Source: a virus. Taken from it: 34,742 nucleotides of DNA. How positions within the stretch are numbered: position 1 is the stretch's first letter; every line of letters starts with the position of its first letter. The stretch is from positions 1-34,742 of IMG/VR virus record IMGVR_UViG_3300044960_000085. The stretch is one strand, 5' to 3'. Made by a program: the position numbers and the translations under genes. Below are positions 1 to 34,742 of the stretch, in pieces. Below the pieces are notes generated by a model. The model made no database searches. It was not told where the DNA came from and saw only the letters and a program-made list of their open reading frames with translations.

Positions 1-5
1 GCCAG

Positions 6-14
6 TTATCCACA
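6..14 (+). promoter_or_regulatory. DnaA-box-like nonamer
   Basis: The sequence TTATCCACA matches the DnaA box consensus TTATNCACA exactly. It lies outside the first end repeat, so it is either host flank or the extreme phage end. A single site can arise by chance, and nothing else here looks like a replication origin. Confidence 0.2.
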
Positions 15-18
15 GACT

Positions 19-34
19 CGCCAGATTTGAGACA
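19..34 (-). repeat. Left-end repeat L1 (imperfect)
   Basis: CGCCAGATTTGAGACA matches the core end repeat CACTTGATTTGAGACA at 13 of 16 positions, with the ATTTGAGACA half conserved. By analogy with Mu, it is a likely binding site for transposase A at the left end. It lies 51 bp outside L2, whereas the two right-end sites are 22-23 bp apart. Confidence 0.6.
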
Positions 35-47
35 CCGTCCTCTCGAC

Positions 48-62
48 CGGCCGAAAAGGCCG
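48..62. repeat. Short hairpin between L1 and L2
   Basis: CGGCC and GGCCG flank a GAAAA loop. In the rightward direction a TTT follows the stem, so it could act as a weak intrinsic terminator for transcription entering from outside. It could also simply be spacing between the two transposase sites. Confidence 0.3.
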
Positions 63-67
63 TTTGT

Positions 68-86
68 CTCACTTGATTTGAGACAC
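68..86 (-). repeat. Left-end repeat L2 (perfect 19-mer)
   Basis: CTCACTTGATTTGAGACAC is the exact reverse complement of the right-end copy at 34666-34684. The inverted placement at the two extremes is what is expected of transposase-binding end sites in a Mu-like element. Confidence 0.8.
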
Positions 87-130
87 GTGACGCCGGTGCC
101 GAAACCCTTTGAGCGGCGTTTGAACCGCCT

Positions 131-574
131 TCATCTGCCCCTGGCCGCGCGCAGCTCGCGGACGGCCCGCTGCAGCTCGTCTATCTGAGCTGCATCCTGA
201 GCGCGCGCGAACAATTCCGACAACACGGCATCGCGCCGCTCCTCGTCCTCGAGCTGCTCGACGAGGCGAATCAGGTGATCCCAGCGCTTTGCGCGCGGAT
301 GCGATCTCGGCAGGAGCTGCGTGCCTGAAGGCCGCGCATCTTCTGCCGATTCGCGCGGCGAGCTTCGAGCAAACATATCACCCTCGCCGGTGAGCAGCCA
401 GGTCATGTTGACGCCTGACCTGCTGATCGCGGCCAATGCATCGGCTCCTGGCTTGCGTTGGCCGACCTCGTACCCCACCAAAGTCGCCTTCGGCAAGCCG
501 ATGCGCGCTGCGAATTGCGCCTGCGTCAACCCGAGGGCGTCACGCAAAGCCTTTAGCCGGCCACCGATGTCCAT
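131..574 (-). CDS. Phage repressor, HTH (XRE) type
   Basis: This is the only leftward gene of the early region and is probably the lysogeny (c-type) repressor. The N-terminus reads MDIGGRLKALRD followed by an XRE helix-turn-helix (GLTQAQFAARIGLPKATLVGY, about residues 14-35). A short linker and a charged helical C-terminus (LVEQLEDEERRD, then a heptad-like stretch) may dimerise. No S24 peptidase Ser/Lys domain is visible, so RecA-driven self-cleavage is not expected. I chose the ATG at 574 because such proteins usually begin just before the HTH and because three operator-like motifs occupy 574-615. An upstream in-frame ATG at 616 would add 14 residues. Neither start has a convincing Shine-Dalgarno sequence. 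It is divergent from the early operon, as in Mu. Confidence 0.8.
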   Translation of the reverse strand: MDIGGRLKALRDALGLTQAQFAARIGLPKATLVGYEVGQRKPGADALAAISRSGVNMTWLLTGEGDMFARSSPRESAEDARPSGTQLLPRSHPRAKRWDHLIRLVEQLEDEERRDAVLSELFARAQDAAQIDELQRAVRELRAARGR

Positions 575-706
575 GTCGCACTTAGGCCAGGAAAGTGCGA
601 CACGAAAGCGCGACAACGAAAAACGCGTCGCACTTCGCGCAAGTCATTGATTCGTCAGCCATAAGTTTGAAACCCGGGACCAACAGGCTGGCACGAAAGT
701 GCGACA
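574..706. promoter_or_regulatory. Operator array, five AAGTGCGACA-type sites
   Basis: The decamer AAGTGCGACA, or its complement TGTCGCACTT, occurs at 574-583 (complement), 593-602, 606-615 (one mismatch), 626-635 (complement, one mismatch) and 697-706. All lie between the repressor and the early operon, mostly next to the repressor start. Clustering in a divergent control region suggests repressor operators that also mediate autoregulation. Which protein binds is inferred from position only. Confidence 0.6.
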
Positions 707-718
707 CGCCAGTGCGTT

Positions 719-750
719 GTCGATCGACGCTTGACATAGTCAATCGACTA
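719..750. promoter_or_regulatory. Nested GTC/GAC palindromes at early promoter
   Basis: Three inverted repeats overlap: GTCGATCGAC (719-728), TTGAC-ATA-GTCAA (731-743) and TAGTC-AATC-GACTA (737-750). They cover the putative -35 element and differ in sequence from the decamer array just upstream. They are therefore candidates for a second regulator, such as the small gp16-like protein encoded immediately downstream. Confidence 0.45.
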
Positions 751-771
751 ACACAGACTACACACTATTAC
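731..771 (+). promoter_or_regulatory. Putative early promoter (Pe)
   Basis: A perfect sigma70 -35 hexamer, TTGACA, lies at 731-736 in an unusually A+T-rich stretch directly upstream of the early operon. No good -10 is found at 16-18 bp spacing: the best hexamer there (CAGACT, 754-759) is poor. TATTAC at 766-771 matches better but is too far from this -35. The promoter may need an activator or use only one element. Confidence 0.4.
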
Positions 772-788
772 GCAACCTTACACCACAC

Positions 789-995
789 ATGCGCCAAGTG
801 AACAAGCGCAAGACCCCCGAGGAGGTGAGGGCCGAGTTCACGCGCCGCGGCATCACGATCAGGTCATGGTCCCGCGCCAATGGCATCAGCGAGCGTGTCG
901 TCTACGAGCTACTGCGTGGCAGGTTCCGTGGGCGCTACGGGCAGGCGCATCGAGCCGCGGTGCTGCTCGGCCTCAAGGAGGGGGTAGTCGATTGA
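789..995 (+). CDS. BcepMu gp16-like DNA-binding regulator
   Basis: This 68-residue basic protein opens the early operon. The pattern EVRAEFTRRGITIRSWSRAN, then the recognition-like helix GISERVVYELL and the tail GQAHRAAVLLGL, is that of the small phage-associated family typified by BcepMu gp16. Its position corresponds to Ner of Mu, the early transcription down-regulator. No Shine-Dalgarno is visible before the ATG; a GTG at 798 is an alternative start. Its stop overlaps the transposase start in an ATTGA junction. It probably binds the palindromes just upstream, which is inference. Confidence 0.75.
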   Translation: MRQVNKRKTPEEVRAEFTRRGITIRSWSRANGISERVVYELLRGRFRGRYGQAHRAAVLLGLKEGVVD

Positions 996-2980
996 ATAAC
1001 ATCGTCGCACTCGAGGCCGTAGCGCAGGCGCTCGGCTGCGCCAAGCGCAGCGTCGAGCGGCGCGCCTCCCGTGAATGCTGGCCATACACCGAAGAGCGCT
1101 GCCGCGGCGGACGACGGCGTCTGTACCGTCTAGATGGCCTGCCTGCCGACGTGCAGGCGAAAGTCATCCTCCACAGTGTCTCCTCGTCCGGCCCCATGCG
1201 GCCGGTTTCGTCCCCAGGCGGCCTGCCGCCGTCTGGGGACGTTTTCCAGCAGCCAGCGGCGGCGGCTCCCGCAGCGCTCACCGATGACGAGCGCGCGGCC
1301 CTGTGGCGGTGGTACGACTCACGCACTCAGGACATCAAGGACACAGCCCGCCGCCGGCTGCCGGCCATGCAGGCTGTGCGCCGGCTCCTCGACACGGGCA
1401 TCACGGCGCGGCAGGCGCTGCGCGAGACCGCGCGCGTGCTCGGCGTGCCAGAGCCGACCCTGCGACGCTGGTGGTACGGCGACGGAAGCAACCCTGGATG
1501 CTGCGCCGCACACCCGTCCGACTACCTCCCGCTGCTCGCCCCGCGGTGGGCAGGACGCGCCGAGGAGGCGCAGATCGATCCCGCAGCCTGGGACGCCTTG
1601 CTCGCCGACTACCTGCGGCCAGAGCAGCCCGCGCTGCGGGCGTGCTACCGCCGGCTGCGTGACGCAGCCCAACGCAGCGGCTGGCGGCTGCCGAGCTACG
1701 CAACGATCGCGCGCCGGGTCGAAGCGCTGCCGTGGCAGGCCGTGGTGCTCGCCCGCGAGGGTCGCGAGGCGCTGGTGCGCCGCATGCCGCACGTGACGCG
1801 CACCAAGCATCACCTCCGGGCGCTGGAGGCCGTCAATGCGGACGGGCACGTCTTCGACCTGCGGGTCGAGCTTCCGAGCGGCCAGACGGGCCGGCCGGTA
1901 CTGGTGGCCTGGCAGGACATCTACAGCAGCAAGATCCTGGCATGGCGCGTCGGTGAGACGCTGTCCAGCCATCTCGTGCGGCTCGCCTTCGGCGACGTCG
2001 TCGAGCGCTACGGCGTGCCGGAGCACGCTTATCTCGACAATGGCCGCGAGTTCGCGGCAAAGACGCTGACAGGCGGCGCGCGCACGCGCTTCCGGTTCGT
2101 CGTCCGGGACGAGGACCCCATGGGGCTGTTCACGCAGCTCGGGGTGCACGTGCACTGGACCACCCCCTATCACGGGCAGGCCAAGCCCATCGAGCGCGCC
2201 TTCCGCGATCTGTGCGAGGGCATCTCCAGGCATCCCGCAGCCGCGGGCGCCTACACCGGAAACTCGCCGGTGAACAAGCCGGCCAACTATGGCGAGCGCG
2301 CCATGCAGTGGGATGCGTTCGTGCGGTTGGTCGAGGCCGCCATCGCCGAGCACAACGCGCGCGGCGACCGGCGCAGCGCCAACGCCAAGGGGCGCAGTTT
2401 CGACGCGGTGTTCAACGCCAGCTACGCCTCGGCCGTCATCCGCCGTCCAACGGACGAGCAGCGCAGGCTGTGGCTCCTTGCGGCCGAAGGCGTGACGGTG
2501 CGCGCCACAGGCCACGTCGCCATCGCCGGAAACGCATACTGGGGCGAGCAGGTGGCAGCGCTCGCAGGGCGTCGCGTCATCGTCCGGTTCGACCCGGACC
2601 ATCTGGACCGCCCGGTGCACGTCTACACCCTCGACGGCGCGTACGTTGGCGCCGCCGAACGTACCGCCGCCGCCTTCGATGACCTGGATGCCGCGCGCCA
2701 GCACGCGCGCGCGCACCGCCAGGCACTGCGCGCCGCCAAGCAGATGCAGCAGGCGCTCGCGCGCAAGGAGGCGCTGGCCGCCGTGGCGCATCTGCCAGGG
2801 GCTCTGCCGGACCGCGATCCGCCCGCGCCGGCGGCGGTACGGATCATGCCCGCGCCGCGCCGGCGTCAGCCTGAGCCGCTCGCCGCAGCCACCGGCACCG
2901 ACGACTACGTGGGAGCGGCGGACAGGATCGTACTGGCGGCGCTCGAGCAGCGACGCCGCAAATCGCCCGACGAAGGATGA
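992..2980 (+). CDS. A: Transposase A, MuA-like DDE recombinase
   Basis: This enzyme binds the phage ends and performs DNA cleavage and strand transfer in replicative transposition. I place the start at TTG 992, with AAGGAGG at 975-981, giving 662 residues, almost the length of MuA (663). The in-frame sequence upstream duplicates the gp16-like gene in another frame and is not coding here. The N-terminus resembles the MuA DNA-binding domain (ALEAVAQALGCAKRSVERR). The catalytic triad is visible as D284 (NADGH), D349 (YLDNGREF) and E401 (KPIERAF), with spacing close to MuA D269/D336/E392. The basic, Ala-rich C-terminus is the expected MuB-contact region. The TTG start overlaps the preceding stop (ATTGA), suggesting translational coupling and limited expression. 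Confidence 0.93.
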   Translation: MNNIVALEAVAQALGCAKRSVERRASRECWPYTEERCRGGRRRLYRLDGLPADVQAKVILHSVSSSGPMRPVSSPGGLPPSGDVFQQPAAAAPAALTDDERAALWRWYDSRTQDIKDTARRRLPAMQAVRRLLDTGITARQALRETARVLGVPEPTLRRWWYGDGSNPGCCAAHPSDYLPLLAPRWAGRAEEAQIDPAAWDALLADYLRPEQPALRACYRRLRDAAQRSGWRLPSYATIARRVEALPWQAVVLAREGREALVRRMPHVTRTKHHLRALEAVNADGHVFDLRVELPSGQTGRPVLVAWQDIYSSKILAWRVGETLSSHLVRLAFGDVVERYGVPEHAYLDNGREFAAKTLTGGARTRFRFVVRDEDPMGLFTQLGVHVHWTTPYHGQAKPIERAFRDLCEGISRHPAAAGAYTGNSPVNKPANYGERAMQWDAFVRLVEAAIAEHNARGDRRSANAKGRSFDAVFNASYASAVIRRPTDEQRRLWLLAAEGVTVRATGHVAIAGNAYWGEQVAALAGRRVIVRFDPDHLDRPVHVYTLDGAYVGAAERTAAAFDDLDAARQHARAHRQALRAAKQMQQALARKEALAAVAHLPGALPDRDPPAPAAVRIMPAPRRRQPEPLAAATGTDDYVGAADRIVLAALEQRRRKSPDEG

Positions 2981-2984
2981 AAGA

Positions 2985-3037
2985 CGCCCGCCAGGGTGGC
3001 AGCCCTGGCGGGCGGTGTAACCGGCCCTCGAGGGGCC
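2985..3037 (+). terminator. Tandem hairpins between A and B
   Basis: A perfect 12-bp stem (2985-2996 with 3003-3014, loop TGGCAG) begins five bases after the A stop. It is followed by a second inverted repeat centred on CCTCGAGG (3026-3033). There is no U-run, so this is not a standard intrinsic terminator. It may be an attenuator, an RNA-stability element or an RNase site that sets the A:B ratio. The Shine-Dalgarno of B lies just downstream. Confidence 0.5.
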
Positions 3038-3060
3038 ATCTAAGCAAGGAGAAAGCCTAC

Positions 3061-4020
3061 ATGAACGCAGTTGTGATGGAAATCCCGCAGCCTCAGGCCG
3101 ATGACGTGATCGGCGCGGTGCGCGCCGAGCTCGAGCGGCGGGGACTGACGCAGACGCAGATCGCCCGCGAGGCAGGAATCTCGCCGACATCGCTCACGCA
3201 GTTGCTCGGCGGCACCTATGCGGCCGACCCGCGCCGGCTGCTCGCCAAGCTCGAGCAGTGGCTCACCAGCCTGCGCGAGCGCGCCGCGCAGCCGCAGCTA
3301 CCGGACGCGCCGGACTGGGTCGCGACCGGAACGGCCGAGCGGATTCTCGCCGCACTTGGCTACGCCCAGATGGCCGGCGACGTCGCGGTCATCTACGGCG
3401 GCGCCGGCGTGGGCAAGTCCACGGCGGCGCGCGAGTACAGGCGCCGGTACCCGAATGTATGGCACGCCACGATGTCGCCGGCGACCGCCGGCGTCACCAC
3501 GGCGCTCGAAGAGGTCTGCCTGGCGCTGGGCATGCGTGAGCTGCCCCAGGGCGCGGCGCGCATGAGCCGGGAAATCGTCGCCCGCGTGCGCGACACGCGC
3601 GGGCTGATCATCGTGGACGAGGCGCAGCACCTCTCGGTGGGCGCGCTCGATGCGCTGCGCGCGATCCACGACGCCACCGGCGTCGGGCTTGCGCTCATGG
3701 GCAACGACCTCGTCTACGCGCGCATGACCGGAGGCGCGCGTGTGGCATGGCTGGACCGGCTGTTCTCGCGGATCGGGCGCCGGCTGCGGGTGGCGCGCGC
3801 CAGCAGGGCCGACGTCGAGGCCATCGCAGACGCGCACGGGGTCGGCGGCGGCGACGCGCTCAAGCGCCTGGCCACCATCGGCGCCGGCGCCGGCGCCCTG
3901 CGATCCGTCACCAAGTGCCTGCGGCTGGCGCGCCTGATGGCCGCCGGGCGAGGCGAGTCGCTATCTGCGGCACACATCGACGCCGCATGGCGCGATCTGA
4001 CCGGGGAGGACGTGCAATGA
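3061..4020 (+). CDS. B: ATP-binding transposition protein B (MuB-like)
   Basis: This AAA+ ATPase selects target DNA and stimulates transposase A. The ATG at 3061 has AAGGAG at 3046-3051; 319 residues compares with 312 for MuB. An N-terminal HTH is clear (GLTQTQIAREAGISPTSLTQ, about residues 28-47), as in MuB. Walker A is GGAGVGKST (113-121, K119) and Walker B is LIIVDEAQHL (D186, E187). The C-terminal half contains the usual AAA+ sensor region and helical lid. It is separated from A by 80 bp holding two hairpins and overlaps the next gene by an ATGA junction. Confidence 0.92.
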   Translation: MNAVVMEIPQPQADDVIGAVRAELERRGLTQTQIAREAGISPTSLTQLLGGTYAADPRRLLAKLEQWLTSLRERAAQPQLPDAPDWVATGTAERILAALGYAQMAGDVAVIYGGAGVGKSTAAREYRRRYPNVWHATMSPATAGVTTALEEVCLALGMRELPQGAARMSREIVARVRDTRGLIIVDEAQHLSVGALDALRAIHDATGVGLALMGNDLVYARMTGGARVAWLDRLFSRIGRRLRVARASRADVEAIADAHGVGGGDALKRLATIGAGAGALRSVTKCLRLARLMAAGRGESLSAAHIDAAWRDLTGEDVQ

Positions 4021-4232
4021 GGATCACCGACAAGGCGTTCGTCTACGTGCCGGCCGACGAGACGGACATCCGGCGGACCTTCGCCCGCGTGCGGCGCAGG
4101 CTCGCCCGCGAGCGTGCCGAGCAGGCACGGCAGCAGACACGGCCCGGCGATGTCTATCTGCCGCTGCTGCCACGGCAGCTCGAGGTGCAACGCATGCTCG
4201 ACGCCCAGACGAAACGGGAGGGCACATGCTGA
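4017..4232 (+). CDS. Small basic protein, unknown function
   Basis: A 71-residue gene starts in the ATGA overlap with B and has GGGGAGG at 4003-4009. The product is Arg-rich in its first half (RRTFARVRRRLARERAE), predicted helical, and has no domain I recognise. The tight overlap on both sides supports it being a real early gene. It could bind nucleic acid, but charge is the only hint. Confidence 0.65.
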   Translation: MRITDKAFVYVPADETDIRRTFARVRRRLARERAEQARQQTRPGDVYLPLLPRQLEVQRMLDAQTKREGTC

Positions 4233-4756
4233 CGATGACCGATATCGAAGCGGCGACCCGTGCATACGCGCAGGCGCGGGAGGCGCTGTCGGCGCGCGTG
4301 CGCGAGCTGCAGGACGAGATCGAGCGCGTGCGGCGCCAGGCCATGCCGTCGATCCGGCGCGCCATGGCCGCCGCGCAGGAGCGGCGGCACGAGCTCGTCA
4401 CCGCCGTCCAGGCGGCATCCTATTTGTTCGAGCGGCCGCGCTCGGTGGTGTTCGCCGGGGTGCGGGTCGGCTACCAGAAAGGCCGCGGCGCGCTCACCTG
4501 GGACGACGACGCGCGCGTGTGCGAGCTGATCCGGCGGCACCTGCCGGAGCAGGCCGACACGCTGATCCGCGTCATCGAGCGGCCCGTCAAATCCGCGCTG
4601 TCGGCGCTACCCACCGACGACCTGCGCCGCGTGGGCGTGCGGGTCGTCGATACCGGCGACGCCGTCATCGTGCGCGCGATCGACGACGAGCTGGACCGGC
4701 TGCTCGCCAGCCTGCTTGACATCAACGAGCCCGTCACCGAGGAGGACGCGCAATGA
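4226..4756 (+). CDS. Coiled-coil protein, possible Gam-like nuclease inhibitor
   Basis: This 176-residue protein has a long N-terminal coiled coil (about residues 5-60, EALSARVRELQDEIERVRRQ) and then a compact domain around GVRVGYQKGRGALTWDD. Mu Gam, which coats DNA ends against host exonucleases, has the same length (174), the same coiled-coil-then-basic-domain order and the same position downstream of B. Sequence identity to Gam is not obvious to me, so the assignment rests on architecture and synteny. The start overlaps the preceding stop by seven bases, with GGGAGGG just upstream. Confidence 0.55.
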   Translation: MLTMTDIEAATRAYAQAREALSARVRELQDEIERVRRQAMPSIRRAMAAAQERRHELVTAVQAASYLFERPRSVVFAGVRVGYQKGRGALTWDDDARVCELIRRHLPEQADTLIRVIERPVKSALSALPTDDLRRVGVRVVDTGDAVIVRAIDDELDRLLASLLDINEPVTEEDAQ

Positions 4757-4998
4757 ACTGGATCAGCGTGAACGAACGGCTGCCCGAGCGCTACGAGGAC
4801 GTGCTCGTGGCGTACGCAGTCGAATTCGACGATGACATCGACGCGGTGAGCGTCGACATCGGTTACCGCACGCAGCAGGGTTTCCGGCTTCTCTGGGGCG
4901 AGGAGATCGACGTGAGGGTGCTGTACTGGATGCCGTTGCCGCCGCGGCCGTCCGAGGTGCAGGTACGCGCCGGGCACGTTCCGGAGGCGCGCGCATGA
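4753..4998 (+). CDS. DUF551-domain protein
   Basis: This 81-residue protein opens with MNWISVNERLPE and ends its core with VLYWMPLPPRP, the two signature ends of DUF551. That short domain is common in phage early regions and has no established function. The start lies in an ATGA overlap with the preceding gene and the stop lies in one with the next, so it is translated as part of the coupled early operon. Confidence 0.8.
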   Translation: MNWISVNERLPERYEDVLVAYAVEFDDDIDAVSVDIGYRTQQGFRLLWGEEIDVRVLYWMPLPPRPSEVQVRAGHVPEARA

Positions 4999-5105
4999 AC
5001 GACATCGCCTACGGCCTGGCCATGTTCATCATGGGCGCATGGTGCGGCGTCCTGCTCATGGCGCTGCTCTTCATGGCGCGCCGCGACCGCGACCGCGACG
5101 AATGA
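4995..5105 (+). CDS. Small single-span membrane protein (36 aa)
   Basis: The start overlaps the DUF551 stop and the stop overlaps the next start, both as ATGA. The product has one hydrophobic helix of about 22 residues (AYGLAMFIMGAWCGVLLMAL, then LFMA) and a charged tail of alternating Arg and Asp (RRDRDRDE). By the positive-inside rule the tail is cytoplasmic. Double translational coupling and the clean membrane-helix pattern support a real gene. Its function is unknown; superinfection exclusion or membrane signalling are possibilities only. Confidence 0.65.
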   Translation: MNDIAYGLAMFIMGAWCGVLLMALLFMARRDRDRDE

Positions 5106-5332
5106 AGGCCGCCAAGCTCGAGACGAGCGACCGTCTGCGCCGGGTGGCGCGCGTGCTCGCCGATGGATGCGAACACACGACCTACGAGATCGTGCACGCC
5201 GCCCAGGTGTGCGCGGTCAACAGCATCATCGCCGAGCTGCGCGCCAACGGCCTGCGCATCGCATGCGCGCGGCGCGCCGACCGCTGGTATTACCGCCTGG
5301 AGGATCGCGACGATGCAAAACGCGTCCCCTGA
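5102..5332 (+). CDS. Small winged-helix/HTH protein
   Basis: This 76-residue protein begins MKAAKLETSDRLRRVARVLA. The segment HTTYEIVHAAQVCAVNSIIA looks like a helix-turn-helix in which the second helix follows VCAVNS, and RADRWYYRLE looks like the wing. Such proteins occur in the early or middle region of Mu-like phages. They are presumed to bind DNA; the target is not known. The start is in an ATGA overlap. An in-frame ATG at 5039 is rejected because it would cover the small membrane gene. Confidence 0.7.
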   Translation: MKAAKLETSDRLRRVARVLADGCEHTTYEIVHAAQVCAVNSIIAELRANGLRIACARRADRWYYRLEDRDDAKRVP

Positions 5333-5693
5333 CACCCGTCGCCGGCTGATCGCCGCGATCCACGTTGAGGCGGCGCGTCGCGGACTCGACGACGATGCGC
5401 GCCGCGCGATGCAGCGGCGTCTGACGGGGCTGGCATCGTGTGCCGAGATGGACGACGCGCAGCTTCGCGTCGTGCTGGACGCGCTGCGCGGGCGCCGCGC
5501 CGGCGCCGACCGCGCGCCGTTGCTGCGCAAGGTCCATGCCATGCTCGGCGACCGGCCCGTCGCCTACGCCGAGGGCATCCTCAAGCGCATGTACGGCGAC
5601 CGCGCGCCGCAGCGGCTGGAGTGGGCCACGCCGCAGATGCTGCGCGCCGTCGTCGCCGCGCTCGCCTACGACCGCAGGAGACACGCGCATTGA
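5313..5693 (+). CDS. gemA: GemA-like regulatory protein (DUF1018)
   Basis: This 126-residue protein has the GemA layout: an N-terminal helix RRLIAAIHVEAARRGLDDD, the motif RRLTGLASCAEMDDAQL, and a C-terminal block RLEWATPQMLRAVVAAL. In Mu, GemA (gp16) modulates host gene expression and DNA supercoiling during lytic growth. The version here is on the short side. ATG 5313 has GGAGG at 5299-5303 and overlaps the preceding gene by 20 bases. It lies immediately before the Mor-family gene, the same order as in Mu. Confidence 0.8.
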   Translation: MQNASPDTRRRLIAAIHVEAARRGLDDDARRAMQRRLTGLASCAEMDDAQLRVVLDALRGRRAGADRAPLLRKVHAMLGDRPVAYAEGILKRMYGDRAPQRLEWATPQMLRAVVAALAYDRRRHAH

Positions 5694-6073
5694 GCGCCAT
5701 CGTGCAGCACCTGCAGCGCGCCGGGGTGCCCGAGGCGCAGATCGACCGGCTGCTCGACCAATGGGGCGGGTTGCCCATCTACGTGCCCCGCGCGCCGGCC
5801 GCGGACCATCCGCTCGTCGTCATCGCGGGCGCGGAGGCCGCCGCGGCGCTGGCCGCGGCCTACGGCGGAGAGCGCATCCTGATGCCGCTGGGCGCGCGCA
5901 GGCGCCGCGACGAACTGGCGCGCCGCGTGCGCGAGCTGCGCGCCGCCGGGCTGAACAACTGCGAGATCGCACGCCGCCTCGGTATCCACCTGCGCAGCGT
6001 GCAACGCCTGATTCGCGCGCATTTCGACGTCGCCGTGCGCGACGAGCGGCAGACGCAGCTCTCCCTCGAATGA
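5690..6073 (+). CDS. mor: Mor-family transcriptional activator
   Basis: This is the likely activator of middle or late transcription. It has 127 residues from TTG 5690, which overlaps the gemA stop in ATTGA, with AGGAG at 5676-5680. The N-terminal half contains the Mor/C-like segment GGLPIYVPRAP. The C-terminal half has an HTH, AAGLNNCEIARRLGIHLRSV, followed by QRLIRAH. In Mu, Mor activates Pm, and its homologue C activates late promoters. No second Mor/C homologue is seen, so this single protein may do both jobs. The weak TTG start would keep levels low until the operon is highly transcribed. Confidence 0.8.
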   Translation: MSAIVQHLQRAGVPEAQIDRLLDQWGGLPIYVPRAPAADHPLVVIAGAEAAAALAAAYGGERILMPLGARRRRDELARRVRELRAAGLNNCEIARRLGIHLRSVQRLIRAHFDVAVRDERQTQLSLE

Positions 6074-6507
6074 AAATCGGCCGCTGTCCCGTCTGCCACG
6101 CGCACCTGGCGCTGGACGCCATTGTCCAGGACGACGCCGCGCGCGAGCTGCTGGCGCTGCTGGCTTCGCTCGACGCAGATCTGGCGCGCGCGATCGTGAG
6201 CTACCTCGCCCTCTGGCGCCCCGCAAAGCAGGATCTGGCATGGCATCGCGCGCTGCGGCTCGCCCGCGAGACGCTGGCGCTGGACGCCGATGCGGCGCGC
6301 CTGGCGGCCGCGCTTGTCCATACCGTCGAGGCGATCCGTGCCAAGGGCGCGCAGCCGCCCCTGCGCTCGCACGGCTACCTGCGTCGCGTCATCGAGGGCG
6401 CGCAGGCAACCGCGCCGCATGAGAACATCGCCCGCACGCCGCGCCCGCCGCGCGCCGCACCGAGCCGCACCGCCGAGGCCATGCGGCGGCTCATCGAAGG
6501 ATCATGA
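6070..6507 (+). CDS. Unknown early/middle protein with CPVCH motif
   Basis: This 145-residue protein starts in an ATGA overlap with the Mor-family gene. The N-terminus has CPVCHAHL, half of a zinc-ribbon-like motif, but no second Cys pair is visible, so metal binding would need another ligand set or a dimer. The middle is helical and rich in Ala and Leu; the end is Pro/Arg-rich (RTPRPPRAAPSRT). I do not recognise the family. Confidence 0.65.
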   Translation: MKIGRCPVCHAHLALDAIVQDDAARELLALLASLDADLARAIVSYLALWRPAKQDLAWHRALRLARETLALDADAARLAAALVHTVEAIRAKGAQPPLRSHGYLRRVIEGAQATAPHENIARTPRPPRAAPSRTAEAMRRLIEGS

Positions 6508-6875
6508 ACCCGCCGGCACAGTGGTTCCGCGCGACCGTCGCGCACGGACTGGTGCGCCTCGTGGCGCTCGCGCTGCCCGGCACGCCGCCGGCAGATACGA
6601 TCGAGCTGACCCGCGAGGCGTGGATCGAGGCGCTGTGGCCGACCCGTGCCTGGGACGCCGATCTCGATGCGCCGCGGCTGGAAGCCGCCTTCCGCGCGCT
6701 GTCGGTCACATGCGAGCGCTGGCCCGCACCCGTGGCCCTGCTGCGTGCGCTGCCGGCGCGGCCGCAGCCGCCGGCGCTGCCGCTGCCGCCGGCATCCGCC
6801 GAACAGCGCCGGCGCGTCGCACACATGCTCGCCGCACTGGTCGAGACCATCCGCAAACGACAGCCGTCGCAGTAG
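6504..6875 (+). CDS. Unknown protein, last gene of early/middle operon
   Basis: This 123-residue protein is joined by ATGA to the previous gene. It has a helical N-terminus (WFRATVAHGLVRLVALAL), a segment AAFRALSVTCERWPAPVALL and a Pro-rich linker (PARPQPPALPLPPASAEQ). The phrase 'WPAPVALLRALPARP' is common in hypothetical proteins at this position in Mu-like phages. The function is unknown. It is followed by the first real gap in the operon. Confidence 0.65.
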   Translation: MNPPAQWFRATVAHGLVRLVALALPGTPPADTIELTREAWIEALWPTRAWDADLDAPRLEAAFRALSVTCERWPAPVALLRALPARPQPPALPLPPASAEQRRRVAHMLAALVETIRKRQPSQ

Positions 6876-6889
6876 GCCCGGGCGCGATG

Positions 6890-6907
6890 CGCCGGCACCA
6901 TCCGGCG
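6890..6907 (+). promoter_or_regulatory. Hairpin just upstream of endolysin start
   Basis: CGCCGG (6890-6895) and CCGGCG (6902-6907) form a perfect 6-bp stem with loop CACCAT. With a one-base bulge the stem can extend by pairing ATG 6887-6889 with CAT 6909-6911, which includes part of the endolysin start codon (6910-6912). No Shine-Dalgarno is visible, so the structure may delay lysin translation. Confidence 0.4.
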
Positions 6908-6909
6908 TC

Positions 6910-7383
6910 ATGGACCGCTTTGAGCGATGCGTCGCGTTCGTCATCGCGCTGGAGGGCGGCGACCGCATCGTCGACGACCCGGCCGACCCTGGCGGCGTGA
7001 CGCGCTGGGGCATCTCGCAGCGCGCGCACCCGGAGGTCGACGTGCGCACGCTCAGCCGCGAGCAGGCGCAGGAAATCTACCGGCGCTCCTACTGGGAGCC
7101 GATGCGCTGCGACGAGCTGCCGCCGCCGATCGACATGGCCGCATTCGACGCGGCGGTGAATCAAGGACGCGTCGCGGCGGCGCGCATGCTGCAGCAGGCG
7201 CTGGGCGTGGCCGTCGACGGCATCGTCGGCCCGCAGACCATCGCCGCGGCACGCGCGGCAGACCGCTGGCAGGCGGCGCGCTTCATGGCGCTGCGCGCGC
7301 TGCGCTATACGCGCACCGCGAACTTCGACCGCTACGGCGCCGGCTGGCTCACGCGGTTGTTCCTCGTGGCGATGCATGGTTGA
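6910..7383 (+). CDS. Endolysin, glycoside hydrolase family 108
   Basis: This 157-residue peptidoglycan hydrolase probably cleaves glycan strands at lysis. The N-terminal GH108 signature ALEGGDRIVDDPADPGGVTR contains the catalytic Glu (E15), followed by WGISQRAHP. The C-terminal third (LGVAVDGIVGPQTIAAAR) is the peptidoglycan-binding domain that follows GH108 in this family. No signal peptide is seen, so export depends on the holin. It leads the lysis cluster after a 34-base gap. The start lacks a Shine-Dalgarno and sits in a hairpin. Confidence 0.9.
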   Translation: MDRFERCVAFVIALEGGDRIVDDPADPGGVTRWGISQRAHPEVDVRTLSREQAQEIYRRSYWEPMRCDELPPPIDMAAFDAAVNQGRVAAARMLQQALGVAVDGIVGPQTIAAARAADRWQAARFMALRALRYTRTANFDRYGAGWLTRLFLVAMHG

Positions 7384-7395
7384 AGGGAAGTTGTG

Positions 7396-7746
7396 ATGAG
7401 TCTGACGCACGCGCTGATCGGCGCCGCGGTGTTCGTGGCGGCAGTGCCCGTCGTGTGGGCCTGGTACCTGTCCGTGATGCACCTGGCAAGCGCACGCGAC
7501 GCCGGCCGGCTCACGCCGGCGGCCAAGGCGCTGGGCTATCCATGGCTTGCGCTCGGCCTGGCCGTCGACGCGGTGTTCAATGCGGTGCACGGCACCGTCC
7601 TGTTCGCCGAGCTGCCGCGTGAAGTGCTGTTCACCTCGCGCGTGACGCGGCTGTCCGCGCGCGCGGACTGGCGCGGCCGGCTGGCGCGCTGGATCTGTAT
7701 GCAGCTCCTCGACCCGTTCGACCCGGCCGGCCGGCACTGCCGATAG
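7396..7746 (+). CDS. Lysis-cluster membrane protein, unknown function
   Basis: This 116-residue protein has two hydrophobic helices (about residues 6-28, ALIGAAVFVAAVPVVWAWYL, and 48-70, WLALGLAVDAVFNAVHG) and a basic C-terminus ending LLDPFDPAGRHC. Relatives beside endolysin genes are known in Pseudomonas and Burkholderia phages but have no proven role. A second holin or holin regulator is possible. ATG 7396 is preferred over GTG 7393 because AAGGGA (7383-7388) is then well spaced. Confidence 0.75.
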   Translation: MSLTHALIGAAVFVAAVPVVWAWYLSVMHLASARDAGRLTPAAKALGYPWLALGLAVDAVFNAVHGTVLFAELPREVLFTSRVTRLSARADWRGRLARWICMQLLDPFDPAGRHCR

Positions 7747-7752
7747 ATCGCC

Positions 7753-8280
7753 ATGGCGCCCATCGTCGCAGCACTGATCCCGACGATCGTGCAGGCCATT
7801 TCATCGCCTGCGGTCGCCGGCACGGCCGCCGCGTGGCTCGCCAAGCGGGCCGGACTGCCCGACGCGTCCATCGACGCCGTGACGCGCTGGATGGAACAGA
7901 TCCGCCCCGAGGACCGGGTGCGTCTGCGCGAGCTCGATCTCGAGTTCCAGAAGTACGTGCTCGGACGCAACAACGAGCGCGAACTCGCCGAGCTCGGCCT
8001 GATCCGCGCGCAGATCGACGTCAACCGCGAGGAGGCGCGCTCCACGCGCATGTTCATCGCCGGCTGGCGGCCCTTCGTGGGCTGGACGTGCGGGTGCGCG
8101 CTGGCCTACGCCAGCATCGTCGAGCCGGTTGCGCGCTTCGCCGCGCAGGTCGGATTCGGCTACGCCGGCGCGTTCCCCGCCATCGACACCGCACTCACGC
8201 TGCAGGTGCTCGTCGGGTTGCTCGGCTTGGGCACGCTGCGCACCTACGAGAAAGCGCGCGGCGCCGAGGGCAGCCGGTGA
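7753..8280 (+). CDS. Holin of the 3TM family
   Basis: This 175-residue protein matches the 3TM holin family (GTA-holin type). It has an N-terminal hydrophobic helix (MAPIVAALIPTIVQAISS), a long soluble helical part (REEARSTRMFIAGWRPFVGW), then two membrane segments (TCGCALAYASIV and LQVLVGLLGLGTL) ending in the family's RTYEKARG motif. It would permeabilise the inner membrane to release the endolysin encoded two genes upstream. It overlaps the next gene by GTGA. Confidence 0.85.
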   Translation: MAPIVAALIPTIVQAISSPAVAGTAAAWLAKRAGLPDASIDAVTRWMEQIRPEDRVRLRELDLEFQKYVLGRNNERELAELGLIRAQIDVNREEARSTRMFIAGWRPFVGWTCGCALAYASIVEPVARFAAQVGFGYAGAFPAIDTALTLQVLVGLLGLGTLRTYEKARGAEGSR

Positions 8281-8621
8281 TCGAGTGGCAGGCCATCGGC
8301 GTGGTCGCCGCAATCGTCTCGGCCATCGCCGGCGCGCTCGCATGGGCGGCGCGCACCATGCTCGCCACCGCGCGACTGGTCGCCGACATCGAGCGCCGCA
8401 TCGAGGCGGCCGAGACATCGCTGCGCGAAGAGGTCCACCGCTGGCGCCAGATCGAGGCGCAGATCAACCGCATCATGGCCGACCTGCCGCGCGACTTCGT
8501 GCTGCGCAGCGATCACGTGCGCGACATCGCCGTGGTCGTGGCGCGCATCGACGGGCTCGGCGAGAAGATCGACCGGCTCATCGACCGCTTGATCGAGGTG
8601 CGACGTGACGACCGAAGCTGA
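8277..8621 (+). CDS. DUF2730-type membrane coiled-coil protein
   Basis: The start is GTG 8277 in a GTGA overlap. The 114-residue product has one N-terminal membrane helix (AIGVVAAIVSAIAGALAWAA, about 6-25) and then a long charged helix (IERRIEAAETSLREEVHRWR) with heptad character. This is the layout of DUF2730 (Mu gp25-like). Its role is unproven; by shape and position it could act as an inner-membrane spanin-like component, but no Rz1 lipoprotein is visible. Confidence 0.7.
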   Translation: MIEWQAIGVVAAIVSAIAGALAWAARTMLATARLVADIERRIEAAETSLREEVHRWRQIEAQINRIMADLPRDFVLRSDHVRDIAVVVARIDGLGEKIDRLIDRLIEVRRDDRS

Positions 8622-8916
8622 AATCGACCGCGCCCGGCGCGAGCAACTGCGCTGGGTGATCCTGCTGACCCTGTGGCACGCCGAGCCGTATGGCTGCGGC
8701 GAGGGCATCCTGGTGCGCGTGGCCGAGGATCTGCCGCTGGCCGGCGCCACCGGCCACGCCATCCGGCGCGAGCTCGCCTACCTGGAGGGGCTGCGGCTGG
8801 TGCAGCTCGAGCGCGCCGCGCAGTGGCACGCGCGCCTGACGCCGGCCGGCGCCGACGTCGTGGACTACCGCGCGGAGGCGCCCGCCGGCGTGGCGCGTCC
8901 GCGCAAGTACTGGTGA
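8605..8916 (+). CDS. Mu gp26-like winged-helix protein
   Basis: This 103-residue protein starts at GTG 8605 with GAGGTG just upstream and overlaps the previous gene by 17 bases. LLTLWHAEPYGCGEGILVRV and AIRRELAYLEGLRLVQLE look like the helices of a winged-helix domain, followed by a wing (WHARLTPAGADVVDY) and the conserved tail ARPRKYW. Proteins of this type stand before the terminase genes in Mu-like phages. The role is unknown, possibly DNA binding in packaging. Confidence 0.75.
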   Translation: MTTEAEIDRARREQLRWVILLTLWHAEPYGCGEGILVRVAEDLPLAGATGHAIRRELAYLEGLRLVQLERAAQWHARLTPAGADVVDYRAEAPAGVARPRKYW

Positions 8917-8920
8917 TGCG

Positions 8921-9448
8921 ATGCCGCGCCGGCCGAAGATCACGCAGTTGCCGTCCGAGGTGCGCGGCTGGCTCGACGACGCACTCGCCGAGGGGAACTT
9001 TGCCGGCTATGAGGCGCTCGCCGCCGAGCTGCGCGCACGCGGCTACGACGTGTCGCGCTCGTCGGTGCACCGCTACGGGCAGCGGCTCGAGCGCAAGCTC
9101 GCCGCCATCCGCGCGTCCACCGAGGCGGCGCGGCAGATCGCCGCCGCCGCGCCGGACGACGCCGACCTGCGCAGCGCGGCGGTGATCTCGCTCGTGCAGT
9201 CAGACCTGTTCGACGCGCTGCTGGCGCTGCAGGAGGCGGAGACAGCGGAGCCCGGCGAGCGGGTCAAGCTGCTGGCATCGGCGGCGCGCGCCATCGCCGA
9301 GGCGAGCCGCGCGTCGGTCGGCCAGAAGCGTTGGGCCGAAGAGGTGCGCACGCGTCTGGACGAGCTGGAGCGGGCCGCCGGCAAGGCCGGCAGGCGGCTC
9401 GACGCGGAGACGCTGCGCGCGGTACGGGAGCAGCTCTATGGCGGATAG
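8921..9448 (+). CDS. Small terminase subunit, DUF3486 (Mu gp27-like)
   Basis: This 175-residue protein begins PRRPKITQLPSEVRGWLDD and continues GYEALAAELRARGYDVSRSS with VHRYGQ, the DUF3486 signature with a DNA-binding HTH. It recognises phage DNA near the left end and recruits the large subunit. The C-terminal half is a helical oligomerisation region (LASAARAIAEASRASVGQKR, then W). The gene overlaps an HNH nuclease gene, so the two terminase subunits are not adjacent. Confidence 0.88.
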   Translation: MPRRPKITQLPSEVRGWLDDALAEGNFAGYEALAAELRARGYDVSRSSVHRYGQRLERKLAAIRASTEAARQIAAAAPDDADLRSAAVISLVQSDLFDALLALQEAETAEPGERVKLLASAARAIAEASRASVGQKRWAEEVRTRLDELERAAGKAGRRLDAETLRAVREQLYGG

Positions 9449-9809
9449 ACACCCGAGGCCGGCACGAGGGATGGCATGGAGCCGTGTCACGTCGGCGATC
9501 GGCGCGTGCATCACGAGCATGGCCGCTGCCGCAGGCGTCATGGACGAGACACGATACTGCGGACCGCCGCCGCGCGATGCGTCGGGCAGCATCATCCGCC
9601 GCGCCGATGTGCTGCGTGAATTCGAGCGGCGACATCCGCGCCCGCACGATGGACGCCGGTGGTACAGGGACCACGTCATCCCCCTTGCCTGTGGCGGGTG
9701 CGATGCGGTGGCCAACCTGCAATGGCTGCCGGAGGAGATGTGGCGAGCCAAGTCGCAGTGGGAGCGCAAGGTCTACGGTGGACGTGGCCTCAGCGAGGGC
9801 TGCCCGTGA
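9438..9809 (+). CDS. HNH endonuclease between terminase subunits
   Basis: This 123-residue protein contains RRADVLREFERRHPRP and the HNH core YRDHVIPLACGGCDAVANLQ: D78-H79 supply the general base and metal ligand, and N93 is the central Asn. C41, C85 and C88 may bind a structural metal. The N-terminus (residues 16-35) is mildly hydrophobic and could be a degenerate signal peptide. The start overlaps the small terminase by 11 bases and the stop overlaps the large terminase start (GTGA). HNH proteins beside terminases assist packaging in some phages (for example HK97 gp74), so a packaging role is inferred. Confidence 0.82.
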   Translation: MADRHPRPARGMAWSRVTSAIGACITSMAAAAGVMDETRYCGPPPRDASGSIIRRADVLREFERRHPRPHDGRRWYRDHVIPLACGGCDAVANLQWLPEEMWRAKSQWERKVYGGRGLSEGCP

Positions 9810-11155
9810 GCCAGCCGGTGCTCTACCCGTATCAGCGGCGCTATCTGGCGGACGCGTCGCGCTGGAAGGCTGCGATGTGGAGCCGGCAGACGGGCAAGAC
9901 CTTCACGACGACGCTCGAGGCCGTGCTCGACTGCCTCGAGGCCGAGGCCGAGGGCCGCGCGCGCCGATGGACGATCATGAGCGTGTCGCAGGCGCGCGCG
10001 CAGGACGCGATCGAGACCGCCAAGCAGCATTTGCGCGCCGTACGCGCGGCCTTCGAGGCGGTCGATCAGCCGCTGGACGTCGAGCTCATGAGCTACGAGC
10101 TGCGGCTTGCGCACGGCAGCCGCATCCGCGCGATCGCGAGCAGGCCCGAGACCGCGCGCGGGATGACCGAGAACCTCATCCTCGACGAGTTCGCCCATCA
10201 CCCGCAGGACCGCGAGCTCTGGCGCGCGGTGCTGCCGGTGGTCTCGCGCCCGGACCTGAAGCTGCGCGTGATCTCGACCCCGAACGGCAAGGGCAATCTG
10301 TTCTACGAGATCATGACCTCGGACGCCTTCGCGGGGCTGTTCTCGCGGCACACGGTCACGATCCACGACGCGGTGGCCGACGGGTTGCCGCGCAACGTCG
10401 ATGAGCTCAGGCGCGCGATCGCCGATCCGGTGGCCTGGGCGCAGGAGTACGAGTGCGAGTTCGTCGACGCCGCCACGGCGTGGCTGCCGTACGAGCTCAT
10501 CGACGGCTGCGAGGATCCGGCCGCGCCGGGCGAGTATCTGGGCGGGCCGTGCTACGTGGGCATGGACATCGCCGCGCGCGGCGACCTCACGGTGATCGTC
10601 GTGCTCGAGGACGACGCCGGCGTGCTCTGGATGCGCGAGATGCTGGAGCTGCGGGGGCAATCCTTTGCCGCGCAACTGGCGGCCCTGGACCGCATCATGC
10701 GCGAGTATCGCATCGTGCGCGCCGCCATCGACCAGACGGGCATGGGCGAGATGCCCGTGGAGGAGGCGCGCCGCCGGCACGGCGCCTACCGCGTCGAAGG
10801 GGTGATCTTCTCGCCCGCGCGCAAGCTCGACCTGGCCACGGCGCTGCGCGAGCGCATGGAGGACCGGAGGCTGCGCATCCCCGTCGGGATGCACGAGCTG
10901 AGGGTCGATCTGCACGGCGTGCAGCGCGTCGCGGGCGCCACCGGCGCCCCGCGCCTCGTCGCGGAGCGCCAGGACGGCTCGCACGCCGACCGCTTCTGGG
11001 CGCTGGCGCTCGCATGCGCCGCCGCCGCCGACGAGCGGCCGGACTATGCGGCGTGGGCATCGGCCGGCCGCACCGACGTGGCCCGCCTGTCGGCGATCGA
11101 GCGCGCCGGCCGCGGCTGGGGCGCCGTGACGAGGAGAGTGGCGCATGGCTACTGA
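9806..11155 (+). CDS. Large terminase subunit (Mu gp28-like)
   Basis: This ATPase-nuclease packages DNA. From GTG 9806 it has 449 residues, shorter than Mu gp28 (551). Walker A is the degenerate SRQTGKT (26-32, K31) and Walker B is LILDEFAHH (D127, E128). The C-terminal RNase H-like nuclease shows YVGMDIAARGD (D254), AAIDQTGMG (D309) and HADRFWALALA (D395). The start is in a GTGA overlap with the HNH gene, with GAGGG upstream. An in-frame ATG at 9659 would lie deep in the HNH gene and is rejected. The stop overlaps the portal start. Confidence 0.92.
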   Translation: MSQPVLYPYQRRYLADASRWKAAMWSRQTGKTFTTTLEAVLDCLEAEAEGRARRWTIMSVSQARAQDAIETAKQHLRAVRAAFEAVDQPLDVELMSYELRLAHGSRIRAIASRPETARGMTENLILDEFAHHPQDRELWRAVLPVVSRPDLKLRVISTPNGKGNLFYEIMTSDAFAGLFSRHTVTIHDAVADGLPRNVDELRRAIADPVAWAQEYECEFVDAATAWLPYELIDGCEDPAAPGEYLGGPCYVGMDIAARGDLTVIVVLEDDAGVLWMREMLELRGQSFAAQLAALDRIMREYRIVRAAIDQTGMGEMPVEEARRRHGAYRVEGVIFSPARKLDLATALRERMEDRRLRIPVGMHELRVDLHGVQRVAGATGAPRLVAERQDGSHADRFWALALACAAAADERPDYAAWASAGRTDVARLSAIERAGRGWGAVTRRVAHGY

Positions 11156-12641
11156 CCGCAGACCCGACCTCACCGAGATCGCCACCACCCGCGACGGGCG
11201 CGACATCACCCGCGGCTACGTCGATGCGCTGCCCTATCTGCCGCCGACCGACCGCATCCTGCCGCTCGCCGGAGGCTGGCGCGGCTACGAGGAGCTGCTG
11301 CGCGATGACCAGGTGGCGGCCACGTTCGCGCAGCGCCGCCTCGCCGTCGTGCGACGGCCCTGGACCGTGCAGCCGGGCGGCGAGATGCGCCGCGACCGGC
11401 AGGCGGCCGATCTCGTGCGCTCGACCCTCGATCGGCTCGACTGGGACGCGATCACCGACCAGATGATCTATGCGCGCTTCTACGGGTTCGCCGTGGCCGA
11501 GGTGATGTGGCGCGTCGACGGCGGCACGATCGGCGTCGATGACATCCGCGTGCGCGACCGCGCGCGATTCGCCTTCGCGCCCGACGGCGCGCTGCTGCTG
11601 CGCACCTCGGCGCGCCCGCAGGGCGAGCCGGTGCCTCCGCGCAAGTTCTGGGTCGCCGCGGTCGGCGCCTCGCACCACGACGAGCCGTACGGGCGCGGCC
11701 TTGCCCACGCCCTGTACTGGCCGGTGTGGTTCAAGCGCGCCGGCGCGCGCTTCTGGGCCACCTTCTTGGAGAAGTTCGGCGCGCCCACGGCCGTCGGGCG
11801 TTTCCCAGCCGGCACCGACGCCGCCGAGCGTGCGCGGCTGCTCGAAGCGGTGCAGGCCATCCAGACCGACGCCGGCATCATCCTGCCCGAGGGCATGGGC
11901 ATCGAGCTGATCGAGGCCTCCCGCGGCGGCACCGCCAGCTATCAGGAGTGGATGGCTTACTGGGACCGGGCGATCGCCAAGATCGTGCTCGGGCAGACGA
12001 TGACCACGGAGGACGGCTCCTCGCGCGCCCAGGCGCAGGTGCACTGGGACGTGCGCGAGGACATCGTGGCCGCCGACGCCGACCTCGTCTGCGAGACGGC
12101 GAACCGCACCTGGGTGCGCTGGCTCGTGGACTATGCGCTGCCGGGCGCCGCCTACCCGCGCATCTATCGGGACATGGACGATCCCGAGGACCTGCGCGCC
12201 CGCGTCGAGCGCGACCAGATCCTCACTGCGATCGGCTGGCGGCTCAAGCCCGAGGCGGTCTCGCGCATCTATGGGGACGACTACGAGGCGGCCTCGAGCG
12301 CCCCGCAAACGCCACCCGAACCCGCCGCGCAGACGGCCGCGGCCGAGGCGCGCACGGCGCATGCGGTCACCGCGGCGCTGCCGGCCGACCCGCCACACCC
12401 CGCCGACCTCGTCGCCGACCGGCTCGCGCTCGAGGCCGCGCCGGCCTGGGCCGCCATCATGGACCGCATCCGCGCGCTCGTGCAGCGCGCCGGCTCGCTG
12501 CCGGAGCTGCGCGACGCGCTGCTGGCCGCCTACGCGGACCTGCCCGGCGAGGAGCTCGCGCGCGTGATGCAGGCCGCCTTTGCCGTCGCCGACCTCGCCG
12601 GACGTTTCGACGCCGCGCAGGAATCCGGCGATGGCCGATAG
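11145..12641 (+). CDS. Portal protein, DUF935 (Mu gp29-like)
   Basis: This 498-residue protein forms the DNA portal at one capsid vertex and docks the terminase and connector. Family features are a first half with DDQVAATFAQRRLAVVRRPW, the central WVAAVGASHHDEPYGRGLAH, FLEKFGAPTAVGRFPAGTD, and the SYQEWMAYWDRAIAKIVLGQ and TMTTEDGSSRAQAQVHW blocks. The C-terminus is Ala/Pro-rich and then helical. ATG 11145 has GAGGAG at 11131-11136 and overlaps the terminase. It overlaps MuF by 11 bases, keeping packaging and head genes coupled. Confidence 0.93.
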   Translation: MATDRRPDLTEIATTRDGRDITRGYVDALPYLPPTDRILPLAGGWRGYEELLRDDQVAATFAQRRLAVVRRPWTVQPGGEMRRDRQAADLVRSTLDRLDWDAITDQMIYARFYGFAVAEVMWRVDGGTIGVDDIRVRDRARFAFAPDGALLLRTSARPQGEPVPPRKFWVAAVGASHHDEPYGRGLAHALYWPVWFKRAGARFWATFLEKFGAPTAVGRFPAGTDAAERARLLEAVQAIQTDAGIILPEGMGIELIEASRGGTASYQEWMAYWDRAIAKIVLGQTMTTEDGSSRAQAQVHWDVREDIVAADADLVCETANRTWVRWLVDYALPGAAYPRIYRDMDDPEDLRARVERDQILTAIGWRLKPEAVSRIYGDDYEAASSAPQTPPEPAAQTAAAEARTAHAVTAALPADPPHPADLVADRLALEAAPAWAAIMDRIRALVQRAGSLPELRDALLAAYADLPGEELARVMQAAFAVADLAGRFDAAQESGDGR

Positions 12642-14784
12642 CCCGCATCCGTCCGCGCGCGACCCGGCGATTGCCGGCGTGTTCGGCCGGCCGTTCGCCG
12701 AGCAGGTGGAGTTTTTCCGGGGCAAGCTCGGCAATCTCGTGCCGACCGAGCGCTGGACGGACCTGTGGAAGGCGCAGCACGACCGCGCCTTCATGGTGGC
12801 GGGCGCAGCGAAAGCCGATCTGCTCGCCGATCTGGCCGCAGCCGTGGAGGCCGCCATCGCCGATGGCGAGAGCATCGACCGGTTCCGGGCGCGCTTCGGC
12901 GACATCGTGCAGCGGCACGGCTGGCAGGGCTGGACGGGTTCCGATACGGAGGCCGGCCGCGCCTGGCGCACGCGCGTGATCTACACCACCAACGCAGCCA
13001 CGAGCTACGCGGCGGGCAGGCTGGCACAGCTCAAGGAGGCCGGCTTCGCGCTGTGGGTCTACCGGCACTCCGACAGCGTGCTGCACCCGCGTCCGCTGCA
13101 TCTGGCCTGGGACGGACTCACCCTGCCCGCGGAGCATCCGTGGTGGCAAACGCACTATCCGCCGAACGGGTGGGGCTGCAAATGCTACGTGCTGGGCGCC
13201 CGCGATGCGCGCGGCGCGCAGCGGCTCGGCGGCGATCCGGGCAAGCCCCTCGATCCGGCGTGGGATCGGATCGATCCAAAGACGCAGGAGCCCGCCGGCA
13301 TCGACCGCGGCTGGGGCTATATGCCGGGGGCGACGTCGGATCTCATGCGCGAGGTCCAGCGCAAGCTGGCGAGCCTGCCGGCGCCATTGGCGCGCGATCT
13401 CGCACATGACCTCGGAGTCGCGCAGCCGCAGCCGCTCGGCAGCCGGCTGCGACGCATCGGCGGTCAGCGTGGCTCCGTGCCCGGCGGGCTCTACGAGGAT
13501 GCGTCGACGGGCGACCGCTGGTATGTGAAGTTCTATCCGGATCCAGATCAGGCGCGCTCGGAGGCGGCTGCGCTCAGGATCTATCGGAGCCTCGACCTCA
13601 TCACGCCGGATGCGGAGATCGTGACCATTGACGGCCGGCTCGCGATCGCGAGCCGATGGATCGATGGCCTCAAGCGGGCGACGGCGGAGGAGCTGGCCGC
13701 TCATCCGGATCTGCCGCGCCTGTGGCAGGGGGCCGTGCTCACGAAGGAATGGGACGTGGTCGGGCTCGAGTTCGACAACGTGCTCATGGATGCACGCGGG
13801 CGGCTCGTCAAGCTGGATGCCGGCGGCGCATTCCGCTTCCGCGCGCAGGGCGCCAGCAAGGACTACGACCGGAGCATCGAGGAGGTAAAGAGCCTGCTCG
13901 ATCCTGCGCGCAACGCGGCCGCGGCGCGGGTCTTCGGCTCGCGCTTTGCCGCGGACGTCTTTGCCGAGGCCGACGGCATCGAGGTCGTCAGACGGATCAA
14001 GCGTGCGCAGATCCTCAAGTGGTTCAAGGAGGCCGGGTTCGCGGAGCAGGAGGCCAAGCAGCTCACCACGACTTTATGGGCGCGCCGCTCGGCCCTCGTC
14101 GAGCGCTATGGCGAGGCGGATCTGGACCGGGTGCCCGGCGCCCGCGCGCTGCGCGACCGGATGCGCGCCTGGGGTACGAGTGCGATGCGGGGCGAGCAGG
14201 TCGAGCGGGATGTGCTGCCCAGGTTCGAGCAACTGCTCGCCGATGAACTTGGTCCATGGGCGCCGCCGTCGGCCATGTTCATGATTGGCAGCCGGTCGAA
14301 TGGGTGGGTCAATTCAAGCAGCGCGCCCGCCGCAGCGGTGATCAAACAGTGGGCCGCCGAGCGCTTTGGCGCCGAGATCTCGTATCACGCCGGGGCTGTC
14401 GATGTCCGAGCCAGCATGGAGAGGCACCTCGGGCGCGCAGTCCAGATCAGCGGCAGGAGCCTGGATGAGCTCTACCGTGTCTTGGACGCCGAGTATGCAT
14501 TCCATCAGTACTACCTGCGCCGCATCCATGGGTGGGGCGATCTCACCTTGCGGCGCGGCATGGAGAGGGCCGAATACCAGTCCAGATACGCCAGGGGGCG
14601 ATTCAAGCCCAATGCGGCCGCCTCGTTCGCTCTGGGTAATGCTTTTGCGCGGCGCTACCGCGTCGAGGCGCTAGTACCCGTGAGCCGCGTGCTGAAGGCT
14701 TACTGGCAGGGGACGCGTTATTTGATCCCGTCGGAGACGGAATACCTCGTCATCGGCGGCGACTACCTGGCGAAGAGGCTATGA
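12631..14784 (+). CDS. MuF head protein fused to kinase-like and ADP-ribosyltransferase-like domains
   Basis: At 717 residues it is much longer than a plain MuF (Mu gp30). Residues 1 to about 270 are the MuF head-morphogenesis domain (FAEQVEFFRGK, VIYTTNAATSYAAGR, HYPPNGWGCKCYV). Residues about 285-425 look like a kinase-like fold: GGLYEDASTGDRWYVKFYPD (K300), E311, WDVVGLEFDNVLMD (D375, D382-N383) and LVKLDAGGAF (D396). After a helical linker, about 520-717 resembles an R-S-E ADP-ribosyltransferase: LTLRRGM (R642), AASFALGNAFARR (S665), VPVSRV and SETEYLVIGG (E702-x-E704). MuF proteins are head proteins known to carry C-terminal toxins, so this is probably a virion-delivered effector. Base composition is visibly less G+C-rich after the MuF part, suggesting acquired cargo. 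Domain calls are from motifs only. Confidence 0.85.
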   Translation: MADSPHPSARDPAIAGVFGRPFAEQVEFFRGKLGNLVPTERWTDLWKAQHDRAFMVAGAAKADLLADLAAAVEAAIADGESIDRFRARFGDIVQRHGWQGWTGSDTEAGRAWRTRVIYTTNAATSYAAGRLAQLKEAGFALWVYRHSDSVLHPRPLHLAWDGLTLPAEHPWWQTHYPPNGWGCKCYVLGARDARGAQRLGGDPGKPLDPAWDRIDPKTQEPAGIDRGWGYMPGATSDLMREVQRKLASLPAPLARDLAHDLGVAQPQPLGSRLRRIGGQRGSVPGGLYEDASTGDRWYVKFYPDPDQARSEAAALRIYRSLDLITPDAEIVTIDGRLAIASRWIDGLKRATAEELAAHPDLPRLWQGAVLTKEWDVVGLEFDNVLMDARGRLVKLDAGGAFRFRAQGASKDYDRSIEEVKSLLDPARNAAAARVFGSRFAADVFAEADGIEVVRRIKRAQILKWFKEAGFAEQEAKQLTTTLWARRSALVERYGEADLDRVPGARALRDRMRAWGTSAMRGEQVERDVLPRFEQLLADELGPWAPPSAMFMIGSRSNGWVNSSSAPAAAVIKQWAAERFGAEISYHAGAVDVRASMERHLGRAVQISGRSLDELYRVLDAEYAFHQYYLRRIHGWGDLTLRRGMERAEYQSRYARGRFKPNAAASFALGNAFARRYRVEALVPVSRVLKAYWQGTRYLIPSETEYLVIGGDYLAKRL

Positions 14785-15039
14785 CTCGGGGAATGCCTCA
14801 AGCACCAACTGCGCGAGCGCCGGCGCGATGGCAATTTCGGCCCTTTGCCAATCTTCGGCGTCGGGGCGCATGCCTTGGCGCAGCATCGGCGCGACATCGT
14901 GGCCGCGATTGCGGAACTCTTCCCAGGTGCACACCCGGTCGAGCCAGGTGCGCTCGCCGGCAATCGCCGGCACCGGCGCGAGCGCCTCATAGCGCGCCCG
15001 AAACGCCTGTTCGAACTCCTTGGAGCGAGGGTCCAGCAT
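14779..15039 (-). CDS. Acidic convergent protein, candidate immunity protein
   Basis: This 86-residue gene is leftward within a rightward operon. Its stop lies inside the last codons of the MuF fusion gene (six-base tail-to-tail overlap). The product is acidic and well balanced (FEQAFRARYEALAPVPAIAG, RTWLDRVCTWEEFRNRGHDV, IAIAPALAQLVLEAFPES), unlike the low-complexity translations of other frames here. Its ATG overlaps the ATG of the next rightward gene as CATG. I do not recognise the family. Acidic charge and position beside a toxin-like domain fit an immunity protein, but this is inference, and no good Shine-Dalgarno or promoter is visible. Confidence 0.55.
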   Translation of the reverse strand: MLDPRSKEFEQAFRARYEALAPVPAIAGERTWLDRVCTWEEFRNRGHDVAPMLRQGMRPDAEDWQRAEIAIAPALAQLVLEAFPES

Positions 15040-15343
15040 GTGGGTTTGCCTGTCTGATGCATTCTATTCCATCGTGGCGCACCGGTCGCATCCCGGCACG
15101 CTCCTCGTGCGCGCCAGGCGCCCGGGCGACATCGAGCGGCTGCTGCCCGGTGCGCAGGTCCGGGTGACGCCCGGGGCGGACTACCGCTACCGGACGACGG
15201 CGCCGGCTGGCGAAGTCGCGGCCGCCCTCGCCAGGGCAGCGCAATCGATCGATTATGCGAACTTCAAGGCCAGTGTGCGGGACCCGGAGCTGGCTGGAGC
15301 CTACGGCCGGATCTGGCAGATCCTGGCCGATCTTCAGCGATGA
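15038..15343 (+). CDS. Conserved phage-associated protein, unknown function
   Basis: This 101-residue protein begins MWVCLSDAFYSIVAHRS and continues LLVRARRPGDIERLLPGAQV, DYRYRTTAPAGEV and SIDYANFKASVRDPELAGAY. I believe similar small proteins occur in other mobile elements, with no assigned role. GGAGCGAGG (15022-15030) precedes ATG 15038. It stands between MuF and gpG and its start is shared head-to-head with the leftward acidic gene, so it could belong to the same effector/immunity cassette. An in-frame ATG at 15020 is less likely. Confidence 0.7.
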   Translation: MWVCLSDAFYSIVAHRSHPGTLLVRARRPGDIERLLPGAQVRVTPGADYRYRTTAPAGEVAAALARAAQSIDYANFKASVRDPELAGAYGRIWQILADLQR

Positions 15344-15888
15344 TCACCATCGAGATCGACGACCGCGCCGTACGTGCGGCGCTCGCCGGCCTGGCGCAGC
15401 GGATGCAGGACATGCGTCCGGTGATGGCCGACATCGGCGAATACCTGGTCGAGTCCACCCGGCGGCGCTTCGCCGCCGGGCGCGCGCCGGACGGCACGCC
15501 CTGGGCGCCCAACAGCCCGGTGACGCTGCGGCGCTACCTCGCCCGCTTCGGCGGCTCTTTCCGTCGCCGCGGCAAGGGTCTGACCAAGGCCGGTGCCGCG
15601 CGCGCCGCCGCCAAGCGGCCCCTGATCGGGGAGACCCGCCGCCTATCCGGCGAGATCGCCTATCGCGCCGAGCCACGGGCGGTGAGCGTCGGCAGCAGCC
15701 TCGTGTATGCCGCCACGCAGCAATTCGGCGCGCGCCGTGGCCAGTTCGGCCGTACCCGCCGCGGCGCGCCCATCCCATGGGGCGACATTCCGCCGCGGCC
15801 GTTCCTCGGCTTGTCCGGCGGCGACCGCGGCCGGATCATCGACATCGTCGCCGATGCCGTCGGCCGCGCCGCCACCCGGGCGCCGTAG
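15340..15888 (+). CDS. Virion morphogenesis protein, Mu gpG-like
   Basis: This 182-residue protein belongs to the phage virion morphogenesis (gpG/tail completion) family: ITIEIDDRAVRAALAGLAQR at the start, GEYLVESTRRRFAAGRAPDG with TPWAPNS, RPLIGETRRLSGEIAYR and the end IPPRPFLGLS. It acts at head-tail joining. It begins in an ATGA overlap with the preceding gene. It is followed by about 110 bases that hold only a weak small gene candidate. Confidence 0.9.
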   Translation: MITIEIDDRAVRAALAGLAQRMQDMRPVMADIGEYLVESTRRRFAAGRAPDGTPWAPNSPVTLRRYLARFGGSFRRRGKGLTKAGAARAAAKRPLIGETRRLSGEIAYRAEPRAVSVGSSLVYAATQQFGARRGQFGRTRRGAPIPWGDIPPRPFLGLSGGDRGRIIDIVADAVGRAATRAP

Positions 15889-15895
15889 ATGCCGT

Positions 15896-16042
15896 TTGAA
15901 GCCATTTGAAACCCGTTTAAAAACCGCGATCGCGGCCCGGGTGGTATCCGACTACCTCCGCCGCCAGAAAATCGCTCCTGGGCCGTTCTGGCGGGCCGGC
16001 CATGCCGCCGGCGGTGCGACGCGCGTCGGTCTTATGCGCTAG
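15896..16042 (+). CDS. Candidate 48-residue protein (TTG start)
   Basis: The interval between gpG and the protease has an open frame from TTG 15896 reading LKPFETRLKTAIAARVVSDY, then LRRQKIAPGPFWRAGHAAGG. It looks helical and protein-like and includes A+T-rich codons (TTA AAA) uncommon in this genome. There is no Shine-Dalgarno, and it overlaps the chosen protease start by 41 bases in another frame. It may be a real small gene or just a spacer. Confidence 0.3.
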   Translation: MKPFETRLKTAIAARVVSDYLRRQKIAPGPFWRAGHAAGGATRVGLMR

Positions 16043-17066
16043 CGCGCTGGCCGGCAGCATGCCGGCCGTGATGTCGCATCCGGCCATCGCCGCGCAGTAC
16101 CCGCGTCCGCCTGCGGCCCCGCCACCAATGCAGCGGGCGCGCGTGCACGCGCTGGCGCCCGGCACCTGGCCGGCCGACCCCGAGCCGATCACGCTGGCGG
16201 CGTCAGACATCGCCGCCATCGCGGCGGCGTACGACCCGGCGCGCTACCAGGCGCCGGTGGTCATCGGTCACCCGGCCACCGACGACCCCGCGTGGGGCTG
16301 GGTGGTCGGCGCCTCGGCCGACGATGCCGGCCTGTGGCTGGACGTCGAGCTGCTGCCGGAGATGGCGAATCTGGTGCGGCAGGGGCGCTACCGGGCCGTG
16401 TCGGTGGCGCTGTGGACGCCCCAGGCGCCCGGCAATCCGACCCCCGGGGTCTGGGCGCTGAAGCATCTCGGCTACCTGGGCGCGGCGGCGCCGGCCGTCA
16501 AAGGGCTGGCGCCGACGCGGCTGCAAAACGACGGCGCCGCCGGCGCGGTCACCCTCGTCAAGGAGATACGCATGTCAGACAACGCACCGGCCGCCGATGC
16601 CGCGCGGCCCGATACGGCCACGCTGGCCGAGCGCGAGCGCGAGCTGGCGCGCCGCGAGGCCGCCATCGCCCAGCGCGAGCGCGAGCTGGCGCGCGCCGCC
16701 TACGCGCAGGAGATCGACGCCCACATCGGCGCCGGCCGTGTACTGGCCGCCGAGCGCGACTGCCTGGTCGCGCTGATGGAGCGGCTGGCGGCCTGCGACG
16801 CCGTGCAACTGGCCGAAGGCGGGGCACTGCCGGCCATCGACGCGCTGCGCGGGTTCATCGCCCGCCTGCCGGCGCGGGTGGACCTGTCCGAGCGCGCCGC
16901 CCCGCAGCAGCAGACGCAGGTGCAGATGCCGCAGGTGCCCGCCGGCTACCGGCTGTCGGAGCGCGGGCTGGCGGTGCATGTGGCCGCGCGCGCATACATG
17001 GCCGCGCATCCGGGCGTCGACTACATCGCCGCCGTCCGCGCGGTTCAGCTCAGCACGACGCACTAA
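16002..17066 (+). CDS. I: Head maturation protease, Mu I-like (with scaffold C-terminus)
   Basis: This 354-residue protein combines a protease (about 45-180) and, after M191, the scaffold. Family features are RYQAPVVIGHPATDDPAWGW, the conserved RYRAVSVALW (S134 is the candidate nucleophile position) and GVWALKHLGYLGAAAPAVKG. It processes the scaffold and capsid during head assembly. The start is uncertain: ATGs at 16002, 16059, 16071 and 16131 are in frame and none has a good Shine-Dalgarno; residues 1-43 may be untranslated. The adjacent capsid genes support the role. Confidence 0.85.
   Translation: MPPAVRRASVLCASALAGSMPAVMSHPAIAAQYPRPPAAPPPMQRARVHALAPGTWPADPEPITLAASDIAAIAAAYDPARYQAPVVIGHPATDDPAWGWVVGASADDAGLWLDVELLPEMANLVRQGRYRAVSVALWTPQAPGNPTPGVWALKHLGYLGAAAPAVKGLAPTRLQNDGAAGAVTLVKEIRMSDNAPAADAARPDTATLAERERELARREAAIAQRERELARAAYAQEIDAHIGAGRVLAAERDCLVALMERLAACDAVQLAEGGALPAIDALRGFIARLPARVDLSERAAPQQQTQVQMPQVPAGYRLSERGLAVHVAARAYMAAHPGVDYIAAVRAVQLSTTH
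16572..17066 (+). CDS. Z: Scaffold protein Z from an internal start of I
   Basis: Inside the protease gene, in the same frame, AAGGAG (16560-16565) stands six bases before ATG 16572 (MSDNAPAADA). This ribosome site is much better than any at the protease start. The 164-residue product is a charged coiled coil (ERERELARREAAIAQREREL) followed by a helical domain and a Gln-rich linker (PQQQTQVQMPQVPAGYRLSE), as expected of a scaffold. It mirrors the nested I/Z arrangement of Mu, giving more scaffold than protease. Confidence 0.8.
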   Translation: MSDNAPAADAARPDTATLAERERELARREAAIAQRERELARAAYAQEIDAHIGAGRVLAAERDCLVALMERLAACDAVQLAEGGALPAIDALRGFIARLPARVDLSERAAPQQQTQVQMPQVPAGYRLSERGLAVHVAARAYMAAHPGVDYIAAVRAVQLSTTH

Positions 17067-17075
17067 GGAGCCCCC

Positions 17076-17426
17076 ATGAGCGACCAATCCCGCCCCGTCC
17101 TGACGCTGACGGTGACCGCCGCCGGCGCGATCTCGGCCAACCGCTTCGTCACCGCCGCCGGCGCGCAGGCCGGCGCCGACGCCAACGCCATCGGCGTGGC
17201 GCGCACGGCCGCCGCGGCCGCCGGCGAGCGCATCCCGGTGGACGTGCTGGGCACCGTATCCGTGGAGTCCGGCGCCGCCGTCACCGCCGGCGCCACCGTC
17301 AAGAGCGACGCCTCGGGACGCGCCATTCCGTGGGCGACGTCCGGTGCCCGGCTGGGCATCGCACTGGAGGCCGCCACCGCCGCCGGACAACTGATCGAAG
17401 TGCTGCTCGTGTCCAACGCGGCCTAA
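17076..17426 (+). CDS. Capsid decoration/stabilisation protein (DUF2190-like)
   Basis: This 116-residue protein is rich in Ala, Gly and Thr with beta-strand patterns: LTLTVTAAGAISANRFVTAA, AIGVARTAAAAAGERIPVDV, TVSVESGAAVTAGATVKSDA and LGIALEAATAAGQLIEVLL. This is the DUF2190 fold that decorates capsids, placed directly before the major capsid gene. AAGGAG lies at 17065-17070, six bases before the ATG, indicating strong translation. Confidence 0.85.
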   Translation: MSDQSRPVLTLTVTAAGAISANRFVTAAGAQAGADANAIGVARTAAAAAGERIPVDVLGTVSVESGAAVTAGATVKSDASGRAIPWATSGARLGIALEAATAAGQLIEVLLVSNAA

Positions 17427-17441
17427 TCGCAGGAGAAGACC

Positions 17442-18377
17442 ATGCCCCAGATGAACCCGCAACAGGCGCGCGTCATCGATCCGGTCCTGACCGAGGTCGC
17501 GCGCGGCTACAGCAACGCCGCTTTCGCCGGCATGGGCCTGTTTCCGGCCGTGCCCGTGGGCGCCCGCGGCGGCAAGATCATCGCCTTCGGGCGGGAGCAC
17601 TTCCGCCTGTACAACACCGCCCGCGCACCGGGCGCGGCGGTGGCCCGGATCAGCAGCGCCTACGGCTCGCAGAGCTACGCCCTCGAGAACCACGCCATCG
17701 AGGAGCAGGTGCCGTACGAGCTGATGGAGGACGCATCCGTGGTGCCCGGCATCGATCTGGGCGCCGCCGCGGTGCGCCGCGGCCTGGACATCATCGGGCT
17801 GCGGCTCGAAAAGGCGCAGGCGGACCTCGCGCGCAACGCGTCCAATTACGGCGCGAGCAACAAGGTCACGCTGTCGGGCACATCGCAATGGTCGGATGCG
17901 ACGTCCGATCCGATCGCCGCGGTCGAGTCCTACAAGGAGGCCGTGCGCGGCCAGATCGGGGCGCGGCCGAACACGCTGCTGGTCGGCGGGCGCGTCTTCG
18001 CGGCGCTGAAGACGCACCCGAAGATCACCGACCGCATCAAGTACACGAGCCGCGATGTGGCCACGCCGGAGCTGATGGCCGCGCTGTTCGGCGTCGAGCA
18101 GTTCCTGGTGGGCGATGCGGTCTACATGGACGCGGCCGGCGCCGTGCAGGACGTCTGGGGCAAGGATGCGATCCTGGCCTACACCGCCATCGGCTCGGCC
18201 GCGGACGCGGGCCGCCCGAGCTACGGATACACCTACCGGCTCAACGGCGCGCCGATGGTCGAGGAGCCCTATCAGGACCGCAACACGCGCTCGTGGGTCT
18301 ACCCCGTCGTCGACGACGCCGCGCCCGTCATCGCCGGCGCCGACGCGGGGTTCCTCATCACCAACGCGGTGGCGTGA
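17442..18377 (+). CDS. Major capsid protein
   Basis: This 311-residue protein forms the icosahedral shell. Recognisable stretches are DPVLTEVARGYSNAAFAGMG with LFPAVPV, SYALENHAIEEQVPYELMED, LGAAAVRRGLDIIGLRLEKA, the P-domain-like RPNTLLVGGRVFAALKTHPK and ELMAALFGVEQFLVGDAVYM. This fits the HK97-fold capsid family of B3-like transposable phages. AGGAGA precedes the ATG. Following a decoration protein and preceding gp36/gp37-type genes, its position is standard. Confidence 0.92.
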   Translation: MPQMNPQQARVIDPVLTEVARGYSNAAFAGMGLFPAVPVGARGGKIIAFGREHFRLYNTARAPGAAVARISSAYGSQSYALENHAIEEQVPYELMEDASVVPGIDLGAAAVRRGLDIIGLRLEKAQADLARNASNYGASNKVTLSGTSQWSDATSDPIAAVESYKEAVRGQIGARPNTLLVGGRVFAALKTHPKITDRIKYTSRDVATPELMAALFGVEQFLVGDAVYMDAAGAVQDVWGKDAILAYTAIGSAADAGRPSYGYTYRLNGAPMVEEPYQDRNTRSWVYPVVDDAAPVIAGADAGFLITNAVA

Positions 18378-18616
18378 TGCTGCGGGCGCTACAGCCGATC
18401 GAGCACGACGGCAGGCGCTACGCGCCGGGCGAGCTGTTGCGCGTGGACGGTGCGGCCGCGGAAGCGCTCGTGGCCGCGGCCGCAGCCGAGCCGGCACCGG
18501 AGGACGCCGCGGCCGCAGCCGAGCCCGCACAGCAGGACGCCGCGGCCGCGACGCCGGAGGCGCCAGCCACCGAAGACGCGGCGACGCCGCGGCCGCGCGC
18601 CCGCAGGGGCGGGTGA
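18377..18616 (+). CDS. Small head-region protein with Ala/Pro/Glu tail (DUF7210-like)
   Basis: This 79-residue protein starts in a TGATG overlap with the capsid stop. Residues 1-37 (MLRALQPIEHDGRRYAPGEL) resemble the small protein at 19456-19659. The rest is low complexity with a repeated AAAEPAxxDAAAA unit and a basic end (RPRARRGG). The tail is probably disordered. The role is unknown, possibly head-tail joining. Confidence 0.7.
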   Translation: MLRALQPIEHDGRRYAPGELLRVDGAAAEALVAAAAAEPAPEDAAAAAEPAQQDAAAATPEAPATEDAATPRPRARRGG

Positions 18617-18631
18617 GTCCGGGGCCGCGCC

Positions 18632-19033
18632 ATGGCCGTCTATGCCACCGTCGCCGACCTCGTGCGGCGCTACGGCGAGGCCGAGATCCAGCAGCTCACG
18701 GACCGGCTCGATCCGCCCGCGGGTGCCATCGACAGCGCGGTGGCCGAGCGCGCCCTCGCGGATGCGGATGCCGAGATCGACGCGTATCTGGCCGCCCGCT
18801 ACGCGGTGCCGATGTCGCCGGCGCCGGCGGTCGTCGGCAGGCTGGCGTGCGACATCGCCCGATTCCGCCTCTGGGAAGACCGGGCCAGCGATGAGGTGCG
18901 CCGCCGCTACGAGGACGCCCGCCGGATGCTGGAGGCCATCGCCGCCGGCCGCGTGAGCTTCGCCGCGGAGCAGTCCGCCGTCGGCGTGGCCGCCGTGAGG
19001 CCGGCGCGCGTGATGCGCGATCTGGAGTACTGA
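18632..19033 (+). CDS. Head-tail joining protein, DUF1320 (Mu gp36-like)
   Basis: This 133-residue protein opens with YATVADLVRRYGEAEIQQLT, contains ALADADAEIDAYLAARYAVP and VVGRLACDIARFRLWED, and ends with the loop VGVAAVRPARVMRD. This is DUF1320, the helical connector-adaptor family (gp6/gp15-like). It forms part of the neck under the portal. No strong Shine-Dalgarno is evident, although GGGG stands upstream. Confidence 0.9.
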   Translation: MAVYATVADLVRRYGEAEIQQLTDRLDPPAGAIDSAVAERALADADAEIDAYLAARYAVPMSPAPAVVGRLACDIARFRLWEDRASDEVRRRYEDARRMLEAIAAGRVSFAAEQSAVGVAAVRPARVMRDLEY

Positions 19034-19036
19034 GCC

Positions 19037-19456
19037 GTGCTCGACGCCGAACCGATGATCCGCGAGCGCCTGGCCACGATCGACGGCGTGGCCGGTGTGC
19101 ACGGGCTCGCGGACCTGTCCATGGATGGCGTGGCCGGGTACCGGCTGCCGGCGCTGTACGTGGGGGCGATCGGCTACCGGGTGCTCGATGCGCAGGCCGC
19201 ACGGGCGCGCGTGGCGGTGCGTTGGGCCGTCATCGTGGCGGTGGCGTCGGCGGCGCGCGTGCGCGAAGGCAGCGCCGCGCGCGCTGCCGCGAGCGACATT
19301 GCGCGCGCGGCCTTCGCCGCGCTGCTCGGCTGGCAGCCTTCGGCGTCATGGCAGCCGATGCTGCCGGTCGATGCGCCGCAGCCGGAGTACGACAGCGGCA
19401 CACTGCTGTGGCCGCTCGCGTTCGAGGCGTCGTGCGTCATCGAGAGGACACCCTGA
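19037..19456 (+). CDS. Mu gp37-like neck/tail-terminator protein
   Basis: This 139-residue protein from GTG 19037 (GGAG upstream) has the Gp37/DUF1834 outline: MIRERLATIDGVAGVHGLAD, the central strands LPALYVGAIGYRVLD and VRWAVIVAVASAARV, and LLWPLAFEASCVIERTP at the end. It probably caps the tail tube or joins it to the neck. It ends in TGATG, coupling it to the next gene. Confidence 0.8.
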   Translation: MLDAEPMIRERLATIDGVAGVHGLADLSMDGVAGYRLPALYVGAIGYRVLDAQAARARVAVRWAVIVAVASAARVREGSAARAAASDIARAAFAALLGWQPSASWQPMLPVDAPQPEYDSGTLLWPLAFEASCVIERTP

Positions 19457-19659
19457 TGCGCGTCGAACTGCTCGCACCCCTGACCCATGAAGGCGTGGCC
19501 TACGCCGCCGGCGCGACCGTGGAGCTCGACGCCGAGCGCGCGCGCTGGCTGATCGGCATCGGCGGCGCGCGCGCCGTCCGCGCCGCGAATCCGGTGCTCG
19601 ACGGCACGGTCGACGTGCCGCCGGCCGAACCCACGAAGTCGCGTCGTAAAGGAGACTGA
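19456..19659 (+). CDS. Small DUF7210-like protein
   Basis: This 67-residue protein begins MRVELLAPLTHEGVAYAAGA and contains ERARWLIGIGGARAV, then a Pro/Lys/Arg tail (PPAEPTKSRRKGD). The N-terminal half parallels the protein at 18377-18616. It is coupled by TGATG to gp37 and followed two bases later by the tail-tube gene. The function is unknown. Confidence 0.7.
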   Translation: MRVELLAPLTHEGVAYAAGATVELDAERARWLIGIGGARAVRAANPVLDGTVDVPPAEPTKSRRKGD

Positions 19660-19661
19660 CG

Positions 19662-20414
19662 ATGATCTACTACTCTGGACAGGGGCGCGTGTACGTTGGC
19701 GCGCGCGATGCAAACGGCAACCCGCTCGCCATGCGCTGGCTCGGCAACGTGCCGGAGCTGCGGATCTCGCTGAACGTCGAGACCATCGAGCACAAGGAGT
19801 CCTATTCCGGCCAGCGACTGACCGACCTGCAGATCATCAAGGGCAAGGACGGCGAGTTCAGTTGCTCGGTGGAGGACTTTTCGGTCAAGAACCTCGAGCT
19901 GGTGCTGTACGGCACCACGTCTGCGGTGACGGCCGGCAACGTCACCGCGGAGACGCTGCCCACGGGCGTGACGGCCGGCCAGATCTACCTGCTCGCCAAC
20001 CAGCAGGTCTCGTCCGTGGTCGTCAAGGACTCGGCTGGCAGCCCGGCCACGCTCACCCCGGACACCCATTACCGCGTGCTCGCCGCGCAGGGCGCGATCG
20101 AGTTCATCAACGTCGGCACGTTCGTGCAGCCGTTCAAGGTCGACTACGCCTACGGCGCGGTCAACCGGCTGGCGATGTTCAAGAGCGCGCAGCCTGAAGT
20201 CTGGCTGCGTTTCGACGGGCTGAACACCGCAGACTCGAACAAGAGTGTCATCGTCGACCTGTACCGCGTCGTGCTCAATCCCGCGAAGGACTTCAGCCTG
20301 ATCGGCGAGGAACTGCAGAAATTCGAGCTCGCCGGGCGCGTGCTCGCCGACACCACGAAGAGCGACACCGGACCCCTGGGCCTGTTCGGCCGCGTGATCC
20401 AGCCCTCGGCGTAA
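19662..20414 (+). CDS. Major tail tube protein (siphovirus type)
   Basis: This 250-residue protein has the tube-protein pattern of long beta strands: YYSGQGRVYVGARDANGNPL, VPELRISLNVETIEHKESYS, IKGKDGEFSCSVEDFSVKNL, and near the end VIVDLYRVVLNPAKDFSLIG with EELQKFELAGRVLAD. AAAGGAG (19648-19654) gives a strong ribosome site, fitting an abundant structural protein. No contractile sheath gene accompanies it, so the tail is non-contractile. Confidence 0.85.
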   Translation: MIYYSGQGRVYVGARDANGNPLAMRWLGNVPELRISLNVETIEHKESYSGQRLTDLQIIKGKDGEFSCSVEDFSVKNLELVLYGTTSAVTAGNVTAETLPTGVTAGQIYLLANQQVSSVVVKDSAGSPATLTPDTHYRVLAAQGAIEFINVGTFVQPFKVDYAYGAVNRLAMFKSAQPEVWLRFDGLNTADSNKSVIVDLYRVVLNPAKDFSLIGEELQKFELAGRVLADTTKSDTGPLGLFGRVIQPSA

Positions 20415-20427
20415 TGGAGCATGACGC

Positions 20428-20757
20428 ATGGCCGTTCGCCTGTTCCGGGGCGATACGTGGACACGGGCATGGGAGCTGCGCGATGCGGCCGGCGCGCCGA
20501 TCGATCTGACGGGTGCCACCGCGCGGCTGCAGGTCCGCGATGACGCCGACGCGGTGCTGATCGGCGCCAGCACCGCCGACGGCCGGCTCACGATCACGCC
20601 GGGCGCGGGCCGCATCGACATGCGGGTGCCCTACGCGGCCACGGCGCTGGCGCCCGGCACCTACAGGTTCGACCTCGAGGTCACGCACGCCGACGGCACG
20701 CGCCGCACCTACGAACAGGACACGCTCGTCGTGCTCGCCGATGTGGCGCGGGACTGA
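20428..20757 (+). CDS. Beta-sandwich virion protein, BppU-N/Ig-like
   Basis: This 109-residue single-domain protein has LFRGDTWTRAWELRDAAGAP, IDLTGATARLQVRDDAD and GTYRFDLEVTHADGTRRTYE. This resembles the N-terminal domain of lactococcal-type baseplate BppU and other Ig-like virion decorations. It may attach adhesins to the tube or tail. It leads a block of four surface-type genes placed between tube and tape measure. Confidence 0.65.
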   Translation: MAVRLFRGDTWTRAWELRDAAGAPIDLTGATARLQVRDDADAVLIGASTADGRLTITPGAGRIDMRVPYAATALAPGTYRFDLEVTHADGTRRTYEQDTLVVLADVARD

Positions 20758-20781
20758 CACCGATGACGGGAAGCGATTTGC

Positions 20782-21054
20782 ATGAGCGACACGGTGCGCA
20801 TCGTCGTCCGCGAGCCGGTGGTGGTGGCGCGCTCGGAGGTGCTGCCCGGTCCGCCGGGCGGCATCCGCTACGTGCACACCCAGTCGTCGGCCGCGGCCAC
20901 GTGGATCGTCAACCACGGGCTCGGCGTGCGGCCCGCGGTGCAGGTGCTGACCACGGGGGGCATGGCGATGCTCGCCGAGATCGTGCACGTGGACAACAAC
21001 CAGTTGCAGATCCTCTTTGCGCAACCCATGGCCGGGCAGGCCGTGCTCAACTGA
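20782..21054 (+). CDS. Small tail adhesin-type protein with NHxLG motif
   Basis: This 90-residue protein has the short collagen-like step GPPGG, then the fibre-head pattern YVHTQSSAAATWIVNHGLGV and LQILFAQPMAGQAVLN. The same NHxLG...FAQ module forms the C-terminus of the next protein. Such modules cap phage fibres and may bind receptors or mediate trimerisation. Confidence 0.7.
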   Translation: MSDTVRIVVREPVVVARSEVLPGPPGGIRYVHTQSSAAATWIVNHGLGVRPAVQVLTTGGMAMLAEIVHVDNNQLQILFAQPMAGQAVLN

Positions 21055-21066
21055 CGGGGAATTGAC

Positions 21067-21852
21067 ATGATCGTCGGATCGAATCTCGACTTCGGGGGCG
21101 TCGCCCGCATCCTCAACCTGCCGGCGCCGGCCTCCGACCAGGAACCGGCGCGTCTGGCGGATCTGAACAGCGCCATCGAGGGGCTGGCCTGGAAGGACAG
21201 CGTGCGCGTGGCCACACAGTCGAACGTGAACCTCGCCAGCCCGGGCGCGTCGATCGACGGCGTGACGATGAGCGCCGGCGACCGCGTGCTGGTGCGCGCA
21301 CAGACCACCGCCTCCGAAAACGGCATCTACGTGTGGAACGGCGCCGCGGTGGCGATGACCCGCGCGCTCGACGCGAACAGCGCCGCCGAGCTCGAGCAGG
21401 CCGTGGTCACGGTCGAGGAAGGCTCCAGCGCCGGCGTCACCTACCGGCAAAGCGCGGTCAACTTCACCCTGGGCACGGATCCCGTCAACTGGACGACCTT
21501 CGGCACGTCCGCGCCGCCGGCGTCGGAGACCACCGCCGGCATCGCCGAGATCGCCACCCAGGCCGAGACCGACGCCGGCACCGACGATTCGCGCATCGTC
21601 ACGCCGGCCAAGCTGGCGTCGTGGTCCGGGCGCATCCGCCGGTACGCCACCAACGTCGGGGACGGCTCGGCCACCAACTACACGGTGACGCACAACCTCG
21701 GCACGCGCGACTGCCATGTCGCCGTCTACCGCAACAGCGGCGCCTACGACGTGGTGCTCGTGGATGTGGAGATGACCACGGCCAACACCGTCACGCTGCG
21801 GTTCGCGCAGGCGCCCGCCAGCAATGCCTTCCGCGTCGTGATCTTCGGCTAG
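21067..21852 (+). CDS. Tail fibre-like protein
   Basis: This 261-residue protein starts NLDFGGVARILNLPAP, a common phage-fibre N-terminus. It continues with beta repeats (VRVATQSNVNLASPGASIDG, GDRVLVRAQTTASENGIYVW), the fibre linker TTAGIAEIATQAETDAGTDD and the terminal head YTVTHNLGTRDCHVAVYR with TLRFAQAPASNAFRVVIFG. It is probably a receptor-binding or tail-surface fibre; the C-terminal head is paralogous to the preceding small protein. Confidence 0.78.
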   Translation: MIVGSNLDFGGVARILNLPAPASDQEPARLADLNSAIEGLAWKDSVRVATQSNVNLASPGASIDGVTMSAGDRVLVRAQTTASENGIYVWNGAAVAMTRALDANSAAELEQAVVTVEEGSSAGVTYRQSAVNFTLGTDPVNWTTFGTSAPPASETTAGIAEIATQAETDAGTDDSRIVTPAKLASWSGRIRRYATNVGDGSATNYTVTHNLGTRDCHVAVYRNSGAYDVVLVDVEMTTANTVTLRFAQAPASNAFRVVIFG

Positions 21853-21865
21853 CAGGTCCGCGCCC

Positions 21866-23188
21866 GTGACGATCGCGCGTCTCGGCTACGCGGTCCTCGA
21901 TGCCAGTGCCGGGGATCTGTCGGCTGCCGCGAATGTGCCGGCAGGCACCGACTTCGCGGTCGCTTTCTGGACGCACCGCGGCTCCCTGCTCGGGGCGTCG
22001 ATCGCGCAGTCCCTCGCCATCGGCGGGCAGGCGATGACGATCGTCGAGCAGGTGGCAACCAACGTCGCGGAAAGCGGCAGCCGCGGCACCGGCGTGGCGG
22101 TGCTGGCTTCGCCGCCGACGGGCAACCAGACGCATACCCTCGCCTGGTCGCCGGCCGGCGCGCGCCCAGAGGGCGGGCATGTGCTGTTCGCGTATCTGTC
22201 CGGCGTCGATCAGGTCGCGCCGGTGCGCGCCAGCGGCGTCTCGGCGCCGGGCTACTGGGGGAGCCCGCAGGTGCAGCTCGCCTCGGTGGACCCGACGGAC
22301 CGCGTGCTCGCGATCGGCGCGGGCTCATCGTGGTCGTCGTCGATCAGCCTCGCCGGGGTGACGCTCGCCGTCGACAACCACGTGCTGAACAACGAACACC
22401 TGGACTTTGGCGACGATGGCGGGTTGTCCGGGACGGTGACGGTGTCCGCGCCGGAAATCCAGTACACGTCCGTCGCAGCGATCGCCCTGCGCCAGTCCGG
22501 TGTCACCACAGACGAGGCAATCATGGAACTGCTCGCCCATCTGCAACTGCCGGTGCTCACCTCGCTGCCGTCCGCTGGCAAGGCCGGTCGCATCGCCTAC
22601 TACGGCGGCGTCCTCTGGATCGACGACGGCACGGCGTGGTCGCCCGTGGGCATGGGCGATGCGCTGCGGCTGCGCAGTGCGGCCACGCCGTCGATCGCCG
22701 GCGACGAGGCCGGCACGGCACTGGGCACATTGGCGTTGACGGCGTCGCGGCAGTATTTCGTGCCGTTTGTCCCGTCGCGCGCGATCACCCTGACCGGCCT
22801 GCGCATCAGCGTCACCACCGCGTTGGCCGGCCAGGCATCGGTGGGCATCTACGGCAACACGCGGGTGGGCGGCAACGACGCCCCCGGCGCACTGCTCGCA
22901 TCGGCTACCGGGCTGGACACCGGCACCACGGGCGACAAGACGGGGTCGGTCTCGCTGACGCTGCAGCCGGGCAGCATCTACTGGGCCAGCGTCATCGCGT
23001 CCGCGGCCGCGACCGTGCGCGCGCTGGCGGTCGGATCGATCAAATCCGCGCTCGGGCGCACGGTGAACAACACCACGCTCGTGTCGCATCTGTACGCGGC
23101 CGGCAGCGGATCCACGCTGCCCGATCCGGCCTCGACGACGCTCACGGCCGGCACGGGCAGCATCCCGGCGATCTACCTGGTGGAGTGA
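21866..23188 (+). CDS. Large virion surface/adhesin-like protein
   Basis: This 440-residue protein from GTG 21866 is all-beta in character. The first part (YAVLDASAGDLSAAANVPAG, MTIVEQVATNVAESGSRGTG, VLAIGAGSSWSSSISL) resembles a jelly-roll. A middle piece (LPSAGKAGRIAYYGGVLWID) is typical of fibre proteins. The C-terminal region (GLRISVTTALAGQASVGIYG, GSIYWASVIASAAATVR) resembles carbohydrate-binding beta-sandwiches. No enzymatic motif is seen. It probably acts in host attachment with the fibre genes next to it. The ribosome site is weak. Confidence 0.7.
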   Translation: MTIARLGYAVLDASAGDLSAAANVPAGTDFAVAFWTHRGSLLGASIAQSLAIGGQAMTIVEQVATNVAESGSRGTGVAVLASPPTGNQTHTLAWSPAGARPEGGHVLFAYLSGVDQVAPVRASGVSAPGYWGSPQVQLASVDPTDRVLAIGAGSSWSSSISLAGVTLAVDNHVLNNEHLDFGDDGGLSGTVTVSAPEIQYTSVAAIALRQSGVTTDEAIMELLAHLQLPVLTSLPSAGKAGRIAYYGGVLWIDDGTAWSPVGMGDALRLRSAATPSIAGDEAGTALGTLALTASRQYFVPFVPSRAITLTGLRISVTTALAGQASVGIYGNTRVGGNDAPGALLASATGLDTGTTGDKTGSVSLTLQPGSIYWASVIASAAATVRALAVGSIKSALGRTVNNTTLVSHLYAAGSGSTLPDPASTTLTAGTGSIPAIYLVE

Positions 23189-23191
23189 GCG

Positions 23192-23509
23192 ATGTCGAGG
23201 GCGCTCATCGACCCGCGCCGCATCCGCGCACACCTGCTCGCCGCCGGTGGATGGCATACGCACGAGGAGATCTGCGACGCCCTCGGCGCCGAGCACAGGA
23301 TCCTGCGCGCGTCCGTCTCGGGCTCGCTCACCGTGCTGGCGCGCGCCGGCGCCGTGGCCAAGCGGCGCGGGCGCAGTGGCGAGATCGTCTACGGCGTGAC
23401 GGCGCGCTGCAAACCATTGGAGGATGCCTGTGGATATGTCTGTGATCGCGTTGCTGGCCGCGGCGGTGGCGGTGATCCTGCTGGCGCTGCGGGAGTGGGG
23501 GCAGCATGA
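23192..23509 (+). CDS. Winged-helix protein within the tail module
   Basis: This 105-residue protein reads RRIRAHLLAAGGWHTHEEIC, DALGAEHRILRASVSGSLTV and then a wing, AKRRGRSGEIVYGVT, up to about residue 70. The remaining tail (GRGGGGDPAGAAGVGA) is low complexity because that DNA also encodes a small membrane protein in another frame. A DNA-binding fold among tail genes is unexpected; it may be a late regulator. GGAG precedes the ATG. Confidence 0.65.
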   Translation: MSRALIDPRRIRAHLLAAGGWHTHEEICDALGAEHRILRASVSGSLTVLARAGAVAKRRGRSGEIVYGVTARCKPLEDACGYVCDRVAGRGGGGDPAGAAGVGAA

Positions 23510-23513
23510 CTGA
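23430..23513 (+). CDS. 27-residue membrane peptide
   Basis: GTG 23430 follows GGAGG (23419-23423) by six bases and encodes VDMSVIALLAAAVAVILLAL then REWGQHD, one clear membrane helix with a polar tail. It overlaps the end of the winged-helix gene and the start of the tail chaperone gene (ATGACTGA). The strong ribosome site and helix support it; the function is unknown. Confidence 0.55.
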   Translation: MDMSVIALLAAAVAVILLALREWGQHD

Positions 23514-23883
23514 AGGGACGGCCGTGCCGCAGATCATCGAGCCCGTGCGGGTGGGCGATCTGCCGCGATTCCTCGCCGCGGTGGAGCCGGTGGCGCGCGA
23601 GATTGCCGCCGGCGACGTGTTCGCCGCGCTCATACGTCATGCCGATGCGGTGATCGAGGCCACCGCCATCGGCGCGCGGGTGGATCGCGCCTGGCTGGAG
23701 CAGCAGCCGCCGGACGTGCTGGTGTATCTGGCGGCCAAGGTCATCGAGGCGAACGCGGATTTTTTCGTGCATCGCGTGCTGCCGGTGATCCAGGCAGCCG
23801 CCGATCGGCTCGGGCGGATCGCCTCTGGTGGCACGAGTGGGTCGCGCGGCTCGTCGCCGCCGGATTCGGCTACCGCGACGTGA
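23506..23883 (+). CDS. Tail assembly chaperone (lambda gpG-like)
   Basis: This 125-residue protein has the acidic helical character of tail chaperones: IEPVRVGDLPRFLAAVEPVA, LIRHADAVIEATAIGARVD, QQPPDVLVYLAAKVIEANAD and FFVHRVLPVIQAAADRLGR. It ends in a Ser/Gly/Thr-rich tail where an overlapping -1 frame becomes protein-like. It sits just before the tape measure, whose folding it assists. The stop overlaps an ATG in the -1 frame (TGATG). Confidence 0.8.
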   Translation: MTEGTAVPQIIEPVRVGDLPRFLAAVEPVAREIAAGDVFAALIRHADAVIEATAIGARVDRAWLEQQPPDVLVYLAAKVIEANADFFVHRVLPVIQAAADRLGRIASGGTSGSRGSSPPDSATAT

Positions 23884-24035
23884 TGGCGATGCCATGGACG
23901 CTGGCGCGCGACTTTATGGACGCGCACGGGCGCATCCGGCGCGAGGCCCTGATCGAGGCGGCAGTCGCGGCGCGGGCCGCGCAGGCCGACGGCAAGGCGT
24001 GGGAGAAGTGGCTAAAGGAGATCAGCGCAGGATGA
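23506..24035 (+). CDS. Frameshifted tail assembly chaperone (gpGT-like fusion)
   Basis: In the -1 frame an uninterrupted reading continues to 24035, encoding RLWWHEWVARLVAAGFGYRD, VMAMPWTLARDFMDAHGRIR and AWEKWLKEISAG, clearly protein-like. Most of the upstream part of this frame has no start codon. A -1 slip would fuse it to the chaperone, giving about 176 residues (87 before a slip at 23766, 89 after), the arrangement conserved in siphoviruses. Separate initiation at ATG 23883, coupled by TGATG, could give only the last 50 residues. Confidence 0.65.
23760..23766 (+). other. Candidate -1 slippery heptamer T_TTT_TTC
   Basis: The zero frame reads GAT TTT TTC, so T_TTT_TTC is a canonical X_XXY_YYZ site in the right phase for a -1 shift. 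The -1 frame has no stop from here to 24033. The zero frame still looks protein-like for about 20 codons past the site, so a later non-canonical slip remains possible. Confidence 0.55.
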
Positions 24036-24141
24036 TCAGCGCCACGGCCGCGGCAGCAAGTGCTGCTGCGGCGATGATCGAGCCGCCCGCCAGTGCCAGC
24101 GGCGCCGCGGCGGCGAGCAGCATGACGACAACGGTGCGCAT
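24022..24141 (-). CDS. Candidate leftward small membrane protein (39 aa)
   Basis: The complementary strand between the chaperone and the tape measure reads MRTVVVMLLAAAAPLALAGG, then SIIAAAALAAAAVALIILR: a signal-like helix and a second membrane helix. The rightward frame over the same bases (24032-24148) gives only Ala/Ser-rich sequence. Codon choice does not separate the two. There is no Shine-Dalgarno on either strand, so this is a tentative call. Confidence 0.3.
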   Translation of the reverse strand: MRTVVVMLLAAAAPLALAGGSIIAAAALAAAAVALIILR

Positions 24142-24144
24142 GCA

Positions 24145-27100
24145 ATGAGCGTAGGCGACCTTGCCATCGGCATCAAGCTCACGCTGGACAACCGCGAGCT
24201 GGCCGGCAATCTTGAAATCTCGCGCGCGCAACTGCGCAAGTTCGCCGATGACACCAGGCGCGCGGCGGGTGCGTCCGCGGAGGCATTCTCCACCACGCGC
24301 ACGGCGCTGAAATCCATCTCGACCCAACTGGCCGAGGCCAGGAATGCGGTGCTCGGCTACTTCTCAGCCGTGCAGGCCGCAGCGGCGGCGCGCGCCATCC
24401 TCGATGCGGCAGACGCCACACGCGCGCTCTCGGCCCGCCTTCGCATCGCCACATCCGATGCCACGGAATTCGCCCGCGCGCAGGCCGGCGTGTTCGAGAT
24501 CGCCAACCGCTACGGCGCCGCGGTCGATGAGACGGCGCGTGCGTTCGCGCGTCTGAATCCGGTCATCCAGCAGATGGGCGGCGGCAGCGCCGAGACGCTC
24601 AGGATGCTCGACGGGCTGGCCGCGTCGCTCAAGCTCTCCGGGGCCACGGCGGCCGAGACCTCGGGCGTGCTTCTGCAGTTCTCGCAGGCGATGGGGTCCG
24701 GAAAGGTGAGCGGCGACGAGCTGCGCGCGCTCATGGAAAACGCCGAACCGCTCATGCGCGCGGTGGCCCAACAGATGGGCAAGACAACGGGCGAGCTGCG
24801 CGCCATGGCGGAACAGGGGCAGCTCACCAGCGCCGCGTTCGGCAACGCGCTGCTGCCGGCCATCGATCGGCTCAGGCAGCAGGCCGGCGACATCCCGCTG
24901 GGGCTGTCCGGATCGATGCAGATCCTGCGCAACGAGTTTACCCGGGCCTTCGGCCGCGAATTCGAAAGCCGGTCCACGGCGCTGTCGGATGCCGTGCGGT
25001 CCATCGCAGACTCAGCCGACTTCGCCGCGCGCGCCGTGCGCGTGCTCACCGATGCCGTCGTCGAGCTCGGCAAGGCGGCTGCGATGGTGTTCGCCGGCGC
25101 CGCCATCGGCGGATTCGTGGCGGCCATCGGACGCGCCGGCGCCGCCGTGGTCGCGTTGCGCGAGGCGATTGCAGCCGTCAATGTCGTGACCGCCGCGCTG
25201 GTCTTCGGCGCGGTCATGAAGAAGCTCGAAAGCCTGTCCAAACTCGGCCGCGGCGGGCTGCTCGGACTGGTGTTCTTCGGGGCCTATGAGCTGACGGACT
25301 GGCTGATTCAGATGACCGGGCTGCGCGAGAAGATCGCCGACGCGCTCGAGCCGGCGTTCCGGCTGTTCGACCGCGTGAAGGGCATCGATCGCGAGGCCGA
25401 GGCGCGAGCGGCCGCGCAGGCGGCATCCGCGACGGCGGCAGCAGCCCAGGCTGCGCCGAAACGCCTTTCCGACCCGTCCGCCTTCGCGCGACTGACGCAT
25501 GATCTGGCCTATGAGACGCGCCTGCGCGCCAAGCACAAGCAGGAACTGCTCGACCTCGAAACCGCCTACCAGGACAAGCTCGCCACGCTCAAGGACGAAA
25601 AGGCCAGGCAGGCATTCACGCAGGAATTTCGGGAGGCCCGCAGGGAGCTGCTGCTCAGGCAGCAGCAGGAGATGCAGGGCATTCTGTCCAGAAAGCTCGG
25701 CACGGTGACGCAACCGCCGAAGCTGGCGGAGGTGTTCGACGCCGAGCTCGCGAGCCTCAGAGCCAACCTCAAAACCGCCGAGGACGTGATCGAGCAGTCC
25801 TTCCGGGCGCGGCTGCTCACGGAGGACGGGTATTGGCAGGCCAAGGCCGAGACGCGCCGTCAGGCGCTCGACCTCGAGGCGCGCGAGCTGCGCACAAAGC
25901 TCGCCGAGCAGCAGGACCTGCTGGCGCGGCTATCCGCGGTCAAGCCCAAAGACGCCAACGAGCAGGCCGACATCGCCGATCGCGTGCGGCAGGCGAGGAA
26001 CAAAATCGCCGAGCTGCAGGTGCAGCTCGACGCGCTCGCGGGCCGGCGCGTCACGGTCGACATGGAGATCCGGACCGATCGTGCCCGGCTGGATCGTGAG
26101 CTCGCGGACATCCGGGCGAGGCTGGAGCAGGAGCTCGCCCAGGCAAGCGGCACCGAGACGCCCGAGATGCGCATCGCCGCCATCCGCCGTGAATACGACG
26201 ACCTGCTGGCGCGCTTCGGCAACGATCCCCGCCTCGTCGAGCTGCTCGACAGGCTGGTGCCGGTCAAGGCGGCGCGCGCCGATCTGGCCGATCTCGAGCG
26301 GCAGTGGAATCTGGTGATGGAGCGCATGCGCACCGAGGCGGAACTCACGCGCGTCCAGCAGGAGGCCGGGCTGCTCACGCAGACGCAGGCGCAGCGCAGG
26401 ATCGTCGGGCTGCAGCGGCAGGCGGCCGATGAGGCGCAGCGGCTGATCCCGGCCATGCAGCAGGCGGCGGCGTCGCTCGGCCCCGAGGCCGAGCAGCGCG
26501 TGCGCGCGCTGACGGTCGAGCTGGTGCGGTTGCGCGTGACGGCGGATGAGTTCGCGCCGCTTTGGCAGGGCATTGGAGGCGCGTTTGCAGCCGCCCTCGA
26601 AGGCATGGTCACGAGGACGAAATCCTGGCGCGATGCGCTCTATGGGTTGTTCGTCGACGTCGCCGCTGCGTTCCGGCGCGAGATCGTGCTCAAGCCGCTG
26701 CAGGAGTGGATCGCCGCCCAGACGCGGATGCTGGCGGTCAAGCTCGGCTTCGTGCAGCAGGAGGCCGCGGCGCAGACGGCCGCCAGCCAGGCGATCGTGG
26801 CGGCCAAGCAGCAGGAGGCCGCGGCCACCGTGAGCGCGGAGGCCGCCAAGGCCGGCGCCGGCGCGGCCGCCTCGCAGGCGTCGATCCCGATCGTGGGGCC
26901 GGGGCTGGCCATTGCCGCGATGGCGGCGATGGTCGCCGCGGTGATGGCGCTGCTCGCGCGCGTGCGGCGTTTCGCCGCCGGCGGGGCCGTGCCGGGCGCG
27001 GGTGATCGGGACTCCGTGCCCGCGCTGCTCACGCCAGGCGAGTTCGTGCTCCGCCGCGACGTGGCGCGGCGCATCGGTTACGACCTGCTGGCGGCGATCA

Positions 27101-27321
27101 ACGGCGGCATCGTGCCGCCCAGGGTGATTGCCGGGCGGCTTGCGTTTGCCGACGGTGGCATGGTGCCGGCCGCAGCGGCAACGCAGCCGGTGCGCATCGT
27201 CAACGCGATCGACCCGGCCATCGCCGCAGACTGGATCGGATCGGCCGCAGGCGAGCGGGTCGTGCTCAACCTCATCGCGCGCAACGCGCCGGCGGTGCGG
27301 ACGATCCTCGCGGGAGCGTGA
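24145..27321 (+). CDS. Tail tape measure protein
   Basis: At 1058 residues this is the longest gene and sets tail length (roughly 160 nm at 1.5 angstrom per residue). The N-terminal tape-measure domain includes LRIATSDATEFARAQAGVFE, SGDELRALMENAEPLMRAVA and GELRAMAEQGQLTSAAFGNA. Hydrophobic stretches lie at about 305-360 and 913-940. The middle is long coiled coil (about 450-870). The C-terminus carries FAAGGAVPGAGDRDSVPALL and TPGEFVLRRD, a typical tape-measure ending. No lytic transglycosylase motif is seen. No Shine-Dalgarno is visible before the ATG. Confidence 0.92.
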   Translation: MSVGDLAIGIKLTLDNRELAGNLEISRAQLRKFADDTRRAAGASAEAFSTTRTALKSISTQLAEARNAVLGYFSAVQAAAAARAILDAADATRALSARLRIATSDATEFARAQAGVFEIANRYGAAVDETARAFARLNPVIQQMGGGSAETLRMLDGLAASLKLSGATAAETSGVLLQFSQAMGSGKVSGDELRALMENAEPLMRAVAQQMGKTTGELRAMAEQGQLTSAAFGNALLPAIDRLRQQAGDIPLGLSGSMQILRNEFTRAFGREFESRSTALSDAVRSIADSADFAARAVRVLTDAVVELGKAAAMVFAGAAIGGFVAAIGRAGAAVVALREAIAAVNVVTAALVFGAVMKKLESLSKLGRGGLLGLVFFGAYELTDWLIQMTGLREKIADALEPAFRLFDRVKGIDREAEARAAAQAASATAAAAQAAPKRLSDPSAFARLTHDLAYETRLRAKHKQELLDLETAYQDKLATLKDEKARQAFTQEFREARRELLLRQQQEMQGILSRKLGTVTQPPKLAEVFDAELASLRANLKTAEDVIEQSFRARLLTEDGYWQAKAETRRQALDLEARELRTKLAEQQDLLARLSAVKPKDANEQADIADRVRQARNKIAELQVQLDALAGRRVTVDMEIRTDRARLDRELADIRARLEQELAQASGTETPEMRIAAIRREYDDLLARFGNDPRLVELLDRLVPVKAARADLADLERQWNLVMERMRTEAELTRVQQEAGLLTQTQAQRRIVGLQRQAADEAQRLIPAMQQAAASLGPEAEQRVRALTVELVRLRVTADEFAPLWQGIGGAFAAALEGMVTRTKSWRDALYGLFVDVAAAFRREIVLKPLQEWIAAQTRMLAVKLGFVQQEAAAQTAASQAIVAAKQQEAAATVSAEAAKAGAGAAASQASIPIVGPGLAIAAMAAMVAAVMALLARVRRFAAGGAVPGAGDRDSVPALLTPGEFVLRRDVARRIGYDLLAAINGGIVPPRVIAGRLAFADGGMVPAAAATQPVRIVNAIDPAIAADWIGSAAGERVVLNLIARNAPAVRTILAGA

Positions 27322-27322
27322 C

Positions 27323-28168
27323 ATGCCCAACATCGTCGGCTACGTCGACAACGCTGGCACCTATAGCCTCGCGCACTACAACTTCGTCAAGGCGGTGCGC
27401 GACTTCGTGGTCGCCAACGGACACACGGTCGAGCGTTACGACACCAGCGGTGCGAACCATCAGCTGATCGTGCGCTCGCCCGGCATGAGCGGCACCGAGC
27501 AGATCTACTGGGGCCTCAAGACCTATCACGACACCGGCGCCGACTACTACAACCTGAACTGCATGGTGGCGACGGGCTACATCTCCGGCAACAGTTTCGA
27601 GACGCAGCCCGGGGCCGTCTACGTCGGCGTGCCGGCGCACAACAACCGCATCGACTACTGGGTCACGCTCAACGGCCAGCGCATCGCCGCCGGGCTCAAG
27701 GTCGGCACGCCCGTCTACGAGCACTTCTATCTGGGCAAATTCCTGCCCTATGCCCGCCCGAGCCAGTACCCGTATCCGGTGGTCTGCGCCGGCATGTTGG
27801 ATGGAGCCGCGGCGACGAGGTTTTCCGAGACGACGCACGACTTCTACCTCCGCGGCGGCCACAACCGCGGCCGCCTGCGCACGCCTGCTTCGTGGGTGCA
27901 GATGTACTGCTGGCCTTGGGGGATGCCAGACCTCACCGGGACGACAAGGTATCTGCGCGACACCGGCGGCCAGTACCCGCTGCACCCGATCATGCTGCAC
28001 GACAACTCTGCCAACCTGTGGGGCGAGCTCGACGGCATCTTCCACGTCTCCGGCTTCAACAACGCCGTGGAGAACACGATCACGATCTCTGGCACGACGT
28101 ACGTCGTGATGCAGTCGGTTTCTCGCACTGGGTTTGCCGACTACTACGCGCTGCGGCTTGATCCGTAA
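27323..28168 (+). CDS. Tail-tip/virion structural protein A
   Basis: This 281-residue protein has no family I can name with certainty. It reads LAHYNFVKAVRDFVVANGHT at the start, then mixed beta patterns rich in Tyr, Asn and Gly (TYHDTGADYYNLNCMVATGY), PAHNNRIDYWVTLNGQRIAA and GKFLPYARPSQYPYPVV. The order of elements parallels the next protein. The location right after the tape measure indicates a distal tail or tip component. Base composition is less G+C-rich than in neighbours. Confidence 0.7.
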   Translation: MPNIVGYVDNAGTYSLAHYNFVKAVRDFVVANGHTVERYDTSGANHQLIVRSPGMSGTEQIYWGLKTYHDTGADYYNLNCMVATGYISGNSFETQPGAVYVGVPAHNNRIDYWVTLNGQRIAAGLKVGTPVYEHFYLGKFLPYARPSQYPYPVVCAGMLDGAAATRFSETTHDFYLRGGHNRGRLRTPASWVQMYCWPWGMPDLTGTTRYLRDTGGQYPLHPIMLHDNSANLWGELDGIFHVSGFNNAVENTITISGTTYVVMQSVSRTGFADYYALRLDP

Positions 28169-28179
28169 AGGCAACGACG

Positions 28180-29139
28180 ATGGCGTACTACAGCGGAGTC
28201 GCAAACAACGTCAACGATCTGCTCAATGCACTGCGCAACTCGGCTGTGTCCGACGGCTGGACGCTCACCGGCGACGTGCTTAGCAAGGGCACCATGCATG
28301 TGCAGACGCAGATTTCATACGGCAACGTCAAGGCGCGCGCGGGCATCAACGCTTCGATGACAAGCCCGTGCCCATGGCAGCACATTGGGTACGTCACGAA
28401 GTCGACGCAGAGCACCCCTTGCGACATCACGTATCCGTGCAACTGGGAGTTCCACGGACACGCGCAGGAGGTCTACTTCATCGTCAACTTCGCGGTGGAC
28501 CGCTACCAGTTCCTCGCGTGGGGCAAGAGCACCGTGCCCGGTTTGCCTGGAGTCGGCACATGGATTGGCGCGACCGTGGGTCAGGTGCTTGATGAGTTTG
28601 GCGGACCGACCTATTCGTTCACGACTCCAATTACGATGCACACCTACGGTGGCGGCGGCAGCTACGGCGGCGGTTATGGATACATCGCTGCTGCGCTTTT
28701 CGGTACGTTCAGTTCAGCCTATGAGGACGGAAACGTCACCCCATGCTACGTCCATCATGATCTGGACGGCTACGGATGGCGCATCGAGCCTGCCGGCTCG
28801 ACCGTTTACGGCCCGTTAGGCCGCCTGTGGATAGCCACGACATCTAACGCTGGTCCATACGCGACGCTGCAGCCATCAGCTTGGAACGCAGAATCAGCGC
28901 TGCTGCCGCTGCGCTGCTACTTCCGCCGGCCGTCGAGCATGCTGAGTCTCATCGTCGATTGCGAGCATGCCAGGCTGCTGCGCATCGACAACCTCACACC
29001 CGGCGACGTCCTGACGCTTGGCTCGGACAAGTGGAAGGTCTATCCGTGGCACCGCAAGAACACGGCGGCGCGCAATGGAGGCAACTCCATCGACCACACC
29101 GGTACGTTCGGCTGGGCCGTACGGTATCTGGGGCCGTAA
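28180..29139 (+). CDS. Tail-tip/virion structural protein B
   Basis: This 319-residue protein begins NVNDLLNALRNSAVSDGWTL and contains AQEVYFIVNFAVDRYQFLAW, a Gly/Tyr loop (YGGGGSYGGGYGYIAA) and DCEHARLLRIDNLTPGDVLT. It shares with the preceding protein an N-terminal helix ending in G-(H/W)-T and a central 'Y-V-N-R...GK' strand pair. The composition is noticeably A+T-richer and contains several Cys. It is probably a distal-tail protein of B3-like phages; the function is unproven. Confidence 0.7.
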   Translation: MAYYSGVANNVNDLLNALRNSAVSDGWTLTGDVLSKGTMHVQTQISYGNVKARAGINASMTSPCPWQHIGYVTKSTQSTPCDITYPCNWEFHGHAQEVYFIVNFAVDRYQFLAWGKSTVPGLPGVGTWIGATVGQVLDEFGGPTYSFTTPITMHTYGGGGSYGGGYGYIAAALFGTFSSAYEDGNVTPCYVHHDLDGYGWRIEPAGSTVYGPLGRLWIATTSNAGPYATLQPSAWNAESALLPLRCYFRRPSSMLSLIVDCEHARLLRIDNLTPGDVLTLGSDKWKVYPWHRKNTAARNGGNSIDHTGTFGWAVRYLGP

Positions 29140-30846
29140 ATGCCGGTGATCTCCGGATTCATCGCGCGGTCATCGGACTCCGGTTATACCGATCCGGGCT
29201 ACATCAGCGACGACCTGGACGATTACAGCGAGGCGTGGGTCGGCTCGATCGCCACGCACGCTAGCGTTGCGCGCGCGGTCGCCGGCGCGCTCACGGGCAA
29301 CCTCCCGGTGGAGGCCAACGGCGCCGCGCGCTCCGGTTTCATCGCGCGGTCGTACTCGGACGACTTCTATTACCGCGTGCACGTGTCTCCGGCGCGCATC
29401 GATCTCGGCTCGATCGTCACGCAGACGCAGGCGACGGTCTACGTCTGGAATGCGCACTTCGGCAACAAGACCCTCGCCCAGATCCTCGCCGCCGGTACGC
29501 TCGACGGCCTGACGCTGTCCGGCCAGCCGCCGCCGCCGATCGCGTTCGGGCCGCTGGCCGAGCGCGCGTGGACGTTGACGGCCTCCACCGCCGGCGCGCC
29601 GACGATCGAGGCGAGCTATACGTTCGACTTCGGCGCCGAATCGCCGGCGGTCGCAGTGACGGGGCGGCGCATCGTCGTCTGGAGCTTCGGCCCGAACTGG
29701 GCGGAGCCAGTACGAGAGCGTTTGAATTGGGCTACCGACGTGCTGCTGCATGACGACGGCACCGAGCAGCGGGTGCGGCTGCGCGCGCACGCGCGGCGGT
29801 CGATCGCGTATTCGGCGCTCGCCTCTGCGAGCGACGCGCAGCGCATGGATGCGCTGCTGTTCGGCTGGGGCGGGCGCACGTATCTGCTGCCGGTGTGGTG
29901 GGAGGCGGACGTGCTGACCGCGACGCTCGCCGCCGGCGCGACATCCGCGACGGTGACCGACGCTGCGCTCAAGGACTACGCCGCAGGCGGATTCGCGGTG
30001 CTCATGCGCGGCGCCGATGCGGAGGCGGTGCAGATCGCCTCGGTCGCCGGCAACGTGCTGACGTTCGCGCTGCCCACACAGCGGACGTGGCCGGCCGGCA
30101 GCCGGTTGTGCCCGGGCGTGCTGGCGCGGATCGACGGCGTGGCGCGACTGGCGCGACCGACGGATGGCATCGTCGGCGCGCAGCTCGCGTTTGCCGAGGA
30201 CGAGTCGCGCGCGCGCGACCGTACGGCCGCCGAAATCGGGCCGTCTTTCGGCGCCTATTCCGTGCTCGATCTGCGGCCCGATCGGGCGCAGGACATCGAC
30301 GAGGAGTGGGGCCGCACGCTCGACGTGCTGGATTCGATCGCCGGCATGGTGGCCGTGGAAGACCGTACCGGCGCGGCCGTGATCCGGCGCCGCCTGCTGT
30401 GGACGCTGCGCGGGCGCGCGGCGATCGATCAGATCAAGCGCTGGGCCGCCGCGCGCGCGGGCCGCTGCAATCCGGTGTGGCTGCCCTCGTGGGCGGATGA
30501 CCTGCGGCTCGTGCAGACCGTGGGCTCGAGCGACACGTCGCTTCGGGTGGCCAATACGCTGTCGGCGCGCACGCTCGGCGCCGTGCATCCGCTGCGCGCC
30601 GCGCTGCGGCTGGAGCTGGCAAACGGGGCCGTGTATCACCGCCTCGTCACCGGCCTGTCGGAGTTCGACGCAGGCACCGAGGTCATCGCGATCGATTCCG
30701 CGCTCGGCGTGATCGTGCAGACCTCCGACGTGCGGCGCCTGATGTGGATGAGTCTCGCACGTCTGGATGCGGACGCGCTCGAGCTCGTGTACGCGACGGA
30801 CGACCTCGTGCAGCTCGAGGCGACCTTCCGGCTGGTGGTGCAATGA
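29140..30846 (+). CDS. Distal tail/baseplate protein
   Basis: This 568-residue protein starts directly at the preceding stop (TAAATG). The first part is fibrous (FIARSSDSGYTDPGYISDDL); the larger part resembles the distal tail protein of siphoviruses and GTA-like tails: DAQRMDALLFGWGGRTYLLP, repeated beta units such as ATLAAGATSATVTDAALKD, and IKRWAAARAGRCNPVWLPSW. The Cys-Asn-Pro-Val-Trp-Leu-Pro motif is typical of this tail family. It is expected to form the tip ring under the tube. Confidence 0.75.
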   Translation: MPVISGFIARSSDSGYTDPGYISDDLDDYSEAWVGSIATHASVARAVAGALTGNLPVEANGAARSGFIARSYSDDFYYRVHVSPARIDLGSIVTQTQATVYVWNAHFGNKTLAQILAAGTLDGLTLSGQPPPPIAFGPLAERAWTLTASTAGAPTIEASYTFDFGAESPAVAVTGRRIVVWSFGPNWAEPVRERLNWATDVLLHDDGTEQRVRLRAHARRSIAYSALASASDAQRMDALLFGWGGRTYLLPVWWEADVLTATLAAGATSATVTDAALKDYAAGGFAVLMRGADAEAVQIASVAGNVLTFALPTQRTWPAGSRLCPGVLARIDGVARLARPTDGIVGAQLAFAEDESRARDRTAAEIGPSFGAYSVLDLRPDRAQDIDEEWGRTLDVLDSIAGMVAVEDRTGAAVIRRRLLWTLRGRAAIDQIKRWAAARAGRCNPVWLPSWADDLRLVQTVGSSDTSLRVANTLSARTLGAVHPLRAALRLELANGAVYHRLVTGLSEFDAGTEVIAIDSALGVIVQTSDVRRLMWMSLARLDADALELVYATDDLVQLEATFRLVVQ

Positions 30847-31646
30847 GCTACGAGGCACAGGAAACGAGCATCCACGGCGGCCAGCCCATCGAGCTGTACC
30901 GCATCGTCTCCGGCACGACGCGCTGGACGATCACGCCGCACGTCGTGCCGGTGACCTACCAGGGCGAGATCTACGCGCCAGAGCCCGTCGCGCGCACCGC
31001 GGCCGAAATCGACTCCGACGGCGCGCGCGGCGAAATCACCGTCACGCTGCCCGGCGAGCATCCGATCGGCGCGCTGTGGCTCGCCGGCCCGCACGAAGAG
31101 GTGACGTCCGTCACCATCTATCGCCGGCACCTGACGGATACCGCCGGCGAGTTCGTCACCTGGTGGAAGGGCCGCGTGGCCGGCGCGCGTCGCGTCGGCG
31201 CACGGCTCGAGCTGCGCTGCCAGCCCCTGACGGCGGCGCTGAAACGGCCCGGGCTGCGTGCTCGATACGGCCTGCTGTGCCGGCATCCGCTGTACTCCGC
31301 GGGCTGCGGCGCCTCGGCGTCGTCATTCCGCGCTTCCGGCACGGTCGCCGGCGTGTCCGGGTCCATCGTGACCGTAAACGCCGCGGGCTCGCAGCCGGAC
31401 GGCTACTACACGGCCGGCATGCTGGTGTCCGGATCGATCCGCCGCCTGATCGTGGCGCACGCCGGCACGTCTCTGACGCTGCAGTATCCCGCGGCCGGGC
31501 TCGTCGCCGGGATGTCGGTCGAGCTTTACGCGGGCTGTGACCGCACCTTGAACGTCTGTCACAACCGGTTTGGCAATGCCGCCAACTTCGGCGGCTGGCC
31601 GTGGATCCCCCAGAAAAACCCGTTCAGCGGGGATGCGATCGCGTAG
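30843..31646 (+). CDS. Tail protein, DUF2163/BR0599 family
   Basis: This 267-residue protein has the two-part DUF2163/BR0599 layout. The N-terminal domain includes LYRIVSGTTRWTITPHVVPV, RGEITVTLPGEHPIGALWL and GRVAGARRVGARLELRCQPL. The C-terminal domain ends AGCDRTLNVCHNRFGNAANF then GGWPWIPQKNPF, with conserved Cys and His. It is a tail-tip component found next to the hub in GTA- and B3-like tails. It starts in an ATGA overlap. Confidence 0.88.
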   Translation: MSYEAQETSIHGGQPIELYRIVSGTTRWTITPHVVPVTYQGEIYAPEPVARTAAEIDSDGARGEITVTLPGEHPIGALWLAGPHEEVTSVTIYRRHLTDTAGEFVTWWKGRVAGARRVGARLELRCQPLTAALKRPGLRARYGLLCRHPLYSAGCGASASSFRASGTVAGVSGSIVTVNAAGSQPDGYYTAGMLVSGSIRRLIVAHAGTSLTLQYPAAGLVAGMSVELYAGCDRTLNVCHNRFGNAANFGGWPWIPQKNPFSGDAIA

Positions 31647-31655
31647 GAGCAGGCC

Positions 31656-31892
31656 ATGTGGGGCTATCTCGTCGTCTGGATCGTCGCGCTGGTCGCGGGC
31701 TATGCGCTCGCGCCGCGCCCGCGGGTGCCTGAGGCACAGCCCGGACAGCTCGGCGATCGCGGGATTCCGATCGCGTCGGCCGATGCGCCGATCCCGGTCG
31801 TGTTCGGCACGCGCGTTGTGTCGCAGCCGAACGTCGTCTGGTACGGCGACGTGACCGTCGAGCCGATCCAGCGCAAGGGCGGAAAGAAATGA
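31656..31892 (+). CDS. Small tail-module membrane-anchored protein
   Basis: This 78-residue protein has an N-terminal membrane helix (LVVWIVALVAGYALAPRPRV) and a soluble part, ASADAPIPVVFGTRVVSQPN with VVWYGDVTVEP. 'PIPVVFGT' segments also occur in tail-tip proteins that precede the hub. AGGAGCAGG (31645-31653) precedes the ATG. The role is unknown, possibly tail assembly or a tip channel. Confidence 0.75.
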   Translation: MWGYLVVWIVALVAGYALAPRPRVPEAQPGQLGDRGIPIASADAPIPVVFGTRVVSQPNVVWYGDVTVEPIQRKGGKK

Positions 31893-32080
31893 CGGCGCTC
31901 GCCAGGGTCGAGCACGTGCGGGCGGCCGGCTACTGCATGCGTGGCGTGCGGCGCTGGCTGCAGGGCCGCGAGTACGGATGGCGCGATCTGATCGAACGCG
32001 GTATCCCGACCGACTGGCTGCGCGCCACCGGCGACGCCATGGCCATCGCGGTCGCGGACATCGCCGAGGGCAAGCGCTGA
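31889..32080 (+). CDS. Conserved small tail-module protein
   Basis: This 63-residue protein (VEHVRAAGYCMRGVRRWLQG, WRDLIERGIPTDWLRATGDA) is of a kind commonly found directly upstream of the hub gene in Mu-like siphophages. The single Cys in GYCMRG seems characteristic. It is coupled by ATGA to the preceding gene. The function is unknown; NlpC-type peptidase residues are absent. Confidence 0.72.
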   Translation: MTALARVEHVRAAGYCMRGVRRWLQGREYGWRDLIERGIPTDWLRATGDAMAIAVADIAEGKR

Positions 32081-32081
32081 C

Positions 32082-34277
32082 ATGGGCAAGAAGGTCACGA
32101 TCGGCTACTGGTACGGCGCCAGCCTGCACATGGCGCTGGCGCACCGCGTCGATGCGCTGACCGAGGTGATCGTCGGCGACAAGAGCGCGTGGACCGGTAA
32201 CCTCACGGCCAACGGCACGATCGGCATCTCGAGGCCGGACCTGTTCGGCGGCGAGGAGCGCGAGGGCGGGCCGGACGGCACGCTCACCGTGGCGTTCGGA
32301 GGCCCGGCACAGGCCCCCGATGCCTATCTGCAGGGCAAGTTCGGGGCTTCCACGCCGGCGTTTCGCGGCGTGACGACGGCGCTGTGGCGGGGCCGGCTCG
32401 CCGCCATGAATCCGTACGTGAAGCCCTGGCGCTTCCGCGTCCGTCGCATCCCGTCCGCCTGGTACGCGGCGAAGGCGGAAATCTCGGGCGATGCCAACCC
32501 GGCGCACATCGTCCGCGAGTGCCTGACCGACGCGACATGGGGCCTCGGCTGGCCGGCGGCGGACATCGACGACGCGAGTTTCACGGCTGCGGCCGACACG
32601 CTCTACACCGAGGGCTTCGGCCTGTCGTTGCTGTGGGACCGCGACACGTCGATCCAGGAGTTCATCGCCGCCGTCCTGCGCCACATCGACGCCGCGCTGT
32701 ACGTGCACCCGCGCACCGGACGCTTCACGCTGAAACTGGTCCGCGACGACTACGTGCCCGCCAACCTGCCGCTGCTGGATCGCAGCCGGGTCATCGCGGT
32801 GGAGGAGTTCAGCCGCCCGGCGCTCGGCGAACTGATCAACGAGGTGGTGCTGACCTACCGCGACGGCGCCGCTGACAGCGACCGCCAGATCACGGTGCAG
32901 GACATCGCCCTGATCGCCGCGCAGGGCGGTGTGGTGTCGCAATCGGTGGCCTACCCTGGCATCTCGAAGGCCGCGCTCGCCGCCCGCGTGGCACAGCGGG
33001 ATCTGCGTCAGCTCGGCAGTGGCCTTGCGCGGGTCAGCCTCACGGCCGACCGCAGCGCCGCATCGCTGCTGCCGGGTGACGCCTTCCGCTTCTCGTGGCC
33101 GGCTTACGGCATCGTCGAGATGGTCCTGCGCGTGGCGCGCATCGGCTACGGCGACCACGGCGACGGGCGTGTGCGCATCGAGGCCGTCCAGGACGTCTTC
33201 GGGCTGCCGACGGCCGCCTATGCCGCCGCGCCGGCGACCGGATGGTCCGACCCGATCAGCGCACCGGCGCCGTGCCCGGCCCAGGCCGCCATCGAGACGC
33301 CCTACTGGCTCATCGTCCAGGAGGTCGTCGGCGAGATTCCCTCGATCCTCGCCGACATCTCGCCGGATGACGGGCTGGTGGCCGCCCTGGGTGCACGGCC
33401 GTCGACGGACGCGATCGACTACCGCTGCGTGGCCTATGACGCCGCCACCGGAAGCTGGATCGATCGCGGTCGCGGCGCGTGGTCGCCCACCGGACTGCTT
33501 GCGGCCGCAGTGCCGATGGAGGCCGGGCCGAGCGTGGTCACCCTGGCCGCCGGCGCGCTCGATCTGGCCGCGGCCGCGGCGGGCGATCTCGCGCTGGTCG
33601 ACGACGAGCTCATGGTCGTCACGGCGGTCGATGTCGGCGCCTCACAGCTCACGCTCGCCCGCGGCGCGCTGGACACCGTGCCGGCATCGCACTCGGCGGG
33701 CGCGAGGCTGTGGATCCTGCGCGCCCATTACGTGCAGCCGGAGTACGTCTACGGCGAGACGGCGCAGTTGCGCCTGCTGCCGCGCACGGGCCGCGGCGAG
33801 CTGGCCGTCTCCTCGGCCTCGACGGTCACGCGCGCCATCGCGCGGCGGTTCATCCGGCCTTACCCGCCGGGGCAGGTCAAGCTCAACGGGTCGTACTACC
33901 CGGCCGCCGTCGCAGGCGACATCGCAGTGACCTGGGCGCGCCGCAACCGCGTGAACCAGACGGCCGAGCAGGCGCCGCGGTTCACCGACGGCGACGTGTC
34001 GCCCGAAGCCGGCGCGACCGTGACCATCCGCATCTACAGCGGCGCCAGCCAGACGACGCTGCGCCGCACCGCGAGCGGCCTGACCGGCACCTCGCAGACG
34101 TGGACGCTGGCGGATGCGGCAGCGGACGGCGCCGACTACGACAGCCGGGTGCGCTTCGAGATCGAGGCCAGCCGGACGGACGGAGCCGGGACGTTCGTGA
34201 GCCTGTATCGACACGACATCGCGGTCGATCGCGCCGGCTGGGGCATGCACTGGGGCAACTACTATGGAGGTGTCTGA
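32082..34277 (+). CDS. Tail tip hub / central tail protein (gpJ-like)
   Basis: This 731-residue protein is the putative hub closing the tail tip. The N-terminal region (GYWYGASLHMALAHRVDALT, GGPDGTLTVAFGGPAQAPDA) and PYVKPWRFRVRRIPSAWY match the Phage-tail_3-type hub of GTA/B3-like tails. IVRECLTDATWGLGWPAADI, LWDRDTSIQEFIAAVLRHID and GRFTLKLVRDDY follow. The C-terminal 150 residues are fibronectin-like beta structure. It likely contacts the receptor or carries the terminal fibre encoded next. Confidence 0.87.
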   Translation: MGKKVTIGYWYGASLHMALAHRVDALTEVIVGDKSAWTGNLTANGTIGISRPDLFGGEEREGGPDGTLTVAFGGPAQAPDAYLQGKFGASTPAFRGVTTALWRGRLAAMNPYVKPWRFRVRRIPSAWYAAKAEISGDANPAHIVRECLTDATWGLGWPAADIDDASFTAAADTLYTEGFGLSLLWDRDTSIQEFIAAVLRHIDAALYVHPRTGRFTLKLVRDDYVPANLPLLDRSRVIAVEEFSRPALGELINEVVLTYRDGAADSDRQITVQDIALIAAQGGVVSQSVAYPGISKAALAARVAQRDLRQLGSGLARVSLTADRSAASLLPGDAFRFSWPAYGIVEMVLRVARIGYGDHGDGRVRIEAVQDVFGLPTAAYAAAPATGWSDPISAPAPCPAQAAIETPYWLIVQEVVGEIPSILADISPDDGLVAALGARPSTDAIDYRCVAYDAATGSWIDRGRGAWSPTGLLAAAVPMEAGPSVVTLAAGALDLAAAAAGDLALVDDELMVVTAVDVGASQLTLARGALDTVPASHSAGARLWILRAHYVQPEYVYGETAQLRLLPRTGRGELAVSSASTVTRAIARRFIRPYPPGQVKLNGSYYPAAVAGDIAVTWARRNRVNQTAEQAPRFTDGDVSPEAGATVTIRIYSGASQTTLRRTASGLTGTSQTWTLADAAADGADYDSRVRFEIEASRTDGAGTFVSLYRHDIAVDRAGWGMHWGNYYGGV

Positions 34278-34630
34278 TGCCTGCATCGACGGATCCGAAT
34301 TTCGGGCTCAAGTACGGATGGAACCTGGGCGAAAGCGGCTGGAAAGCCGACATGGACGCCAACCTCAAGCGCCTGGGCGCCATCGTCTGCCTGGCGGTCG
34401 CAAGCCGCACCGTCACCACGCCGCCTTCCAGCCCGGCCGACGGCGACCGGTACATCATCCCCTCCGGCGCCAGCGGCGCATGGGCCGGCAAGACCAACCA
34501 GGTCGCCGCGCGGGTAGCCGGCGCGTGGGACTACTACGTCCCCCAGGTCGGCTGGCTCGCCTACGTCGCGGACGAGTCCGTCCTGTCGGTCTACAAGTCC
34601 ACCGGCTGGAGCACCGGCGTGTCGATCTAA
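34277..34630 (+). CDS. Terminal fibre protein, DUF2793
   Basis: This 117-residue protein begins NFGLKYGWNLGESGWKADMD and contains TTPPSSPADGDRYIIPSGAS and NQVAARVAGAWDYYVPQVGW, the DUF2793 signature found at the ends of phage fibres. It is coupled by TGATG to the hub, with GGAGG upstream. As the last gene before the right end it occupies the usual place of the host-range fibre. Confidence 0.87.
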   Translation: MPASTDPNFGLKYGWNLGESGWKADMDANLKRLGAIVCLAVASRTVTTPPSSPADGDRYIIPSGASGAWAGKTNQVAARVAGAWDYYVPQVGWLAYVADESVLSVYKSTGWSTGVSI

Positions 34631-34642
34631 CCCACCTCGCCG

Positions 34643-34662
34643 CGTCGCATCATGGCGCGACG
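34643..34662 (+). terminator. Weak hairpin after the last gene
   Basis: CGTCGC (34643-34648) and GCGACG (34657-34662) form a 6-bp stem with an 8-base loop, 12 bases after the last stop. No T-run follows. It might end the late transcript before the right-end repeats. Confidence 0.3.
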
Positions 34663-34665
34663 AAT

Positions 34666-34684
34666 GTGTCTCAAATCAAGTGAG
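34666..34684 (+). repeat. Right-end repeat R1 (perfect 19-mer)
   Basis: GTGTCTCAAATCAAGTGAG is the exact inverted copy of L2 (68-86). It is expected to bind transposase A. Confidence 0.8.
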
Positions 34685-34688
34685 AAAC

Positions 34689-34704
34689 TGTCTCAAATCA
34701 AGTG
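34689..34704 (+). repeat. Right-end repeat R2 (16-bp core)
   Basis: TGTCTCAAATCAAGTG repeats the R1 core exactly, 22 bases further out. The last five bases and the following CGACG also match the repressor-operator decamer at 9 of 10 positions (34700-34709). Confidence 0.8.
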
Positions 34705-34742
34705 CGACGTTACACCCGGCCCCCGAGCGTGACCGCCCCTGA
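34705..34742. other. Right terminus and probable host flank
   Basis: CGACGTTACA follows R2; its final CA (34713-34714) is a plausible phage 3' end. The remaining 28 bases are G+C-rich with no recognisable gene and may be host DNA. Confidence 0.35.

Follow-up and report, generated by a model that had tools for sequence, protein, structure and literature searches.

A conserved T_TTT_TTY heptamer as the very probable site of a -1 frameshift in the tail assembly chaperone gene of a Mu-like phage

In the tail gene region of a Mu-like phage, the reading frame of a tail assembly chaperone is overlapped at its 3' end by a second reading frame in the -1 phase, which raises the question of whether the two are joined by a programmed frameshift and, if so, at which site the slip would occur. 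The window, i.e. the whole stretch of DNA analysed here, is a virus record of 34,742 bases, which profile matches to its genes relate to Mu-like tailed phages; a transposase and a transposition protein are encoded at 866-4020, with genes for the portal, the head, the major tail protein, the tape measure and the tail after them. A sequence-only reading of this DNA had proposed a -1 frameshift of the conserved G/GT type in the chaperone gene, and this proposal is borne out by the profile match of the chaperone ORF and by the tape measure gene found downstream. As argued below from comparative sequence analysis, a -1 frameshift at the heptamer 23760-23766 very probably generates a 176-aa chaperone fusion beside the 125-aa form. 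The features at stake are the following:

19662-20414, plus strand: major tail protein (phrog_807, E 4.9e-85).
23506-23883, plus strand: zero-frame tail assembly chaperone, 125 aa, with a putative lambda gpG-like role (phrog_1442, E 7.6e-20).
23760-23766, plus strand: slippery heptamer T_TTT_TTC, found as T_TTT_TTY in 118/118 sequences, with 0 inferred changes in its six Ts.
23818-24035, plus strand: -1 frame domain, LWWHEWVARL...KEISAG, with a putative lambda T-like role (codon-position differences; phrog_14432).
24145-27321, plus strand: tape measure protein (Pfam TMP_3, E 3e-49; phrog_2335 and others).

In the window, the codons GAT TTT TTC at 23758-23766 place T_TTT_TTC in the X_XXY_YYZ phase and no stop lies between it and the -1 region, exactly as the sequence-only reading had claimed. 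This is the only in-phase XXXYYYZ within the chaperone ORF and, on both strands of a window with 70.7% GC, the only run of six Ts; TTT represents 17 of the 164 Phe codons in the window genes counted, a few of which may be spurious ORFs. Residues 1-87 of the chaperone are common to the 125-aa form and the fusion, and the -1 frame is open from the heptamer to the stop at 24033-24035; it contains ...RLWWHEWVARLVAAGFG..., and its domain overlaps the zero frame up to 23883 and stands alone beyond. The chaperone matched Pfam DUF6631 at 24.5 bits, which is under the gathering cut-off of 27, and no solved structure related by sequence was found for the two products (best E 0.41 and 0.076). Regarding profile databases, phrog_14432, a family of unknown function with 191 positions, matches fusion residues 67-174 (23706-24029) and thus spans the junction. 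Since this match crosses the junction, the database seems to include the fusion already, not recognised as a chaperone.

Relatives were collected by scanning with the two products of the window and, in a second step, with 17 aligned chaperones, resulting in 151 sequences, namely the window and 150 loci, of which L001 duplicates the stretch of the window itself. Removal of identical DNA from match to stop left 119 distinct sequences and, as L009 is truncated before the site, 118 were retained, i.e. the window and 117 relatives. Their sources are viral contigs and bacterial genomes, the latter labelled Thermomonas, Pseudomonas, Cupriavidus, Thiobacillus, Rhodoferax and Methylococcus, among others. 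The zero-frame stop is present in 116 records and the -1 stop in 115, the other 3/118 running off the record first; the tree was built on 117 tips without the short L150, and 62 representatives correspond to clusters at 80%. A peptide pattern containing DFF was used in part of the search, which biases amino-acid conservation and leaves codon conservation unbiased. Because the sequences share kinship, P values are not to be taken literally.

Across the 118 distinct sequences, the site reads T_TTT_TTC in 80 and T_TTT_TTT in 38, and no other form occurs. By way of background, the same genes use TTT for 80/195 Phe codons and GAT for 238/650 Asp codons. In all three sequences where the preceding Asp is replaced, the T is retained, the codons being GGT, AAT and GTT. 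On the 117-tip tree, the six Ts underwent no inferred change, the seventh (Z) base changed 8 times and most third positions of neighbouring codons changed about 12-35 times. The zero frame ends 25-45 codons past the heptamer in the 116 records holding its stop, with 40 codons in the window; the impression that the site lies earlier than expected is therefore not upheld for this family.

The same two frames, in the same phase and with the same site, were recovered in 118/118 sequences when both frames were aligned across the relatives, as had been suggested. The -1 frame is open for 87-121 codons from the heptamer in 115/115 records holding its stop, and a -1 stop directly abuts the 5' side of the heptamer in 19/118. 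Within the 17 codons after it, no sequence holds a -1 stop (0/118), against 22.9 or 28.4 expected under two synonymous-resampling nulls; among the 62 representatives, none was observed against 10.3 or 13.6 expected. Stops in the -1 frame of close homologues, which would have spoken against the frameshift, were thus absent between the heptamer and the domain. In upstream control windows, 45, 21, 41 and 10 of 117 sequences hold -1 stops where the pooled null expects 59, 32, 43 and 24; as these controls fall below expectation, the synonymous null appears somewhat high, yet they are nowhere near zero. With stops lacking downstream of the heptamer and controls so far from zero, the -1 frame is most likely read from the heptamer onward. 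Length changes occur just after the heptamer, within the linker, in L006, L007, L008, L011, L016, L017 and L020, with both frames kept.

The segment immediately downstream of the site deserves separate consideration:

23767-23817, plus strand: first part of the overlap, under zero-frame constraint and, in the -1 reading, a free linker (differences 0.259/0.228/0.497; -1 stops in 0/118).

Pairwise differences were compared by codon position in 19 close sequences without length change. By zero-frame codon position, they amount to 0.152/0.102/0.444 upstream of the heptamer and to the values above from +7 to +57; from +58 to the zero-frame stop, they become 0.106/0.288/0.079, i.e. 0.079/0.106/0.288 for positions 1/2/3 of the -1 frame. 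Close to 23818, the constrained frame changes from zero to -1. The zero frame had been said to remain protein-like for about 20 codons past the heptamer; this proved true, with some 17 codons constrained in that frame and corresponding to a linker in the -1 product. Because the constraint switches near 23818, the stretch past the slip is best regarded as chaperone sequence that would form a linker in the minority product, so that no other slippery site is needed to account for zero-frame constraint after the heptamer. Read in the -1 frame, 23767-23817 shows no constraint as protein, which would fit a linker and untranslated sequence equally; only the absence of stops argues for its translation.

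Two putative stimulators flank the heptamer:

23746-23749, plus strand: Shine-Dalgarno-like GAGG, putative stimulator, ending 10 nt before the heptamer (conservation, anti-SD energy).
23767-23811, plus strand: predicted RNA stem-loop, putative stimulator (-21.8 kcal/mol, z -1.89).

In the alignment, the upstream element shows G at -12 in 118/118, G at -11 in 115/118 and A at -13 in 111/118, and its Glu codon is GAG in 109/109 cases for a background of 70%. Hybridisation to the anti-SD at -16 averages -8.25 vs. -6.0 kcal/mol in synonymous shuffles, and 95% of sequences vs. 71% of the shuffles reach a dG of at most -4 kcal/mol; the core of the window, GAGGC, is weaker than GGAGGT. As for the 3' side, 11/200 shuffles fold as well as the stem of the window, which is modest evidence. 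Among the 62 representatives, the 48 nt after the heptamer gave a mean z of -1.2 vs. synonymous shuffles, for -0.4 to -0.5 in upstream control windows and -0.1 to -0.4 further downstream. Clear stems appear in some groups, e.g. Thiobacillus/Cupriavidus (consensus -19.7 kcal/mol, 7 sequences), and a stem common to the close relatives of the window was sought among the 19 close sequences and not found. Judging from these patterns, the GAGG element and a lineage-variable downstream RNA structure look like stimulators. In dnaX of E. coli, the SD-like element is spaced 10 nt from the heptamer; the chaperone family likewise has such an element, about 10 nt upstream of its heptamer, although dnaX is another gene, with the heptamer A_AAA_AAG and a shift giving a shorter product. 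The combination of an upstream SD-like element, a slippery heptamer and a 3' stem-loop is described for dnaX in PMC5009743.

Several other routes to the same pair of products have to be weighed. The fusion could arise by normal translation if RNA polymerase slipped on the T run and added one U to some transcripts. Such a route would also need a single-base run, and 38/118 sequences do carry seven Ts; against it, 80/118 have only six, the runs described for bacterial transcript slippage comprise 9 A or T (PMC5009743), and neither an SD-like element nor a 3' structure would be needed, which leaves this explanation very unlikely. It has also been suspected that the real slip site is a different one, closer to where the conserved -1 domain begins at about 23818, in line with a zero-frame constraint extending some 17 codons beyond the heptamer. 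A second conserved slippery site was looked for from +7 to +59 on the 117-tip tree and none was found: as only two Cs of a Pro codon are unchanged there, no such site is conserved. Moreover, none of the 118 sequences carries a -1 stop in the intervening stretch, and the unchanged T6 would otherwise have no explanation. The invariant heptamer and the -1 frame open from that very point thus argue strongly against this suspicion, which retains hardly any probability.

Alternatively, the -1 domain could be made separately, by reinitiation at a start codon overlapping the end of the chaperone ORF:

23883-23885, plus strand: ATG that overlaps the stop of the zero frame in TGATG and might act as a minor reinitiation start, with this overlap in only 37/116.

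Beyond the TGATG of the window, a -1 frame ATG lies within 15 nt of the zero-frame stop in 41/116 sequences, but the exact stop/ATG overlap is restricted to the 37 just mentioned, 33/116 have no -1 frame ATG after the heptamer and 25 more have one only beyond codon 60. Besides, the -1 frame is under constraint already some 21 codons upstream of ATG 23883. This start may add a minor product in the clade of the window but cannot be the general route, and as a replacement for the frameshift it is hardly credible. Least plausible of all is the view that chance or a sequencing error put the frames out of step, be it between two neighbouring genes or within a decayed one: the sequence is indeed a virus record without independent confirmation, but the same frames, phase and site recur in all 118 sequences, from viral contigs as well as bacterial genomes. 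The preferred explanation hence remains a -1 shift at T_TTT_TTC, because the six Ts are unchanged, the -1 frame is open from there and no -1 stop intervenes before the downstream domain.

In kind, such a frameshift is not new, being already proposed in one phage (PMC4378225) and annotated in another. In the Pseudomonas phage PaMx73, codons 116-118 of core ORF 35, 43 codons before the stop, were put forward as a T TTT TTC site for a -1 frameshift of tail assembly genes; by the description given in PMC4378225, the heptamer is the same and the overlap similarly long (43 codons vs. 40 in the window). In the record of Casadabanvirus MP42, the annotation gives both a slippery site for a -1 frameshift and the joined product, the annotated stretch reading TTTTTTC, and the DMS3 and JBD30 records hold the same heptamer without a joined product. 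In these three phages, T TTT TTC is found at the homologous NxGFF/NADFF position; unlike in the chaperone family studied here, there is no clear GAGG element 10 nt upstream of it. Family profiles built on 119 (zero-frame) and 118 (-1 frame) sequences matched MP42 at 45.2 bits (E 5e-13) and 36.5 bits (E 2.6e-10), respectively, with Z set to 1000; by these matches, both frames are homologous to the two products of MP42, i.e. the D3112/MP42-like chaperone family. In the annotated phage collection, no match was found with the two products of the window (tblastn), with the L140 relative or by blastn, and the link to named phages was obtained only through the L117 sequence.

As in Mu-like Pseudomonas siphophages, where the chaperone lies between the major tail protein and the tape measure, the chaperone ORF of the window stands downstream of the former and upstream of the latter. 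It differs from theirs by an unlike N-terminus and by the several genes intervening in the window, where about 3 kb at 20428-23509 separate the major tail protein from the chaperone; this block holds a head decoration match (phrog_2647), a 440 aa protein with weak matches only and a weak HTH match. In several relatives, e.g. L003, L004, L008 and L103-L107, some 265-325 nt separate the end of the major tail protein match from the heptamer, and the gap holds fewer genes in L003, L004 and L103-L107 than in the window. Because such relatives have a short gap, the block looks like an insertion. A small hydrophobic ORF, MSVIALLAAAVAVILLALREWGQHD, occupies another frame at 23436-23513 and overlaps both the end of the ORF 23192-23509 and the start of the chaperone. 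On the minus strand, a short hydrophobic reading frame at 24022-24144 lies opposite the interval that separates the -1 stop from the tape measure gene and may be due to chance.

In lambda, the slippery site is G GGA AAG. With the lambda G/GT type, the present locus has in common a chaperone ORF, its position among the genes, an overlapping -1 ORF devoid of a conserved start and an in-phase heptamer. The -1 shift in the lambda chaperone gene gives a minor, C-terminally extended form that bridges the tape measure and tail tube proteins, with gpG and gpGT at about 30:1, G binding the tape measure and T the tail tube protein (PMC5009743). The same source places the lambda shift near the 3' end of G, whereas that of the window lies 40 codons before the stop. 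The minor extended form would be the shared trait, and the roles of its two parts are carried over here by analogy.

On this basis, the majority of ribosomes would complete the 125-aa chaperone, and a minority, with tRNA-Phe on TTT and TTC, would slip back one base at 23760-23766 onto TTT TTT, and read the -1 frame to 24035. The resulting 176-aa fusion would comprise 87 chaperone residues, a short linker and the -1 domain. Pairing of GAGG with 16S rRNA at 10 nt and the stem just 3' of the site would probably raise the rate; in certain tailed phages, the shift seems to proceed with no stimulator at all (PMC5009743). A modest slippage rate would be in keeping with the rank of U_UU.Y, reported as the second shifty tetramer in E. 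coli (PMC4066793). By analogy with lambda, coating of the tape measure protein would fall to the short form, and recruitment of the major tail protein to the -1 domain carried by the rare fusion.

For this chaperone family, the comparison settles where the probable shift lies, and a heptamer proposed in one Pseudomonas phage group is now extended to many proteobacteria, in their phages as well as their prophages. Automatic gene calling would yield the 125-aa protein, with the fusion either missed or truncated. More broadly, a large family of siphophage and prophage chaperones could share a T_TTT_TTY signal of the dnaX kind, stimulated from both sides and placed 25-45 codons ahead of the stop, with one DNA stretch serving the chaperone and then the -1 domain, a generalisation that may equally well prove right or wrong. 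If true, the fusion would tolerate almost any linker and the chaperone would end in disposable low-complexity sequence. Likewise, it would be for the stimulators to set how much of each form is made, and they could be tuned in each lineage; the upstream and downstream signals offer a concrete handle on whether the proportion of short and long form is indeed tuned.
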